From Thalassospira lucentensis (GTDB lineage Bacteria; Pseudomonadota; Alphaproteobacteria; Rhodospirillales; Thalassospiraceae), in NCBI RefSeq assembly GCF_011806425.1, contig NZ_JAATOV010000001.1, forward strand, positions 310,001-374,000: a stretch of 64,000 nucleotides of DNA, written 5' to 3'. The position numbers and the translations under genes were made by a program. Each line of letters begins with the position of its first letter. Positions within the stretch are counted from its first letter, which is position 1. Shown one piece after another: positions 1 through 64,000 of the stretch. The notes beneath the pieces are model-generated. The model was not told the origin of the DNA. It saw nothing but the letters and a program-made list of their open reading frames with translations, and searched no databases.

Positions 1-1314
1 GGTCGGCTCGACCAAAAGCGCACCATGCACGACCAATGGGAAATACATCGTCATCGGGTGGAAACCCTCGTCAATGATTGCCTTGGCAAGATCAAGTGTC
101 GAAACACCGGTATCTTTCAGGAAACCATCGTCAAACAGGGCTTCGTGCATGCAATAGCCCGGATAGGCCACGCTAAGCTTGTCTTTCAAACGGGCCAACA
201 GATAGTTCGCATTAAGAACCGCATCGCCAGATGCCTGCCGCAAACCATCCGAACCGTGGCTTTTCATATAGGCCAGCGCGCGAATGAACATCCCCATCTG
301 ACCATGGAAACCTTTCAGACGACCAAACGGCTTGGTGCCGTCATTTTCGTCTGCGGTTTCGACCAAACGAAACCCATTCTCGGTGCGCACCACATAGGGG
401 ATCGGCGCGAACGGTGCCAAGGCATCGGAAAACACAACCGGCCCGGAACCCGGCCCACCACCGCCATGCGGCGTCGAGAAGGTTTTATGCAAGTTGATAT
501 GCATCGCATCAATGCCAAGATCCGCCGGGCGCACCCGACCAACAATGGCGTTGAAGTTCGCCCCATCGCAATAGAAATAGCCACCAGCTTCATGCACCAG
601 ATCGGCAATCTTGCGGACGTCACGCTCAAACAATCCGCAGGTATTGGGATTGGTCAACATGATCCCGGCCACATCATCGCCAAGCTTGGCTTCAAATGCG
701 GCCAAATCAACACGGCCATCTTCGGTTGCCGGGATTGAATCCACGGTAAAGCCACAGGCCGCCGCCGTTGCCGGGTTGGTGCCATGTGCTGATTCCGGCA
801 CCAAAACGCGACGACGGTTTTCACCGCGTGCATCAAGGGCCGCACGAATGGCCATCATGCCGCAAAGTTCGCCCTGCGCACCAGCCGCCGGTGACATGGC
901 AACCGCGGGCATGCCGGTCAGAACCAGCAACCAATGCGCACATTGATCCATCAGCTCAAGCGCACCCTGAACCGTGCTTTCCGGCTGCATCGGGTGCAGA
1001 TCAGAAAGACCGGGCAGACGGGCAACTTTTTCGTTGATGCGCGGGTTATGCTTCATCGTGCATGACCCAAGCGGGAAGAACCCGGAATCAATGCCGAAAT
1101 TCTTCTGTGACAAACGGGTAAAGTGGCGCACTACTTGTGGTTCCGAAAGCCCCGGAAGACCAACATCGCTGTCACGGTCCAAACCGCCAAGACGCGATTT
1201 GGTTCCTTTGGGCTCAGGCAAATCAACGCCGGTACGGCCCGCTTGGCCCTGTTCAAAAATCAGTTTTTCTTCAAGAACAAGTCCACGGTTACCGGTATGG
1301 GTTGTGAAGGTCAT
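1..1314 (-). CDS. gcvPB: Glycine dehydrogenase (decarboxylating) subunit 2, 3' end missing
   Basis: This is the C-terminal half of the split P-protein of the glycine cleavage system. It decarboxylates glycine with pyridoxal phosphate and passes the aminomethyl group to lipoyl-GcvH. The visible 438 codons stay open to the left edge, so the gene is cut by the window and its last part lies outside. The PLP-binding lysine is K277 in the context HINLHKTF, followed by a glycine-rich [12 protein letters not shown] run, both typical of GcvPB. The ATG at 1312-1314 overlaps the gcvPA stop by four bases (ATGA), which indicates translational coupling. It is the fourth gene of the operon controlled by the riboswitch at 4278-4492. 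Confidence 0.96.
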
Positions 1315-2666
1315 GCCAGCGCCTCCTTCAATGCGTCCGCTAGGGCCGCGATGTCGTCATCGGTATTGGTTTCGGTCACCGCCACCAAAAGGTAATTGTC
1401 CAGATCAGAACGGTTCGGATACAGACGCGACAATGGAACGCCACCAAGAACATTCTTGGCAACAAGCGTTTCAACGACTTCGGCCGCTGGCTTGGAAAGC
1501 TTCACGGTAAATTCGTTAAAGAAGCTGTCATTGACCACAGTAACACCCGGCACAGCATCCAACGCATCGGCAGCCTTACAGGCGTTTTCATGGTTCAATG
1601 TGGCCAAACGGCGATACCCATCTTCGCCAAGCAGGCTCATATGCACCGTAAAGGCCAGCGAACACAGACCCGAGTTGGTACAAATGTTCGAAGTCGCCTT
1701 CTCGCGGCGGATATGCTGCTCACGCGTCGAAAGGGTCAGAACAAAACCGCGCTTACCATCCTGATCGACGGTTTCACCACACAGACGACCGGGCATCTGA
1801 CGCACCAGTTTCTGGGTCGTGGCAAACAGACCAACATACGGCCCGCCATAGTTCAGCGCATTACCGATCGACTGGCCTTCGCCACAGACGATGTCAGCAC
1901 CAAAGCTGCCCGGCGATTTGATCGCGCCAAAGGCAACCGCCTCGGTAAAGACAACGACCAAAAGCGCGCCCTTTGCGTGGCAAACTTCGGCAAGCTTGGT
2001 GTGATCCTGCACGCGCCCGAATACGTCGGGGTACTGAACCACAACACATGCGGTCTGATCATCAATCAGATCGTCAAGTTCTTCGACCGTTGCCTGCTGT
2101 TCTGGATTGCCATCGCGTCCGGCAACTTCGGTGTCGCTATACTGGCAATAGGTTTCGGTCACTTCGCGGTAATGCGGATGCACACCACCGGACAGAACTG
2201 CCTTTTTACGACGGGTCGCACGGCACGCCATCAATACGGCTTCGGCACAGGATGTCGCACCATCCCACATGGATGCGTTGGCCACATCCATACCGGTGAT
2301 CGACGCAACCTGTGTCTGGAACTCGAACAAATACTGCAAGGTGCCTTGCGCGATTTCCGGCTGATACGGCGTATAAGCCGTCAGGAACTCACCGCGCTGG
2401 ATCACGTAATCGACTGTCGCCGGAACATGGTGGCGATAGGCCCCTGCACCTAGGAAACTCGGCACGCTTGATGCACCGGTGTTTTTGGCTGCAAGCGCCA
2501 TCATGTCGCGTTCGACCTGCATTTCACCAAGATGGCTTGGCAGATCAACCGGGGCATCCAACAACGCACCGTCTGGAACGTCACTGTAAAGTTCTTCGAC
2601 CGACGACGCCCCGATGGTTTCAAGCATCGACGCGCGATCAGCGCTGGTTAACGGAAGATAACGCAT
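1311..2666 (-). CDS. gcvPA: Glycine dehydrogenase (decarboxylating) subunit 1
   Basis: This is the N-terminal half of the split P-protein, which forms a heterotetramer with GcvPB. At 451 residues it has the normal length for the split form found in Bacillus and many alphaproteobacteria. It opens with [19 protein letters not shown], a typical GcvPA beginning, and contains the conserved [15 protein letters not shown] region near residue 70. The start lies two bases after the gcvH stop, and the stop overlaps the gcvPB start. The gene has no internal lysine for PLP, as expected, because the cofactor is carried by the partner subunit. Confidence 0.97.
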
Positions 2667-2668
2667 GC

Positions 2669-3040
2669 TTAAAGGCCTTCGACGAAGTCGTTATAAGCAG
2701 CTTCATCCATCAGCTCATCAAGCTGGGACTCATCGGTCAGCGTCATTCTAAAGAACCAGCCGTCCGTTTCCGGGGCTTCGTTCACCAATGCCGGGTTATC
2801 ATCAAGGTCTTCGTTAACTTCAACGATCTCGCCATCAAGCGGGGCATAAACGTCGCTGGCGGCTTTAACGGATTCAACAACGGCTGCATCGCCGTCCTTG
2901 GTCAGTTTTTTACCAACTTCTGGCAGTTCAACGTAAACGATATCGCCCAGTGACTGCTGTGCGTAATCGGTAATGCCAACGGTCGCGATGCCGTCTTCAA
3001 GTTCAATCCACTCATGTTCCTGCGAGAATTTTTTAGCCAT
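2669..3040 (-). CDS. gcvH: Glycine cleavage system H protein
   Basis: GcvH is the small lipoyl carrier that shuttles the aminomethyl intermediate between the P and T proteins in the cytoplasm. The protein has 123 residues, close to the usual 125-130. The lipoylation site is K59 in ESVKAASD, and the flanking barrel motif [14 protein letters not shown] is intact. The gene sits between gcvT (73 bases upstream) and gcvPA (2 bases downstream), in the usual T-H-P order. No separate promoter is evident in the gcvT-gcvH gap. Confidence 0.98.
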
Positions 3041-3113
3041 TGTATTTCGTCCCTGTTGATCGATTGTCTGCCAACGCGGCGATCAGCCGCACATTCAAGA
3101 AAGTTTTCTGCAC

Positions 3114-4226
3114 TTAGCCGCGGAAATAACGGTGCGGTGCAAACGGAAGTTCAACGATTTCTGCCGGGCGGGCCTTGCCACGCACCATAAGATCGACCTT
3201 GGTACCCGGTGCGGCAAATTCAATTGCCACATAGCCCATCGCAATCGGGCCATCGACGGTCGGTCCAAATCCACCACTGGTGATTTCGCCGATTTCTTCG
3301 CCGTCGCTGTTTAAGATCGCGGTGTGTTCACGTGCCGGTGCCTTGCCTTCGGGCTTGATGCCAACACGTTTGATGTCCGCACCATTTTCCAGCTGATCCA
3401 AAATCACATCAGCGCCCTTAAATCCGCCTTCGGCACGGCGACGCTTATTGATGATCCAGTTCAGATCGCCTTCAACCGGGGTGGTGGTGTCGTTAATGTC
3501 ATTACCATACAGGCAAAGCCCCGCCTCAAGACGCAGCGAATCACGCGCGCCAAGGCCGATGGCCTCAACCTCGTCTTCCGCCAAAAGCTTGCGCGCCAAT
3601 TCTTCGGCACGGTCATTGGGCACGGAAATCTCATATCCGTCTTCGCCAGTATAACCCGACCGCGTGACAAAGCACGGAATGCCCGCAATATCCAACTCGG
3701 CAAAGCTCATGAATTTAAGGTCTGCGACCGCCGCGGCAAAGCGTGCCAAAACATTGGCGGCCTCTGGACCCTGCAACGCCATCAGCGCGCGGTCATTGAT
3801 TTCTTCAAGGTTCACACCATCCCCAAGATTGGCGCGCATATGGACAATATCATCATCCTTGCAGGCCGCATTGATCACCAAAAACAGGCTTTCGCCCGCA
3901 TTGGTGATCATAAGATCATCAAGAATGGTGCCGTCATCACTGGTAAAGGTGGAATAACGTGTGCGACCGGGTTTAAGGATCGCGATATCACCAGGCACAA
4001 GCTTTTCAAGCTCCGCGACGCGGTTTTCACCGGTCAGGCGGACCTGGCCCATATGTGAAACGTCAAAAAGTCCGGCTTTGGCGCGGGTATGAAGATGCTC
4101 GGCCTTAACACCCAACGGGTATTGAACCGGCATGTCATAGCCAGCGAACGGCACCATTTTGGCACCAAGTTCTACATGCAGGTCATGAAGGGCAGTTTTA
4201 AGCAGTACGGTCTCTTGATCCGCCAT
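3114..4226 (-). CDS. gcvT: Glycine cleavage system T protein (aminomethyltransferase)
   Basis: GcvT releases ammonia from the aminomethyl-lipoyl arm of GcvH and transfers the one-carbon unit to tetrahydrofolate. The protein has 370 residues. It opens with LLKTALHDLHVELGAKMVPF, shows the FDVSHMGQ motif early on, and has the KRVGI and FGPTVDGPIAMGYV segments of the C-terminal barrel. An in-frame start 54 bases upstream exists, but the ATG at 4224-4226 is preferred because GGGAG lies a few bases before it and family homology begins there. It is the first gene of the gcv operon, about 50 bases downstream of the riboswitch. Confidence 0.97.
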   Translation of the reverse strand: MADQETVLLKTALHDLHVELGAKMVPFAGYDMPVQYPLGVKAEHLHTRAKAGLFDVSHMGQVRLTGENRVAELEKLVPGDIAILKPGRTRYSTFTSDDGTILDDLMITNAGESLFLVINAACKDDDIVHMRANLGDGVNLEEINDRALMALQGPEAANVLARFAAAVADLKFMSFAELDIAGIPCFVTRSGYTGEDGYEISVPNDRAEELARKLLAEDEVEAIGLGARDSLRLEAGLCLYGNDINDTTTPVEGDLNWIINKRRRAEGGFKGADVILDQLENGADIKRVGIKPEGKAPAREHTAILNSDGEEIGEITSGGFGPTVDGPIAMGYVAIEFAAPGTKVDLMVRGKARPAEIVELPFAPHRYFRG

Positions 4227-4277
4227 TAAGGTCTCCCGGACAGTCGTTGTGAAACATAGCCGACCAATGGCCAACCA

Positions 4278-4492
4278 CATCCCCCTCTGTCTTGGAGCCT
4301 GAAAGAATCACAGCCGATTTAACGGATCGGTCTGCTTACATCTTCGGCGAGACAAGCATCTTTAAGATGCCGCCTACTTTCCAGAGTCCCATCTCCCCGC
4401 GGTCCGTTTGCCTGAGAGTTTCCGGGGTGGTTGCTCCTTCGGCGTCCGCGTGATCTGTCTAAGACCGTGGCACTCTCCCACGGGGATCAATT
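4278..4492 (-). promoter_or_regulatory. Tandem glycine riboswitch
   Basis: Read on the minus strand, the gcvT leader carries two successive glycine-aptamer signatures. The first has GGGAGAG, then CGCCGAAGGAGCAA, then CTCTCAGGCAAACGGACCG (about 4486-4395). The second begins at CTCTGGAAAG and has a CGCCGAAG core, then CTTTCAGGCTCCAAGACAG and AGGGGG (about 4386-4280). These blocks are the conserved parts of tandem glycine riboswitches, which usually turn on gcv operons when glycine is abundant. The remaining stretch of about 50 bases to the ATG would be the expression platform; I see no strong U-tract terminator there, so control of translation initiation seems likelier. Confidence 0.92.
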
Positions 4493-4503
4493 GGGTATGC
4501 GTT

Positions 4504-4532
4504 CTTATACGGATTTACCCCCAACCCGACCA
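4504..4532 (-). promoter_or_regulatory. Candidate promoter of the gcv operon
   Basis: On the minus strand a good -10 hexamer TATAAG (4504-4509) lies 17 bases after a poor -35 element TGGTCG (4527-4532). Transcription would begin near 4497, almost exactly at the 5' edge of the glycine riboswitch. That placement is the main support; the -35 matches the consensus at only three positions. Confidence 0.45.
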
Positions 4533-4580
4533 GCCCCTAATTTCGGGCAATCAGGATGGGGCATATTCAACCCTGACGGG

Positions 4581-5135
4581 TTATTCTGAACCGAAACGAC
4601 GGTTATATTCAAGCTGATCAGCACTCAGCTGGAAGCCCATATAAATTTCGAAATCAGGTCCCGCCCAAACATCGGCCAGCGGCACGTTCAACGTCACCTG
4701 CTCATCGCGGTAACGTGCAAGATTAAGGTTTTCGGGGAACGGCATGTTCACATCAAAAACCGATTTCTCGACGAAATTGCCATCGGGATCACGCAACGCC
4801 ACGAAATACTTAAAGCTTGCCGAACGATTTTGCGCCGCTGGGCCAAGCTCGCCAGTAATCACCGGGCTGATGATCACGTTCAGCACACCATCATCAAGAT
4901 CATAGCCGCAATCACCGTCATAGCCATTCAGCTCGGCTTCAAACACAACGTCGGTCAAATCCTTGCCGGTCCCGTTAAACTGGACCAACTTTGCCGTATC
5001 CTTTGGAAGATACGCCGCCGGACACGCCGGAACTGGTGCTTCTTCGAACGGATTTGTCCCGCACGCGGCCAAAAGCCCACCAAGAGACACCATTCCAAAT
5101 GCACATACGCGCCGCAATCCGTTACCGATCGTCAT
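4581..5135 (-). CDS. Predicted lipoprotein of unknown function
   Basis: I do not recognise a family. The 184-residue product has a lipoprotein signal peptide: a positively charged start, a hydrophobic stretch and a lipobox LAAC with the lipidated cysteine at C25, followed by GTNPFEE. No aspartate follows the cysteine, so the outer membrane is the likely destination. The mature part has a CPAAYLPKDT motif, paired cysteines in YDGDCGYD, and an alternating pattern suggesting a beta-sandwich with text such as VTLNVPLADVW. It lies upstream of the gcv leader on the same strand and diverges from ispH across 267 bases. A role in envelope assembly is only a guess. Confidence 0.85.
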   Translation of the reverse strand: MTIGNGLRRVCAFGMVSLGGLLAACGTNPFEEAPVPACPAAYLPKDTAKLVQFNGTGKDLTDVVFEAELNGYDGDCGYDLDDGVLNVIISPVITGELGPAAQNRSASFKYFVALRDPDGNFVEKSVFDVNMPFPENLNLARYRDEQVTLNVPLADVWAGPDFEIYMGFQLSADQLEYNRRFGSE

Positions 5136-5402
5136 CCAAGCCTCTATTATAGCGTTTGTTTCGTGACCTTCCCCGGTTCGGGCCCAATTGATGGGTGGTC
5201 CGCGCGCAGTCTATTCTTTCGCTTCAAGACACACAACCCGCTTCAAATGTCCGCAATCAAAGAATACCTCAAACCACCGCAGCCAACCCACCACGTCAAT
5301 CGTTGCTCAGACATTGCACAGCACGATCAGGCGGGTTATGTAACGGGGGCATAGAAACAACTGCGCTTGTCGTATCAGCGCCTCTAAAACCCGGACAGTA
5401 TC

Positions 5403-6350
5403 ATGCCAGACAAAGCCGAACTTCGGATCGTTCTTGCCAACCCGCGCGGCTTCTGCGCCGGCGTTGACCGTGCGATTGAAATTGTGGAAAAGGCGCTCGA
5501 AAAATATGGCGCGCCCGTCTATGTCCGACACGAAATCGTCCATAATAAATTCGTCGTCGACCGCCTGCGCGATATGGGGGCAGTGTTCGTTGATGAACTT
5601 GATGCGGTGCCTGACGGCGTTCCGGTAATCTTTTCCGCGCACGGGGTGCCAAAATCCGTCCCCGAAGCCGCCGAAAGCCGCAATCTGCAATATCTTGATG
5701 CGACCTGCCCGCTGGTATCGAAAGTCCATCGGGGGGCGGAACGTCATCACGCCGATGGCAAGCATATCCTTTTGATCGGTCACGCCGGCCACCCCGAAGT
5801 CATCGGGACGATGGGCCAATTGCCGCCCGGCAGCATGACCTTGATCGAAACCGAAGAAGACGCCGAAAAGCTGGAATACGACCATCCGGAAAATCTTGCT
5901 TTTGTGACGCAAACGACCTTGTCGCTCGACGATACCGCCAAAATTATTGAAATTCTTCAGCGGCGCTTCCCAAGCATTTCGGTGCCGAAAAAAGAAGACA
6001 TTTGCTATGCGACCACCAATCGCCAGCACGCGGTCAAACTGATTGCCGAGCAAACCGACGCCATCCTTGTTCTGGGCGCGCCGAACTCGTCAAACTCCAA
6101 CCGCTTGGTTGAGGTCGCCAAACGCGAAGGATGCCTTAAATCGGTGCTGGTTGAACGGGCCAAGGACATTGATTGGTCGACCCTTGAAGGCATCAAATCG
6201 CTTGGCATTACCGCCGGTGCATCCGCGCCAGAAGTTCTGGTCGAAGAAGTCATTGATGCCTGTCGTGAACGTTACAATGTCACGGTTGAAACCATCACAT
6301 TGACCGACGAAAATGTGACGTTCAAACTGCCCCGTCAGTTGGCAAGCTAA
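5403..6350 (+). CDS. ispH: 4-hydroxy-3-methylbut-2-enyl diphosphate reductase
   Basis: IspH (LytB) is the last enzyme of the MEP isoprenoid pathway. It reduces HMBPP to IPP and DMAPP using an iron-sulfur cluster. The three cluster cysteines are C18 (GFCAGV), C102 ([11 protein letters not shown]) and C201 ([10 protein letters not shown]), and the substrate-binding histidines and E132 (GHPEVIG) are present. Length is 315 residues, as in the family. The ribosome binding site before the ATG is weak. Thirty-eight bases separate it from thrB, and ispH-thrB-rnhA in this order is common in alphaproteobacteria. Confidence 0.98.
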
Positions 6351-6388
6351 CCGGCATCAAAACCTAATTCAGGAATATAAAAGACCCA

Positions 6389-7357
6389 ATGGCCGTCTAT
6401 ACCGACGTTTCAGACGAAGATATCGCGCGTTTTGTTGCCGAATACGATATCGGTGATGTCGTGTCCTTTAAGGGCATCGCAGAAGGTGTGGAAAACACCA
6501 ACTTTCTGCTGCAAACGACCCAAGCCCCTTTTATCCTTACCCTTTATGAAAAGCGGGTAAATCCGGATGATTTGCCATTTTATCTGGGGCTGATGGATCA
6601 CCTGTCGGCCAGCGGGCTTAATTGCCCCACCCCGATCCACGGCAAAGACGGCGTTGCGCTGCGCCGCCTGTGCGGGCGTCCAGCCGCCATCACATCCTTC
6701 CTGCAAGGCATGTCGCCGCGCCGCATCCTGCCCCATCATTGTGCCGGGCTTGGCACCGCATTGGCACAGCTCCATACCGCCGGGCAAGACTTTGAAATGC
6801 ACCTGCCCAACGCGCTAAGTGTTAAGGGATGGCGCCCGCTATTTGAAAGCTGCCAGGAACATGCCGACGATGTCGAGCCGGGCTTGGGCAAAATGATCGC
6901 TGACGAGCTTGATTATCTTGAAGCCAACTGGCCGCATGACCTGCCAAAAGGCGTCATTCACGCCGACCTATTCCCCGACAATGTCTTTTTCTTCCCGGGC
7001 AAAGAAGATGTGTCGGGCCTGATTGATTTCTATTTCGCGTGTAATGATCTTTTGGCCTATGACATCGCAATTTGCATGAATGCATGGTGCTTTGAACCTG
7101 ACAGCAGCTTTAACGTCACCAAGGCGAAAAACCTGCTGTCACAGTATGGCAAGGTCCGCGCCCTGTCTGAGACCGAGCTTGCCGCCCTTCCGGTTCTGGC
7201 GCGTGGGGCCAGTTTGCGCTTTTTGCTGACCCGTCTTTATGACTGGGTCAACACGCCAAAGGACGCCTTGGTTACCCCCAAAAATCCGCGCGAATACATC
7301 ACCAAATTGCGTTTTCATCAACGGGTGAAAAACGCATCCGCCTATGGTTTAGATTAG
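6389..7357 (+). CDS. thrB: Homoserine kinase (aminoglycoside phosphotransferase-fold type)
   Basis: This enzyme phosphorylates homoserine with ATP on the way to threonine. It belongs to the APH/choline-kinase fold type of ThrB, not the GHMP type of E. coli. It opens with [20 protein letters not shown], carries the EGVENTNF motif near residue 32, the catalytic loop with H191, D193 and N198 ([11 protein letters not shown]) and the metal-binding D213 (GLIDFYFAC). The 322-residue length is normal. Alternative APH-fold kinases are less likely because the N-terminal motif is specific for ThrB. It probably shares a transcript with ispH and rnhA. Confidence 0.95.
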
Positions 7358-7385
7358 GGGCATTCCCCAACAAGGACGCGACGAC

Positions 7386-7835
7386 ATGACGACACAGCCA
7401 ACTGACGATAACCGCGTCGATATCTTCACCGACGGTGCCTGCAGCGGCAACCCCGGCCCCGGTGGTTGGGGGGCGATCCTGCGCTTTAAGGGTGTGGAAA
7501 AGGAACTGTCGGGGGGCGATCCCGAAACAACCAACAATCGCATGGAAATGATGGCCGCGATCAGTGCACTCGAAGCCCTGAAACGTCCGTGCATCATCAA
7601 TATCTATACCGACAGCAGCTATGTGCGCGACGGCATCACCAAATGGATTTTTGGCTGGCAAAAACGCGGCTGGAAAACCGCTGATAAAAAGCCGGTCAAA
7701 AATGTCGAACTTTGGAAACGGATGCTCGAAGCCCTAAAACCCCACCAAGTCGAATGGCACTGGGTCAAAGGTCACGCAGGTCATCCCGAAAACGAACGCT
7801 GCGATGAACTGGCCCGAATGGCTGTCCCGAAATAG
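7386..7835 (+). CDS. rnhA: Ribonuclease HI
   Basis: RNase HI cleaves the RNA strand of RNA-DNA hybrids and helps remove R-loops and Okazaki primers. The catalytic D-E-D-D set is complete: D16 ([16 protein letters not shown]), E54 (MEMMAAI), D76 (YTDSSYV) and D140 (NERCDELA). The protein has 149 residues and the basic handle region [21 protein letters not shown] found in the E. coli type. It starts 28 bases after thrB with AAGGA a little upstream, and is followed by an AT-rich gap with a weak terminator. Confidence 0.98.
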
Positions 7836-7883
7836 CGATAAATCATTATAATTTATAATAAATACTTGAAGATGAACGTCTTT

Positions 7884-7910
7884 GCCCCAAAATATGTGGG
7901 GCTTTAAGTC
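7884..7910 (+). terminator. Weak terminator-like hairpin after rnhA
   Basis: GCCCCA (7884-7889) pairs with TGGGGC (7897-7902) around a seven-base loop and is followed by TTTAAGTCTTT. The stem is short and the T-run is interrupted, so this is only a probable end for the ispH-thrB-rnhA transcript. Confidence 0.45.
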
Positions 7911-7981
7911 TTTAGACTGTATTATTTATAAGAAAAACAAAATCAAACTTGCGTTCCGACGAACTTCCGGGTTGAGTTAAC

Positions 7982-8020
7982 CTCGACGTTGGGGGGATTG
8001 GCCCCCATACAAAGGTCGAG
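7982..8020 (+). repeat. Nested inverted repeat in the leader of the GGDEF-EAL gene
   Basis: An outer arm CTCGAC (7982-7987) pairs with GTCGAG (8015-8020), and inside it TGGGGG pairs with CCCCCA around GATTGG. The structure lies just upstream of the AGGAG (8056-8060) and TTG start of the next gene, so it could form in the 5' untranslated RNA. It does not match the conserved cores of the known cyclic-di-GMP riboswitches. Confidence 0.5.
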
Positions 8021-8067
8021 TACGATACAGCTTGGCTCGTTGGAGATGGGTGCCTAGGAGAATACGC

Positions 8068-10467
8068 TTGTCGCGCGGACCGTACGGTTTTTTACAACGG
8101 AAGTCCCTCAGCAGCCGGCTGCTATTTATAGCATTGCCGCTGGTCTCTGTATTCTCTCTCGCCTTGTTCATTATCTTTGGCTACATCAGCTATAAGGTGC
8201 TGCGCGACGACCTCAATGGCAAGGTCGAACAAACCGCCGATATCAACGCCCGCGTGCTGGCAACCCCATTCTGGTATCTTGATGTCGATAATATCGAATC
8301 GGCCCTGAACGCCATGGCGCGTGACCGCGACATCGTCGCCGTTCAGGCCTTGGGGGCAGACGGAACCGAATTTGCCCATACCGGCGTATCCCAAACCGAG
8401 TTGGCCGATACCTTGCGTCTGTCGCGCCGGGTTTATTTTGAACGCAACAATGTCCGCCACGATGTTGGCGAACTGGTGATTTACTTCACCGAGGAACGCG
8501 TCAAAAACCTTCTGATGCGCCGTATCGCAATTGACATGATCTTGTTTGGCCTGCTGATCTCGGTGGTCGCGGCCAGCCTGTTGATCGCCAACAAACGGTC
8601 GATCAAAGAACCGCTTAATCGTCTTTTGCATTCCATCCGCATGACCAAACATGGGCGCCTGCGTCGCCCCGTGGAATGGAACAGCTCGGATGAACTGGGT
8701 CTTTTGATCCGCGAATATAACGAAATGGTCGCCCTTCAGGGCCAATCCCAAGAAGAAGCCCAGCGTAAACAGGCCCTGCTTGAAGCAACCCTTCATAATA
8801 TCGGTCAGGGCATCTGCCTGTTCGATCAGGACCTTAATCTGATGGTCTGGAACGAACGCTATATCGAATTGCTTAATCTGCCGCGCGATCTGGTCAAGGA
8901 AGGCACCCCGCTTTCCGATATCCTGCGTTTCAACGGTGAACGCGGCGAATATGGCGATGTCAGCATTCAGGCGCTGATTTCCGATCGTGTTGCGATTGCG
9001 CGCCGTCGCGAACCTTATCGTATGGAACGCACCCGCCCGAACGGCCGCGTCATTCAGGTTGATCACAACCCAATGCCCGGCGGCGGCTATGTTGCGACCT
9101 ATACCGACATTACCGAACGCAAACAAACCGAAGCCCGCATGCGCCATCTCGCCGTGCATGACGTGCTGACCAGCCTGCCCAACCGCACCTTGTTCCTTGA
9201 TCGCCTGCGGCAGGCATTGCTGTCGGCACGCCGTTTCCAACGGGGTGTGACCGTGCTGTTTGTCGACCTTGACCGGTTTAAGGACATCAATGACCACTTT
9301 GGTCATGACGTCGGCGATCTGATGATTCAGGAAATGGGGCAGCGCCTGTCACGGATCATCCGCGATTCTGATACGGCCGCACGTCTTGGCGGCGATGAAT
9401 TTGCCATCATCCAGACCGACGTTCAAAACATCGAAGACACCATTGCCCTGGCACAACGCATCATTGATGAACTTTGCCAGCCATTTGATTGCCGAGGTGT
9501 GCGTCTGCATTCCACCGCCAGTGTCGGCATCACCCTGTTCCCAGAGGACGGCGAAAACCCCGAACAGCTGGTCAAAAATGCGGACATGGCGATGTATGCT
9601 GCCAAGGCCGAAGGCCGCAACAATTACCGCTTCTTCCTGCCATCCATGCATGAACGGGTCAAAGAACGCAAAACCATCGAAGAAGATCTGCGCCACGCGC
9701 TGGAGCACGATCAGCTTGAACTGTACTACCAACCCAAAATCGACTGCCACAACGAACGGGTTGTCGGTGCCGAAGCCCTTGTGCGCTGGCACCACCCGGA
9801 ACGCGGCATGATCCTGCCCGGCGAATTTATATCGGTCGCCGAAGAATGCGGCTTGATCAACCGTCTCGGTGCGTGGGTTCTCGAAAAGGCGTGCAAGCAA
9901 ACGCAAATCTGGCGCGAATCAACTTTGCCCGGCATGCGCATTGCCGTGAACCTGTCCCCCGCACAGTTCCAGGACGCCGAACTGGTTGCCAGTGTCACAC
10001 GGATTTTAAAGGACACCGCCCTTCCCGAAGGCACACTGGAACTCGAAATCACCGAATCCATCCTGATGAACAATCCGGAAAAGGCGGTTTCAACCCTCAA
10101 AGAGCTCAAAGCCCTTGGCGTGCTCATCGCGATTGATGACTTTGGCACGGGCTATTCATCGCTGAACTACCTGAAACGATTCCCGGTCACCTCGATCAAA
10201 ATTGACCGATCCTTTGTCAATGACATCCATGTGGACGAAGATGACAAGGCAATTGTCGATGCCGTCATCGGCCTTGGCCACAGCCTGAACCTCGAAGTCG
10301 TGGCCGAGGGTGTGGAAGAAGTCGAACAGTTCAAATACCTGTGTGAAAAGGGCTGCGACTTCATTCAGGGCTTCTTGTATTCCAAGCCTTTGCCGTCCGA
10401 CACCTTCGTTAAATGGGTCAATGAACGCCAAAGTCAGGAAACCGAAAAGGTCTGCGCGAAAACCTAG
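8068..10467 (+). CDS. Membrane PAS-GGDEF-EAL protein (cyclic-di-GMP turnover)
   Basis: This 799-residue inner-membrane protein has a first membrane helix at about 17-42, a periplasmic sensor segment, a second helix at about 153-175, a HAMP-like linker, a PAS domain (about 233-353), a GGDEF domain (358-523) and an EAL domain (533-788). The GGDEF signature is intact at 441-445, with the inhibitory RxxD site RDSD five residues before it. The EAL motif (569-571) and motifs such as NLSPAQF, ELEITES and DDFGTGYSS are present, so both synthase and phosphodiesterase activity are possible. I chose the TTG at 8068 because AGGAG lies seven bases upstream; a TTG at 8032 has no such site. It converges with ecm with a four-base overlap. 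Confidence 0.93.
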   Translation: MSRGPYGFLQRKSLSSRLLFIALPLVSVFSLALFIIFGYISYKVLRDDLNGKVEQTADINARVLATPFWYLDVDNIESALNAMARDRDIVAVQALGADGTEFAHTGVSQTELADTLRLSRRVYFERNNVRHDVGELVIYFTEERVKNLLMRRIAIDMILFGLLISVVAASLLIANKRSIKEPLNRLLHSIRMTKHGRLRRPVEWNSSDELGLLIREYNEMVALQGQSQEEAQRKQALLEATLHNIGQGICLFDQDLNLMVWNERYIELLNLPRDLVKEGTPLSDILRFNGERGEYGDVSIQALISDRVAIARRREPYRMERTRPNGRVIQVDHNPMPGGGYVATYTDITERKQTEARMRHLAVHDVLTSLPNRTLFLDRLRQALLSARRFQRGVTVLFVDLDRFKDINDHFGHDVGDLMIQEMGQRLSRIIRDSDTAARLGGDEFAIIQTDVQNIEDTIALAQRIIDELCQPFDCRGVRLHSTASVGITLFPEDGENPEQLVKNADMAMYAAKAEGRNNYRFFLPSMHERVKERKTIEEDLRHALEHDQLELYYQPKIDCHNERVVGAEALVRWHHPERGMILPGEFISVAEECGLINRLGAWVLEKACKQTQIWRESTLPGMRIAVNLSPAQFQDAELVASVTRILKDTALPEGTLELEITESILMNNPEKAVSTLKELKALGVLIAIDDFGTGYSSLNYLKRFPVTSIKIDRSFVNDIHVDEDDKAIVDAVIGLGHSLNLEVVAEGVEEVEQFKYLCEKGCDFIQGFLYSKPLPSDTFVKWVNERQSQETEKVCAKT

Positions 10468-12518
10468 TAAACCGCACTGGGTTCAGACGGCTGTTTACCA
10501 TCGCGCGGCATCACCGGACCGCTGCCAGACGTGCGATCCACCAGATCGACAATTTCGGAAATCACCCGCACCAACTGGTAATCCTTTGGCGTATAGACCG
10601 CCGCAACCCCCATTTGGCGTAACACAAGCATATCCGCGTCCGGAATGATCCCGCCAACAACAACGGGAATATGCCCCGCCCCCTTGGCGCGTAATCCATT
10701 GACCACATCACGCACCAACGGCACGTGCGATCCTGACAGGATCGATAACCCGATCACATGCGCGCCTTCATCAATCGCGTTGCGTACCAGTTCATCCGGC
10801 GTCCAGCGGATGCCGTCATAGACAACCTCAATCCCGACGTCACCGGCCTTAACCGCAATCTGTTCCGCCCCGTTGGAATGCCCATCCAACCCCGGCTTGC
10901 CAACCAGCATCTTCATGCGTTCACCCAGCTTCTCAGAAACCTCGTCAACGCGTGTACGCAACGTCTGAATATTGTCCGCATCCCCGGTGACGATCATGGA
11001 TGTAATGCCGGTCGGCGCACGGTATTCGCCAAACACCTCGCGCAGGGTTTCGGACCATTCGCCGGTGGTCACACCGGCATGCGCACAGGCAATCGAACTT
11101 TCCATGATATTGCGGCCTTCGCGCGCGGCCTGTTCCAACCCCGCCAGCGTATCTTTCACCGCGGCCTGATCCCGATCGGATCGCCAGGCTTTCAGTTTTT
11201 CGATCTGTTCCTGCTCGGCCATGTCATCGACGGTCATGATCGATTTTTCGCCCGACGTTAATGGCGATGGTTCGGTCTCGGCAAAGGCATTGACGCCCAC
11301 CACCTTGGTCGCGCCGCTTTCAATATCGGCCAAGCGCATGGCATTGGATTTGACCAATTCCTGCTTCATATATCCGGCATCCACCGCCGCAATTGCCCCG
11401 CCCATCGCATCAAGCCGGGCCAATTCTGCCCGCGCCCCGTCTTTTAAGGCACCGACCTTGCGCTCAATCGCGGGATTGCCATCAAACAGGTCCTCATATT
11501 CCAAAAGATCGGTTTCATAGGCCATGATTTGCTGAAGTCGCAGCGACCATTGCTGATCCCATGGCCGCGGCAGGCCCAGCGCCTCGTTCCACGCTGGCAA
11601 CTGCACCGCACGCGCACGCGCATTTTTTGACAGCACCACCGACAACATTTCGATCAAGATGCGATACACATTGTTTTCGGGCTGCTGTTCGGTCAGGCCC
11701 AGCGAATTGACCTGCACCCCATACCGGAACCGACGGTATTTGGCGTCCTTGATCCCGTAACGATCCCGGGTGATTTCATCCCACAATTCGCAGAACGCCC
11801 GCATCTTGCAGATTTCCGTGACGAACCGAATGCCTGCATTCACAAAAAATGAAATTCGGCCGACGACTTTGGCAAAATCTTCTTCGGGCACCTGTCCTGA
11901 ATCCCGGATCGAATCCAAAACCGCAATCGCCGTACCAAGCGCATAGGCCAATTCCTGCTCTGCCGTCGCACCCGCTTCTTGCAAATGGTACGAACACACA
12001 TTCATCGGGTTCCATTTTGGCACCTCGCGATATGTGAATGCCGCAACGTCTGTAATCAGTTTCAGGCTGGGCGCAGGCGGAAAGATATATGTCCCGCGCG
12101 ACAGGTATTCCTTGATGATGTCATTTTGCGTTGTCCCCTGAAGGCTCGCCCGCGCGGTTCCCTGCTTTTCCGCCACCGCGATATACAGCGACAACAACCA
12201 CGCCGCCGGGGCGTTGATCGTCATCGATGTATTCATTTGATCAAGCGGAATACCCTCAAACAACGTCATCATGTCGCCCAGATGCCCGACAGGCACCCCG
12301 ACCTTCCCGACTTCGCCGCGCGCCAAAATATGGTCCGCGTCATATCCGGTCTGGGTCGGCAAATCGAACGCGACCGAAAGCCCCGTTTGTCCCTTCGCCA
12401 GGTTCTGACGATACAGCGCGTTTGATGCCGCTGCCGAACTATGCCCGGCATAGGTGCGAATAAGCCACGGCCGATCGCGTTCCGGGCTTGTTGCACTGCG
12501 CTTGTTTTCCATCGCCAT
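10464..12518 (-). CDS. ecm: Ethylmalonyl-CoA mutase
   Basis: This is an adenosylcobalamin-dependent mutase that converts (2R)-ethylmalonyl-CoA to methylsuccinyl-CoA in the ethylmalonyl-CoA pathway. It has the large substrate barrel (RTYAGHSSAAASNALY, FDLPTQTGYDAD) and a C-terminal cobalamin domain whose base-off motif DGHSNG includes the ligand H547; the GLSILSGSH motif follows. A one-chain enzyme of 684 residues beside ccr and mcd favours Ecm over methylmalonyl-CoA mutase, which is usually two-chain or longer. The start at 12518 is chosen because GAGG lies five bases upstream and homologues begin near there; an ATG at 12548 lacks a binding site. The gene diverges from ccr. Confidence 0.94.
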   Translation of the reverse strand: MAMENKRSATSPERDRPWLIRTYAGHSSAAASNALYRQNLAKGQTGLSVAFDLPTQTGYDADHILARGEVGKVGVPVGHLGDMMTLFEGIPLDQMNTSMTINAPAAWLLSLYIAVAEKQGTARASLQGTTQNDIIKEYLSRGTYIFPPAPSLKLITDVAAFTYREVPKWNPMNVCSYHLQEAGATAEQELAYALGTAIAVLDSIRDSGQVPEEDFAKVVGRISFFVNAGIRFVTEICKMRAFCELWDEITRDRYGIKDAKYRRFRYGVQVNSLGLTEQQPENNVYRILIEMLSVVLSKNARARAVQLPAWNEALGLPRPWDQQWSLRLQQIMAYETDLLEYEDLFDGNPAIERKVGALKDGARAELARLDAMGGAIAAVDAGYMKQELVKSNAMRLADIESGATKVVGVNAFAETEPSPLTSGEKSIMTVDDMAEQEQIEKLKAWRSDRDQAAVKDTLAGLEQAAREGRNIMESSIACAHAGVTTGEWSETLREVFGEYRAPTGITSMIVTGDADNIQTLRTRVDEVSEKLGERMKMLVGKPGLDGHSNGAEQIAVKAGDVGIEVVYDGIRWTPDELVRNAIDEGAHVIGLSILSGSHVPLVRDVVNGLRAKGAGHIPVVVGGIIPDADMLVLRQMGVAAVYTPKDYQLVRVISEIVDLVDRTSGSGPVMPRDGKQPSEPSAVY

Positions 12519-12579
12519 CACGACCTCGCGTACTTTTATTGCTGACATTGTTACATTTAATTGCGCATAAACGTTATTA

Positions 12580-12609
12580 AATTATCCACTAGACATCATT
12601 TGGATAATT
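12580..12609. promoter_or_regulatory. Inverted repeat between ecm and ccr (operator candidate)
   Basis: AATTATCCA (12580-12588) is repeated exactly inverted as TGGATAATT (12601-12609), with 12 bases between. It sits in the AT-rich centre of the 312-base divergent region that must hold the promoters of both ecm and ccr. In Methylobacterium a TetR-type regulator (CcrR) acts on a palindrome before ccr; whether this dyad plays the same role is inference. Confidence 0.5.
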
Positions 12610-12830
12610 ATATAACAATTTGTGCAACGCGATAAAAGCGAAAAACACGCCACCCCGAAAAACCACCGCGCGAAACCGCCGGGAATTCGGGGAATATTCC
12701 GGGAAACGAAAACAAATTCCGGGACTTGGCGGTTTCGCCGAACGCAGCGCAACACAGGATCATCAAAGGGTCATTTAAAGACACCACAGCCCAGCGCGAT
12801 TCGGATCGACCCGAAAAAGGAGTAAAGGCC

Positions 12831-14111
12831 ATGAACACCACCGCTGAAGTGCTGCCTTTCCGTGGCGGTCAGGACATCAAAGATCTGTATGAGATCGGCG
12901 AAATCCCGCCGCTCGGCCATGTACCCAAAAACATGTATGGCTGGGCCATTCGCCGCGAACGTCACGGCGAACCCGATACCGCCATGGAATGCGAAGTTCT
13001 GCCCGTCACCCAGCCAGACAGTCACGAAGTCCTCGTTCTCGTGATGGCGGCCGGGGTGAATTACAACGGTGTGTGGGCATCCCTTGGCAAACCGATCTCG
13101 GTCTTTGATGTCCATGACAGCCCGTTTCACATTGCCGGGTCCGATGCATCGGGCATCGTTTGGGCGGTCGGATCCAAAGTCACGCGCTGGAAAGTCGGCG
13201 ACGAAGTCGTCATTCACTGTAATCAGGATGATGGCGACGACGAAGAATGCAACGGCGGCGATCCGATGCTGTCCCCGACCCAGCGGATTTGGGGCTATGA
13301 AACGCCTGATGGATCATTCGCACAATTTACCTGTGTGCAATCCCAGCAACTTATGCCCCGGCCCAAGCACCTGACGTGGGAAGAAAGTGCGTGTTACACC
13401 CTGACCCTTGCCACCGCCTATCGCATGCTGTTTGGCCATCGCCCGCATATCTTGCGCCCGGGTCATAATGTTTTGGTTTGGGGGGCGTCTGGGGGATTGG
13501 GGTCCATGGCGATCCAATTGATCACCACCGCTGGCGCCAATGCCATCGGGGTTATTTCCGATGAATCAAAGCGTGAATTTGTTCTGGGCCTTGGGGCCAA
13601 GGCCGTCATTAACCGCAAGGATTTTGAATGCTGGGGGCAATTGCCGACCGTGAATGGTCCGGAATTTGGCGCCTATATGAAAGAAGTCCGCAAGTTCGGC
13701 AAAGCCATTTGGGACATTACCGGCAAGGGCACAGACGTTGATATCGTCTTTGAACATCCGGGCGAGCAAACCTTCCCGGTATCGTGCAATGTGGTTAAAC
13801 GCGGCGGCATGGTTGTGTTTTGTGCTGGCACCACCGGCTTTAACCTGACCTTTGATGCCCGGTTTGTCTGGATGCGCCAAAAACGCATCCAAGGCAGCCA
13901 CTTTGCCAACCTGAAACAGGCCGCCCAGGCCAACAAGCTGATGATCGAACGCCGCATCGATCCCAGCATGTCCGAGGTGTTTGGCTGGGATGATATCCCG
14001 CGCGCCCACATGAAAATGATGAATAACGAACACAAACCCGGAAACATGGCCGTACTGGTACAGGCCAAACGCCCGGGCATGCGCACCCTCGAAGAAGCAG
14101 TCGAAACCTGA
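12831..14111 (+). CDS. ccr: Crotonyl-CoA carboxylase/reductase
   Basis: Ccr performs the reductive carboxylation of crotonyl-CoA to (2S)-ethylmalonyl-CoA with NADPH and CO2, the defining reaction of the ethylmalonyl-CoA pathway. The 426-residue protein is an MDR-fold enzyme: an N-terminal GroES-like domain (LVMAAGVNYNGVWASLGKP), an insert rich in acidic residues (DDGDDEECNGGDP) and a nucleotide-binding domain with WGASGGLGSMA near residue 220. The ATG at 12831 follows AAAGGAG by seven bases; the frame stays open upstream but homology begins here. It precedes mcd on the same strand and diverges from ecm, so the three pathway enzymes form one locus. Confidence 0.97.
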   Translation: MNTTAEVLPFRGGQDIKDLYEIGEIPPLGHVPKNMYGWAIRRERHGEPDTAMECEVLPVTQPDSHEVLVLVMAAGVNYNGVWASLGKPISVFDVHDSPFHIAGSDASGIVWAVGSKVTRWKVGDEVVIHCNQDDGDDEECNGGDPMLSPTQRIWGYETPDGSFAQFTCVQSQQLMPRPKHLTWEESACYTLTLATAYRMLFGHRPHILRPGHNVLVWGASGGLGSMAIQLITTAGANAIGVISDESKREFVLGLGAKAVINRKDFECWGQLPTVNGPEFGAYMKEVRKFGKAIWDITGKGTDVDIVFEHPGEQTFPVSCNVVKRGGMVVFCAGTTGFNLTFDARFVWMRQKRIQGSHFANLKQAAQANKLMIERRIDPSMSEVFGWDDIPRAHMKMMNNEHKPGNMAVLVQAKRPGMRTLEEAVET

Positions 14112-14137
14112 ACCCACATAAAGGATCGACTGACCAT

Positions 14138-14182
14138 GGCATCCCGTTTGCGCGTTCTTCCCCTGTCCGGCATCGGGATGCC
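14138..14182. repeat. Nine-base-pair inverted repeat between ccr and mcd
   Basis: GGCATCCCG (14138-14146) is mirrored by CGGGATGCC (14174-14182) within the 130-base gap between the two genes. There is no T-run after it, so it is not a standard terminator. It could stabilise the end of the ccr message or reduce read-through into mcd. Confidence 0.5.
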
Positions 14183-14241
14183 AGCCCCTCTACCAACGAA
14201 CAACGGCCTTACACAGCCACGCCGATCCAAGGACCAAAACC

Positions 14242-15909
14242 ATGACAGATACCGCCCTGCTTTCTGATCTGAACCGTTTGTGTGACGATACTTTGTCGGC
14301 ATTGGCCCCGGTCTATGACGCGGCTGAAAATGCGCTGCGTGCGTCTGTCACGGTCGATGGCAAAATCGACGCTGCCGCGTTTGATGAAAACCAATTTTCC
14401 GCCCACGGCTTTGCCTGGTTCACCACCTATGTCACCGCCCTTCAACAAATGAAGGCATGGTCAGATCGCCTAACCGCTCAGGATAAAAACGGCCCGCTTG
14501 AACAGCTTATCCTTCAGGCCGCCTTTGGCGAATATTTGGCCCAGATCATGGGCGGCATCGCAATGTCGCAGGGCGAATTTATCCGCCTTTCCACCCTTGG
14601 CGTGGCCCCCAATATCATTGCTGCCTTTTGCGCCAACCCGTCGGTCATCACACTTGCCACACATGGCAACTGCGATGCCACGCGCCGCGCAATTGCCGAG
14701 AACATCCAAGACAGCCTTGATACCGGCCGCTTTGGCGAAACCGGCCTTGAAGACGAAATGCTCGATATGGTCCGTGATCAGTTCCGCCGTTTTGTCGATG
14801 AAAAGGTCGCCCCCCATGCCCATGGCTGGCACGAACGCGATGAACTGATCCCGATTGAAATCGTCGATGAAATGTCCGAACTCGGCGTCTTTGGCCTGAC
14901 CATCCCCGAAGAATTCGGGGGCCTTGGCATGGGCAAAACCGCCATGTGCGTTGTCACCGAAGAACTCTCTCGCGGGTATATCGGGGTGGGATCACTCGGC
15001 ACCCGATCCGAAATTGCCGCCGAACTGATCCGCCTTGGCGGCACGGAGGCGCAAAAACAACATTACCTGCCCAAACTGGCATCGGGCGAAATCCTGCCCA
15101 CCGCGGTCTTTACCGAACCCAACAATGGTTCGGACCTTGCCCATCTGCGCACCCGGGCGACCAAAAACGGCGATACCTATACTGTGACGGGCAACAAAAC
15201 ATGGATCACCCACGCCGCACGATCCGACTTAATGACGCTTCTGGCCCGCACCAACCCGGATGAGGCGGGCTATCGCGGTCTTTCGATGTTATTGGCGGAA
15301 AAACCACGCGGCACCAACAGCGATCCCTTCCCCGCCAACGGCATGTCGGGTGGCGAGATCGAGGTGCTTGGCTATCGCGGCATGAAGGAATACGAACTGT
15401 CCTTTGATGGCTTTGACGTGCCGGCCGAAAACCTTTTGGGCGGCGAAGAAGGCCAGGGCTTTAAACAGCTAATGGCAACGTTCGAGTCTGCCCGCATTCA
15501 AACCGCCGCGCGTGCGGTTGGTGTTGCGCAAAATGCGCTTGAAATCGGCATGCGCTATGCCAAGGACCGCGTGCAGTTTTCCAAACCGCTTTACGCCTTC
15601 CCGCGGGTCTATGGCAAAATCGCATGGATGGTCGTTGAAACCATGATCGCCCGCCAACTGACCTATTTTTCCGCCCTTGAAAAGGATCAGGATATCCGCT
15701 GTGACATCGAAGCGGGCATGGCAAAGCTTTTGGGCGCGCGCGTTGCGTGGTCAAACGCCGACAATGCGCTGCAAATCCATGGCGGCAATGGCTATGCGCT
15801 GGAATATCAGATCAGCCGCGTTCTATGTGATGCCCGTATCCTAAATATTTTTGAAGGGGCCGCTGAAATTCAGGCACAGGTCGTCACCCGTGGCATCCTT
15901 GGCCGATGA
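14242..15909 (+). CDS. mcd: Methylsuccinyl-CoA dehydrogenase
   Basis: Mcd oxidises (2S)-methylsuccinyl-CoA to mesaconyl-CoA and passes electrons to ETF. It is an FAD acyl-CoA dehydrogenase of 555 residues. The extra N-terminal region of about 150 residues before the dehydrogenase fold is characteristic of Mcd and distinguishes it from ordinary 380-residue enzymes. Visible motifs include FGLTIPEEFGGLG, AVFTEPNNGSDLAHLRTRA, TGNKTWITHA and the C-terminal IHGGNGYALEYQISRVLCDA. Position directly after ccr supports the assignment. An hairpin terminator follows at 15995-16024. Confidence 0.95.
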   Translation: MTDTALLSDLNRLCDDTLSALAPVYDAAENALRASVTVDGKIDAAAFDENQFSAHGFAWFTTYVTALQQMKAWSDRLTAQDKNGPLEQLILQAAFGEYLAQIMGGIAMSQGEFIRLSTLGVAPNIIAAFCANPSVITLATHGNCDATRRAIAENIQDSLDTGRFGETGLEDEMLDMVRDQFRRFVDEKVAPHAHGWHERDELIPIEIVDEMSELGVFGLTIPEEFGGLGMGKTAMCVVTEELSRGYIGVGSLGTRSEIAAELIRLGGTEAQKQHYLPKLASGEILPTAVFTEPNNGSDLAHLRTRATKNGDTYTVTGNKTWITHAARSDLMTLLARTNPDEAGYRGLSMLLAEKPRGTNSDPFPANGMSGGEIEVLGYRGMKEYELSFDGFDVPAENLLGGEEGQGFKQLMATFESARIQTAARAVGVAQNALEIGMRYAKDRVQFSKPLYAFPRVYGKIAWMVVETMIARQLTYFSALEKDQDIRCDIEAGMAKLLGARVAWSNADNALQIHGGNGYALEYQISRVLCDARILNIFEGAAEIQAQVVTRGILGR

Positions 15910-15994
15910 ACCGGGAACTGATCTGCTAAGCAATTAAAACTATTCACAAATCAGATTATCGAACCGTGGCCCTGTACCCCACAAGGCCCACCTT

Positions 15995-16024
15995 GGCCCG
16001 TCGAATATGACGGGCCTCTTTTTT
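15995..16024 (+). terminator. Rho-independent terminator after mcd
   Basis: GGCCCGTC (15995-16002) pairs with GACGGGCC (16009-16016) around GAATAT and is followed by TCTTTTTT. This is a strong classical terminator for the ccr-mcd transcript. Confidence 0.9.
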
Positions 16025-16154
16025 ATATCAACCTAAAGTATGATACATTACTCCCCAATCTATGGTGGTACACTTCATCGACATGAACGCAGGTCAATAA
16101 GAACCGGCGCAATATCGGCAAAAAGCCGCAAGGGGAAACAGGGAGCGACGTAAA

Positions 16155-18254
16155 ATGAATCACGTCTCCGCCACGTCTAACAACACAATCTATGCGCGCA
16201 TAGGCAACACCAAGGACCTTTTTGATCCGCACGCCGACCAGCTTGCCCAGGCATTGGTTGACGCGCTGTTTGGGGTGCCGGAAAACACCACACCTGCAAA
16301 CATGCCGCAAAACCTTGCCGATGATCTGGCCAACCGATTTCGCTCGATGGCCAATGCCACCTCGGCGGCGGAATTTAACAGCTGCTTTGACGGGCACATT
16401 CTGGCCAACGCGACGGCGGATTTTACCCCCGATCAGATTGTGCAGGCCTATCACGATACCGCTGCCAACTGCGCATCCCTTGCCACCAGCTCAAAACGCG
16501 CCGGTCCGCCTTCGGCTTTTGTCGACGCCGCGCGCGCCCTTTTGATGGCCGATATGGCAAGTTTGATGAACGCGCTGGGTGCCATGCAAACACAACGGCG
16601 CGCCGCATCCGAAGTCCAATCAATGTCGGAAATCATTGAACGCGAAACCGATAACATCATTTCCGAGGTCGGTTTTCAGGCAGGCCGCACCAATGACGTC
16701 GCCCAGGCAATGGAAACCGATGCCAATGAACTTTCCGGCTTGGTCGAACGGATCACCGCCACCACCGAAATCGCCAGCAACAATGTCTCCACCGTTGCAT
16801 CGGCCACCGAAGAACTTCAGGCCTCCAGCCATGAAATCGCCGAGCGCATCCACAAAACCAATGACATCGCCGGTCAGGCTGTCACCCGCGCGCAAGAAAC
16901 ATCGCAAACGATGAACAGCCTGTCTGACACCGCAAGCGAGATCGGCAAAGTCGTCGACATCGTCAAACGCATTTCCGATCAGACCAAGATGCTGGCCCTA
17001 AATGCCACGATTGAGGCCGCACGTGCGGGCGACGCGGGCAAGGGATTTGCCGTCGTCGCGAACGAGGTCAAAAACCTCGCCACCCAGACCGAAAAAGCCA
17101 TCCTTGATATCAACGCGCAAATCTCCGCCATTCAAGGCGCCACGTCTGAGGCCGTTACCGCGATTGAGGGCATTGGTGGCGCAATCGGCGAAGTCAGTCA
17201 GCTGTCATCTGACATTTCCGCATCGGTCGAACAACAAACCGCCGCGATTGCCGAAATTTCCAACAGCGCACAGGAAGTCTCCACCCACATGCAGGGGATT
17301 TCAAACGATATTGCCCTCGCCAGTGACAAGTCGCAAAACGCCACCCAGACGGCGGAAAACCTGCGCATTTTGGCATCCAACATCCGCAACGACATCACCG
17401 AAATGGAAAACCGGTTCCGCGGTGTGTTGCGCAGTGCCGATGCCACCGGCCATCAAAACGAAGAACGCGCGCCAATTGCTGTCGACATCACCGTTGATTT
17501 TGGCAAGGGCGACGTTCGAACCGGCGTCACCGCTGACATGTCACCAGCCGGGCTGCTCGCACGTATCGACGCCAGCGACCAAGACCGCGGCAAATCGATC
17601 ATCATCACCATGGATGACGACACGGTTCTGCATGGGGTGGTCAAGGCGACCTCAAACCTTGGGACGCATGTTCAATTTACCGAGATCGATGATCATGCCC
17701 ATCAGGTGATCCTCGATCATTTGCGCAAAACCCACGATCATGACGGCAAGATCGCCGATCTTGGTTTGGAACTGGCCGCCGAACTTGGCAAGGTTCTGGA
17801 ATCAGGTCTTCGCAACAATGAAATTGACCAAGACGACCTGTTCAATACTCGCTATGAGCCGATTGAAGACAGCGACCCGCAACAATTCATGACGCCCTAT
17901 ATCGAATTCACCGATCGCCATTTCACCCCGCTACAAGAAGCCATACTGGAAAAAGACAAACACATTGTCTTTGCCGCTGGCGTCGACACCAACGGCTATC
18001 TTCCGACCCACAATAAAATCTATAGCCAACCGCAAAAGCCCGGTGAACCGGCATGGAATATGGGCAATTGCCGCAACCGGCGCATCTTTGATGATCGCGC
18101 GGGTCTCATGGCCGGGCGCAACACCAAACCGCACCTGCTGCAAACCTATTTCCGCGACATGGGCGATCATGTTGTCTTCATGAAAGAATGCGACGTACCG
18201 ATCATGGTCAACGGGCAACAGTGGGGTAATCTGCGGATCGGTTATCGTTCCTAA
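16155..18254 (+). CDS. Soluble methyl-accepting chemotaxis protein with PilZ-like and C-terminal sensor-like regions
   Basis: The 699-residue protein has no membrane helix and should be cytoplasmic. Residues about 150-420 form the coiled-coil signalling domain, with the hairpin tip in the stretch [20 protein letters not shown] followed by [15 protein letters not shown], which docks CheA and CheW. Residues about 432-522 resemble a PilZ domain: DMSPAGL fits the D/NxSxxG motif, but the arginine pair of RxxxR is not complete, so cyclic-di-GMP binding is uncertain. Residues about 576-699 form a separate conserved-looking domain with [25 protein letters not shown] and WGNLRIGYR. The first 150 residues are unassigned. 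GGGAG precedes the ATG. Confidence 0.92.
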
Positions 18255-18277
18255 TCCCAAAAAATTATACAGCCGTC

Positions 18278-18310
18278 AAAAAACACCCCGGCCATCTGAC
18301 CGGGGTGTTT
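18278..18310 (-). terminator. Hairpin terminator shared by two converging genes
   Basis: AAACACCCCGG (18281-18291) pairs with CCGGGGTGTTT (18300-18310). Read on the minus strand the stem is followed by six T, which makes it a good end for the unit transcribed from 20.0 kb; on the plus strand only three T follow, so it may also end the chemotaxis gene less efficiently. Confidence 0.85.
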
Positions 18311-18349
18311 GGCTCTTAAGTTTACTTTGCGGCTCGCAGTGCAGGCCGC

Positions 18350-18808
18350 TCAACCATCCGTAAGTTCTGCAACATCAATCAGGTCCACTTCACGCGCCAA
18401 TATTTGTTTGTAGGCGATCAGTTTATCACGCGCCATCACCGGAAGATCACATTCCTCATAGGTCCGCATTTCCGCGTCGTCAAAATCGATTTCAAGCGCA
18501 CACCATTGGCCAGTTGCCCCATCCTGAATACGCGGAGTGTCATCGCTGCCGATTTCGATCTTCATGCCGTCATAGACAAACTGCACATAGGTCAAATCCC
18601 AGCCCGCCTCGCACTGACGGATGGCCGGTTTGCGAATATGATCCTTTAACGCCTCAACCAGCGGCCAGAACGTCACATCGGGCACAAACACGTCAATGTC
18701 ATTAAGCGGCCGCGTCCCGCCATAGGCCTTTACAGCCAAACCACCGCAGTAAAGGCGCGGGGTGTCGTATTCACGAAATTTGTCTTCAATCCATTCCAAT
18801 GCTTTCAT
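18350..18808 (-). CDS. Nucleotidyltransferase-fold protein of unknown substrate
   Basis: The 152-residue product shows GGLAVKAYGGTRPLNDIDVF near residues 22-41. A GG pair followed by DxD is the signature of the polymerase-beta/MNT nucleotidyltransferase fold, as in antitoxin-type and aminoglycoside nucleotidyltransferases. The third acidic residue could be in KIEIGSDD (about 87-94). I cannot name the substrate. It follows the adenosylhomocysteinase-like gene by 29 bases, so the two are probably cotranscribed and end at the hairpin at 18278-18310. No toxin-like partner is visible, so a toxin-antitoxin role is not supported. Confidence 0.8.
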   Translation of the reverse strand: MKALEWIEDKFREYDTPRLYCGGLAVKAYGGTRPLNDIDVFVPDVTFWPLVEALKDHIRKPAIRQCEAGWDLTYVQFVYDGMKIEIGSDDTPRIQDGATGQWCALEIDFDDAEMRTYEECDLPVMARDKLIAYKQILAREVDLIDVAELTDG

Positions 18809-18837
18809 TGGTGGATATCCTTAAATCGAAACGGGAG

Positions 18838-20004
18838 TTAACTGTGCGAATGTAAAATGGCCTCGGCGATTTCGCGTTCGATCTCGGCCGGGTAGTCATA
18901 GAACCCCGGCTTGAACGAGGCCGCACCACCCGATGCCAGCCAATCAATCCCGCGAATAAGGATGGCGGAAAACGGATCAAACAGATCCTTGCCCGATCCA
19001 CCCATCCCCGGTGCCAGGTTCAGCAAGCTGCCGCGGTTGAGCAAATAAACCTCCCGGCTGTTTTCAAGCTCAAACCGTTCGATGTGGCGGCGCATTTTGG
19101 TTTGTTTTTGGCGATCAAGCCACGCGACATCGATCTCGGTATTGGAATGCCCGACATTGATCAAAATCGCCCCGCGACGGCATTGCTTGATTTGGTTTGC
19201 GCCCAAAATGCCCGAAAGGCCGGTGGCGGTCACAATGATCGCGTTTTCTTTCAGACCATCTTCAAGGGAAACCACCCGGCATCCGTGATGCTGGGCTTCA
19301 AGGGCGCGCACTGGATCGCGTTCAGAAACCGAAACCACCGCCCCCAAATTCCGCGCACGTTCCGCCACACCACGCCCGACCGGCCCAAAGCCAATCACAA
19401 GCACGGTGCGCCCATAAAGCGCCAATCCGGTCACATTGGAAAAGACCGGCCACATTTCCTGCGCGACGTGATGGCGATTATGCAGGCGATCCTTGATCGC
19501 GATGTCGTTCCAGTTAAACACCGGAAACGCATATTCAAGCTTTTCAACCCGGTGCACGCCCGTGGTGGTCGCCTCAAGCGCGCCATCCACTTTCTGCCCC
19601 TTTTGCACAAAGGCCTCAATCAACTCCCCGCCCATATCGGCAATGATGTCAGCGGGCTCGGACGACAGGATATCGATGCTTTTGGCATATTCATCCGGGG
19701 TCATGCCCGAAAATGCATGTACCTCGACCCCGTTGGCCGCCAAATAGGCCGCCGCAACATCATCGGTACTATCCGGATTGCACGCACCAACCTTAACCTT
19801 TGCCCCGGCTTTAACAAACGGCAACAGGGTCGGAATGGTGTCTTCCAGAACATGTTGGAAACTGACGATGGTTTTATCGCGCAGATCGCGTTTGGCGACA
19901 TAATTTCCGTATTTTGCCGTGACCGGGCAAATAACGTCGCGCCATGCAAGGGTTTCGTCCGTGATCTGTGCGGCAAGGGCCAGGTCTTTGATGCGGCTGG
20001 TCAT
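18838..20004 (-). CDS. Adenosylhomocysteinase-like protein with degenerate active site
   Basis: The 388-residue protein follows the S-adenosylhomocysteine hydrolase layout: CNPDSTDD, ALEATTTGVHRVEKL, a Rossmann motif VIGFGPVGRG (about 203-212), NVGHSNTEID and a C-terminal KPGFYDY resembling the family KPDHYRY. Aligned by eye to the human enzyme, H55 (here H51), K186 (K171) and N191 (N176) are kept, but D131 is M124, E156 is A145, D190 is H175 and C195 is V180. Canonical hydrolysis is therefore unlikely, although NAD binding looks intact. The ATG at 20002-20004 is preferred to an upstream TTG, which lacks a binding site. It is cotranscribed with the downstream nucleotidyltransferase-fold gene. 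True function unknown. Confidence 0.85.
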   Translation of the reverse strand: MTSRIKDLALAAQITDETLAWRDVICPVTAKYGNYVAKRDLRDKTIVSFQHVLEDTIPTLLPFVKAGAKVKVGACNPDSTDDVAAAYLAANGVEVHAFSGMTPDEYAKSIDILSSEPADIIADMGGELIEAFVQKGQKVDGALEATTTGVHRVEKLEYAFPVFNWNDIAIKDRLHNRHHVAQEMWPVFSNVTGLALYGRTVLVIGFGPVGRGVAERARNLGAVVSVSERDPVRALEAQHHGCRVVSLEDGLKENAIIVTATGLSGILGANQIKQCRRGAILINVGHSNTEIDVAWLDRQKQTKMRRHIERFELENSREVYLLNRGSLLNLAPGMGGSGKDLFDPFSAILIRGIDWLASGGAASFKPGFYDYPAEIEREIAEAILHSHS

Positions 20005-20062
20005 GTCGGCGGGTCTCTTAACATCGTGGGGCAATTCATCTGCCCGGACGTTAAAGCCAGCC

Positions 20063-20097
20063 TGACCGAATGGAAAGCATTTCTCTCCATTCGGTCA
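20063..20097. repeat. Twelve-base-pair inverted repeat before the adenosylhomocysteinase-like gene
   Basis: TGACCGAATGGA (20063-20074) and TCCATTCGGTCA (20086-20097) are perfect inverted copies around an 11-base loop. Neither strand has a following T-run. The element lies 59 bases upstream of the adenosylhomocysteinase-like start, so it may be an operator or an RNA hairpin in its leader. Confidence 0.65.
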
Positions 20098-20128
20098 CTG
20101 GTCAAAGGTCACATTATCTCATTCATCC

Positions 20129-20146
20129 GCCATCCTATCGGATGGC
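20129..20146. repeat. Short hairpin after the glutathione transferase gene
   Basis: GCCATCC (20129-20135) pairs with GGATGGC (20140-20146) around TATC. It lies nine bases beyond the stop of the transferase gene and probably marks its 3' end, although a T-run is lacking. Confidence 0.5.
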
Positions 20147-20154
20147 AAAATCCC

Positions 20155-20859
20155 TTAATCAAATGGCGGGATTTCCAAGCCACGCTGAACGGCAGGACGT
20201 GCCAAGCCGCGCTCAAGCCATGCCGGAACGTTTTTCAGCTTGTCATATTCGACCAAATCACCGGCCTCATAAAACACGTTAATCGCCCGCACCCAACCAA
20301 GGGTGGCGATATCGGCAATGGTATATTCATCGCCCATGATCCAGTCACGGCCTTCAAGACGCTGATCCAACACACCAAGCAACCGCTTGCTTTCATTGGC
20401 ATAGCGATCACGCGGGCGCTTATCTTCGATCTCTTTGCCAGAAAACTTATAAAAGAACCCAAGCTGCCCAAAGATCGGGCCAAGCCCGGCCATCTGGAAA
20501 TAGACCCATTGCAGGGTTTCCATCCGCTTTGCCGGATCACTTGGCAGGAACTTGCCGGTTTTCTCCGCCAGATATTGCAAAATCGCCCCGGATTCAAACA
20601 ATCCCATCGGCTTGCCGCCCGGCCCATCCGGATCAATGATCGCCGGTATTTTGCCATTGGGATTAAGCGACAAGAATTCCGGCGTCCAGGTTTCATCATC
20701 GCCGATTTTGACCTGGTGTACTTCATACTCAAGCCCAAGTTCCTCAAGCAGGATCGAAACCTTCACGCCATTTGGCGTCGGATAGGAATAAAGCTGCAAA
20801 ATATCGGGATTCTTGGCAGGCCAGCGTTTGGTAATTTCAAAGTCAGACAAATCAGCCAT
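20155..20859 (-). CDS. Glutathione S-transferase, Nu-class/YfcG-like
   Basis: This 234-residue cytoplasmic protein has an N-terminal thioredoxin-fold domain (LQLYSYPTPNGVKVSILLEE, SLNPNGKIPAI, with the ESGAILQYLAE glutathione-binding motif) and a helical C-terminal domain (YTIADIATLGWV). The TPNGVKV start region, with threonine and asparagine in place of a catalytic tyrosine or cysteine, resembles the bacterial Nu class (YfcG, YghU), which act as disulfide-bond reductases with glutathione. The physiological substrate cannot be read from sequence. It is upstream of the adenosylhomocysteinase-like gene on the same strand, 150 bases apart. Confidence 0.92.
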   Translation of the reverse strand: MADLSDFEITKRWPAKNPDILQLYSYPTPNGVKVSILLEELGLEYEVHQVKIGDDETWTPEFLSLNPNGKIPAIIDPDGPGGKPMGLFESGAILQYLAEKTGKFLPSDPAKRMETLQWVYFQMAGLGPIFGQLGFFYKFSGKEIEDKRPRDRYANESKRLLGVLDQRLEGRDWIMGDEYTIADIATLGWVRAINVFYEAGDLVEYDKLKNVPAWLERGLARPAVQRGLEIPPFD

Positions 20860-21160
20860 CGGGATGTGATCCTTCGTTTAACAAAAGATATCGCGAAATC
20901 ATCTCGGCATTCTGGCGTAAACAAAAACCGCCTTGCCGAAACATCATATCCCAGTGATTTAGGCCAAATCTTTTGAAACGCCAGCACCTTTTAAACAGTT
21001 TCCTGTTTCTGGGTATTGCCCCAACGGTCTGTTTGGCGCAGCATATCGCCGCCCGTAATATAATGGCGATGGTTGAACCTTGGGCCGCACCGGCGCGTAT
21101 GCCATTGCACGATAAGATTTCGAAAAATCCCCATAAGGGGAAAAGCAGGGAGAAACACAA
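20860..21160. other. Divergent intergenic region, glutathione transferase / small membrane protein
   Basis: About 300 bases with no convincing gene. It should hold the two divergent promoters, but I could not identify clear -35 and -10 pairs. A small hairpin TCCCC-ATAA-GGGGA (21128-21141) lies just before the GGGAG binding site of the downstream gene and could affect its translation. Confidence 0.5.
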
Positions 21161-21355
21161 ATGGCTGCATTTCTTCAGATTGGTGCGATGCTGGCGATGG
21201 CCGCGGTTGCGGTCGTGCTGATTTTGGGCATCGTTTCCATGGCGCGCGGCAAAGATGCCCGCAAATCCAACAAGTTAATGCAGCTTCGCGTCTTGCTTCA
21301 GGCCCTCGCGCTTTTAATTTTGTTTATTCTGTCTTTCATGGCGCTTGGGAAATAG
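21161..21355 (+). CDS. Twin-transmembrane (HIG1-type) small protein
   Basis: The 64-residue product has two hydrophobic helices (about 7-27 and 41-61) separated by a short basic loop RGKDARKSNKLMQLRV. This pattern, with the loop NKLMQLRVLLQ, is that of the HIG1-domain or twin-transmembrane proteins common in alphaproteobacteria; mitochondrial relatives bind respiratory complexes. A role with cytochrome oxidase here is inference. GGGAG lies nine bases before the ATG. The adenosyltransferase gene begins 69 bases downstream, and the two are often neighbours in this class. Confidence 0.85.
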   Translation: MAAFLQIGAMLAMAAVAVVLILGIVSMARGKDARKSNKLMQLRVLLQALALLILFILSFMALGK

Positions 21356-21424
21356 CCCCCTATTTTTTCGTCTTATCGTTCTTCATCCCTTTTTCCACAA
21401 TTCTTCTGACATAACGGACGACAC

Positions 21425-22003
21425 ATGGTTCAACTGACACGCATCTACACGAAATCTGGCGACAAGGGGAAAACCGCCCTTGGTAACGGATCACGCGTTG
21501 CCAAAAATGATATCCGCGTTACCGCCTATGGAACGGTTGATGAAACCAATGCCGTGATCGGTGTCGCCCGCCTGCATTCGTCCGATAACGCCGATGTCGA
21601 TGCCATGTTGGCCCGCATCCAGAACGATCTTTTTGATCTGGGCGCTGATCTGTGCACGCCGGGCGATGGCACGGACGATAATCCCGAACAACCCGCCCTT
21701 CGCATCACCGCCAAACAAACCGAACGCCTCGAAGCCGAAATTGATCGGATCAACGCAAATCTTGATCCGTTAAAATCGTTTGTGTTGCCCGGCGGCAGTG
21801 CCTTGGCCGCACAGCTTCACGTCGCGCGCACCGTATCGCGCCGCGCGGAACGCTTGATCGTCGAACTGGCGGGAATCGAGGCCATCAACCCCGAAGCCGT
21901 CCGCTATATCAACCGCTTGTCGGACCATATGTTTGTCCTGTCGCGCCACGCCAATGATGGCGGCAAAGGTGACATCCTGTGGCAACCGGGCCTAACGCGG
22001 TAA
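21425..22003 (+). CDS. Corrinoid adenosyltransferase, PduO type
   Basis: This enzyme transfers the adenosyl group of ATP to cob(I)alamin or a cobalamin precursor, giving adenosylcobalamin. The 192-residue protein has the ATP-binding N-terminus IYTKSGDKGKTALGNG, the VTAYGTVDETNAVIG motif and the C-terminal FVLPGGS with the TVSRRAER motif near residue 137, all typical of the PduO family and not of CobA. Its product is needed by the ethylmalonyl-CoA mutase encoded at 10.5 kb. It is followed by 239 bases containing the etfBA control region. Confidence 0.95.
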   Translation: MVQLTRIYTKSGDKGKTALGNGSRVAKNDIRVTAYGTVDETNAVIGVARLHSSDNADVDAMLARIQNDLFDLGADLCTPGDGTDDNPEQPALRITAKQTERLEAEIDRINANLDPLKSFVLPGGSALAAQLHVARTVSRRAERLIVELAGIEAINPEAVRYINRLSDHMFVLSRHANDGGKGDILWQPGLTR

Positions 22004-22089
22004 CAAAAACCGAAAAACCCCCTGTTCAAGCGGGGCTTAGTCCCTTATCAAGATATTCAAGGGCGAGAAAATCAAGTGAAGAAGTTATC

Positions 22090-22114
22090 GTTAACGTTAA
22101 CCTCTTTACGTAAA
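22090..22114. promoter_or_regulatory. Two palindromes before etfBA (operator candidates)
   Basis: GTTAACGTTAAC (22090-22101) and TTTACGTAAA (22105-22114) are each perfect palindromes, three bases apart, and the second ends exactly where the -35 box begins. ACGT-centred operators are typical of regulators of fatty-acid and branched-chain amino-acid breakdown (LiuR and similar), which often control etf genes. Which regulator binds here is not known. Confidence 0.55.
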
Positions 22115-22143
22115 TTGACAACCTCCGGTGCACTGCCTATTGT
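22115..22143 (+). promoter_or_regulatory. Sigma-70 type promoter of etfBA
   Basis: A perfect -35 TTGACA (22115-22120) is followed after exactly 17 bases by TATTGT (22138-22143), matching four of six -10 positions. Transcription should begin near 22150, giving a leader of about 90 bases before etfB. Confidence 0.7.
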
Positions 22144-22242
22144 GCATCGCGGGGAAACTATTACCATGCGGGCGCGCCGCAAACTGCCCCGGCAGTGCGC
22201 GGCAAACCCATAGTTTTGACAACAAAAACGAACAGGTCTGTC

Positions 22243-22992
22243 ATGAAGGTTCTTGTCGCCGTTAAGCGCGTTGTGGATTACAACGTCAAGATCCGTGTCA
22301 AACAGGACCAGTCTGGCGTTGAATTGAACAACGTCAAAATGTCCATGAACCCGTTTGACGAAATCGCCGTTGAAGAGGCTGTCCGCCTCAAAGAAGCAGG
22401 TACTGCCACCGAAGTGGTTGCTGTTTCGCTTGGCGTAAAACAGTGTCAGGAAACGCTCCGCACTGCTCTTGCCATGGGTGCCGACCGCGGCATTCTGGTC
22501 GAAACCGAGGATGAGCTTCAGCCACTCGCCGTTGCCAAACTCCTCAAAGAAGTCGTCGCCAAGGAAAATCCCGATATCGTGATCCTCGGCAAACAGGCGA
22601 TTGATGATGATGCCAACCAAACCGGTCAGATGCTTTCTGCCCTTCTTGGCTGGTCGCAGGGCACCTTCGCATCCAAGGTTGTCGTTGCTGATGGCAAGCT
22701 GGACGTCACCCGTGAAATTGATGGCGGTCTTGAGACCATCAAAATCGATCTTCCGGCGATTGTCACCACCGACCTGCGCCTCAATGAGCCGCGCTACGCG
22801 TCGCTGCCAAACATCATGAAGGCCAAGAAAAAGCCGCTTGATACCATGACCCCGGCGGACCTTGGTGTTGATACAGCGCCCCGCCTGAAAACCCTGAAAG
22901 TGGCCGAACCACCGGCACGTCAGGCAGGTGTCAAAGTTGCTGACGTTGCTGAGCTTGTCGACAAGCTGCGCAACGAAGCAAAAGTCATATAA
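22243..22992 (+). CDS. etfB: Electron transfer flavoprotein beta subunit
   Basis: EtfB forms with EtfA the soluble FAD/AMP protein that collects electrons from acyl-CoA and related dehydrogenases and passes them to ETF-ubiquinone oxidoreductase. The 249-residue protein opens with [19 protein letters not shown] and carries the signature [11 protein letters not shown] near residue 45, plus the adenine-nucleotide loop [15 protein letters not shown]. The ATG at 22243 is chosen because family homology starts there; the upstream in-frame extension has no support. The methylsuccinyl-CoA dehydrogenase at 14.2 kb is a likely donor. Confidence 0.98.
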
Positions 22993-23007
22993 GCGGGGAT
23001 CATTCAA

Positions 23008-23943
23008 ATGAGCATTCTTGTTATTGCCGATCACGACAATACCGAACTGAAGGGTGGCACGCTTAACACCGTTGCTGCTGCACAGAAAATCGGTGGCGAC
23101 ATCACCATTCTGGTTGCCGGCGAAAATTGCCGCGCTGTTGCCGATGCCGCGGCCAAGGTTGACGGCGTTGGCAAAGTTCTGGTGGCTGATAATGCGGCCT
23201 ATGGCCACTTCCTGGCTGAAAACATGGCCGGTCTGGTCTCCGAACTGGCAGGCGATTACAGCCACGTTCTGGTACCGGCAACCACCTCGGGCAAAAACTT
23301 CATGCCCCGTGTTGCTGCCCTTAAGGACGTCGCACAGATTTCTGACATCACCGATGTCGAAAGTGCCGATACCTTTGTCCGTCCGATCTATGCCGGTAAT
23401 GCCATGGCAACCGTGCAGTCATCTGACAGCCTCAAACTGATCACCGTGCGGACCACGGGCTTTGATCCGGTTGCGGCCGAAGGTGGCTCTGCATCGATCG
23501 AAGACGTCGCAACGGTTTCCGATGCCGGTAAATCAAGCTTCGTCGGTCAGGAACTGACCGAGTCGGAACGTCCAGACCTCAGCGCGGCCAGCATTGTGAT
23601 TTCTGGTGGTCGTGGCATGGGCTCGGGTGAGAACTTCCACCTGATCGAACCGATTGCCGATAAACTCGGTGCGGCGATTGGCGCATCACGCGCTGCGGTT
23701 GATGCCGGATACGCACCGAATGACTGGCAAGTCGGCCAGACAGGCAAAGTTGTTGCACCGCAGCTATACATTGCTGTAGGCATTTCAGGTGCTATTCAGC
23801 ACCTTGCCGGCATGAAGGACAGTAAGGTCATTGTCGCGATCAATAAGGACGAAGAAGCACCGATCTTCTCGGTTGCCGATTACGGCCTTGTCGGTGACCT
23901 GTTCGAGGCCCTTCCCGCTCTGGCGAGTGAACTCGACAAATAA
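23008..23943 (+). CDS. etfA: Electron transfer flavoprotein alpha subunit
   Basis: EtfA carries the FAD of the electron transfer flavoprotein. The 311-residue protein begins with [15 protein letters not shown] and has the FAD-binding C-terminal domain with [35 protein letters not shown] and the signature [23 protein letters not shown] near residue 265. It begins 15 bases after etfB with GGGGA before the ATG, so both subunits share a message. A long inverted repeat follows before hbd. Confidence 0.98.
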
Positions 23944-23955
23944 ACTGATCCCATC

Positions 23956-23994
23956 TAGGGTCAAAACAGTCGATTGTGTATTGTTTTGACCCTA
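23956..23994. repeat. Twelve-base-pair inverted repeat between etfA and hbd
   Basis: TAGGGTCAAAAC (23956-23967) is exactly mirrored by GTTTTGACCCTA (23983-23994) with a 15-base loop. It begins 13 bases after the etfA stop and ends 20 bases before the hbd start. No T-run follows on the plus strand, so it is more likely an mRNA-stabilising hairpin or a regulator site than a terminator. Confidence 0.7.
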
Positions 23995-24014
23995 AAGGGA
24001 CGAGTGGGGAAAAA

Positions 24015-24902
24015 ATGGCTTCGCTAGAAGATATCAAAACCATTGGCGTGATTGGCGCAGGACAAATGGGCAATGGCATTGCTCATGTGATTGCCCTTGC
24101 CGGTTACGACGTCCGACTTCTCGACATCTCGCAAGACGCCCTGAATAAGGCGTTTGACGCGATGGGCAAGAACATGGATCGTCAGGTCAAAAAAGAACTG
24201 ATTACCGCAGCGCAAAAAGACGATGCGCTCAAGCGCGTCTCAACCGGAACGGAATATAGCTTCCTGTCTGATTGTGATCTGGTGATCGAAGCAGCGACCG
24301 AAAATGAAGAAGTTAAAAAACAGATCTTCAAGGCGCTGTGCCCGGTTCTTGGCCCCGAAGCGATCATCGCGACCAACACATCTTCGATCTCGGTGACACG
24401 TCTGGCGTCCTATACGGATCGCCCGTCGAAATTCATGGGCATGCACTTCATGAACCCGGTCCCGCTGATGAAGCTGGTCGAACTGATCCGCGGCATCGCG
24501 ACCGACGAAGTGACCTATCGCACCATTCACGAACTGACCAAGAAACTCGGCAAAGAAACGGCAAGTGCCGAAGATTTCCCGGCTTTCATCGTCAATCGTA
24601 TCTTGCTGCCGATGATCAACGAAGCGATCTACACGCTGTATGAAGGTGTCGGGAACGTCAAATCGATTGATACGGCGTTGCGCCTTGGTGCCAACCATCC
24701 GATGGGCCCGTTGCAACTGGCCGATTTCATTGGTTTGGATACCTGCCTTTCGATCATGCATGTCCTGCATGATGGTCTGGCCGACACCAAATACCGTCCG
24801 TGCCCGCTTCTGGTAAAATATGTCGAAGCCGGTTGGCTCGGCCGCAAAGCTGGTCGTGGTTTCTACGACTATAGCGGCGACGAACCCGTCCCAACCCGCT
24901 AA
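24015..24902 (+). CDS. hbd: 3-hydroxybutyryl-CoA dehydrogenase
   Basis: This enzyme interconverts acetoacetyl-CoA and 3-hydroxybutyryl-CoA with NAD(P). The 295-residue protein has the Rossmann motif VIGAGQMGNGIAHV near residue 10, the catalytic-region sequence MGMHFMNPVPLMKLVELI (histidine about residue 140) and the C-terminal signature including DTALRLGANHPMGPLQLADF. GGGGA precedes the ATG at 24015. It follows etfBA by 71 bases and is closed by a strong terminator. With etf and the ethylmalonyl-CoA enzymes in this window it belongs to C4-CoA metabolism. Confidence 0.96.
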   Translation: MASLEDIKTIGVIGAGQMGNGIAHVIALAGYDVRLLDISQDALNKAFDAMGKNMDRQVKKELITAAQKDDALKRVSTGTEYSFLSDCDLVIEAATENEEVKKQIFKALCPVLGPEAIIATNTSSISVTRLASYTDRPSKFMGMHFMNPVPLMKLVELIRGIATDEVTYRTIHELTKKLGKETASAEDFPAFIVNRILLPMINEAIYTLYEGVGNVKSIDTALRLGANHPMGPLQLADFIGLDTCLSIMHVLHDGLADTKYRPCPLLVKYVEAGWLGRKAGRGFYDYSGDEPVPTR

Positions 24903-24940
24903 GCCATATCGCTGCCATTTGGCACAACGCATCAGATTAA

Positions 24941-24971
24941 GCCGCTGCACCTTTGCAGCGGCTTTTTTATT
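24941..24971 (+). terminator. Rho-independent terminator after hbd
   Basis: GCCGCTGC (24941-24948) pairs with GCAGCGGC (24955-24962) around ACCTTT and is followed by six T. It ends the etfBA-hbd transcript. Confidence 0.92.
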
Positions 24972-25186
24972 GCGCCTGTAACGCCCTAATCCCCAACGCT
25001 TTTCCGCAGATGCCTTAACGCAGACCGCGCCGATCCTTGATCGCAAAATCGATCAATTTTACGAAATATCGGCACTGCCCCAAAACGGTCCCAAATTCCC
25101 AACAGAATTAACTCTGGGTTCTTTAAAGCCCCGCATCACGCCCAATATTATCAAAAGGTATTGTTATTTTTCTATTTGGATAAAAC

Positions 25187-26110
25187 ATGACGATTGCAGT
25201 TGTTGGAAGCTCCAATATCGATTTTGCGGCCCGCGTCACCAGCCTGCCAACACCGGGCCAAACTGTCCTTGCCAAAAAATACAGCACCGGCGCGGGCGGC
25301 AAAGGCTGCAATCAGGCCGTTGCCGTCGCACGCCTTGGCGTTCAACCGACTTTCATTTCCAAAATCGGTGACGATATGCTGGGGAATCAACTGGTCGCAA
25401 CCCTGCGCGCCGAGGGGCTTGATGTCGAAAACCTGATCATCGCCCCGGATATCCAAACCGGCATGGCCCTGATTTCCATCGAAGAAAGCGGTGAAAACAT
25501 GATCACTGTCGCGGGCGGCGCGAACATGACCATGACCCGCGAAGATGTTCATGAAAAACAAGATCGCCTTCACGGCTGCGATATCTTGATGTTGCAATTG
25601 GAATGCCCGGTGATTGCCATCGACTGCGCCATGAAACATGCCCGCGAAGGTGGGGCTAAAATCATGCTCGATCCCGCCCCGGTCCCTGATCGCGTCGTGT
25701 TACGCGATTTGATGGCGCTGACCGATATCATCACCCCCAACGTCACCGAATGCCGCGCCATGACCGGCATCCTCCCCGAAGACGCCCAAACCGCGTCCGA
25801 GGCCGCCAAAATCATTCATGAAATGGGGCCCGCAACCGTCATCATCAAAATGGGCGGCATCGGCGCATTCTATTCCGCCGATGGTCAAAGCGACCTGATC
25901 CCGGCCTTTAACGTCACCGCCATTGATACCGTCGGCGCGGGGGATTCCTTTAACGCCGGTTTGGCCGTCGCCCTGTACAAGGGGCAAAGCCTGCCCGATG
26001 CGGTGCGGTTTGCCTGCGCCAGCGGCGCATTGGCCACCACCCGCCCCGGTGCCGCCGAAGCCGCCCCTACCCTTGATCAAGTTACGGCATTGATGGACGG
26101 AACGGCGTGA
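25187..26110 (+). CDS. rbsK: Ribokinase (PfkB family)
   Basis: The 307-residue protein is a PfkB-type sugar kinase. It has GGKGCNQAVAVARLG near residue 37 (substrate glycine pair and the NQA motif of ribokinases), and the C-terminal signature DTVGAGDSFNAGLA with the catalytic aspartate in GAGDSF near residue 247. Ribokinase is the best match because of the GSSNIDFAARV start and the GANMTM segment, but another PfkB sugar kinase is possible. No ribose transporter genes are adjacent. It appears to be a single-gene unit. Confidence 0.88.
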   Translation: MTIAVVGSSNIDFAARVTSLPTPGQTVLAKKYSTGAGGKGCNQAVAVARLGVQPTFISKIGDDMLGNQLVATLRAEGLDVENLIIAPDIQTGMALISIEESGENMITVAGGANMTMTREDVHEKQDRLHGCDILMLQLECPVIAIDCAMKHAREGGAKIMLDPAPVPDRVVLRDLMALTDIITPNVTECRAMTGILPEDAQTASEAAKIIHEMGPATVIIKMGGIGAFYSADGQSDLIPAFNVTAIDTVGAGDSFNAGLAVALYKGQSLPDAVRFACASGALATTRPGAAEAAPTLDQVTALMDGTA

Positions 26111-26172
26111 TCATCCCATTCTGACCGGTCATCCCAGCCTTACGATGGGCTTACGATAGCCTTATGATGCGC

Positions 26173-26733
26173 TTAAGATGCCTGGTCGATCAAACGGTTG
26201 AAATACGCGATCACTTCCGGGGCGTCCCATTTGGCGATGCCTTCTAACTTGCCAATCAGTTCACCATTCGCATCAATGATAAAGCTGGTTGGCAACCCGC
26301 GTGCGCCCATGGCGCGTGCGGTCGCCCCTTTGGGGTCCAAAAGCACGTCCAAATGTTCGATTCTATTGTTTTCAAAGAATTTCGAAACATCTTCCGCCCC
26401 GCCACGATCCTGACTAAGGGCCAAAACCCGCATGGGCTTATCGGCCATTTCAGCAGCCAGCTGATCAAGCTCGGGCATTTCCTTGACGCATGGCACACAC
26501 CATGTCGCCCACAGATTAACCAAAACAACCTGTCCTTTCAGGCTGTTAAGGGACGTTTCCGTGCCTGCCGCGTCGACGAATGTTGCATTTTCAAGCAACG
26601 ATTCGGCGTTGCGAAGCTCGATCATTTTGGAAAGTTCAGACGGGAATTGCGGTTCTGCAAAGGCAGGGGTTGCATAAATGCCCGATATGGCGACAATCAC
26701 GCCAAGTTTTACGAAACGAAGCAAAGACTTCAC
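26173..26733 (-). CDS. TlpA-like periplasmic thiol-disulfide oxidoreductase
   Basis: The 186-residue product has a signal peptide ([16 protein letters not shown] then ATPAFA as the likely cleavage region) and a thioredoxin fold with the active-site WCVPC in [13 protein letters not shown], and a cis-proline in [11 protein letters not shown]. TlpA/ResA-type proteins keep cysteines reduced in the periplasm, often for cytochrome maturation. I chose the GTG at 26731-26733 because an AGGTGGG lies just upstream and the signal peptide starts there; the frame is open further but would overlap argH. Only 31 bases separate the two divergent start codons. A tlpA gene next to argH-lysA is common in alphaproteobacteria. 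Confidence 0.92.
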
Positions 26734-26764
26734 AACACCCACCTTTCCAGTACTGCGGATCACA

Positions 26765-28180
26765 ATGACCGACCAAAACGCCACCGACCAGAAAAACGCC
26801 AATTCCCTTTGGGGCGGCCGCTTCGAAGCAGGCCCGTCTGCCATTATGGAAGAAATCAACGCTTCCATCGGTTTTGACAAACGCCTCTATGCCCAGGATA
26901 TCCAGGGCTCAAAAGCCCATTGCGCGATGCTGGTCAAGCAGAACATCATTCCTGCCGAAGATGGCGAGAAAATCACCAATGGTCTAGACCAGATTCTTCA
27001 AGAAATCGAGAGCGGCGCCTTTAAATTCTCTGCCGCCCTTGAAGATATCCATATGAATGTCGAAAGCCGCCTGCGTGAATTGATTGGTCCGGCGGCTGGT
27101 CGCCTGCATACCGCACGCTCGCGCAATGATCAGGTCGCGACCGATTTCAAACTGTGGGTCCGCGATGTTGCTTTGGCCGATCTTGAAGTCGGCCTTAAGG
27201 GCCTTCAAGAAGCCCTGATCACGCAGGCTGGTACGCACGCCGAAACCATCATGCCGGGCTTCACCCACCTTCAGGCGGCCCAGCCAGTGACGTTTGGCCA
27301 CCATCTTTTGGCCTATGTCGAAATGTTTGGCCGTGACCGTGGACGCGTTGCCGATTGCCGCACCCGGGTCAATGAAAACCCGCTGGGCTCAGCCGCCCTT
27401 GCTGGCACGCCTTACCCGATTGACCGTCACATGACCGCAAGCACCCTTGGCTTTGACCGTCCGACGGCAAACTCGCTTGATGCGGTATCAGACCGTGATT
27501 TCGCGCTGGAATATCTTAATGCCGCGTCGATCACCGCCATGCATCTGTCGCGCTTGGCCGAAGAAATGGTCATCTGGTGCTCGGCTCAGTTTAAATTCAT
27601 CGGCATGTCCGACAAGTTTTCGACCGGCTCTTCGATCATGCCGCAAAAACGCAACCCGGATGCCGCCGAACTGATCCGCTCCAAAATTGGTCGTATCGTT
27701 GGCTGCTATAACTCGTTGATGCTGTCGATGAAGGGTTTGCCGCTGGCATACTCCAAAGACATGCAAGAAGACAAAGAACCGGTATTCGAAGCCCACGACC
27801 ATCTTGGTCTGTGTGTGGCGGCCATGACCGGCATGATTGCCGACATGAAAGTCTTTGCCGATAACATGCGGGCCGCCGCGGGTGCCGGTTACACCACCGC
27901 AACCGATCTTGCCGATTGGCTGGTGGCGGAACTTGGCATGCCGTTCCGCGATGCGCACCATGTTGTGGGGGCCACCGTGAAACTGGCCGAAACCAAGGGC
28001 TGCGATCTTGATCAGCTTTCCCTTGAAGACCTTCAGGGGATTGAACCCAAAATCACCAATGCTGTTTATGATGTCCTCACCGTCGAAGCATCGGTTGCTG
28101 CACGTCAAAGCTTTGGCGGCACGGCGCCGGTTCGGGTGACCGAATCTGTGGCGGCGGCAAAGGAAAGGTTCCTTAAATGA
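26765..28180 (+). CDS. argH: Argininosuccinate lyase
   Basis: ArgH cleaves argininosuccinate to arginine and fumarate, the last step of arginine synthesis. The 471-residue protein has NSLWGGRF at the start, [13 protein letters not shown] (about residue 113), and the superfamily signature [15 protein letters not shown] near residue 288, which contains the catalytic serine. The ATG at 26765 fits the family N-terminus; the open frame upstream runs through the tlpA start region and is not supported. Its stop overlaps the start of the next small lipoprotein gene (ATGA), indicating coupling to lptM and lysA. Confidence 0.98.
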
Positions 28181-28323
28181 CAACCACTTTGCTTAAACGC
28201 GGCACCATTGCCGCACTTGCAATCATGTTGGGTCTTTCGGTGGCAGCGTGTGGCAAAAAAGGCCCGCTGGAACCGCCAACGGAAAAAGGCAACGAATTTC
28301 CAAGGGACTATCCAAGCAGATGA
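28177..28323 (+). CDS. lptM: Small lipoprotein, LptM/YifL type
   Basis: A 48-residue product too short for many gene finders. It has a basic start (MTTTLLKRG), a hydrophobic stretch and the lipobox VAAC with lipidated C25, followed by [13 protein letters not shown]. The CGKKGPL motif right after the cysteine is typical of the YifL family, renamed LptM in E. coli, where it assists assembly of the LptDE complex that places lipopolysaccharide in the outer membrane. The start overlaps argH (ATGA) and the stop overlaps lysA (ATGA), the same neighbourhood as in many proteobacteria. The LptM function is carried over from E. coli, not shown for this gene. Confidence 0.88.
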
Positions 28324-29585
28324 ACCATTTTGAATATGTTGATGGCGTCCTTCATGCCGAAGGCGTCTCTGTTCCTGAACTGGCTGAAAAAGTCGGAACC
28401 CCGTTCTTTTGCTATTCCACTGCAACGCTGGAACGCCATTACACCGTTTATGCCGATGCATTTGATGGTTTGAATGCGACCGTTTGCTATGCGGTAAAGG
28501 CAAACTCCAATCAGGCGGTTCTTAAAACCCTTGGCAAACTTGGTGCGGGTGCCGACGTTGTGTCGGTTGGCGAAATGCGCCGCGCCCTGCGTGCGGGCAT
28601 TGCACCGGCGAAAATCATTTTCTCTGGCGTGGGCAAGGCTGACGCCGAAATGCGCGAAGCCCTTGATGCCGACATTGGCCAGATCAATGTCGAAAGCATC
28701 CCTGAACTGATTGAGCTGAACCGTGTTGCCCTTGAAATGGGCAAAAAGGCCCGGATCGCCCTGCGCATCAATCCGCACGTAGACGCCAAAACCCACGAAA
28801 AAATCGCCACCGGTAAGGCCGAAAACAAATTCGGCATCGACTGGACCCGCGCGATTGAGGTGTACCGCGATGCCGCCGCCATGGACGGGATCGAAATTAC
28901 CGGTATCGCCATGCATATCGGATCGCAACTGACCGATCTTGCCCCTTTCCGCGAGGCGTTTACACGCATCGCCGGCATGGTCGAACAGCTCCGTGCTGAG
29001 GGCATTGAAATCCGCAATCTTGATCTGGGTGGCGGTCTTGGCATCGCCTATCAGGGCGAAACACCCCCGCTTCCTGATGCCTATGGTCAGATGGTGCGTG
29101 AAACCGTTGGTCATCTTGGCTGTCACATCACGCTTGAACCGGGCCGTTTGATTGCGGGCAATGCGGGCATCATGGTATCGCGCGTCATGTACGTCAAAGA
29201 CGGCGAAGCCAAACGCTTTGTCATCCTTGATGCCGCAATGAACGATTTGATCCGCCCGACCCTTTACAGCGCCTATCACGAAATCATCCCGGTTGATGAA
29301 CAGGGGGCTGACGATAAGCAGGCCTCTGTCGATATTGTCGGCCCGATCTGTGAAACCGGCGATACGTTCGGCAAGGATCGCACATTGCCCGATAACCTTA
29401 AGGCCGGTGATCTGGTCGCGGTGATGTCGGCGGGTGCATATGGCGCGGTCATGTCATCGACCTACAACACCCGTGCGCTGATCCCAGAAGTCCTGGTAAA
29501 GGACGATGCCTTTGCCATCGTGCGTCCGCGTCAGGAAATTGACGACGTGATCAACATGGATCGCATCCCAGATTGGCTTGATTAA
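28320..29585 (+). CDS. lysA: Diaminopimelate decarboxylase
   Basis: LysA decarboxylates meso-diaminopimelate to lysine with pyridoxal phosphate. The 421-residue protein has the PLP lysine K60 in CYAVKANSN, the specificity histidine region AMHIGSQL, the phosphate-binding LDLGGGLGI, EPGR, and the active-site cysteine in CETGDTFGKDR. The ATG at 28320 overlaps the stop of the preceding lipoprotein gene by four bases; an earlier in-frame start would run inside that gene. A strong terminator follows at 29612. Confidence 0.98.
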   Translation: MNHFEYVDGVLHAEGVSVPELAEKVGTPFFCYSTATLERHYTVYADAFDGLNATVCYAVKANSNQAVLKTLGKLGAGADVVSVGEMRRALRAGIAPAKIIFSGVGKADAEMREALDADIGQINVESIPELIELNRVALEMGKKARIALRINPHVDAKTHEKIATGKAENKFGIDWTRAIEVYRDAAAMDGIEITGIAMHIGSQLTDLAPFREAFTRIAGMVEQLRAEGIEIRNLDLGGGLGIAYQGETPPLPDAYGQMVRETVGHLGCHITLEPGRLIAGNAGIMVSRVMYVKDGEAKRFVILDAAMNDLIRPTLYSAYHEIIPVDEQGADDKQASVDIVGPICETGDTFGKDRTLPDNLKAGDLVAVMSAGAYGAVMSSTYNTRALIPEVLVKDDAFAIVRPRQEIDDVINMDRIPDWLD

Positions 29586-29611
29586 GCCACTTTGACCAAC
29601 ACGACTGTTTT

Positions 29612-29646
29612 AAGGCGGCCCTTTTTCGGGGGCCGCCTTTTTATTT
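29612..29646 (+). terminator. Rho-independent terminator after lysA
   Basis: AAGGCGGCCC (29612-29621) pairs with GGGCCGCCTT (29630-29639) around a short T-rich loop and runs into TTTTTATT. It ends the argH-lptM-lysA transcript. Confidence 0.9.
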
Positions 29647-29759
29647 GCATCACAAATACGCAATAACTTGACCAAAGATCACAAAGCCCCAAACTCTAAC
29701 AAGGAGTGAACAGGCCAGACATCAACCGCCTGTAACTGGCGCAAAGGACCCCTGATCGC

Positions 29760-32294
29760 ATGTCGCTGATACCGCCCTATCCCGAAATGGAAACCCATGT
29801 GCGTCGAACGCGCATGGTTTTGCTTTGGGAATCGGTATGGCCGCGTGTGATGGCCCCACTGGGGTTGGTGATCCTGACCGTGGGCCTGACCTTAACCGGA
29901 ACCTTTGAACTTTTACCCCCCTCTGGCCACATCATATTGCTGTCGGTTTTGGCCGTTGCCATGTTGGTCGCGCTCTTGATGCCGTGGCGTCATTTTCATT
30001 GGCCGACCCGGCGCGATATTTTGCACCGCCTTGAATATGAAAACGGGCTGGCCAACAATCCGCTGCAAAGCCTCGAAGACCAGATTTCCAAAACCGAAGA
30101 CCCCTTCACGGTGTATCTTTGGCAAAAGCAGATCGGCCTGCACGAAGCAGCCATTGCAAAACTCCGCCTGCCCCGCCCCATCCCCGCCATCAGCCGGATT
30201 GACCGCTTTGGCGTGGTCGTCCTTCCGGTTTTGGTGCTGTTTGTCGGCATCATGGTTGGGCACAACGCCGTTTCCGAACGGTTTTCCAAGGCGTTTAGCC
30301 CCCTGCAACGTTTGGGCACGGCGGATTTCAGTGCAACGCTTTGGGTCACCCCGCCGCCCTATACCGGGCAAGTGCCACGTGTCTTGCAAATTTCCAAAAC
30401 CGGCGCAGACACCGCATCCCTTTCGGGGCAACGCCCATCTTCCGCGGCACAAACCACCAGCGCTGATGCAGCAACTCGCGACACCGACGCCGATGCCAAC
30501 GCCAATAACGACGTCATCAATGTTGAAGTCCCCGCTGGGTCGACGCTGGACGGCACGATCTCTAGCATCTGGGAACCGACCTTAACCGCCCCAGACGGCG
30601 AACGCGTCATTACTGACAGCGGCAATAACAGCTATGTGCTATCCACCGCGATCAATCAGCCGGGCATGTGGCGCATTTCGGTGTGGGGCACAGACCGAAC
30701 GACCCTGAACATCAATCTGGTGGCTGACAAGGTGCCGACTGCACGCTTTGTCAGCCCGCCAACGGTCACACGCCGCGATCATTTGCGCTTTGATTATGTC
30801 GCCAATGATGATTACGGCATGACCCAGCTTGACCTTGTCATCACCCCGGCCCCTGAAAACGGTGTGCTCGATCCGTTTGGCCCGATTGACGCCATCACCA
30901 TCAACCTCAAGGGCGAAGACAGCGGTCGCGCCAATGCCGGTGGCAGTACCGGCACCAATGCCAATACCGATACAAATAGCGACACAGCCCGCACCCCGAC
31001 CCGGATCGAAGGCCCACGGTTTGTCGATTTGGTCGCCCATCCATGGGCGGGTTTGCCGGTCAATATTCAGATGCATGCACGCGACAATGCCGGTCAAACT
31101 GCACTCAGCGACATGCGGTCGCTTGTCTTGCCCGAACGCGAATTTACCCATCCGGTCGCGCAAAAACTGATCGCCATTCGCCGGGCTCTTTTGCGTCATC
31201 CAGATCGGGCGCACGAAATGCAGCAGGCCTTGCTGCCGGTCCTGTATGCCCCGCAGGCCTATAACAGCCATATCGGCGTGTTTCTGACTTTGTCCGTCGC
31301 CGAAAGCCGCTTGGCCGCCAACCTTGAAGACCGCGCTGTGCATCAAGATGTCGCCGGGCTTCTTTGGCACATTGCCGAGGAAATCGAACGCGGCAGCTAT
31401 GGCATTGCCGAACGCAACCTGATGGAGGCCGAAGAAGCCCTGCTTGAAGCGCTGTCTGATCCGGACGTGACAGAGGCCGAAATCGCCCAATTGATCGAAA
31501 ATTACCGCAAGGCGCTGAACGAATATCTGGCGGCCTTAACCCGTGACGCCGCCCCCGCGGCCGAGGATCAGCAACAAGCCACCGCCACCATTGAACAACA
31601 AGACCTGTCGCGGATCATTGATCAGATTGATGCGCTGATGCGCGCCGGGGCGCGTGATGATGCCCGTCAATTGATCGAACGGCTGCGTGAACTTGTGGAA
31701 AATATGCAAGTCACCACCGGCGAAGGCGGCATGGACATCACATCGGCCTTGCGCGAAATGCTTGATGGCATGCGTGATCTATCGCGCCGCCAACAAAACC
31801 TGATGAACGAGGGCGACAATAACGCAACCGGCAACGGCCCCGGTCAGCGCGCCGAGGAACAACAAGGTTTGGCCAATGACGCTGGTGACATCATCAACAA
31901 TCCCGACATCGGCCAGTTTGGCGAAGCCAGCGGCATGAATTCGGTGATTGATGCCATGCGCCGCGCCGCAGAGGCCCTTGGTCACAACCGATCCCACGAA
32001 GCCCTGCAATACCAACGCCAAGCCATGGAAAACCTTAAAAAGGGCATTGGTGAAATCAACCGTGCCCTTGAAGGGCTGAGCCAACTCGCCCCGCTGCTCG
32101 AAGACCTCGAAGGGGCTGGGCGGCGCGATCCGTTGGGCCGTCCGGTCGGGGGCGATGGCACCACCACCATTCCCAATGTCGATACCCTTGAACGGGCCTG
32201 GCGGATCATGCAGGAACTTCGCCGCCGTTCCGGCGATCCCGATCGCCCGCAGATCGAACAGGATTATATCGACCGGCTGCTCAAACGCTTCTAA
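29760..32294 (+). CDS. Large DUF4175/TIGR02302-type membrane protein
   Basis: This 844-residue protein matches the alphaproteobacterial family with DUF4175, usually found next to lysA; its function is not known. It has two hydrophobic segments near the N-terminus (about 28-75) and a third near 155-172, then a long extracytoplasmic part. An Ala/Asn/Asp/Thr-rich linker (DADANANNDVIN, NANTDTNSDTA) lies around residues 220-260 and 390-410. The second half is helical and Gln/Glu-rich, with EEQQGLANDAGDIINNPDI and LGRPVGGDGTTTIPN. The ribosome binding site is weak. The family resemblance is from memory, so the exact domain borders are approximate. Confidence 0.85.
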   Translation: MSLIPPYPEMETHVRRTRMVLLWESVWPRVMAPLGLVILTVGLTLTGTFELLPPSGHIILLSVLAVAMLVALLMPWRHFHWPTRRDILHRLEYENGLANNPLQSLEDQISKTEDPFTVYLWQKQIGLHEAAIAKLRLPRPIPAISRIDRFGVVVLPVLVLFVGIMVGHNAVSERFSKAFSPLQRLGTADFSATLWVTPPPYTGQVPRVLQISKTGADTASLSGQRPSSAAQTTSADAATRDTDADANANNDVINVEVPAGSTLDGTISSIWEPTLTAPDGERVITDSGNNSYVLSTAINQPGMWRISVWGTDRTTLNINLVADKVPTARFVSPPTVTRRDHLRFDYVANDDYGMTQLDLVITPAPENGVLDPFGPIDAITINLKGEDSGRANAGGSTGTNANTDTNSDTARTPTRIEGPRFVDLVAHPWAGLPVNIQMHARDNAGQTALSDMRSLVLPEREFTHPVAQKLIAIRRALLRHPDRAHEMQQALLPVLYAPQAYNSHIGVFLTLSVAESRLAANLEDRAVHQDVAGLLWHIAEEIERGSYGIAERNLMEAEEALLEALSDPDVTEAEIAQLIENYRKALNEYLAALTRDAAPAAEDQQQATATIEQQDLSRIIDQIDALMRAGARDDARQLIERLRELVENMQVTTGEGGMDITSALREMLDGMRDLSRRQQNLMNEGDNNATGNGPGQRAEEQQGLANDAGDIINNPDIGQFGEASGMNSVIDAMRRAAEALGHNRSHEALQYQRQAMENLKKGIGEINRALEGLSQLAPLLEDLEGAGRRDPLGRPVGGDGTTTIPNVDTLERAWRIMQELRRRSGDPDRPQIEQDYIDRLLKRF

Positions 32295-32359
32295 GCCCGA
32301 CCATAATCCCGACCTCGGCACGCCCACCCCATCCATGCCACCACCGGCGACAAATTCCC

Positions 32360-32410
32360 TTTGGGGCGCCATCCCGCCCCAAACAGACCACGCCCGGCGT
32401 TTTAAACGCC
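32360..32410. repeat. Two GC-rich dyads downstream of the DUF4175 gene
   Basis: TTTGGGGCG (32360-32368) pairs with CGCCCCAAA (32375-32383), and GGCGTTT-T-AAACGCC forms a 15-base dyad at 32396-32410. Neither is followed by a T-run. The surrounding gap of about 230 bases up to the terminator at 32523 has no gene that I can support. Confidence 0.5.
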
Positions 32411-32522
32411 CGTGACGCTGATGTACGCCCTTAAGCCTTATCCGTGATGGTTCGCCGCACACATCCTCCACAGCCCCCTTATAGGGCCACCAACCACGCC
32501 CCAATTCCACAGCGCAAAACAC

Positions 32523-32550
32523 AAAAGGCAGCGTCGAAACGCTGCCTTTT
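32523..32550. terminator. Bidirectional terminator between converging genes
   Basis: AAAAGGCAGCG (32523-32533) pairs with CGCTGCCTTTT (32540-32550) around TCGAAA. The A-run and T-run at the two ends let it work on both strands, ending the DUF4175 gene from the left and the zinc-ribbon gene from the right. Confidence 0.85.
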
Positions 32551-32582
32551 GCACATTATTTGCTGTTGGAAACCCGTGTTGA

Positions 32583-33413
32583 TTACGGTTCCACGGCCTC
32601 GCGCGGGTCAAGGAACGTGACCTGCAATCGGGTTGCGGTCGGGTTCGGGCGGCGGATTTTGGTTTCCACCTTAATGGTTTCACCGGCGGGCAGCATTTGC
32701 TGCTCCATCGGCATTTCCGCCCCGCTTTGGACCTTGCTCTTATCATAGATCAGCGGCGTCTTTTTGCGCTGAACCACCCGGTCCAGCGGATCAAGAAGCT
32801 CGATCAGCAGATACGGCAACACCACCGGTTCTTCGACGATATTGACGATCTCGGCACGCACGACCAACACATCAACGCCATCCTCGTCTTCGCGGGTTGG
32901 CGGCAATTCGCGGATATCAAGGCCATCGCCAACATGGGGCACATCAAGGCCAACCATGTCATAAACCTTGGCAATCGGCGGCCATGCATTAATCAGGATG
33001 TCTTTGGCAAAATAGGCACCTGCGCCAATCCCTGCGATCAGCAGCAAAAAGACGATCCAGCCAATAATGCCCTTTTTCTTTTTGGGCGCTGGCTTTGGAT
33101 TATTGCGAATCAGCTGTTCAGGGATCGGGGGCGGATCAGGAATGCGGTCTGCATCCTCGAACCCTTCATCCACCGGGCCACCGCCCATCTGATCGGCATT
33201 GAAATCAGCACCAAGTGCGCCTTCCTGATCAAAAGGTGGCGGCACATCATTATCCGACGACGGTGCCGGTGCAGGCGCTGCTTTCTTGACCCCGGGCGGG
33301 TCCTGATGCCAGCTATTCCCACAGTTCTTACAGCGTACCGTTCGGCCCTTCGGACCGATGGCTTCCGTTTTGACGGAGTATTTCTTAGAACAATCTGGGC
33401 AAGTTATGATCAT
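32583..33413 (-). CDS. Zinc-ribbon, single-helix membrane protein with DUF3426-like domain
   Basis: The 276-residue protein opens with an MJ0042-type zinc ribbon, ligands C5, C8, C28 and C31 (CPDC and CKNC), then a proline/acidic linker, a membrane helix at about 120-140 ([20 protein letters not shown]) and a C-terminal domain with [20 protein letters not shown] and [13 protein letters not shown] typical of DUF3426. The family is common in alphaproteobacteria and is of unknown function; the domain outside the membrane resembles binding modules of envelope proteins. It diverges from ftsE across 360 bases. Confidence 0.88.
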
Positions 33414-33773
33414 TGCAAACCTGGCATCTCGATGTCAGCAGAACCAAACACGGGGATGGCCTAAAACGGACTCGTGACCAACGGTCCCCCGATATCGTCG
33501 GCAGAGAATAACACTATATGTAAATAGCGGCGATTTAACAGACTGTTAAGCAGAGATAATAGAAGCTGCCCCGATTTAGGTGTCTAAACATTGCCCGCGG
33601 GCACAGATCATGGCATCCCCAACGCACATAAAATCGCCTCTTACCGATTATATGTTTTCGATATCGGAGTTCTAAAGCATTTCGCCAACCCCGACAAATG
33701 TGAGAAAAATTGTTATGATTTGCCAAGACAATCGTCTGAGCAAACCGCCCTTACACCAAGTGGAGCGCCGATC
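33414..33773. other. Divergent intergenic region before ftsE
   Basis: A 360-base gap between the zinc-ribbon gene and ftsE without a convincing gene. The ftsE frame stays open for 61 codons upstream of the chosen TTG, but this stretch has no family similarity. An exact dyad TTAACAG-A-CTGTTAA lies at 33535-33549 and may be an operator for one of the two divergent promoters. Confidence 0.55.
33535..33549. promoter_or_regulatory. TTAACAG-A-CTGTTAA dyad
   Basis: Two perfect seven-base inverted arms flank a single base. The symmetry is typical of a small dimeric regulator site. Its distance (about 225 bases) from the ftsE start makes the zinc-ribbon gene, 122 bases away, the closer candidate target. 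Confidence 0.4.
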
Positions 33774-34451
33774 TTGACCGAAGTTGTCAGTTTCAGGAAT
33801 GTCGGAGTCCGGTACGAATCCGGACCGGAAATTTTACGCGACCTGAACTTTAGCCTCCATCGCGGCAGCTTTCACTTTCTGACCGGTGCGTCAGGTGCGG
33901 GCAAGTCGACTTTGATGCGCCTTTTATATCTCGCCCTGCGTCAGACTCGGGGTGAAATAAATATTTTTGGCCGCGACAATGTCCGCATCCCGCGCGAAGA
34001 ACTTCCCGAAATCCGTCGCAGAATCGGCGTGGTGTTTCAGGATTTCCGCCTGATCAATCACCTCAGCACCTTTGAAAACGTCGCATTGCCGCTGCGCGTT
34101 GCCGGCGTCGAAGACCTGCAAATCCGTAAAAACGTCACCGAATTGCTCGAATGGGTTGGCTTGGGCGATCATATCAATGCCAAACCATCGCGTCTTTCCG
34201 GTGGGCAGCAACAGCGTGTCGCGATTGCGCGTGCCGTTATCGGGCGCCCGGCCCTTCTTTTGGCCGATGAGCCGACCGGTAACGTCGATGACCGCATCGC
34301 CATGCGTTTGCTTTATCTGTTCGAAGAACTCAATAAACTGGGCACCACCGTTCTGATTGCCACCCATAACCGGCAACTTGTGCGGCGCTTTGGCCATACC
34401 CAATGGCTGCTCGAAGGGGCGACCCTGCACGACGTCACCCAAAGCAGCTAA
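33774..34451 (+). CDS. ftsE: Cell division ATP-binding protein FtsE
   Basis: FtsE is the ATPase of the FtsEX complex, which links the divisome to activation of cell-wall hydrolases. The 225-residue protein has Walker [10 protein letters not shown] (about 38-46), Q-loop VVFQDFRLI, signature [14 protein letters not shown], Walker [13 protein letters not shown] and the H-loop ATHN. The TTG at 33774 is chosen: GGAG lies eight bases upstream, the length becomes normal for FtsE and homology begins at VVSFRNVGV. An in-frame start far upstream would add 61 unrelated residues. ftsX follows after 76 bases. Confidence 0.95.
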
Positions 34452-34527
34452 CATACGCGCAACGACCTTGATTAACGACATGCCTCAATATCCGGGCCAA
34501 CAGGATCAATAGGACCAACAGACGATT

Positions 34528-35430
34528 ATGGCTTTTCGCTCACATCCGTCACATCTGCCCCTAGAAGCCGATTCTTCGTCGCGCTTCTTGCCAAGTATCG
34601 TTGCCCTGATGGTGGCACTGCTGACCTTTTCGATGGTCGGCCTTGCCGTCCTGCACGATAGCGTCGGGCAATGGTCCAGCCAGATCGAAGGCAGCCTGTC
34701 GATTCAGGTCCCCCCGACCGAATTGGCCAACCGCAGCCCCGAAGAGCGCGAACAGGCCCTGCAAAAAACCGTCGATACCATCATTGATGAACTGGCCCCG
34801 ATGCCTGGCATCGCCCGGATCGAAGAACTCAGCCCCGAAACCATGGCGGCCCTTCTTGAACCGTGGCTCGGTCCCGACGAAGTCGTCAGCGAACTGCCCA
34901 TTCCGCGCATCATCGAAATCACGCCCGAAACCGGCTTTAATTACGACGCACTGGAAACCAAGCTGGGTCTCATCGCGCCCGAGGCAGTTCTGGATGATCA
35001 TCGCATCTGGATTGAACGCATCGCCGATGTCGCCTTTTCGGTCGAACTGGCCTTGTCGCTTCTGATCGCGGTTCTGTTTGGTGCCACCATGCTGTCGATC
35101 ATTTTTGCCACCAAATCGGGCTTTTCGATCCATCACCGGATAATTGAACTGTTGCACCTGATCGGCGCACAGGATGATTACATCGCCCGGCAATTTGGCC
35201 GCCATAGCCAACGCCTCGCCTTTTTTGGCGCGTTGCTGGGCCTTCTGATCGCCCTACCGATTTCCGTGATGATTGGCTGGCTTGGCATGCGCGCGGGCTG
35301 GCCGGTGCCATCGCTGGTGTTTAGTCCGCTTTTCATCGCCCTTCTGGTCGCCATTCCGTTTGTGGTTGCCTTTGTCGCCTATCTCACGGCAACCCGCACG
35401 GTTCTGCGTGTCTTGCGACAAATGTTATAA
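34528..35430 (+). CDS. ftsX: Cell division protein FtsX
   Basis: FtsX is the membrane partner of FtsE. The 300-residue protein has four predicted membrane helices: one at about 22-42, then after a large periplasmic loop (about 45-165) three more near 170-192, 228-250 and 270-290. The periplasmic loop is where FtsX contacts hydrolase activators in other bacteria. The cytoplasmic segment FATKSGFSIHHRIIELLHLIGA between helices 2 and 3 is typical of the family. It follows ftsE closely and is followed by a YdcF-like gene. Confidence 0.95.
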   Translation: MAFRSHPSHLPLEADSSSRFLPSIVALMVALLTFSMVGLAVLHDSVGQWSSQIEGSLSIQVPPTELANRSPEEREQALQKTVDTIIDELAPMPGIARIEELSPETMAALLEPWLGPDEVVSELPIPRIIEITPETGFNYDALETKLGLIAPEAVLDDHRIWIERIADVAFSVELALSLLIAVLFGATMLSIIFATKSGFSIHHRIIELLHLIGAQDDYIARQFGRHSQRLAFFGALLGLLIALPISVMIGWLGMRAGWPVPSLVFSPLFIALLVAIPFVVAFVAYLTATRTVLRVLRQML

Positions 35431-35622
35431 TTCTGATCGGAACCCGTGTTGTCACCAGCAGCGTGCCTGCCTATAGTTCCCCAAGCTTCCCTTTTGGGAA
35501 CATGGACTTAAGTGCTAGACCCGATGAACATGTCCGTCCGATATGATAGAGTTGGGTCAACGCTCTAGCCACCGCAGGAGACCTCGATAAATGCCCGCAC
35601 GCCCCGCATCAGGCATGACCGC

Positions 35623-36345
35623 ATGAACAAACCGCCCCTGAGTGTGCAACACAAGCGCCGTTTTCGCCGCTTCCGCTTTTTGCTGTCCACCCTGATCATG
35701 ATCGGGCTGGCTTGGCTTGCCGGGTTCGTATGGTATGTCAATTCCATCCCAACCACTGTCGATAACACCGATCAGAAAACCGATGCCATTGTCGTTCTGA
35801 CCGGCGGCAGCGAACGCCTGTCAGAAGGCCGCCGTTTGCTCGCACGTGGTTTGGCCAAAAAGCTGTTTATCTCTGGGGTGTATCGCGGGGTTGAAGTCGA
35901 TGAATTACTGTCGGTCGGAAAATCTGACCCGCGCCTGATTTCCTGCTGCGTCGTGCTGGGCCATGTTGCGGAAAACACACGTGGCAATGCCCTTGAAACC
36001 GCTGTCTGGGTCTACGAACAGGGCTATACCAGCCTGCGCATCGTCACGGCGAACTATCATATGCGCCGCTCGCTTTTGGAATTCAAAAGCCTGATGCCCG
36101 ATGTCGACATGATCGCCAATCCCGTCTTCCCCGATAATGTCAAAATCGACAGTTGGTGGCGTTATCCCGGAAGTGCGGCCTTAATCGCCAGCGAATATAA
36201 CAAATACCTGTTTGCCAGCCTGCGCAACTCGGTTTTGGATTTGCTCCCCGAAAGCAATCGTCTGGCGCTCAACATCCGAAGCGACACCGAAGTAAACGCC
36301 CAAGACGACGCAACATCAAACGGCATCCCGCGCATTGGCGGATAA
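35623..36345 (+). CDS. YdcF/SanA-like DUF218 membrane protein
   Basis: The 240-residue protein has a membrane anchor at about 18-40 and a DUF218 domain beginning DAIVVLTGGSERLSEGRRLL (about 50-69), with LGHVAENTRGNALETA, and NYHMRRSLLEF. The conserved G-G-x-x-R and N-T-R-G-N-A motifs define the family, whose members are linked with envelope integrity and vancomycin sensitivity (SanA) in enterobacteria; the reaction is not known. It lies between ftsX and plsC, all on the plus strand, a common arrangement in Rhodospirillales. Confidence 0.9.
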   Translation: MNKPPLSVQHKRRFRRFRFLLSTLIMIGLAWLAGFVWYVNSIPTTVDNTDQKTDAIVVLTGGSERLSEGRRLLARGLAKKLFISGVYRGVEVDELLSVGKSDPRLISCCVVLGHVAENTRGNALETAVWVYEQGYTSLRIVTANYHMRRSLLEFKSLMPDVDMIANPVFPDNVKIDSWWRYPGSAALIASEYNKYLFASLRNSVLDLLPESNRLALNIRSDTEVNAQDDATSNGIPRIGG

Positions 36346-36420
36346 CAATCGGCATTTTACGATTGCCATAATGCTGTTACAAAGCATCAGATATACGAAG
36401 CGTTTTAAGGATTTTTCTGA

Positions 36421-37278
36421 ATGAGAGCCCTACGCGCGTTACTGTTTAACGTGTTGTTTTTTGGTGGGACGGCCGTGCTCTGCATCGCCCTTCTTCCGTT
36501 GATGCTATTTGGTCGTAAAGCAAGCCAGTTTGTCGGCCATATGTGGTGTCGCCTGACCCAGATTGCCTTGAACATCTCTGTCGGCATGCGCAAACGCATC
36601 ACCGGGCTCGAAAACCTGCCCGATGGGCCGTGCATCTTGGTGGCAAAGCATCAATCGGCTTGGGAAACCCTGACCTTCCATACCGTCGTGTCTGATCCGG
36701 CCTATATCCTGAAAAAGGAACTGATCAAAATCCCGCTGGTCGGACAGTTTCTGCATCTTTCCGGTCAGATCGCCGTTGATCGTTCCGCCGGGGGATCGGC
36801 CCTAAAAGACATGATCAAGGGGGCCTCAAAGGCGCTCGAAGAAAACCGTCAGGTCATCATCTTCCCCGAAGGTACACGCACCCCACCGGGGTCAAGCCGC
36901 CCGTATCATCCGGGCGTTTACGCGCTGTATAAAGCCTTCCCCGATACCAAGGTGATCCCGGTTGCGGTCAATTCCGGCATGTTCTGGGGCAAGGACAGCT
37001 TCATGAAATATGGTGGCCTGGTCACCATGGAATTGATGCCGCCGATCGAACACGGTCTGGATCGCAAGACCTTCATGAAGGAAATCAAAACGCGGATCGA
37101 TACCCGGACCCGCGAACTTGAAAACGAAGCCCAGCAGGAATTCAATCTGCCGATGCTAACCTCGGACGACATCGACGCAGAAGAAGCCCGCGAAGCCAAA
37201 GAAGAAGCCAAGGCCGAAGTAACAGCAGCAGCAACTGCCGAAGCCAAAGCCGAAACCAGCGCGGAAAAAACCAGCTAA
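36421..37278 (+). CDS. plsC: 1-acyl-sn-glycerol-3-phosphate acyltransferase family protein
   Basis: PlsC acylates lysophosphatidic acid to phosphatidic acid at the inner membrane. The 285-residue protein has an N-terminal hydrophobic segment (about 8-32), the acceptor-region motif KHQSAWET with H77, and the glycerol-phosphate motif FPEGTRTPPG (about 144-153). In the HX4D motif the last residue is glutamate (E82) in place of aspartate, a variant I recall in a subfamily of these enzymes. The C-terminal 40 residues are a charged Ala/Glu/Lys tail (EEAREAKEEAKAEV) not needed for the fold. A terminator follows. Confidence 0.93.
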   Translation: MRALRALLFNVLFFGGTAVLCIALLPLMLFGRKASQFVGHMWCRLTQIALNISVGMRKRITGLENLPDGPCILVAKHQSAWETLTFHTVVSDPAYILKKELIKIPLVGQFLHLSGQIAVDRSAGGSALKDMIKGASKALEENRQVIIFPEGTRTPPGSSRPYHPGVYALYKAFPDTKVIPVAVNSGMFWGKDSFMKYGGLVTMELMPPIEHGLDRKTFMKEIKTRIDTRTRELENEAQQEFNLPMLTSDDIDAEEAREAKEEAKAEVTAAATAEAKAETSAEKTS

Positions 37279-37309
37279 TCACAGCTTTGGGTTTTGTTCC
37301 TGATACGTC

Positions 37310-37349
37310 AAAGGCCGGTGATGCAGGATGCATTTCCGGCCTTTTTTGT
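37310..37349 (+). terminator. Rho-independent terminator after plsC
   Basis: AAAGGCCGG (37310-37318) pairs with CCGGCCTTT (37336-37344), followed by more T. The 17-base loop contains its own small repeat of ATGCA. It separates plsC from the converging chaC gene. Confidence 0.85.
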
Positions 37350-37401
37350 TGCCTATGCGCTGCGCTTGGATGGACGCGCATCCATCCCATCCAATCCCCA
37401 A

Positions 37402-37962
37402 TCAGATGCCAGCGCCCATATTGATCTCGCCATATTCGCGGCGGACCAAATCCATCAGGTCATGCAACGGCGGGTCAACAATCCCCATCTGATCCAGATG
37501 CAAAACTGTATTTTCCAGATATTCAAGGTTCGGCCCAACATTGCCATGCGCCGCCACGATGATCTCGACCGCTTTGCGCACGGATAAGTTCCCGGCATAT
37601 TGCGGATGGCTCGGATCCGCGACATAGGTGTGCGCAATCACGCGCCGATCATCTTCAAGTTCGATTTCAACATCGGCGGGGATATAGGTGTTGGTGACAA
37701 GTTCGCGTTCATCAAGATACGCCTTCACCACCGGCCAGTTATCCGGCGTGATGCGAAATGCGTTACCGACACATTCCCCACCTTTATTCAGGCCAAGAAC
37801 AAGTCCCGGATTTTCCGGTGTGCCACGATAATGATGGGAATAAATACAAAACGACCGATGGTAACCGGGCAAAAGCGCACGCGCCTTTTCCGCAAACTCA
37901 AACCCTGGTCGCCACAACAGCGACCCGTATCCAAATACCCATCTGTCTTGGTCGTCCGTCAA
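37402..37962 (-). CDS. Gamma-glutamylcyclotransferase, ChaC family
   Basis: ChaC enzymes split glutathione into 5-oxoproline and cysteinyl-glycine. The 186-residue product has the substrate-binding motif WVFGYGSLLWRPGFEF near residue 8 and the family GTPENPGLVLGL, with the catalytic glutamate expected in the LDERELVT region (about residue 100). The TTG at 37962 is preferred because GGAGGG lies five bases before it; another TTG four codons upstream overlaps that site and is therefore less likely. It is 73 bases below the EamA transporter gene on the same strand. Confidence 0.9.
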   Translation of the reverse strand: MTDDQDRWVFGYGSLLWRPGFEFAEKARALLPGYHRSFCIYSHHYRGTPENPGLVLGLNKGGECVGNAFRITPDNWPVVKAYLDERELVTNTYIPADVEIELEDDRRVIAHTYVADPSHPQYAGNLSVRKAVEIIVAAHGNVGPNLEYLENTVLHLDQMGIVDPPLHDLMDLVRREYGEINMGAGI

Positions 37963-38047
37963 GATACCCTCCAAAACGCATTTCTGTTCTGGTCCATCTT
38001 ACGTATGAATTACGATGATGAACCAAGGCCTTGTTATGAAATTAAAC

Positions 38048-38953
38048 CTAACGTTTCAACATCACTAATGCCACCCCGACGGCCGCAACACCAAACCCGG
38101 CAAAGCCCAAAACGCCCAGATGCTCGTCAAACAGCATCCACGCCAAAAAGGCCGCACTTGGCGGGACAAGGTAAAACATGCTGGCAACACGGGTGGCTTC
38201 GCCCTGCTTGATCAGCACCATCAACAACATGATCGCCCCAATCGACAAAACCAGCACCAGCCACGCCATGGCAAGAATGAAATCAATGCTCCATTCGACG
38301 GTGAATGGCTCTTTGAAAAACGCGATCACCCCAACAAGGATCGACGCGAACACATATTGGATCACCGTACCGCTCAACAGATTCATACCGGTACAGAACC
38401 GCTTTTGATACAGCGTGCCCGCCGTCATCCCAAACAGGGCAACAACCGCCAATCCAATGCCAAATGGTGTAATCCCAACGCCGTCACCAATCTTGGGCAG
38501 CAACACCAACGCCACTCCAAGCAGCCCCAAAACAAGGCCGCCCCACTGGCGGATCGTCACCCGCTCCCCCAGAACCGCACCGACAACCGATGCGGTCACA
38601 ACGGGTTGCAATCCAACAATCAGGGCCGCCAACCCGGCCGGAAGCCCGGTATCAATCGCCCAGAAAACACAGCCAAGATACACCCCATGCACAAGCGCAC
38701 CGGCCGTCCCGATATGCACGGCCTCGCGCACGGATGTGGGCCATTTCGCCTTCATCAAAAGGACAACCGGCACCATCAAAATCAGAACAAGAACAAACCG
38801 GATAAACAGGAAAACAAACGGGTCGGCATAAGGCAGGCCAAATTTGGCGCCGATAAACCCTGTGCTCCAAAGAAACACAAAAACAAATGGCATGAACCGC
38901 GCAAATGCCGGATGGCTGGTCGCAGATGGGCGCTCACGATGGCTGGCAGACAT
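38048..38953 (-). CDS. EamA/DMT-superfamily transporter
   Basis: The 301-residue membrane protein shows ten hydrophobic helices in two repeats of five, the usual EamA plan. The first is FMPFVFVFLWSTGFIGAKF, typical of the family start, and GLQPVVTASVVGAVLGERV ends the first half, with the second repeat ending MLFDEHLGVLGFAGFGVAAVG. Such proteins export amino acids or other metabolites; the substrate cannot be predicted. It lies 106 bases after tyrC on the same strand and GGGGA precedes its start, so it may share the aromatic amino-acid transcript. Confidence 0.9.
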   Translation of the reverse strand: MSASHRERPSATSHPAFARFMPFVFVFLWSTGFIGAKFGLPYADPFVFLFIRFVLVLILMVPVVLLMKAKWPTSVREAVHIGTAGALVHGVYLGCVFWAIDTGLPAGLAALIVGLQPVVTASVVGAVLGERVTIRQWGGLVLGLLGVALVLLPKIGDGVGITPFGIGLAVVALFGMTAGTLYQKRFCTGMNLLSGTVIQYVFASILVGVIAFFKEPFTVEWSIDFILAMAWLVLVLSIGAIMLLMVLIKQGEATRVASMFYLVPPSAAFLAWMLFDEHLGVLGFAGFGVAAVGVALVMLKR

Positions 38954-39059
38954 GACGATCCCCTTGTTTCGGGCGATGATGCGAAACGGGGCACCTCATC
39001 ACACCGAAAGGTGACCTGTACAGCCGCACAGGCCATTCCCCAAAACAGTTCCGGGTTTA

Positions 39060-40025
39060 TTATTCAGCGGGCTTTTTCTTGCCCTTTTCGTCGCTTTGGC
39101 GGTTTTCACCCTCGGCCGAGAAATTGGTGAAATACTGCCCGGCATCGACAATGCCGCGGCGAATTTCGCGGGTGCGCGAAAACAGATCAAACAGCTTGTC
39201 ACCCTCGCCCCAGCGAATGGCGCGTTGCAACGCCATCAGGTCTTCCTGAAAACGTCCCAGAACTTCCAGAACGGCTTCGCGGTTGTTTAAAAACACATCG
39301 CGCCACATGGTCGGGTCGGATGCGGCAATTCGGGTAAAATCACGGAAACCCGATGCGGAAAACTTGATCACTTCCTGACGCAGGGCATCTTCAAGATCGG
39401 TCGCCGTCCCAACAATGGTATAGGCAATCAAATGCGGTAAATGCGATGTGATGCCCAGAATGCGGTCATGATGATCCGCATCCATGCATTCGACCTTCAT
39501 GCCACAGGCTTCCCACATGGCACGGACCTTGGCGACCGCCTCTTCGCGCTCGCCCGGAACCGGGGTTAAAATGCACCAACGTTCTTCAAACAGTTCTGGA
39601 AAACCGGCATCCGGGCCGGAATGCTCGGTCCCGGCCAACGGGTGACCGGGGACGAACGAAACGCCCTCATCCAGATGCGGGGCAATATCGCGAATGACGG
39701 ACTGTTTGACCGACCCAACGTCGGACACAATCGCGCCCTTTTTTAACACCCCTGAAAGCTGCGCGCCGATGGCCTCATTGGCACCAACCGGCGCACAGAT
39801 CATCACCAAATCGGCATCGCCAACCGCACTTTTAATGTCGCAATAGGCCGCATCGGCCAGACCAAGCTCAAGAACCCGGTCACGGGTGGCCTCGGACCGC
39901 ACGGCACAGGTGATTTTCCCCGCCAGTCCATCACGCACCATACGACGCGCAAGCGACGAGCCAATCAGGCCCATGCCGATAAAGGCAACATTTTCAAATA
40001 ACGGTTGGGATGCACTATGGGTCAT
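39060..40025 (-). CDS. tyrC: Prephenate/arogenate dehydrogenase
   Basis: This enzyme oxidatively decarboxylates prephenate or arogenate on the way to tyrosine. The 321-residue protein has the NAD(P) motif AFIGMGLIGSSLARRM near residue 15, the specificity loop, and the catalytic HPLAGTEHSG (about residue 124). Cyclohexadienyl dehydrogenases of alphaproteobacteria paired with hisC often use arogenate as well, so substrate choice is open. The final residues are lysine-rich. It starts one base after hisC ends, showing a tight operon with hisC and the chorismate mutase. Confidence 0.94.
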   Translation of the reverse strand: MTHSASQPLFENVAFIGMGLIGSSLARRMVRDGLAGKITCAVRSEATRDRVLELGLADAAYCDIKSAVGDADLVMICAPVGANEAIGAQLSGVLKKGAIVSDVGSVKQSVIRDIAPHLDEGVSFVPGHPLAGTEHSGPDAGFPELFEERWCILTPVPGEREEAVAKVRAMWEACGMKVECMDADHHDRILGITSHLPHLIAYTIVGTATDLEDALRQEVIKFSASGFRDFTRIAASDPTMWRDVFLNNREAVLEVLGRFQEDLMALQRAIRWGEGDKLFDLFSRTREIRRGIVDAGQYFTNFSAEGENRQSDEKGKKKPAE

Positions 40026-40026
40026 T

Positions 40027-41124
40027 TTACGCGTTCACAAAGTCCTTGATGGCCTGAAGGCAGATTTCCATTTCTTCCTTCGTCCCAATCGAAACACGCA
40101 ACATCTGCGGCAAGCCATACGCGCCGATTTTGCGCGGGATCACACCGCGTTCCATCATGAAATCGTTGGCCGCATCTGCGGTTTTGCCATCTTTTTCCGG
40201 GAACTCGATCATGACAAAGTTGCCATAGCTCGGATGCGCGGTCAGGCCGCTAAGCCCATTGACCTCATCACGGAACCACGACAGCGTTTCGGCATTGTGG
40301 CGCACGCAATCATTGACGAAATCATCATCATCAAGGGCGGCAACACCTGCTTCCTGGGTTGGCAGGGAAACGTTGAACGGGTTGCGCAAACGCTGCAAGA
40401 CATCGGCAATCTCAACCGGCGCATAGCACCAGCCAAGGCGAATACCGCCAAGACCATAAATCTTGGAAAATGTCCGGGTCATCACCGTGTTATTGCCCGC
40501 ACGAACAAGCTCTTCACCGGCGGAATAATCTTCCTGACCAGTCATGAACTCGGCATAGGCCGCATCGACCACCAGAACGATGTCTTCGCGCAGACCATCA
40601 CGCAGACGCTTCATTTCCGCATCCGTGATGTAGGTCCCCGTTGGGTTATTCGGATTGGCAACAAAGACAATCTTGGTCTTTTCGGTGACCGCGGCCAAAA
40701 GTGAATCAACACTTGTGGTCATGTTGGTTTCGGCCGCCGCAACCGGCACCGCACCAACGCCCTTGGCGGTGATTGGATACATCAGGAAACCATGCTGCGA
40801 ATACAGCACTTCATCCCCCGGCCCGGCATAGGCACGGATCAACAGGGTCAAAAGTTCGTCCGACCCGGCACCACAGACCAGTTGATCCTTTTCAAGACCA
40901 TATTTCTCGGCAAGCTTGCTGCGCAGCAAATCACACCCGCCATCCGGATACCGATGCAGACGATCCGCGGTATTGCGCAGGGCCTCCATGGCTTTCGGGC
41001 TCGGGCCAAGTGCGCCTTCGTTTGACGACAACTTGATCACGCGCTGCGTGCTATTGGCACTTGATTTACCGCCTTGATACGGCGCGATGTCAAGAATTCC
41101 GGGGCGTGGGGTGGGCGCAGACAT
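40027..41124 (-). CDS. hisC: Histidinol-phosphate aminotransferase (class I/II, PLP)
   Basis: The enzyme transaminates imidazole-acetol phosphate in histidine synthesis, and HisC paralogues next to tyrC often also act on aromatic keto acids such as prephenate or phenylpyruvate. The 365-residue protein has KLSSNEGALGPSP near the start, NPNNPTGTYI (about 158), the PLP lysine K221 in TRTFSKIYGLGG and the arginine in IRLGW. The start at 41124 gives the family N-terminus with GGGAG upstream. Position between chorismate mutase and tyrC supports a role in aromatic amino-acid synthesis in addition to, or in place of, histidine synthesis. Confidence 0.94.
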   Translation of the reverse strand: MSAPTPRPGILDIAPYQGGKSSANSTQRVIKLSSNEGALGPSPKAMEALRNTADRLHRYPDGGCDLLRSKLAEKYGLEKDQLVCGAGSDELLTLLIRAYAGPGDEVLYSQHGFLMYPITAKGVGAVPVAAAETNMTTSVDSLLAAVTEKTKIVFVANPNNPTGTYITDAEMKRLRDGLREDIVLVVDAAYAEFMTGQEDYSAGEELVRAGNNTVMTRTFSKIYGLGGIRLGWCYAPVEIADVLQRLRNPFNVSLPTQEAGVAALDDDDFVNDCVRHNAETLSWFRDEVNGLSGLTAHPSYGNFVMIEFPEKDGKTADAANDFMMERGVIPRKIGAYGLPQMLRVSIGTKEEMEICLQAIKDFVNA

Positions 41125-41176
41125 AACGTATATTCTCCCAAAGGAAGCGGCGGCCAAACATGCCCGCCATTTGTTT

Positions 41177-42070
41177 TTAACTCATTGCGTCTTCAAAAAT
41201 CGGAACGGCATATGCGCCGACAACCCGCAGGCTTTCGGGGTTAAGCCCCTGTTCCGCCAGCGTCGTTTGGAACGCATCGGCACGATTACAAAAGAAACCG
41301 GGCACATCAACAAGAACAAAACGCCGATCCGACGCCAATTCATCAGAAAAGCCAAGGATTGCTGATCCATCGATGCCATCCGCAATTTTTTTGCGCACTG
41401 TATCCATGGAAATCTCTTTGGACAGGCTTACCACAAACAGGGTGCGATCATCACCACTGTCTTCAAGATCAATCGCCGCCAGAACAAAACCTTCGCTTTG
41501 CTCCCCACGTCCCACCGGACGACCGCCAAATGGCAGCTTGGAAACGACCTTTACCGCACTGTCTGCGGTTAAAAGCGTCCACCACGGCATTGCCTCGCCA
41601 AGTTCGGGCTTGGGAAACACGCCGACCGCGGCCCGACCTTCTTCCAGCGCGCTAAATGCTTCGCGCGGGGTTTCATATTCATCGATCTCGTTTAAGCAGC
41701 CAAAATTCAGCCGCGCCAATTCCCAGCAATCCTGACCATCCGCATTACGGCACAGCGCCACCGTATAGGGCGCTTCAAGGCGCGTACCGGCCGCGATCAT
41801 TTCGCGCCAGATCTGGATCAGGGCTGTTTTGGGAAACGCGCCTTCATGGCGCTCGACCAGGGTGCGCATGATGCGCGCTTCGCGCGCCGGGCGATACGGG
41901 ACTTTAACCTTGCCACCGGCGGCAATCACGCGGTCCTTATAGGCCCCAACAGCCTGCACAACCTTGGTCCGGCGAATGATCAATGATTGCAGCGCCTGAT
42001 CGATCTCATCGATCTCGCCGCGCAACCCATCAAGGTCAAGATTTGCTAAATTTTCGAACTCTTGCGCCAT
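41177..42070 (-). CDS. Chorismate mutase with a long C-terminal extension
   Basis: Chorismate mutase turns chorismate into prephenate. Residues about 10-100 are an AroQ-type all-helical domain: LRGEIDEIDQALQSLIIRRT, the VPYRPAREARIMRTLVERH segment with its conserved arginines, and IQIWREMIAAG. The other 190 residues form an alpha/beta region with AFSALEEGRAAVGVFPKPE that faintly recalls the effector-like lobe of prephenate dehydratase, but no TRF catalytic motif and no ACT motif is visible. The start at 42070 is chosen by homology; the frame is open above it. It is the first gene of the chorismate mutase-hisC-tyrC unit and diverges from metX. Confidence 0.88.
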   Translation of the reverse strand: MAQEFENLANLDLDGLRGEIDEIDQALQSLIIRRTKVVQAVGAYKDRVIAAGGKVKVPYRPAREARIMRTLVERHEGAFPKTALIQIWREMIAAGTRLEAPYTVALCRNADGQDCWELARLNFGCLNEIDEYETPREAFSALEEGRAAVGVFPKPELGEAMPWWTLLTADSAVKVVSKLPFGGRPVGRGEQSEGFVLAAIDLEDSGDDRTLFVVSLSKEISMDTVRKKIADGIDGSAILGFSDELASDRRFVLVDVPGFFCNRADAFQTTLAEQGLNPESLRVVGAYAVPIFEDAMS

Positions 42071-42135
42071 GATCCACTCTTTTTTAAATCGGCGCACAGT
42101 ATTAGGTACAGGGCCGTACAAATGCAAAGAAAAGA

Positions 42136-42172
42136 TTGACTATCCTCAGGTTGCTCCATAGCTAAGATAGTC
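42136..42172 (+). promoter_or_regulatory. Candidate promoter and dyad upstream of metX
   Basis: TTGACT (42136-42141) is a good -35 box, and TAGCTA (42159-42164) lies 17 bases away as a poor -10. An inverted repeat GACTATC (42138-42144) and GATAGTC (42166-42172) overlaps the promoter and could be an operator or an early RNA hairpin. The distance to the metX start is about 90 bases. The same 186-base region must also hold the promoter of the divergent chorismate mutase unit. Confidence 0.4.
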
Positions 42173-42256
42173 GAATTTCCTGCAAACCGTGGCAAAAGGC
42201 AGCAAGACCTTTTTGTTTGCTGGCATAAGAACCAACCAAGAGGGACTCCAATATCC

Positions 42257-43417
42257 ATGACCACCGTTACCAACACAGATAAGCGCGCTCCGCTGCCCGG
42301 CCATCACATGGTTCTGGGCGAAACGGACAAGCTGCGCCTTGATAGCGGTGTGGAATTTGGGCCCTTCACAATCGCCTACCAGACCTATGGCGCGCTCAAT
42401 GCCGACAAATCCAACGCCATTTTGGTCTGTCATGCCCTGACCGGTGATCAATATGTCGCCGACGAAGTCCACCCGATCACCGGCAAAGACGGCTGGTGGC
42501 GCGAACTGGTTGGGCCGGGCAAAATCATTGATACCGACAAATATTTCGTCATTTGCAGCAACGTGATTGGCGGCTGCCTTGGCAGTACCGGGCCAAAGGA
42601 TACCAACCCGGAAACCGGCAAACCGTGGGGCCTTGATTTCCCGGTGATTACCATTGCCGACATGGTGCGCGCCCAGACCATGCTGATTGACGCGCTTGGC
42701 ATCGATACCCTGTTTGCCGTCATTGGCGGATCAATGGGCGGCATGCAGGTTCTTGAATGGTGCAAAAGCTATCCCGAACGGGTTTTTGCCGCCGCCCCGA
42801 TTGCCACCTCTTTCCGTCACAGCGCGCAAAACATTGCCTTTCACGAAGTCGGGCGTCAGGCCGTCATGGCCGATCCCGATTGGTGTGGGGGGAATTACCT
42901 GCTCGAAGGCAAAAAACCCGCCCGTGGCTTGGCCGTGGCACGCATGACTGCACACATCACCTATTTGTCGCAGCCCGCCCTGCACCGTAAATTTGGCCGC
43001 AAACTGCAAAACCGTGGTGCGATCACCTACAGCTTCGATCATGATTTTCAGGTCGAAAGCTATCTGCGCCATCAGGGCAAAAGCTTCGTCGACCGGTTTG
43101 ATGCCAACAGCTATCTCTACATCACGCGCGCCATGGATTATTTCGATCTGTCGCTTGAACATGACGGACGCTTGGCCGATGCCTTTAAGGATTGCAAAAC
43201 CCGGTTTTGCATCGTGTCCTTTTCCAGTGACTGGTGCTTTACCACCGCCGAAAGCCGCCAATTGGCCCATGCGCTCAATGCTGCATCCTGCAATGTCAGC
43301 TGTGTCGAAATCGAAAGCGACAAGGGCCATGACGCCTTCTTGCTTGATGAACCTGACTTCCACATGGTTCTGGGCGGTTTCATTGATGGGGCCGCGGAAA
43401 GCCGGGGGCTGAAATAA
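42257..43417 (+). CDS. metX: Homoserine O-acetyltransferase
   Basis: MetX acylates homoserine with acetyl-CoA to start methionine synthesis. The 386-residue alpha/beta hydrolase has the nucleophile S159 in GGSMGGMQ, D325 in FSSDWCF and H358 in DKGHDAF, completing the catalytic triad. The N-terminal motif [10 protein letters not shown] and the loop [13 protein letters not shown] are typical of MetX. Some MetX-type enzymes use succinyl-CoA; acetyl-CoA is assumed from family size. Four bases separate its stop from metW, the usual metX-metW operon. Confidence 0.96.
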
Positions 43418-43421
43418 CACC

Positions 43422-44075
43422 ATGAACAATCCTCATACAAATACCGCAAACGCCCCGTCCACGGTGCATAGCGACCGTATCCGTGTCGACCTTCAGCTGA
43501 TTGCCGACATGGTCAAACCCGGCAGTCGGGTTCTCGATATTGGGTGTAGTGACGGCGAATTGCTGGGCTATTTGACCCGGACAAAAGATGTCGATGGCCG
43601 TGGCTTGGAACTGTCGAACGAAGGCGTGCGTAACTGTGTTGCCCAGGGACTGCCGGTAATGCAGGGCGATGCCGACCGCGATTTGGGGGATTATCCTGAC
43701 GGCGCGTTTGACTACGCGATCCTCAGCCAAACCCTTCAGGCGACCAACCGGCCCAAGGAAGTTTTGGCGGAATTGCTGCGTATTGGGAACAAGGCGATTG
43801 TCTCGTTTCCCAATTTCGGCCATTGGCGGGCGCGGTTTGACTTGATGTTTCGCGGTCGCATGCCGCAAAACCCGAACCTTCCGATCATGTGGTACGAAAC
43901 ACCCAACATCCATTTTTGCACCGTGCGCGACTTTGTCGCCATGTGCGATGAAATGGGGGTCAAGATCGAACGCTCCATGGTGCTCAATGAAAGCGGATCA
44001 AAAGTCAGCTTGGACAGCCATTCGCGTTTTGCCAATTTCTTTGGCAATCAGGCATTATTCATGCTGAGCAAATAA
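43422..44075 (+). CDS. metW: Methionine biosynthesis protein MetW
   Basis: MetW is a methyltransferase-fold protein that accompanies MetX in many proteobacteria and is required for its full activity in several of them. The 217-residue protein has motif I VLDIGCSDGELL near residue 39 and the MetW signatures VLAELLRIGNKAIVSFPNFGHW (conserved as two shorter blocks) and LPIMWYETPNIHFCTVRDF. It starts four bases after metX. A hairpin follows its stop within ten bases. The exact reaction, if any, of MetW is not settled. Confidence 0.95.
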   Translation: MNNPHTNTANAPSTVHSDRIRVDLQLIADMVKPGSRVLDIGCSDGELLGYLTRTKDVDGRGLELSNEGVRNCVAQGLPVMQGDADRDLGDYPDGAFDYAILSQTLQATNRPKEVLAELLRIGNKAIVSFPNFGHWRARFDLMFRGRMPQNPNLPIMWYETPNIHFCTVRDFVAMCDEMGVKIERSMVLNESGSKVSLDSHSRFANFFGNQALFMLSK

Positions 44076-44083
44076 TAAAGACA

Positions 44084-44106
44084 ATTAGTCATTTTTTGTG
44101 ACTAAT
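44084..44106 (+). terminator. Hairpin after metW
   Basis: ATTAGTCA (44084-44091) pairs with TGACTAAT (44099-44106) around TTTTTTG. The following CTTT is a weak tail, so termination may be incomplete, but the position right after the metW stop fits. Confidence 0.55.
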
Positions 44107-44195
44107 CTTTGCGGCCAAAAACGCCGTCACAAATCGGTTCATTCCCCGTCTGAATCCTGTTGCATCTCAGGGCATTTTTATCAGACGGGGCACCG

Positions 44196-45041
44196 ATGAC
44201 AGTTTCAAAACTCTCCCACCTTTTTCGGACGACATTCGTCGTCGCAACCCTCAGCTTCCTTGCTGCCTGTTCGCAAAAGGCAGAAACGCTGAAACTCACC
44301 GTCACCCAGTTTGGCACCGCCACCGAGGAAGCCTTTGACAGTTACGGTGCGGCCTATGCGGCGCAGTTCAAACCGTTTGAAAAATCACCCGCGGACAAGC
44401 GCGATACATTCGTCGCCAACATGGATGCCTTTACCGGCACAGTATCGGCGGCCAATATCGATGTCCTGATGGCCCCGGACGGGGCAAAAATTGATCCAAG
44501 TGTCGCGCGCAAATGGCAGGAAACCCTGTCGCGTCTGCGCATGCAATATCAACAGTTTGTCGCGATTTTTGACAATATCGAAGCCGGGGCTGTCCTTGGC
44601 GCGTCAGCGGTCAAGAAGTCCGGCCCGATCCTTGAAAAACTGCGCGCTCAGCTTAAGGCCATCACAAGCAACTTCACCCAAAATCCGCCGGAATTCTTGG
44701 CCAAACGCAGCACCCTGATCGCCAAGCTAAATGCCATCCGCAATGACCCCGACAAAGACCCAGAGCTTAGCACCCTGCGCTATGAAACATGGTGGCAGGA
44801 TTGGGAAAGCTTGGTGCTGGCGGAACAGAATATGCAGGGCGAAACACTGCGCAACTTTGTCCGCGCCAACGCGCTTGGTGACCATCTGCAAAACCTGATC
44901 GACAATTACGCAAGCCTAGATATGACGTCGCTTTTGAACGCCGTAGAGCAAGGCATCCTCCAAGCACACCAGATCAACAACATGAGCCCGCAAGAACTGA
45001 TGTCCCAAAGCACCGCCTTGGCAGAAACCGCCACCAAATAG
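44196..45041 (+). CDS. Helical lipoprotein of unknown function
   Basis: I do not recognise a definite family. The 281-residue product has a lipoprotein signal peptide with lipobox LAAC and lipidated C25, then a long mostly helical mature part. It begins SQKAETLKLTVTQFGTATEE and contains KADKR-like charged helices and the aromatic stretch TLRYETWWQDWESL near residue 200, in a pattern resembling coiled-coil envelope proteins of DUF2959 type. The ATG at 44196 is chosen because GGGG lies a few bases upstream and the signal peptide begins there. A 95-residue partner gene starts 11 bases after it. Confidence 0.85.
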   Translation: MTVSKLSHLFRTTFVVATLSFLAACSQKAETLKLTVTQFGTATEEAFDSYGAAYAAQFKPFEKSPADKRDTFVANMDAFTGTVSAANIDVLMAPDGAKIDPSVARKWQETLSRLRMQYQQFVAIFDNIEAGAVLGASAVKKSGPILEKLRAQLKAITSNFTQNPPEFLAKRSTLIAKLNAIRNDPDKDPELSTLRYETWWQDWESLVLAEQNMQGETLRNFVRANALGDHLQNLIDNYASLDMTSLLNAVEQGILQAHQINNMSPQELMSQSTALAETATK

Positions 45042-45052
45042 GGGAGAAGACC

Positions 45053-45340
45053 ATGACCAATGATGAAAAACTGATCGCGCAGGCAAAGAAAGCCTACCTT
45101 GAAGTCGCAATCGCCTATGACGAGGCCGACATCAACCACAAAATCTTGCTGTCGCCGATGGTGCAAGATGCGCAATCCAAATTGCTGGCCCTGCAAGAAG
45201 CCCAACTTGCCCAACAGATTACCGTTACCGATGCCGATTTGGCCGAAATGAGCCGCCTTCGGACACAGATCAACAATGCCGCCGAACTGCAATCGGCCAT
45301 CGCCGGGATCATCGGTTTGGTCAGCAAATTTTTGCTGTGA
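45053..45340 (+). CDS. Small helical protein of unknown function
   Basis: The 95-residue product has no signal peptide and no membrane helix of full length; the last ten residues (IIGLVSKFLL) are hydrophobic. The rest is charged and predicted helical with heptad-like spacing (QSKLLALQEAQLAQQITVTDAD). GGGGAGA before the ATG is a strong binding site, so it is likely a real gene, and it is 11 bases from the lipoprotein gene, suggesting cotranscription. No family was recognised. Confidence 0.75.
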   Translation: MTNDEKLIAQAKKAYLEVAIAYDEADINHKILLSPMVQDAQSKLLALQEAQLAQQITVTDADLAEMSRLRTQINNAAELQSAIAGIIGLVSKFLL

Positions 45341-45393
45341 AAACTGCAAACGCCAGCATTGGCAAAGGCCATCGCCGATTAAGCCGTATTGGA

Positions 45394-45460
45394 ATTAGGG
45401 GATTAGGGGATTAATTCTCGGTGCTCGATGACGGCGTGACCAAATCAGAGCAGAGCAGAG
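45394..45460. repeat. Two short tandem repeats before moaE
   Basis: ATTAGGGG occurs twice in tandem (45394-45409), with a following ATTA, and CAGAG occurs three times in tandem (45446-45460). They lie in the 198-base gap between two converging genes. They are too few and too short for a CRISPR or a named repeat family; slippage is the simplest origin. Confidence 0.7.
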
Positions 45461-45538
45461 CGGGATTGAACTGGAAGATTTTGAAAACGTCGAGGCGGGC
45501 AAACTTTTATCGGCGCGGAGCTGGTCCGGCACCCCAGC

Positions 45539-46000
45539 TTAGGAGTTCCAGCGATCCGCGTCGGCATCGTCCGTTGCCTTGGCCGCGACCCAATGTTCGC
45601 CGTTCTGGGTTTCTTCACGTTTCCAGAACGGTGCCCGGGTTTTAAGGAAATCCATCACGAAATCGCAGGCTTCGAACGCCGCGCGGCGATGTGCCGAAAG
45701 CACAATCACCAACACAATCCGTTCGCCCGGCAACATCCGGCCAAAGCGATGGACAATGCGGATATCGTCAAGCGGCCAACGTTCACATGCCGCGTCGGCG
45801 ATCTTTTCAAGTTCGCGTTCGGTCATGCCCGGATAATGATCAAGGGTTAAGGCCGAAACTTGATCGCCGCCGTGAATGTCACGCACCAGCCCAACAAAGC
45901 TGACCGCCGCACCAATATCGGTTCGACCATCAGTGAGTGCGGATAGTTCACGCCCCGGATCGAAATCATGTTCTTGTACTGAAACGCGTAACTTGGTCAT
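45539..46000 (-). CDS. moaE: Molybdopterin synthase catalytic subunit
   Basis: MoaE adds dithiolene sulfur to precursor Z, using sulfur carried on the MoaD C-terminus, in molybdenum cofactor synthesis. The 153-residue protein has GAAVSFVGLVRDIH near residue 30, IVHRFGRMLPGERIVLV and the lysine-bearing loop LKTRAPFWKRE near residue 118, all diagnostic. Its usual partner gene moaD is not found between it and pgsA, where only 21 bases remain. It is probably transcribed with pgsA. Confidence 0.95.
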   Translation of the reverse strand: MTKLRVSVQEHDFDPGRELSALTDGRTDIGAAVSFVGLVRDIHGGDQVSALTLDHYPGMTERELEKIADAACERWPLDDIRIVHRFGRMLPGERIVLVIVLSAHRRAAFEACDFVMDFLKTRAPFWKREETQNGEHWVAAKATDDADADRWNS

Positions 46001-46021
46001 GCCGCCCCCGAATAGGCCAGG

Positions 46022-46573
46022 TTAATCGAGGTGCTTAAGCCCCGTGCGCAGGTAAATGTACCCGGTCTGAACCGTCACAATCCCGGCAATCCACAGCAAA
46101 ATATCCCCGATCAAAACCGACGGGATCAAATCTGGCGACGCATCGCCCACCAAAAGGAACCCAATGGCCAAAATTTGGGCGGTGGTTTTCCATTTGGCAA
46201 GAACGGTAACTGGCAGCGGCACCTTTAATTCGGCAAGATGTTCGCGCAAGCCCGAAACCATGATTTCGCGGCACATAATGATCACGGCGGGCAACACCGA
46301 CAAACCGGCGATGCGTTCAAATGACACCATCATCATCAAAGCCGCCGCAACCAGCAACTTATCGGCAATCGGGTCCAAGAATCGGCCCAAAGGCGAGACC
46401 ACATTCATGCTGCGCGCAAGATAGCCATCAAAAAAGTCCGTCACCCCGGCAAAGGCAAACAGGGCAAAGCCCAGCCAGTTTCCCACCGGGCCATCGATGT
46501 AAAACGATGCCACCAATGCCGGGATCACAAAAATGCGCGACAAGGTGAGAATATTGGGAATCTGGTTTTTCAT
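46022..46573 (-). CDS. pgsA: CDP-diacylglycerol-glycerol-3-phosphate 3-phosphatidyltransferase
   Basis: PgsA makes phosphatidylglycerol phosphate, the committed step to phosphatidylglycerol. The 183-residue membrane protein has the CDP-alcohol phosphotransferase signature D(x)2DG(x)2AR(x)8G(x)3D(x)3D, seen as VTDFFDGYLARS and then GRFLDPIADK near residue 40-68, and several membrane helices. The ATG at 46573 gives the standard MKNQIPNILTLSR start; the open frame above it is not supported. The gene lies 21 bases before moaE. Confidence 0.96.
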   Translation of the reverse strand: MKNQIPNILTLSRIFVIPALVASFYIDGPVGNWLGFALFAFAGVTDFFDGYLARSMNVVSPLGRFLDPIADKLLVAAALMMMVSFERIAGLSVLPAVIIMCREIMVSGLREHLAELKVPLPVTVLAKWKTTAQILAIGFLLVGDASPDLIPSVLIGDILLWIAGIVTVQTGYIYLRTGLKHLD

Positions 46574-46675
46574 AAAACAGCCTGTTTGCGGAGACTTACG
46601 GCAATAACATGCAGCTTGGGGACAGCATCGCCCCAAATCCGGGCCATTAGTAAAGCCTTGTGCAAGCAACCACAA

Positions 46676-46713
46676 GGGCCGTGTTCAGTTGCCATAAAAC
46701 TGAGACACGGCCC
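46676..46713 (-). terminator. Strong hairpin after the permease gene
   Basis: GGGCCGTGT (46676-46684) pairs with ACACGGCCC (46705-46713), and inside it TCAGTT pairs with AACTGA with one bulged base. Read on the minus strand it follows the permease stop by about 50 bases. The sequence after it is only moderately T-rich, so termination strength is uncertain. Confidence 0.55.
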
Positions 46714-46765
46714 AAGATGGATCAGAAGATAGATTACAAGATCAATTGGACGATAGAAAACCCGT

Positions 46766-48079
46766 TTAGTGGGCCTGTGCGTCGTCCGATGCAGCGCGAT
46801 CGGCTTTACCGCGTCCGATGCTGAGCACCTGATAAAGAATGATCGCGGCAAGCGTTGCCGTTCCAATCCCACCAAGAGCAAAACCACCAAAGGTGACAGT
46901 AAAGTCCCCTGCCCCAAAGATCAGGGTGATGCCGACCGTAAACAGATTGCGCGGATCGGAAAAATCAACACGGTTATCGACCCAAAGCCGGACCATGGCA
47001 GCCGCGATCAAGCCAAAGACCGCCACACCAAGCCCCCCCAGAACCGGGTCAGGAATGGTATGAAGCAATGCCCCAAATTTTGGCGAGAATCCAAGCAGGA
47101 TGGCGACAAAGGCCGCGATGACAAAAATCAGGGTCGAGAAAACGCGGGTTACCGCCATGACACCCATATTTTCCACATAGGTCGTCACCCCGGTACCGCC
47201 GCCAGAACCAGCCAGCATTGTGGCAAGGCCATCGCCAACAAAACCACGACCGATATACCGGTCCATATTTTGTTTGGTCATGCCGCCGATTGCTTTGATA
47301 TGGCCAAGGTTTTCCGCCACCAGAATGAACGCCACCGGGGCGATCATGACCATCGCCGCACTTTCAAAACGCGGTGCGACAAAGCTTGGCATGCCAAACC
47401 ACGCGGCTTGGGACAGTTCGGTAAAATCAATGGCTGGCATCAGGCCAAACCCGTTCCCCAGAACAAGCACAAGCAGATAGCCGATCAAAATGCCCATCAA
47501 AATGGACACGCGGCGCACGGCAATCGGGGCATAGACCGATACCAAGGCCACTGACAGCAACGTCATTAGCGAAACCACAATATGGGCCGCATCACCCGTG
47601 ATCCCGTTGACGCCGACCGGGGCCAGATTAAGGCCAATCGCGGCACCAACCGCGCCTGTCACCGCCGGGGGCATCAGCTTTTCGACCCAACCTGTGCCGG
47701 TTGCCATGACGATCACACCGATCAAAACGTAAAGCGCACCCGCCGCAATAATACCGCCCAGCGCCCCGCCAATATCCGGGTTCGGCCCACTGCCCGCATA
47801 GCCGGTTGCGGCAATGACCACCGCGATAAACGCAAAGGAAGACCCCAAATAGCTTGGCACACGCCCGGCTGTACAGATGAAGAAAATCAGGGTCCCGATA
47901 CCGGAAAACAGGATCGCCAAGTTTGGATCAAAGCCCATCAGAAGCGGACCAAGGATGGTTGAACCCGACATCGCAACAAGGTGCTGCAAGCCCATTGGGA
48001 ACATAGCCCCCCACGGAAGACGTTCATCAGGCAAGACTGTTGAAGACCGGGTCAGAGACCAGGAAGGAAAGTATCGCAT
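46766..48079 (-). CDS. Uracil/xanthine permease (NCS2 family)
   Basis: The 437-residue protein has about 14 hydrophobic segments and the NCS2 signatures: the substrate glutamate and histidine in VAENLGHIKAIGG (compare E241 and H245 of E. coli UraA) and the second glutamate in GVTTYVENMGVMAVTRV (UraA E290). This pattern indicates a proton-coupled nucleobase symporter; uracil is likelier than xanthine because of the uraA/rutG-like VENMGVMAVT. AAGGA lies five bases before the ATG. It separates uvrC from pgsA, which are usually closer together in this class. Confidence 0.92.
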   Translation of the reverse strand: MRYFPSWSLTRSSTVLPDERLPWGAMFPMGLQHLVAMSGSTILGPLLMGFDPNLAILFSGIGTLIFFICTAGRVPSYLGSSFAFIAVVIAATGYAGSGPNPDIGGALGGIIAAGALYVLIGVIVMATGTGWVEKLMPPAVTGAVGAAIGLNLAPVGVNGITGDAAHIVVSLMTLLSVALVSVYAPIAVRRVSILMGILIGYLLVLVLGNGFGLMPAIDFTELSQAAWFGMPSFVAPRFESAAMVMIAPVAFILVAENLGHIKAIGGMTKQNMDRYIGRGFVGDGLATMLAGSGGGTGVTTYVENMGVMAVTRVFSTLIFVIAAFVAILLGFSPKFGALLHTIPDPVLGGLGVAVFGLIAAAMVRLWVDNRVDFSDPRNLFTVGITLIFGAGDFTVTFGGFALGGIGTATLAAIILYQVLSIGRGKADRAASDDAQAH

Positions 48080-48210
48080 CTGTTTCCTTAAGCTGATTTT
48101 TCAGGGACGGTTCGCGCGCATGCGCCGGGCCAAAAAGCCGCGACACATTTTAAACCGCAACGGGTATCGCGCCGCCACGCCAAAAAAGCAAGATGTCAGC
48201 CGCAGGTTTT

Positions 48211-50148
48211 TTAGTCGTTGCTGTGGAAATGCTCGTAAATTTTGCGGGCAAGCGCCGCACTGATGCCATCGACGGCCTCAAGATCGGACAAGCCAGCATC
48301 GGCAACACCGCGTGCGGAACCAAAGTGATGCAGCAGGGCTTTTTTGCGGGCCCCGCCGACACCGGGCACAGAATCGAGCAAGCTTTTGCCGATCTGTTTG
48401 GCGCGTTTGGCCCGGTGGGTGCCAATTGCCCAACGGTGCGCTTCGTCGCGCAGGCGCTGAATGAAATATAAAACCGGGTCGTTCATATTCAGCCGTACCG
48501 GCGCCTTGCCCGGAATATGCAGGACTTCCTTGCCGGCGTTGCGATCAACACCCTTGGCAACCCCCACCAACATGACATCCTCGATACCCAATTCTTCGAG
48601 GACGGCGCGTGCGACACCCAATTGGCCCAAGCCCCCATCGATCAAACACAGGTCCGGCCATGTGCCGTTTTCGCGATCCGGGTCTTCTTTTTGGGCGCGG
48701 GAAAAGCGCCGGGTTAAGACTTCGCGCATCATGGCAAAGTCATCGCCCGGTGCGATGTCGGTTTTGATGTTAAATTTGCGATAGGCGTTTTTCATGAAGC
48801 CTTCGGGCCCGGCGACAATCATGCCACCGACCATATTGGTGCCTTGAGTGTGGCTGTTATCGTAGACTTCGATGCGTTCCGGCGCGCCATCAAGATCAAG
48901 CTTATCTGCCAAATCTTCGAGCAATTTACGTTGAGTTGCACTTTCGGCCATACGTCGGCCCAAGGCATCCTTGGCATTGGTCAGGGCATGTTCAACAAGT
49001 TTGCGTTTGCCGCCGCGCTTGGGCACGAGCAATTCAATCTTGCGATCATTGTTCACACCAAGGGCGGTTTGCACCAATTCCTGGCCTTCGATTTCGTGCG
49101 ACAGGAAAATCTGTTTAGGGGCGGGTTTATCGGCATAGAACTGCCCGACAAAGGCCGACAGAATTTCGGGAATTTCGGCCGACTGTTCGTGGCGCGGGAA
49201 ATAGGACCGGTTGCCGTAGTTTGAGCCAGAGCGGAAGAAGAACACTTGAACGCAGCTTTGCCCGCCTTCGTGATGCAGGGCAATGACGTCGGCCTCTTCG
49301 ACACCTTCGAGGTTGATATCCTGATGCGAGCGGATTTGGCTGAGCGCACGGATACGATCGCGATACATCGCCGCCTGTTCAAATTCCATGTTTTCAGACG
49401 CCGACATCATATCGGATTCGAGCTGTTTTAAGATTTTCTGGCTGCGTCCGGTCAGGAAGTCGCGGCAGATATCAACAAGCCCGTCATATTCCGGTTTGGA
49501 AATACGATCCACACACGGCCCGGCACAGCGTTTGATTTGATACAGCAAACACGGGCGCGAGCGATTGGAAAACACCGCATCCGTACAAGAGCGCAGCAAA
49601 AAGGCGCGCTGCAAATGGTTGATGGTGTTGTTCACCGCCCACGCAGAGGCAAAGGGGCCAAAGCAACTGCCGTCTTTGGCGCGCGCACCACGGTGTTTTA
49701 CGATGCGCGGATAATCGTGATCCTCAGTGATCAGGATATAGGGGAAGCTTTTATCGTCGCGCAGCAGGATGTTGTAGCGCGGTTTCAGCTTTTTGATCAG
49801 GTTGGATTCAAGAAGAAGGGCTTCGGCCTCGGTATGGGTGGTGATGATTTCCATCCGCACCGTCTGGGCGACCATGCGCGCAATACGTAACGGCAACTGC
49901 ATCAGACGGGTATAAGACACCACGCGCTTTTTAAGGTTCTTGGCCTTGCCGACATACAGCACGCGGTCCTTGTCATCGAGCATGCGATAAACGCCCGCCG
50001 AGCCCGGCATGGTTTTCAGCGCATTCTTGATCGCCTCGACCCCGCGTGCGGCCCCACCGTCAAAGGTATCACCTTCAAGCGACAGATCGATTTCCCGTTT
50101 TGGGGCATCTTCCGTGCTTGGGGTACCAGTGGAAACAGGTGGCTTCAT
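48211..50148 (-). CDS. uvrC: UvrABC nucleotide excision repair protein, subunit C
   Basis: UvrC makes both incisions in nucleotide excision repair. The 645-residue protein has the N-terminal GIY-YIG domain (PGSAGVYRMLDDKDRVLYVG, about 49-68) for the 3' cut, the UVR motif (QLESDMMSASENMEFEQAAMYRDRI, here around 250-275) that binds UvrB, the RNase H-like domain with ERIEVYDNSHTQGTNMVGG, and the C-terminal helix-hairpin-helix pair (LLDSVPGVGGARKKALL). The ATG at 50148 is preferred to a TTG one codon earlier because GGAG lies seven bases from it. A perfect CRP-type palindrome lies 36 bases upstream. Confidence 0.96.
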   Translation of the reverse strand: MKPPVSTGTPSTEDAPKREIDLSLEGDTFDGGAARGVEAIKNALKTMPGSAGVYRMLDDKDRVLYVGKAKNLKKRVVSYTRLMQLPLRIARMVAQTVRMEIITTHTEAEALLLESNLIKKLKPRYNILLRDDKSFPYILITEDHDYPRIVKHRGARAKDGSCFGPFASAWAVNNTINHLQRAFLLRSCTDAVFSNRSRPCLLYQIKRCAGPCVDRISKPEYDGLVDICRDFLTGRSQKILKQLESDMMSASENMEFEQAAMYRDRIRALSQIRSHQDINLEGVEEADVIALHHEGGQSCVQVFFFRSGSNYGNRSYFPRHEQSAEIPEILSAFVGQFYADKPAPKQIFLSHEIEGQELVQTALGVNNDRKIELLVPKRGGKRKLVEHALTNAKDALGRRMAESATQRKLLEDLADKLDLDGAPERIEVYDNSHTQGTNMVGGMIVAGPEGFMKNAYRKFNIKTDIAPGDDFAMMREVLTRRFSRAQKEDPDRENGTWPDLCLIDGGLGQLGVARAVLEELGIEDVMLVGVAKGVDRNAGKEVLHIPGKAPVRLNMNDPVLYFIQRLRDEAHRWAIGTHRAKRAKQIGKSLLDSVPGVGGARKKALLHHFGSARGVADAGLSDLEAVDGISAALARKIYEHFHSND

Positions 50149-50183
50149 CAAGGGGCTCCGAGGTCAGTAAATATATCCGAAGT

Positions 50184-50199
50184 TGTGACAGCTGTCACA
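50184..50199. promoter_or_regulatory. Perfect CRP/FNR-family palindrome upstream of uvrC
   Basis: TGTGACAGCTGTCACA is a perfect 16-base palindrome that fits the CRP consensus TGTGA-N6-TCACA at all ten defined positions. It is 36 bases from the uvrC start, which is where a repressing or activating site could overlap the promoter. The regulator that binds is unknown. Confidence 0.65.
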
Positions 50200-50586
50200 G
50201 CCACGAAAGAGTTTGGAACATAGCCGAAAAGATTAACATCGCAACCGGGCGTAAGGGAATCGCCCCGGAAAAAAGATGTCCACCAAGACTGTGGATAACT
50301 ATGTGGGTAATAGGGGGGCTATTGTCTGGACCCGTTGAGAGTCTTAACGTTCTATGAAGTGCCTAAATATTGAGCAAACAACCTAAGTTATTGTTTTTAA
50401 ACAACAAAAAAACTGTCAACATGAAATCATTCGGTAATAGAGTCGTAAAAAATGAATATTTCTCTTTGATTCCATCTCGCCAGATGCTTGTGCATAAGGG
50501 CCGATACGATTCGCCCTAGAGGAATCACAGATTCCCTTGAAGCCGGTTTTTCAAAAAGTAAATTTTTGACCCGATTTGGGCTTTAA
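50200..50586. other. Intergenic region between uvrC and folB
   Basis: About 390 bases without a convincing gene. The stretch 50340-50470 is AT-rich (for example TTATTGTTTTTAAACAACAA) and may hold the uvrC promoter. A small dyad GGAATC-ACA-GATTCC lies at 50521-50535, near the end of folB on the minus strand. No clear T-run terminator for folB was found. Confidence 0.55.
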
Positions 50587-51042
50587 TCAACGGGCGATAT
50601 TGTACCGTTCGATTTCGACCCCGACCGCTGCAACGTCTTCAAAGACGTCGAGCTTTTCAACCCGAACGATCACCTTGCGAACCCGCGTATCCGCAAGGCA
50701 CATATCCGCAAGTTTTTCCCCAAGAGTTTCCACAAGGTTCACATGACCATCTTGGCAAATACGGCGCGTGCCAACTACGAGGTCTTCGTAACTGAGCACG
50801 GTGGAAATATCGTCATTCTGAACACCGTCGCCTTCGATCACAGCCAGATCAAGGTTGATCCGAACGCGCTGTGGGGCTTCTTTTTCGTGATCATAAACCC
50901 CGATAGAGGTGTGCATCACCATATCGCGCACAAAAATGCGGCGCAGGCTGCCTGCAAGATCGGTCTTGGGCAATCCGCCATGGGACAGATCGGCAAAGGG
51001 CAATGTCGTGATGTTGGCATCCTGTTTGAGGCCTGCGGTCAT
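50587..51042 (-). CDS. folB: Dihydroneopterin aldolase family protein (resident copy)
   Basis: FolB makes 6-hydroxymethyl-dihydropterin and glycolaldehyde from dihydroneopterin in folate synthesis; some relatives (FolX) are epimerases of the triphosphate. The conserved residues are present: glutamate in YDHEKEAP (about 51-55), Y85 in LSYEDL, E105 in VNLVETLGEK and K130 in VRVEKLD. The ATG at 51042 is chosen because GGAAG lies eight bases upstream; an in-frame start at 51087 has none. Upstream lies the truncated SDR gene that used to precede it. A second FolB-like gene sits in the AT-rich block at 54.0 kb. Confidence 0.93.
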   Translation of the reverse strand: MTAGLKQDANITTLPFADLSHGGLPKTDLAGSLRRIFVRDMVMHTSIGVYDHEKEAPQRVRINLDLAVIEGDGVQNDDISTVLSYEDLVVGTRRICQDGHVNLVETLGEKLADMCLADTRVRKVIVRVEKLDVFEDVAAVGVEIERYNIAR

Positions 51043-51151
51043 ATTCCGGTCTTCCTTGTGCTGCTTTCGGGCATGGTCTTTGTCCATGCGCTTTAAGCCA
51101 GATGTCCGGTATACGCGCCTGACATTGATCTTTTAATATGGATCTCTGGCT

Positions 51152-51289
51152 TCATTCTTCTGGCTTATCTTCTTCGCCACTGGGGGCCCAATCAAGGTGC
51201 TGTCCGCCATCAAGAGCTAACATTTGCCCGGTGATGGCCGGCGCGGCAAGGAAAAACCGAACGGTGTCGCAAATCTCTTGTACCAAGAA
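51152..51289 (-). pseudogene. 3' remnant of a resident SDR (pteridine-reductase-like) gene
   Basis: Translating the minus strand gives about 45 codons ending in TGA at 51152-51154. They contain VQEICDTVRFFLAAPAITGQ and then MLALDGGQHLDWAPSGEED, which is the normal C-terminal end of a short-chain dehydrogenase. No start codon with context precedes it; an in-frame TAA is met at 51290-51292, exactly where the base composition changes to AT-rich. The 5' part of the gene, some 200 codons, is missing. An intact homologue with the same C-terminal pattern (VLVLDGGQSL) lies in the inserted block at 53.3 kb. Confidence 0.85.
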
Positions 51290-51679
51290 TTAGAGTGTTC
51301 TCGTTATTTATAAGGAAGAGTGTTGATTTTGCGCCCTATATTGAAGTTAGCTTAAACACGCCCTAATCAATCCAAGCAGGCAATGTGATACGTATCAATT
51401 TATAAGGTAGCTCAACTAGATTCGATTGAACCTAAACGCGACACGCGCGAAACAGCTAAGCTTGTCATCAACAAATACGGTTAACTGGACACCATAATTG
51501 TATTCGATTGTCGAATCTCATCAAAGTTCAATTTAGTTAACAACATCCAGGATCAAATATGTGGCGGCGAACTAAGCAGTAATCCAAACATGGCTGCCCA
51601 ACGTAATGCTAACTAACTTTCACAACAGAATATTTAACACCACTGACTGTGCCTAAACCTTTTAACGCGGGACAAATTA
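51290..51679. other. AT-rich noncoding left part of the inserted block
   Basis: About 390 bases with no supported gene, different in composition from the chromosome on its left. It should hold the promoter of the four-gene unit. A perfect palindrome TGATACGTATCA (51386-51397) and a dyad ATTCGA-TTG-TCGAAT (51502-51516) are possible regulator sites. No tRNA, integrase or terminal repeat was seen. Confidence 0.6.
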
Positions 51680-52378
51680 GTGCTAGCAATTGAAGAACTT
51701 GAGAGATTGATTAAACACCTCCCACGTAACGCCAAAGTCCTAGACGTTGGCTGCGGCCAAGGTCAAATATGTGATATTATTTTTAGGTTACGCAGCGATA
51801 TCAAGGTTCACGGTACAGACAAAACAGAACCTAAAAGAGTTCCAAACCAACTAAGTTTTAGAACGTGCAATTTTGAACACGAAAAAATTCCCTTTGAAGC
51901 CAATTCCTTTGATCTAGTGATTTGCCAACATGTTATTGAACACCTTTACAATTCGGTAAATCTATTTGGGGAGCTTGTCCGGGTAGCAAAATGCGGCGGA
52001 AACATATTTGTTGAAGCTCCATCAGATCACTCTTTGTGGTTTAGCTTTCCTTGGGCTCAGAACTGGCGACTTATTATGTCGTACTATGATGATCCGACGC
52101 ACGTTGGACGCCCTTGGACACCTCAAGGGCTTTATCGATTAGGACTTTTCTGGGGAGTGAGACCGGAAAGTGCAAAATACGAGTTTTCGCTTGTAAAATT
52201 GATATTTTTTATTCCACTAATGTTAATTGGTTGGCTGAGAAAAAATCCAGACCTAATTGTTAGCACTTGGTGGCAAGCCACAGGATGGGTATGCTTCTCT
52301 ACCTTTACAAAACCAGAAACTACTGAAGACGAACCGACATTCTCGTACGCTTCGTACAAAGGACACCCTCCGCTATAG
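51680..52378 (+). CDS. Class I SAM-dependent methyltransferase
   Basis: The 232-residue protein has motif I KVLDVGCGQGQICD (about 19-32) and an acidic second motif near HGTDKTEPK, then FDLVICQHVIEHL, a pattern of UbiE/COQ5-type methyltransferases acting on small molecules. Residues about 173-190 (VKLIFFIPLMLIGWL) are hydrophobic and may anchor it at the membrane. The start is a GTG with a weak binding site. Substrate unknown. It heads the four-gene unit of the inserted block and its AT-rich codon use differs from the surrounding chromosome. Confidence 0.85.
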   Translation: MLAIEELERLIKHLPRNAKVLDVGCGQGQICDIIFRLRSDIKVHGTDKTEPKRVPNQLSFRTCNFEHEKIPFEANSFDLVICQHVIEHLYNSVNLFGELVRVAKCGGNIFVEAPSDHSLWFSFPWAQNWRLIMSYYDDPTHVGRPWTPQGLYRLGLFWGVRPESAKYEFSLVKLIFFIPLMLIGWLRKNPDLIVSTWWQATGWVCFSTFTKPETTEDEPTFSYASYKGHPPL

Positions 52379-52388
52379 AGATTAAAAA

Positions 52389-53264
52389 ATGGAAATACTT
52401 CAAAACATTAGAATTATAGCTATACCTTCGTGGGTAAAGATAATCATCTATATTCTTTTGACAGTTCTTTTCGTATTCAACATTTACATTGGAGCAAGCG
52501 GAGTATTTGAGCACGGAATGAAAGATTGGGCAGAAGCCGCAACCAATCTAATGGGAGTACTACTTCCAATAATTATCATTTCAATATTATTTTCATTTTC
52601 GCATTCTGGCATTGATGCCTTGAAAGAGAAAACTGAGAGCCTTCTAGCATCCACCTTGCCGGAATACTTAAGCAGAATCGCCGAGGAGAACGGCGAGTTC
52701 TATGATCCCCGAACAACCTCAATTCCCAAGGACAAGAAACAACGGCACTCGCTTGTGACAACGAACCTTCACAAAAACCGTTGCTATTGTGACTATAAAA
52801 TCAAGGCACCAGACCTATGCCAACACGGCAACGACAGCTGTGACATAACACATTTCAAAGAAATTGTTGTTCGAGTAGAATTGAATGTACGAAAAGTAAA
52901 TTTCAACCTGTTTCTAGAAAAAGACAATATCGAAAAAAATAGCGTTATGAAGCATGGTGACAAAGAAAACGTTTTGGGAAAATCATCAAAAATATTTGAA
53001 CTATTTCACCATTCTTCCAGTGGAAGCTCTGGTTTATCTCAAGAAAACACTGGAAATGACTACATCACTTACCGTTTCAACAATACGATTCTTGAGAGAC
53101 ATATAGGAGGAAAACTTTACTACTGCATTGTAGCAACTGCCAACCTCAAACCGGATTTCTTATGGGACCCGAGCGAAAAGCTATACTTCTGCCAAGATAT
53201 GATGTTCATGGTTCGATCATTCTACTCGGAAAACCCTAACCTGTTCTCGTCCACAAACAAGTAG
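52389..53264 (+). CDS. Two-helix membrane protein of unknown function
   Basis: No family was recognised. The 291-residue protein has two hydrophobic helices (about 15-36 and 51-70) at the N-terminus and then a hydrophilic domain of about 215 residues. That domain contains a cluster of cysteines and histidines, CYCDYKIKAPDLCQHGNDSC (about 132-151), which may bind metal, and the serine-rich HHSSSGSSGLSQENTG. The two helices would leave both ends on one side of the membrane; the cytoplasm is likelier. It begins ten bases after the methyltransferase gene. Confidence 0.8.
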   Translation: MEILQNIRIIAIPSWVKIIIYILLTVLFVFNIYIGASGVFEHGMKDWAEAATNLMGVLLPIIIISILFSFSHSGIDALKEKTESLLASTLPEYLSRIAEENGEFYDPRTTSIPKDKKQRHSLVTTNLHKNRCYCDYKIKAPDLCQHGNDSCDITHFKEIVVRVELNVRKVNFNLFLEKDNIEKNSVMKHGDKENVLGKSSKIFELFHHSSSGSSGLSQENTGNDYITYRFNNTILERHIGGKLYYCIVATANLKPDFLWDPSEKLYFCQDMMFMVRSFYSENPNLFSSTNK

Positions 53265-53273
53265 AAAGCATTC

Positions 53274-54026
53274 ATGAAGTCAGTACTCATTACCGGCGGC
53301 GCAGCTCGCATTGGCAAGGCACTTTCAAAGTTTTTTGCTACCAATGGATGGAAAGTTCATGTCCATTACAATAGCTCTGAGAAATCAGCAATTCGTCTTC
53401 AAAAGTATATCAATGAGAAAAATGGGGAAATTAGAATCATAAAATGCGACCTGGGAAACATTGACGAAATTAAAGAGAAATTTCTACCAGTTTTTCTAGA
53501 TGAAAAAATAGATTTGCTGATAAATAACGCATCAATATTTGAGTATGACTCCCCCGACTCAATGGAAACGGAAATCTTCCTAAAATCTATGCGGGTAAAT
53601 ATACTTGCCCCCACAAAAATATCAGAAATATACTACAACTCAACACTTGACCAACCAAAGGACAAGTGCATTATAAATATACTTGATAACAAAGTATTCT
53701 CGCTAAATCCGGATTTCTATTCCTATACACTCGCAAAGTCAGCCTTGCTATCAGCAACGAAAATGCAGGCAATGTCTTTCGCTCCGAGTATGCGCGTTTG
53801 TGGCATTGCGCCAAGCGTAACTTTACCTAGTGGCGCTCAGACGCAAACCGACTTTCAGATCTCCCACCCTCTCACCTTGACAAGAAAAGGCTGTTCTCCT
53901 GAAGACATATGTAAAGGCGCATATTACATCGCAAACAACCCTATATATAATGGGCAAGTCCTTGTTTTAGACGGAGGACAATCATTAACAAACCTAAGTC
54001 GCGACGTAGCTTTCCTCGACGAATGA
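53274..54026 (+). CDS. Pteridine-reductase-type short-chain dehydrogenase
   Basis: The 250-residue SDR has the TGxxxRIG nucleotide motif (TGGAARIG, 7-14) that is typical of FolM and PTR1 in place of the usual TGxxxGIG, and NNAS at 84-87. The catalytic residues D138, Y151 and K155 have the same spacing (13 and 4) as D181, Y194 and K198 of Leishmania PTR1, where aspartate replaces the usual SDR serine. This argues for reduction of dihydropterins or a related substrate. It ends 18 bases before a FolB-like gene, the same pairing as the truncated resident SDR with folB. Confidence 0.86.
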   Translation: MKSVLITGGAARIGKALSKFFATNGWKVHVHYNSSEKSAIRLQKYINEKNGEIRIIKCDLGNIDEIKEKFLPVFLDEKIDLLINNASIFEYDSPDSMETEIFLKSMRVNILAPTKISEIYYNSTLDQPKDKCIINILDNKVFSLNPDFYSYTLAKSALLSATKMQAMSFAPSMRVCGIAPSVTLPSGAQTQTDFQISHPLTLTRKGCSPEDICKGAYYIANNPIYNGQVLVLDGGQSLTNLSRDVAFLDE

Positions 54027-54044
54027 ACAAAAACAGGTCTATCG

Positions 54045-54422
54045 ATGGAAAACCACCTAATAATATCAGAACGGAAAATAACACTGAGTAAATATACTAT
54101 TCCATTCTGGATAGGAATCCATGCATTTGAAAAAAAAGAAAGACAAAATGTATCAATAAACATAGAACTTATTATTTCAAATGACATATCACCACAAGAT
54201 GACGACATAACATCAACAGTCGACTATGATTATTTAAGGTTAGGAATCAAGAAAATTAGCGACACGGAAGTGTTCAACCTACAAGAAACACTCTGCGAGA
54301 GAATTTTAGAGCTATGCCTTGAAAATGAAGGCGTCGAAAAAGCAACGGTAAAAACAAGCAAAATTGACGTTTACCCAGACTGTGATGCAGTGAGTTTCCA
54401 AGCATCAGCCAGAAAACCTTGA
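54045..54422 (+). CDS. Dihydroneopterin aldolase/epimerase-like protein (second copy)
   Basis: The 125-residue protein is a tunnelling-fold relative of FolB and FolX. The family residues are kept: E29 (HAFEKKE), Y61 (VDYDYL), E81 (NLQETLCER) and K106 (KTSKIDVY). It is markedly different in composition and sequence from the resident folB at 50.6 kb, so it is a xenologue and not a recent duplicate. With the adjacent pteridine reductase it could make dihydromonapterin-type or tetrahydropterin cofactors; which of aldolase or epimerase activity it has cannot be decided. Confidence 0.86.
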   Translation: MENHLIISERKITLSKYTIPFWIGIHAFEKKERQNVSINIELIISNDISPQDDDITSTVDYDYLRLGIKKISDTEVFNLQETLCERILELCLENEGVEKATVKTSKIDVYPDCDAVSFQASARKP

Positions 54423-54428
54423 ACCTCA

Positions 54429-55391
54429 TTATGCAGCGACAAGCTGGAAGATATACACAAAGTAGGCAATGACAAAGGCGACACCAGTGATGCGCGAAAT
54501 TTTACGAAACGCATAAGCCAGCAGCAACAGGGCGACCGTGACCGCCAGCATGATCCAGATATCGGATGTTAAAATCTGTGCGGGAACCGGGATCGGGGTA
54601 ATCATAGAGACACCACCGATAATCACCAAAAGGTTCAAAAGGTTTGAGCCAAACACATTGCCCAGCGCCACATCCGCATGCCCCCGGAAGGCTGCAACCA
54701 TTGAAGCCGCCAGTTCTGGCAAGGACGTGCCAAAGGCAACCAATGTTAAACCAATAACCGCCTCGGAGACGCCAAACTGACGGGCAACGGTCACGCCGCC
54801 CTCGACCAGCCATTCGGCCCCAAACATCAAACCAACGATCCCGACCAAAGTGGCGATGATTGGTTTCATCCAGCCGGTGGGAACGTCGCCGACTTCATCG
54901 ACTTCGTCGTGATGAAGTTCAGTGGCCTCGGTCGGCATTTTTTTATCATGGCGATAGGTTAAGACCCAAATGGCGGCCAATACACACAGCATCAGCGCGC
55001 CAGCCCAACGGTTGATTTCGCCAAACATGCACAGCCCGACAAACAAAACCGTGCCCAGCAACATGGCCCCGCCATCACGCACAACCGTCATCCGGCTTGC
55101 CGAGATAGGTTTTAAAACCGCAACCGCGCCCAAAATCAGCAATATATTGGCGATGTTGGATCCGACCACATTGCCCATCGCAATATCGGCGGTGTCTTTT
55201 AGTGCAGCGTTCAAGGACACCACAAATTCCGGCGCAGACGTCCCGGCGGCAACAATGGTCAATCCGACGATAACCTTGGACACGCCCATCAAAAGCGCAA
55301 GGCCAACAGCGCCCCGAACGATAAATTCGCCACCGGCTGTTAACAGGACAAGACCGGCGATAATTTGCAGATAAGGGATAAACTGTTCCAA
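54429..55391 (-). CDS. Calcium/sodium antiporter (YrbG type, CaCA family)
   Basis: The 320-residue membrane protein has two homologous halves with the alpha-repeat motifs: GLTIVAAGTSAPEFVVSLNAA and GNVVGSNIANILLILG in the first, and GLTLVAFGTSLPELAASMVAA and GNVFGSNLLNLLVIIG in the second. These carry the ion-binding E and N/S residues. A charged loop (HHDEVDEVGDVP) separates the halves. The TTG at 55391 is chosen because homology begins just after it and 320 residues is the usual YrbG size; a longer in-frame extension includes a hairpin region and is unlikely. It converges with the inserted block. Confidence 0.9.
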   Translation of the reverse strand: MEQFIPYLQIIAGLVLLTAGGEFIVRGAVGLALLMGVSKVIVGLTIVAAGTSAPEFVVSLNAALKDTADIAMGNVVGSNIANILLILGAVAVLKPISASRMTVVRDGGAMLLGTVLFVGLCMFGEINRWAGALMLCVLAAIWVLTYRHDKKMPTEATELHHDEVDEVGDVPTGWMKPIIATLVGIVGLMFGAEWLVEGGVTVARQFGVSEAVIGLTLVAFGTSLPELAASMVAAFRGHADVALGNVFGSNLLNLLVIIGGVSMITPIPVPAQILTSDIWIMLAVTVALLLLAYAFRKISRITGVAFVIAYFVYIFQLVAA

Positions 55392-55424
55392 GATAACTTT
55401 GCTCGTCGTGATTATATTGTTTTT

Positions 55425-55442
55425 AAAGCCCCCCGGGGCTTT
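55425..55442 (-). repeat. Hairpin before the antiporter gene
   Basis: AAAGCCCC (55425-55432) and GGGGCTTT (55435-55442) are separated by two bases, so it can form a long stem with a small loop only if some inner bases stay unpaired. It lies about 35 bases upstream of the chosen start, in the likely leader of the message. Confidence 0.5.
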
Positions 55443-55496
55443 GCCGGGCACGCGGAACATGGCATCGCACAAGATGAATGGCAAGTCATCAGAGAA

Positions 55497-55508
55497 TGAC
55501 AATTGTCA
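55497..55508. promoter_or_regulatory. TGACAATTGTCA palindrome
   Basis: A perfect 12-base palindrome in the divergent region between the calcium/sodium and CPA2 antiporter genes. It could be an operator for one or both; no regulator is assigned. Confidence 0.45.
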
Positions 55509-55629
55509 CAATCATTGGCCCAAACGCGGGTCTGGGACACATTTAAGCGCGACGGGGGCGGTTGGTTTCGCTATCTTGTACATCATATAGATTTCATATG
55601 TTTAACTGGGCTTTGGACCTCATCACACC

Positions 55630-57408
55630 ATGCATCACGGCGTTCTGTTTGAGCTTTTCCTGATTTTGACGGCGGCGGTGATCGCCGTACCGCTTGCACA
55701 TCGATTACGGGCCAATTCGATTATTGGTTTTCTAATCGGTGGTTTTTGCATCGGCCCGTTTGGGTTTGGCTTGATCAATGAACGTGAAGATATTGCAACT
55801 GTTGCCGAACTTGGCGTTGTGTTTTTGTTGTTCATGATCGGCCTTGAACTGTCCCGTGAACGGTTGCGGATCATTGGTGGCCGGTTTGCCGTGCTGGGCC
55901 TGTTTCAAATTATCGTTTCGATGGCGGTTCTGTTTGGCGGGTTGTTCGCACTTGGCTTTAACGTGCCAAGTGCCGTGGTGATTGCCGGGGCATTGGCGTT
56001 ATCCTCGACCGCGATCATTTTAAAGCAGCTGTCTGATGACAAGCAGCTTCATACCAAGTTTGGCCGTGCGGCGCTTGCCATCCTGCTTATTCAGGATGTG
56101 GCGGTTGGTCCGTTCCTGATTATGGTGCAGGCCGCAGGGGATGCAGGCACCGAAACCAGCCCGTGGGTCAGCATCATCAGCGGGATTGGCGCGGTTGGTT
56201 TGTTGTTGCTGATCGGGCGTTATTTGTTGCCCCGCCTGTTTCGCTATATCGCGCTTCTTAAGAACCCGGAACTGTTTGCGATTGGCACATTGTTCGTCGT
56301 GCTTGCAGCCAGTACCTTGACCGAGGTGGCCGGGCTTTCGATGGCGTTGGGGGCGTTTATTGCCGGTGTCATGTTGGCCGAAACCGAATTCCGCCATCAG
56401 ATCGAAGCCGATATCACGCCATTTCGCGGTGTTTTCCTGTCGCTGTTTTTCATGTCGGTCGGCATGTCGGTCAATGCCGATATCGTCTTTGCCCAGTTCG
56501 GCACGATTATGATTTGGCTGATTGCGCTTTTGGGGACCAAAACCGCGGTATTGTTTGTTTTGGCCTTAATGGCGCAATTTGAAAAGGGATCAGCCATCCG
56601 TGTGGGCATGAGCCTGGCGGCGGGTGGTGAGTTTGCCTTTGTCATGTTGGCCTTGGCCGCGCAAAACGGGGCGATTGCGCCCGATATTGTCGCGGTGATC
56701 ATTCCGGTGGTTGCGCTTTCTATGGCACTCACACCAACATTAATGTCGCTTGGGCAACGGATTGAGGAAAAGCTTCATCCCAAAGAAGACGATCAGCTTG
56801 GCCCGATTTCATCCGAGGCCGAAGGCATGCAGCAGCATGTGTTGATCATTGGCTGTGGCCGTGTCGGCCGGGTTTTGGCGCGGTTGTTAAAAAGCCGCAA
56901 GATCCCCTATTTGGTTTTGGACACGGATGCCTTGCAGGTATCGCGCGGCCGGGCCGAAGGATTGCCGGTCTATTTCGCCGATGGATCACGCCCCGAAACA
57001 TTCCGTGCAGCCCACACCGACGAAGCGCGCATTGCCGTGGTTGCCATGGGCAACCCGCATGCCACCGAAAAGACCGTGGCCCTGTTGCGCCATCATTATC
57101 CGCATTTGAAAATCTTTGCCCGTGCGCAGGACATTACCCATATCGGGCCACTGTCGCGCAGCGGTGCTGATGCGGCGATCCCCGAGGTGTTGGAAACCGG
57201 GTTGCGGCTTTCGGATCATGTGTTGTCGGCATGTGATGTGCCCCAAGAAGACATTGATGCCGAAATCGCCAAATTCCGCCGTGCTGATATGTTGTTGATG
57301 AACGAATTGGCCCCACGCACCCAACGGCGTAAGCCAGAGGCAGAAACGGATACACCGCCAGACGCCGCGGGTGATGTGGCAACCGCGACAGACGGCAAGG
57401 CCAAATAA
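55630..57408 (+). CDS. CPA2-family potassium/proton antiporter with RCK domain
   Basis: The 592-residue protein has about 12 membrane helices (residues 1-385) with the Na+/H+-exchanger fold and the conserved GVVFLLFMIGLELS motif near residue 62. An RCK domain follows (about 400-520) with VLIIGCGRVGRVLA, a Rossmann motif that binds NAD(H) or another nucleotide, as in KefB/KefC/YbaL. Such antiporters control potassium or pH. No ancillary quinone oxidoreductase gene of the KefF/KefG type is adjacent. The tail of about 30 residues is charged. Confidence 0.92.
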   Translation: MHHGVLFELFLILTAAVIAVPLAHRLRANSIIGFLIGGFCIGPFGFGLINEREDIATVAELGVVFLLFMIGLELSRERLRIIGGRFAVLGLFQIIVSMAVLFGGLFALGFNVPSAVVIAGALALSSTAIILKQLSDDKQLHTKFGRAALAILLIQDVAVGPFLIMVQAAGDAGTETSPWVSIISGIGAVGLLLLIGRYLLPRLFRYIALLKNPELFAIGTLFVVLAASTLTEVAGLSMALGAFIAGVMLAETEFRHQIEADITPFRGVFLSLFFMSVGMSVNADIVFAQFGTIMIWLIALLGTKTAVLFVLALMAQFEKGSAIRVGMSLAAGGEFAFVMLALAAQNGAIAPDIVAVIIPVVALSMALTPTLMSLGQRIEEKLHPKEDDQLGPISSEAEGMQQHVLIIGCGRVGRVLARLLKSRKIPYLVLDTDALQVSRGRAEGLPVYFADGSRPETFRAAHTDEARIAVVAMGNPHATEKTVALLRHHYPHLKIFARAQDITHIGPLSRSGADAAIPEVLETGLRLSDHVLSACDVPQEDIDAEIAKFRRADMLLMNELAPRTQRRKPEAETDTPPDAAGDVATATDGKAK

Positions 57409-57459
57409 GCGTCCGTTGTAAGCATCTATTGGCAGCCAACAGCCCAAACCAACCAAAAC

Positions 57460-57493
57460 AAAACCCCCACGCAGAATGCAGTGGGGGTTTTGT
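57460..57493. terminator. Bidirectional terminator between the CPA2 gene and phoB
   Basis: AAAACCCCCAC (57460-57470) pairs with GTGGGGGTTTT (57481-57491) around GCAGAATGCA. A- and T-runs flank the stem, so it can end the antiporter message and the phoU-phoB message that converge on it. Confidence 0.88.
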
Positions 57494-57527
57494 CGTATGG
57501 CCTTAAAGCCAGCTGTTTCAAAGCGCC

Positions 57528-58226
57528 TTAAGCGGCGGCTTCTGAATCCAGGGCATAGCCGGCGGCACGGACAGTACGAATGATATCGCGTGTGCCTTTG
57601 ACGTCATTTAGCGCCTTACGCAGGCGGCGGATATGGACATCGACCGTGCGGGTTTCGACGTAAATATTGGGTCCCCACACCGCGTTCAAAAGCTGCTCAC
57701 GCGAGAAAACCCGGCCCGGATGCTCAAGGAAATAGCGCAACAGACGGAATTCCGTCGGGCCCAAATGGATGGCCTTGCCATTGCGACTGACACGGTGGGC
57801 GGCGAGATCCATTTCGATATCGGAATAGATCAACTGCCCTTGTGGTTGCGCCGGACCGGAGCGGCGCAAAAGCGCACGAATACGGGCCAGCAATTCGCCA
57901 ATCGCAAAGGGTTTGGTGACATAGTCATCGGCACCGGTATCAAGGCCGCGAATGCGATCGCCTTCTTCGCCGCGCGCGGTAACCATGATCACCGGCAAAT
58001 CGCGGCTTTCAGGTTTGCGGCGGATCTGACGGCAGACCTCAATCCCCGACATGACCGGCAGCATCCAGTCCAAAAGGACCAGATCCACATGGGTTTCCGC
58101 CATGATTTTCAACGCTTCGTCACCATCGCCGGCTTCGACAACCTGCATCCCCTCGCGTTCGAGGTTGTAGCGCAACATGGTTACGATTGCGGCTTCGTCC
58201 TCGACGATAAGAACCGTTGGGTCCAT
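57528..58226 (-). CDS. phoB: Phosphate regulon response regulator PhoB
   Basis: PhoB activates the phosphate-starvation regulon after phosphorylation by PhoR. The 232-residue protein has a receiver domain with D10, E11 and the phosphorylated D53 (LLDWMLP), K in VTKPFAIGELL, and a winged-helix DNA-binding domain with REQLLNAVWGPNIYVETRTVD (two short blocks) and VDVHIRRLRKAL. The ATG at 58226 follows GGAG by nine bases; the earlier GTG overlaps the phoU stop. No phoR gene lies in this window. It is the last gene of the pst cluster. Confidence 0.96.
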   Translation of the reverse strand: MDPTVLIVEDEAAIVTMLRYNLEREGMQVVEAGDGDEALKIMAETHVDLVLLDWMLPVMSGIEVCRQIRRKPESRDLPVIMVTARGEEGDRIRGLDTGADDYVTKPFAIGELLARIRALLRRSGPAQPQGQLIYSDIEMDLAAHRVSRNGKAIHLGPTEFRLLRYFLEHPGRVFSREQLLNAVWGPNIYVETRTVDVHIRRLRKALNDVKGTRDIIRTVRAAGYALDSEAAA

Positions 58227-58243
58227 CTTCCTATGCTCCAGTG

Positions 58244-58966
58244 TCACTCATTAGCTTCGACAACAGCAAAGTTTGCTGCGTCGTTTTTTGGCCGACCATC
58301 TGTCGGCAGGTCTTCGCCTTTGATCCGGTAATAGATCGTTTCGGCGATGTTGGTGGCGTGGTCGCCGATCCGTTCAATGTTTTTGGCAATAAACAGCATG
58401 TGCGTTGATGCGGTGATATTGCGCGGATCTTCCATCATGTAAGTCAGCAATTCGCGGAACAGCGAATTATACATGTCGTCGACTTCTTGATCGCGGGCCC
58501 AGACACGCTGGGCTTTTTCCGCATCGCCTTCGATATAGGCGTCCAGAACGTCTTTGATGATTTCCTGTGCCAGGCGGGCCATGTTCGGGATGACCTGTAC
58601 CGGGCGGATCGGCGGAATCTGGTTAAGAACCTGGGCGCGCTTGGCGATGTTTTTCGCAAGATCGCCAATCCGTTCCAGATCATTTGACAGTTTCAGGGTC
58701 GTGACGACCTGACGCAGGTCATCGGCCATCGGCTGACGCAGGGCCAGAAGACGGACAGCGAAATCCTGAACTTCTTGTTCAAGGGCATCGATACGGTGAT
58801 CGGACAAAATGACCTTTTCGGCCAATTCTGAATCCCGTTTGACGATTGAGCGGATCGCAGAGATCAGCTGGCTTTCCGCAAGGCCGCCCATCTGCGAGAT
58901 GATGTTGTTCAGACGGGTCAGTTCCTCGTCGAACGAACTCACAATATGTGTTTTTTCGTCGGGCAT
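58244..58966 (-). CDS. phoU: Phosphate transport regulator PhoU
   Basis: PhoU links the Pst transporter to PhoR and prevents signalling when phosphate is plentiful. The 240-residue protein is two three-helix bundles, and carries the metal-binding E/DxxxD motifs, seen in LERIGDLAKNIAKRA and IERIGDHATNIAE. AGGAG precedes the ATG. It lies between pstB and phoB, in the usual pstB-phoU-phoB order. Confidence 0.97.
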   Translation of the reverse strand: MPDEKTHIVSSFDEELTRLNNIISQMGGLAESQLISAIRSIVKRDSELAEKVILSDHRIDALEQEVQDFAVRLLALRQPMADDLRQVVTTLKLSNDLERIGDLAKNIAKRAQVLNQIPPIRPVQVIPNMARLAQEIIKDVLDAYIEGDAEKAQRVWARDQEVDDMYNSLFRELLTYMMEDPRNITASTHMLFIAKNIERIGDHATNIAETIYYRIKGEDLPTDGRPKNDAANFAVVEANE

Positions 58967-58987
58967 TGGTTCGTCTCCTGCGGGCGC

Positions 58988-59791
58988 TTAACCGAAGCGG
59001 CCGGTGATGTAACCCTTGGTGCGTTCGTCTTTTGGATTGGTGAAAATCTGATCGGTTTCACCAACCTCGACCAACTTGCCAAGGTGGAAGAAGGCCGTGC
59101 GTTGCGACACACGTGCAGCCTGCTGCATGGAGTGGGTCACAATCACGATGGTGTAGTTTGACCGCAATTCGTCGATCAGCTCTTCGACTTTCGCCGTTGC
59201 GATCGGATCAAGGGCCGAGCATGGTTCATCCATCAGGATGACTTCCGGGCTGACCGCGACCGCGCGTGCAATGCAAAGACGCTGCTGCTGCCCCCCCGAA
59301 AGACCGGTGGCTGGCGATTGAAGGCGGTCTTTGACTTCTTTAAGCAAGCCCGCACGTTCCAGCGAGGTCATCACGATCTGATCAAGCTCGTCGCGCGAAT
59401 TGACCAAGCCATGAATACGCGGGCCATAGGCCACGTTGTCATAGATGGTTTTCGGGAACGGGTTTGGCTTTTGGAACACCATGCCAATGCGCGCACGCAA
59501 CTGAACAACGTCGATGCGTTTGTCATAAATGTCGCGACCATCCAGGGTGACTTCGCCCTTGATCGTCACCCCATCAATCGTGTCGTTCATGCGGTTCATG
59601 CAGCGCAGGAAGGTGGATTTACCACAGCCTGACGGGCCGATAAGTGCGGTGACCTGACGTTCAACGATGTCAAGATTGACATCAAACAGCGCCTGATTGT
59701 CGCCATAGGAAAGATTAAGGTCACGGGCCGTCATTTTCGGGCTTGCGACCGACGGCTCAGCCGTCATTGCGCTCTGGGATACAGCAGCCAT
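58988..59791 (-). CDS. pstB: Phosphate ABC transporter ATP-binding protein
   Basis: PstB is the ATPase of the high-affinity phosphate importer PstSCAB. The 267-residue protein has Walker [10 protein letters not shown] (about 58-66), the Q-loop VFQKPNPF, the signature [14 protein letters not shown], Walker [16 protein letters not shown] and the H-loop [11 protein letters not shown]. The ATG at 59791 follows GGAAG by seven bases and lies one base after the pstA stop; a start six codons upstream would overlap pstA. Confidence 0.97.
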
Positions 59792-59792
59792 T

Positions 59793-61142
59793 TTACCACT
59801 TCCGTTCAAATTTTTTGCGCAGATACACGGCCAATCCGTTCATAAGAACCAGGAAGGCCAGCAAAACCATAATCGCCGCCGAGGTTTTCTCGACAAAGGC
59901 ACGCTCTGGGCTGTCAGCCCAAAGATAGATTTGCACCGGGAGAACCGTCGCCGGATCAAGCGCCCCACCCGGGATATCAACAATAAAGGCCACCATGCCG
60001 ATCATCAAAAGCGGTGCGGTTTCACCCAAGGCCTGCGCCATGCCAATGATCGTACCGGTCAAGATACCCGGCATCGCAAGCGGCAAGACGTGATGGGTCA
60101 CGGTTTGAACCGGCGACGCCCCAAGACCAAGTGCGGCCTGACGGATCGACGGCGGCACCGCCTTAATCGCTGCGCGGGATGCGATGATAATTGTTGGCAA
60201 GGTCATCAGGGCCAAGGTCAAACCACCAACAACCGGGGCTGAGCGCGGCAGATGCATGACATTGAGGTAGACCTCAAGCCCCAGCAAACCAAAGACAATT
60301 GACGGCACCGCAGCGAGGTTGTTGATATTGACCTCGACAATTTGGGTGAAGCGATTTTTCGGTGCGAATTCTTCGAGATAGACCGCGGCCAACACCCCGA
60401 TTGGGAAGGAAAGCGCCAAGGTCACCATCAAGGTATAAAGCGAACCAACAGCAGCGCCCCAGATACCGGCAAGTTCCGGTTCACGAGAATCACCATTGGT
60501 AAAGAAGCGGGTGTGGAATTGTTTTTCCACCGCACCGTCCGACTTCAGCGCGTCATACCAAGCAATTTCTTCGTCATTGAGACGGCGGTTGCCTTCTTCA
60601 ACGTCGGCACTGATGTAACCTTTGTTGAGCATGTCGAAATCATCGCCGGAAATCAGCCAAACTTTCCGCGTCTGCCCGATCAGGCCGGGATTTTCCATCA
60701 CACGTTCGCGCAGGTCATAAGACGCGCCGCCCGAAACGATGCTGTAAAGATCGCGTTTTTCCTGACGGCCTGTAACCTGCGGGAACCGTTCGCGTAGCGC
60801 CTGTTTGATTAGACCATCAAAGTTGGCCTTGCCAATCACGGCTGGATCGCCAGTACGGTCAGGATCAATCGCATCCTGATCAAAGGTGATTTCAAGCTGA
60901 ACATAGGTCTGGAAAAAGGCGGTATAGCCCTTTGAGCCAATCGAGCCGGCCAAGACAAACAGCGCCAGCAATGCAACACCGATTGCAGCAAGGCCATAAA
61001 ACTTAAAGCGACGTTCTGCGGCGTAACGTTTTTTGATGTTACGGGCAATTTTCGGGCTGTCCCAGTCAACCGGCTTGTGCAGATTGTCCGAGATCACCTT
61101 GGCCGCGGCTCTATCTTCCATCAGAGATGCCATATCAGTCAT
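59793..61142 (-). CDS. pstA: Phosphate ABC transporter permease PstA
   Basis: PstA is one of the two membrane subunits. The 449-residue protein is longer than the 290-residue E. coli form because of an N-terminal DUF3333-type region: a cytoplasmic part with [14 protein letters not shown], a helix (about 50-70) and a periplasmic segment of roughly 130 residues ([18 protein letters not shown]). The C-terminal half has the permease motif [20 protein letters not shown], the ABC contact [14 protein letters not shown] and GEAAPLL-like [10 protein letters not shown]. The ATG at 61142 overlaps the pstC stop (ATGACTGA). Confidence 0.96.
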
Positions 61143-62514
61143 ATTTCTCGCGATACTTCTGAACAACCTTAAGGGCAAAGACGTTTAAACCCAAGGTGAC
61201 AAGGAAAAGAACCAGCCCCAACGCAAAGGCCGAGAGTGTTTTTGCACTGTTAAATTCTTGGTCACCGACCAAAAGGGTTACGATCTGAACCGTCACAGTT
61301 GTCACCGCCTGAAGCGGGTTAACGGTCAAATTCGCTGCCAAACCAGCAGCCATCACCACAATCATGGTTTCGCCAATGGCGCGCGATACCGCCAGCAAAA
61401 CCGCGCCCACGATACCGGGCAAGGCCGCCGGAAAAATCACGTGACGGATTGTTTCCGATTTCGTAGCACCCAGCCCATAAGAGCCATCGCGCAAGGATTG
61501 CGGCACCTGGGACATCACATCATCAGACAGCGATGAAACGAATGGGATGATCATCACCCCCATCACAAGCCCCGCCGCCAGCGCACTTTCGGAACTGACA
61601 TCAAGACCGATGATCGCACCGTTATCACGCAGGAACGGGGCGACGGTCAGCGCGGCAAAGAAGCCATACACAACCGTCGGAACACCCGCCAAAATTTCAA
61701 GCGCGGGTTTCGCGACCGAGCGGAATTTCGATGACGCATATTCGCCCATATAAATTGCAGAAAACAGGCCGACGGGTACGGCAACCGCCATCGCAATCAG
61801 GGTAATCAGCAAGGTGCCGACAAAGAGCGGGATCGCGCCAAAGGCACCGTCAGAGGCCACCTGATCTGCGCGGATCGCGGTTTGCGGGCTCCATTCCAGA
61901 CCAAAGAGGAACTCAAGCGGGCTGATCTTGCTAAAGAAATGCAGGGCTTCGAACAGAAGCGAAAAGACAATGCCCACGGTCGATAGGATCGCAATCGCTG
62001 AGCAGGCAATCATGATCCAGCGTGAAATGCGTTCGACGTTATTGCGCGCGCGCATTTCCGGATCAATTTTGCGGTACGATAACATAATGCCGACCGATGC
62101 ACTGGCGAGCATCACCACAATCAAGGCCGCATTGGCAATGGTGTGCAAGCGGGCCAAACGGCGACCGGCATCGACCACTTCTGGTGATACGGTTAAGTGC
62201 TGTCCACCGCCCTCGGCGATCAAGGAAATGCTGTTGAGCGCAAGCGACAATTTACCGGGGTCACCGGTGATTTCGGCTGGCAGGTCCGCAATAATCATCG
62301 CTTCGATGATCGATCCCTGGAACATGTACCAGACAACCAGCAACAATAACGCAGGAAGGCCACACCATAACGCGACATACATCCCGTAATGCGTGGGCAA
62401 TGAATGAAGGTTACTGTACCGACCGCCCGAAAGGGCTATCGCCCGCTGACGCCCGAAATAAAAGGAGAGCACACAAAGTGCTGCAACCGCGAGCAACAGA
62501 AAAGACAGGGACAT
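61135..62514 (-). CDS. pstC: Phosphate ABC transporter permease PstC
   Basis: PstC is the second membrane subunit. The 459-residue protein has an extra N-terminal region of about 150 residues with two helices (about 1-20 and 46-66), as in the PstC_N family of alphaproteobacteria, then the six-helix permease core with LASDGAFGAIPLFVG-like VASDGAFGAIPLFVGT, the KPALEILAGVPTVVYGF motif and the ABC contact DGSYGLGATKSETIRHV. It starts 136 bases after pstS, with a strong hairpin between them, and overlaps pstA by eight bases. Confidence 0.96.
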   Translation of the reverse strand: MSLSFLLLAVAALCVLSFYFGRQRAIALSGGRYSNLHSLPTHYGMYVALWCGLPALLLLVVWYMFQGSIIEAMIIADLPAEITGDPGKLSLALNSISLIAEGGGQHLTVSPEVVDAGRRLARLHTIANAALIVVMLASASVGIMLSYRKIDPEMRARNNVERISRWIMIACSAIAILSTVGIVFSLLFEALHFFSKISPLEFLFGLEWSPQTAIRADQVASDGAFGAIPLFVGTLLITLIAMAVAVPVGLFSAIYMGEYASSKFRSVAKPALEILAGVPTVVYGFFAALTVAPFLRDNGAIIGLDVSSESALAAGLVMGVMIIPFVSSLSDDVMSQVPQSLRDGSYGLGATKSETIRHVIFPAALPGIVGAVLLAVSRAIGETMIVVMAAGLAANLTVNPLQAVTTVTVQIVTLLVGDQEFNSAKTLSAFALGLVLFLVTLGLNVFALKVVQKYREKYD

Positions 62515-62597
62515 TACGTTAGATCCGTTTGCCTGGTGAGCCTGCAGAAATCAAATGGTATGGGCAGGTAGAACAAAAACAATAAATTAATCAAGTC

Positions 62598-62639
62598 TGG
62601 AAACAAAGAAACCGGTGGCGACCCGTGCCGCCACCGGTT
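62598..62639 (-). terminator. Hairpin between pstS and pstC
   Basis: On the minus strand AACCGGTGGCG (62629-62639, reading downward) pairs with its inverted copy CGCCACCGGTT (62610-62620) around GCACGGGT, followed by TCTTTGTTT. Placed right after pstS it may act as a partial terminator, allowing more binding protein than transporter to be made, as seen in other pst operons. Confidence 0.8.
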
Positions 62640-62650
62640 GAAGTATCACG

Positions 62651-63682
62651 TTACATGCTCAGCGGCGACAGGTTCATCGCAGCGTTATGAACAGCTTCGC
62701 GTTCTTTGGCATCCATCGGGATCAGGCCACGGTCAGCAAGGTAACCTTCTTCGCCCCATGCTTTGTCCGAGGTGAATTCCGAAACATATTCCATCATGCC
62801 CGGAATGGTACCGACGTGAGCGTTCTTTACGTAGAAGTAAAGCGAACGCGAAACCGGATATTCACCAGCCGAGATGGCTTCAAAGGTCGGTGCAACGCCA
62901 CCGATCAAGGAACCCTGAAGTTTGTCGCCATTCTGGTCGAGGAAGGAGAAGCCAAAGATGCCAAATGCGTCTTTGTTGGCTTCGAGCTTCTGAACGATCA
63001 GGTTGTCGTTTTCGCCAGCTTCGATGTAGGCACCGTCTTCACGAACACCAGCGCAGACAGCTTTGAATTTGTCTTTGTTGGATTTTTCGAGTTCAGCGAT
63101 AACCGGGAATTCTTCACAAGCTTCTTCAAGTACCAGCTCGGTGAAGGCATCACGCGTACCTGAGGTCGGCGGCGGGCCGAGAACTTCGATTTTAACGTCC
63201 GGCAGGCTCGGGTCGATTTCAGACCAGGTGCTGTAGAAGTTATCTACGAGCGACTTGCCATCTTTGGACGGAACGATTTTCGCAAGAGCCAGGAAGATCT
63301 GCTCTTTGGTCAGGTCAAGCTGTTCGGCTTCGTTCGAGTTCGAAAGAACGATCCCGTCATAACCGATTTTGACTTCGGTAATTTCTTCAACGCCGTTTTT
63401 GGCGCAGGTTTCAACTTCGGACTTCTTGATGCGACGCGAAGCGTTGGTGATGTCCGGGTTCTGTTCGCCAACACCGGCACAGAACAGTTTCAAACCACCG
63501 CCAGAACCGGTTGATTCAATAACCGGAGTTTTGAACGAGGTGGTTTTACCGAATTCTTCTGCAACTGCGGTTGCAAACGGGAAAACGGTGGACGAACCAA
63601 CGATACGAATCTGGTCACGTGCTTGGGCCGCGCCAGCAAAGGCAACGCTCATCAGCGCCGCAACAGCAAGAGTCTTCTTCAT
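62651..63682 (-). CDS. pstS: Periplasmic phosphate-binding protein PstS
   Basis: PstS captures phosphate in the periplasm and hands it to PstCA. The 343-residue precursor has a signal peptide MKKTLAVAALMSVAFAGAAQA with cleavage likely after residue 21. The mature protein has IRIVGSSTVFPFATAVAEEF, the phosphate loop with IESTGSGGGLKLFCAG, and PPTSGTRDAF near residue 180. It belongs to the longer alphaproteobacterial PstS type. GGGGA precedes the ATG at 63682, where homology begins; the longer in-frame start is unsupported. It is the first gene of the pst operon. Confidence 0.97.
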   Translation of the reverse strand: MKKTLAVAALMSVAFAGAAQARDQIRIVGSSTVFPFATAVAEEFGKTTSFKTPVIESTGSGGGLKLFCAGVGEQNPDITNASRRIKKSEVETCAKNGVEEITEVKIGYDGIVLSNSNEAEQLDLTKEQIFLALAKIVPSKDGKSLVDNFYSTWSEIDPSLPDVKIEVLGPPPTSGTRDAFTELVLEEACEEFPVIAELEKSNKDKFKAVCAGVREDGAYIEAGENDNLIVQKLEANKDAFGIFGFSFLDQNGDKLQGSLIGGVAPTFEAISAGEYPVSRSLYFYVKNAHVGTIPGMMEYVSEFTSDKAWGEEGYLADRGLIPMDAKEREAVHNAAMNLSPLSM

Positions 63683-63786
63683 GGTATATTCCCCAATGGT
63701 AGTTCCGGTTTGGAACGGTGCAACGATCTGCGAGCCGGACTCTACCGCTGGGTGCTTACGGTATTGTGTCGCTTTTGTTAACCTTA

Positions 63787-63972
63787 TGTGACAACGCATT
63801 TTTGATGAAAAATTGTGTCATTTAGCACTTTAAAATCAGATACTTAGTTATTTTCGAGCTTATCGTTTTTCCGGGCATTTTCACCGATTTTCACCGCAAA
63901 ATGCGCGGCAGGCGGAATTTTGTGACAAAAACTGTAACAAAGGACGTTTTGCCCAAGCTGGCGTTGTAACAA
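63787..63972 (-). promoter_or_regulatory. Possible PhoB-binding repeats upstream of pstS
   Basis: The 318 bases upstream of pstS to the right edge contain no supported gene, but carry four similar eight-base units on the plus strand: TGTGACAA at 63787-63794 and 63921-63928, and TGTAACAA at 63933-63940 and 63965-63972. Their complement TTGTCACA/TTGTTACA resembles PHO-box half sites (CTGTCAT). Two units are 12 bases apart, where a PHO box repeat is 11, so the match is imperfect and I consider these candidates only. Confidence 0.4.
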
Positions 63973-64000
63973 TGCGCGGATGATCAGGGCGAAAGGCCAG

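Follow-up and report, generated by a model that had tools for sequence, protein, structure and literature searches.

A putative tetrahydropterin cassette at the site of the resident pteridine-reductase gene in Thalassospira lucentensis

How did an AT-rich run of four genes, among them an SDR of pteridine-reductase type and a FolB-like gene, come to lie in Thalassospira lucentensis between an intact folB and the stump of another SDR gene, and what might it do there? In this study, we analysed a window of 64 kb, the whole stretch of DNA considered here, and compared this locus with those of congeners and of more distant genomes. The explanation that we favor, with a probability of roughly 0.6, is that the islet formed by these genes is a tetrahydropterin cassette that arrived by horizontal transfer and took the place of the resident pteridine-reductase gene at that gene's own site.

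The islet and the resident SDR-folB locus

By DNA comparison with congeners, the islet is bounded on the left at 51280|51281. On the right, the break falls at 54428|54429, where it adjoins the stop codon of a gene that looks, by eye, like a Na/Ca exchanger, in a flank that aligns in the congeners (Table 1). The breaks were compared base by base in six congeners, and four of these gave 690-736 bp, that is, about 0.7 kb, for the part of the resident locus lost to the islet. The islet is 3,148 bp long with a GC content of 39.5%, and when GC was measured in windows of this length over the 64 kb (median 0.544, sd 0.031) the minimum (0.395) fell on the islet, as expected from the original prediction of an AT-rich block of about 3.1 kb with four close plus-strand genes. 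The reading frames are intact and follow each other in the order methyltransferase, two-TM protein, SDR and FolB-like protein with gaps of only 10, 9, and 18 bp, and the ORF strands bear out that this run is opposite in orientation to the resident SDR-folB pair. The AT-rich leader upstream of the first gene may be a candidate promoter region. No direct repeat flanks the islet at either edge, and no transposase, recombinase or IS was recognised by eye among the ORFs; a mobile-element explanation was therefore rejected.

The islet removed 214 of the 256 codons of the resident PruA/FolM-type SDR gene, and the 42 C-terminal residues left share 93% identity with positions 215-256 of the 256-residue SDR in a congener. 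In all 28 congeners searched, the resident SDR is full length, carries TGX3RXG and lies uninterrupted in the folB locus, which agrees with the truncation previously proposed for this strain. The resident folB itself scores 79.8 bits with the NCBIfam folB model (cut-off 72.15) and is present in every one of the 29 genomes searched in the genus, the strain's own genome counted.

Table 1. Features of the islet and its flanks (positions in the window)
Feature	Position	Strand	Basis
Resident folB, intact	50587..51087	-	Pfam FolB E 8.3e-24; NCBIfam folB
Resident SDR remnant, last 42 codons + stop	51152..51280	-	93% identity to congener
Foreign AT-rich islet	51281..54428	+	Breakpoints against congeners, GC, no edge repeat
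AT-rich leader, no gene assigned	51281..51679	+	No plus-strand ORF of at least 60 aa
Class I SAM-dependent methyltransferase, 232 aa	51680..52378	+	Pfam Methyltransf_31/11/23, best E 1.1e-14
Two-TM protein, 291 aa	52389..53264	+	TM hairpin 14-40 and 45-70, helix 74-98, C-domain
Pteridine-reductase-type SDR, 250 aa	53274..54026	+	NF006597, FolM 5tgd, motif, trees
FolB-like protein, 125 aa (aldolase/epimerase family)	54045..54422	+	Pfam FolB E 2.9e-19
Na/Ca-exchanger-like gene, conserved right flank	54429..55502	-	ORF; named by eye

The pterin enzymes of the islet

PruA/FolM-type pteridine reductases are defined by TGX3RXG replacing TGX3GXG, plus YX3K (PMC13259868, PMC1971073). Both are kept in the islet SDR (TGGAARIG at 7, Y151-K155), as had been claimed for it. 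Its closest NCBIfam model, NF006597 (E 6.3e-66, 222.3 bits, below the 281-bit cut-off), is also the best model for the resident-type SDR (376.8 bits), and the SDRs of other loci with a two-TM gene score 297.5 (G469), 291.9 (Brevundimonas G951) and 251.3 bits (Litoreibacter) with it; the match of the islet SDR to FolM in the PDB (5tgd) is 133 bits. A first search of genome contigs with the islet SDR gave no confirmed relative. In the SDR trees, the protein has a long branch and an odd composition, falls outside the resident clade and groups with the SDRs of the two-TM loci of Litoreibacter, Palleronia, and Rhodovulum (98/95 and 99/98). The SDRs of two-TM loci do not form one clade, as the G469/AAP38 pair stays outside and that of Brevundimonas joins in just one of the two trees, with weak support (85/79). 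Together, the composition, the intact resident SDR in the congeners and the SDR trees uphold the idea of a xenologous pterin module.

It seems that the incoming SDR may stand in for the lost one. When the strain's own genome was searched with a congener SDR, the islet SDR was the best match (130 bits), followed by the next full-length SDR at 80 bits, and the other SDRs read, 19 weaker matches being left out, were all TGX3GXG (6 of 6) with none TGX3RXG. Of the SDRs read in this genome, the islet SDR alone carries TGX3RXG, and the block therefore appears to displace the very gene that it broke. This likeness between cargo and target could be coincidental if an AT-rich operon had landed here by illegitimate recombination, an accident with which the opposite orientation and the edges without repeats are compatible, and the resident SDR may be dispensable. 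We consider such an accident unlikely, however, both because of this sole TGX3RXG SDR and because 8 of 40 Brevundimonas genomes have an SDR of another type in that position next to folB. Six of these eight have an extra FolB and one has a two-TM gene, and the Brevundimonas difference is a possible parallel to the replacement described here.

The FolB-like protein has a FolB domain, as proposed earlier, by PF02152 (70.1 bits against a cut-off of 31.8) and TIGR00526 (48.3 against 45.05), and its E29, Y61, E81, and K106 are among the columns invariant in five aligned members. It shares 31% identity with the resident FolB but only 18-20% with the FolB proteins of G469 and Brevundimonas, and it scores below the equivalog cut-offs of both FolB (40.9 against 72.15 bits) and FolX (46.7 against 152 bits). 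Should the pair simply be spare folate genes, serving tetrahydrofolate synthesis or dihydrofolate reduction with their neighbors as passengers, this would accord with the ability of FolM to reduce dihydrofolate and with the place of DHNA/FolB in folate synthesis, as given in PMC1971073. Nevertheless, the resident folB is intact, the shortfall against the folB equivalog model speaks against a folate role, and the recurrence of a two-TM gene next to this pair across six genera would be left unexplained, which makes spare folate genes a rather improbable account.

The methyltransferase is an accessory gene outside the recurring core. Among the other two-TM loci, methyltransferases were found in only two species of one genus, in a different gene arrangement, and the comparison of the islet enzyme with the other-locus methyltransferase gave no convincing similarity (BLASTP E 0.081; an identity of 32% comes from a forced global alignment and is not counted as similarity), so that a conserved methyltransferase was rejected. 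A scan of viral contigs for the methyltransferase gave no match.

The two-TM protein and its neighbors in other genomes

The two-TM protein belongs to a rare, uncharacterised family. Its C-domain, which follows helix 74-98, is beta-rich and probably cytoplasmic, the membrane side being uncertain (AF2 model, pLDDT 73.1, pTM 0.64). No Pfam model exceeded its cut-off (Cauli_AT, 14.1 against 24.8 bits), and there was no ncbifam, padloc or phrogs match at E 0.1; SLATT Pfam models matched neither the window protein (E 0.1) nor three homologues (E 0.5). In Foldseek searches, neither the whole model nor the C-domain had a PDB match that reached E 0.001, the C-domain had none in BFVD either, and no fold match supported pterin binding; Arp2/3-subunit, Bet v 1-like, and Spa15-like PDB matches were set aside (TM-scores <0.4). 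A profile search of PDB sequences returned nothing credible. The Cys/His cluster pointed out in the original prediction does not hold as a family feature, since only one Cys (9/10) and two His columns (7/10 each) recur in the aligned homologues, and a metal site was rejected on this ground. The soluble proteins of G469's family have the C-domain in common with the two-TM protein, and no SDR, FolB or PTPS match was found in the three wider loci of such proteins that were searched.

At 8 of the 11 known loci, in six of nine genera, a two-TM gene has an SDR and a FolB gene as neighbors, and the order seen in the window (two-TM, SDR, FolB) is kept at four loci in three genera, the accessory gene elsewhere being an unrelated methyltransferase, PTPS or FAD oxidoreductase. 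Hence the supposed four-gene system stands as a three-gene core whose members do occur together in other genomes, and the methyltransferase is its variable part. In Aurantimonas and Roseovarius, neither an SDR nor a FolB gene occurs within 8 kb of the two-TM gene, and TGX3RXG is missing from the top two SDR matches, which were those read, out of 8 and 5, respectively; G352 has a distant two-TM gene that is also alone. The two-TM protein is therefore not always paired with a pteridine reductase.

That a single uncharacterised protein is repeatedly linked to pterin enzymes of differing kinds might mean that the two-TM protein is itself a pterin-dependent enzyme, whose cofactor would be supplied by the SDR, FolB, and methyltransferase. 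Known pterin hydroxylases have an iron site. Because even the best-conserved His columns are shared by just 7 of 10 homologues, such a site is unlikely in the two-TM protein, and as 3 of the 11 loci are without nearby pterin genes, we give this client role little credence. Lower still do we rate a defence islet in which the two-TM protein would be a membrane effector and the pterin enzymes would make its signal. The islet is small and patchy, the layout of two TM helices plus a C-domain would suit an effector, genes judged by eye to be of PIN type occur close to the copies in Roseovarius and Rhodovulum, and one homologue has a weak PADLOC CARF-TM match (E 0.0061, 13.7 bits). But the window protein and four of five homologues have no PADLOC match at E 0.1, and the family was absent from the phages (searched with the window protein), plasmids, and IMG/VR, which also led us to reject a source of the gene in those collections. 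Among the islet proteins, PADLOC returned only a match of the methyltransferase to mad2 (30 bits) and a 12.2-bit SDR match, and none qualified as a defence component.

A possible pathway and its relation to known pterin systems

For the proposed tetrahydropterin cassette, we infer the pterin made and the part played by the two-TM protein as follows. The core joins the two-TM protein to a divergent SDR of PruA/FolM type and a protein of FolB/FolX type, and the methyltransferase accompanies it in this strain. The FolB-like protein would supply or epimerise dihydroneopterin/dihydromonapterin, the SDR, a reductase as predicted from its sequence, would turn this product into its tetrahydro form, and methylation of the pterin side chain may fall to the methyltransferase. 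The two-TM protein would most likely be a membrane partner of the synthesis, either as an anchor or as a route for pterin exit or reading at the membrane, and the pterin made would serve the PruR-like protein and the histidine kinase that the strain itself encodes. More tentatively, and against our own expectation, the alphaproteobacterial SDR-folB locus might be a switch point at which whole pterin cassettes are exchanged, so that closely related bacteria would make tetrahydropterins of different chemistry, with the two-TM protein as a dedicated membrane component, possibly an exit route or reader, and the accessory enzyme setting the dialect.

According to a 2026 review of pterin signalling, a pterin efflux system has yet to be identified, it is unclear which pterin acts as the signal, and a 2'-O-methylmonapterin has been proposed in Agrobacterium (PMC13259868). 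A small mobile set of an SDR, a FolB-type protein, a membrane protein and, here, a methyltransferase offers concrete candidates for these questions. Moreover, if the SDR differences in Brevundimonas likewise arose by exchange, the choice of pterin would be a trait that varies rather than a fixed one.

The genome encodes a PruR-like protein of the short SUOX-fold kind (166-aa ORF, 159 aa tested; PF00174 26.5 bits, cut-off 24) adjoining a downstream histidine kinase (HATPase_c 71.2 bits; signal peptide and TM by eye), and both are also present in the one congener read. The WX7E motif is absent from this 498-aa kinase, and PruR-DcpA/DTB regulators are said in the review to be absent from Caulobacteraceae (PMC13259868); signalling thus cannot be the general role. 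The islet resembles PruA-PruR-DcpA/DTB in the motifs of its SDR and in the company of a PruR-like protein and kinase, but differs in an SDR outside the resident clade, a kinase without WX7E, and a two-TM protein that the review does not mention in its available text. With the FolX-FolM tetrahydromonapterin pair of E. coli and Pseudomonas, it has in common an epimerase/aldolase-family protein and a FolM-type reductase, whereas its FolB-like protein lies below both equivalog cut-offs and its four-gene run adds a methyltransferase and a membrane protein. The folE-SDR-folB set on a Sphingomonas parapaucimobilis plasmid likewise has SDR and FolB adjacent, yet it includes folE, and the two-TM protein is unmatched in the plasmid collection. 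The PTPS-SDR-FolB sets of some Brevundimonas also place SDR and FolB-type genes at the SDR position beside a resident folB; unlike the islet, they contain PTPS, only one of eight has the two-TM gene, and the G951 run has no methyltransferase. Plasmid FolB genes of Azospirillum and Phyllobacterium lie beside methanopterin-type genes and were set aside as a different context.

The islet and the resident pteridine reductase

The original prediction described an AT-rich block with four close plus-strand genes beside a truncated SDR gene, and both features are borne out. The GC content of the islet is 0.395, compared with a median of 0.544 (sd 0.031) for 3,148-bp windows across the 64 kb; it is the only place where 1-kb windows (500-bp steps) fall below 45% GC, and its ORFs are separated by 10, 9, and 18 bp. 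The proposed comparison with relatives found an uninterrupted locus: in the genus draw of 28 genomes besides the strain's own, all congeners have the folB orthologue, and 28/28 carry at this locus a full-length SDR with the pteridine-reductase motif TGX3RXG. Alignment to congeners places the islet breakpoints between 51280 and 51281 and between 54428 and 54429, with 690–736 bp occupying this position in congeners (four cleanly parsed of six examined base by base); the islet has therefore removed 214 of the 256 resident SDR codons. No direct repeats were found at the islet edges, and no recombinase or IS was recognised by eye among the ORFs. We call the resident SDR putatively PruA/FolM-type because of its TGX3RXG motif and because one congener copy scores 376.8 bits against NCBIfam NF006597 (cut-off 281).

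Features of the islet and its flanks (window coordinates)
Feature	Coordinates	Length	Strand	Remarks
AT-rich islet	51281-54428	3,148 bp	+ (genes)	Four ORFs
Resident folB	50587-51087		-	Left flank of islet
Resident SDR remnant		42 codons	-	Same flank as folB
Right flank				Its first bases are the stop codon of a gene that, judged by eye, resembles a Na/Ca exchanger
Short frame	51651-51695			VPKPFNAGQISASN, then stop; directly upstream of the methyltransferase start, which it overlaps in a different frame

ORF 1 encodes a class I methyltransferase whose true N-terminus is uncertain. ORF 3, an SDR, is nearest to NF006597 (E 6.3e-66, below the model cut-off), is also close to PDB FolM entries, and retains both TGX3RXG and YX3K. 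ORF 4 is FolB-like, below the equivalog cut-offs of FolB and FolX alike. A congener's intact SDR, compared with the strain's own genome, scores highest against the islet SDR (130 bits; 80 for the next full-length SDR), and all six other SDRs read among the stronger of the 27 matches (19 are weaker) have TGX3GXG, none TGX3RXG. Moreover, the islet SDR, which has a long branch and unusual composition, clusters with SDRs from the Litoreibacter, Palleronia, and Rhodovulum two-TM loci, away from the resident clade (98/95, and 99/98 in a second tree omitting four long-branch rows). The SDRs of G469 and AAP38, two-TM loci from one genus, lie outside this group, and that of the Brevundimonas genome G951 joins it weakly in the first tree (85/79) and not in the second.

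It seems, with a probability of roughly 0.6, that the islet is a horizontally acquired tetrahydropterin cassette which displaced the resident pteridine-reductase gene. An accidental landing, in which the likeness of the islet SDR and FolB to the target genes is coincidence, appears unlikely. Two points lower the probability of displacement and raise that of an accidental landing: neither the SDRs nor the FolBs found at two-TM loci form a single group, and in Brevundimonas either SDR type may be the older.

The two-TM family and its gene neighbourhoods

The family of ORF 2 is small and patchy. Searches with its sequence and profile in overlapping genome draws found it in 1/297 genomes of the order (the strain's own), 3/385 of the class (own, G469, and, weakly, G352), 2/398 of the phylum (own and G951), 1/119 of G951's family (G951 itself), and 1/345 of Palleronia's family (the Palleronia centre genome), while the 82 genomes of G469's family gave two strong and five weak, C-domain-only matches. 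A pattern scan of an 84,980-species collection gave eight loci, AAP38 (as G1211) and G951 again among them.

The 11 loci are those of the window, G469, AAP38, Brevundimonas G951, Litoreibacter, Palleronia pelagia, P. salina, Rhodovulum, Roseovarius, Aurantimonas, and G352. SDR and FolB genes adjoin the two-TM gene at 8/11 (6/9 genera), and neither lies within ~8 kb at three. Litoreibacter, both Palleronia, and Rhodovulum (its two-TM gene broken) share the window's order 2TM-SDR-FolB; G469 and AAP38 have an SDR-methyltransferase pair convergent with a 2TM-FolB pair. In the Roseovarius and Aurantimonas genomes, TGX3RXG is absent from the best two SDR matches (of five and eight, respectively), which counts against the idea of a pterin-linked two-TM protein.

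The four-gene set thus stands only in part. The two-TM, SDR, and FolB genes recur as a core, but the accessory genes differ: the methyltransferase of the G469/AAP38 genus matches the window's only at E 0.081, a relationship that is not convincing; G951 adds PTPS and a second FolB (FolB-SDR-2TM-PTPS-FolB); in Litoreibacter an FAD/NAD oxidoreductase abuts the two-TM gene; and none of these was seen beside the P. pelagia set. Since accessory genes vary by locus, we regard the set as a core of three genes to which an exchangeable enzyme is added. Even this core was not inherited as a single unit, because the islet FolB is nearer the resident FolB (31% identity) than those of G469 and G951 (18–20%).

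ORF 2 is predicted to encode a pair of membrane helices, one further helix, and a C-domain rich in beta structure (AF2 pLDDT 73.1, pTM 0.64; 79.2 and 0.77 for the C-domain modelled alone); no family model reached its cut-off and no fold match was significant. Acidic residues outnumber basic ones in the interhelix loop of 4/10 homologues (two near-identical), are equal in three, and three were not measurable, which weakly suggests a cytoplasmic C-domain. Apparently soluble proteins at five loci in G469's family (L052-L056; ~190 aa in those with a clear start; the single one scanned has no Pfam match) share this C-domain, with the motif DFLxxPxxQLYW; no SDR, FolB, or PTPS match was found near them in three more widely read loci.

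SDR-FolB adjacency is ordinary, in one case with dihydropteroate synthase in between, and as early as 2007 folM-like SDRs were described in clusters with pterin genes (PMC1971073). The titles and abstract openings searched, from few subscription journals, describe no two-TM protein linked to SDR/FolB genes and no pruA displacement, which is weak evidence that both are new.

Possible role in pterin signalling

According to a 2026 review of pterin signalling (PMC13259868), PruA makes a tetrahydropterin that reaches the periplasm and, bound to PruR, steers a membrane regulator. The review also mentions 2'-O-methylmonapterin as a proposed pterin and states that a pterin efflux system has yet to be identified. 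The strain's own genome has a PruR-like 166-aa ORF adjoining a histidine kinase, ~380 kb from the islet, and the one congener read has such a pair too. The strain's kinase lacks WX7E. Short PF00174 matches (frames of 155–191 aa) occur in 24/29 genus genomes including its own, five being below the cut-off.

The strain's tetrahydropterin is probably now a product of the islet SDR, with the islet FolB supplying or epimerising the substrate. The methyltransferase may modify the pterin, and the two-TM protein would hold, export, or sense the product at the membrane.

Elsewhere, a Comamonas plasmid (L072) and a Methylobacterium nodulans plasmid (L073) carry SDR/FolB or folE/SDR sets near an annotated SAM-dependent methyltransferase, a hint of methylated pterins. 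By annotation, four loci (L048, L069, L070, L071) have a PruR-like protein and a sensor kinase or ATP-binding protein beside or near an SDR, possibly plasmid-borne pterin sensing sets, with folE2 also nearby in the three Sulfitobacter plasmids.

The Brevundimonas folB locus

The Brevundimonas SDR-folB region is a variable pterin locus worth separate study. Resident folB is present in 40/41 genomes; the adjoining SDR is of a common type in 31, nearer that of G951 in eight (G951 included), and unresolved at a contig end in one. Genomes with the other-type SDR beside folB are L142, L143, L144, L146, L147, L151, L152, and L045. The SDRs of G951 and three others form one group on the tree (98/85). 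All eight G951-type genomes have PTPS between SDR and folB, six have an extra FolB (absent in two), and one has the two-TM gene. PTPS follows folB in two of the genomes carrying the common type as well.
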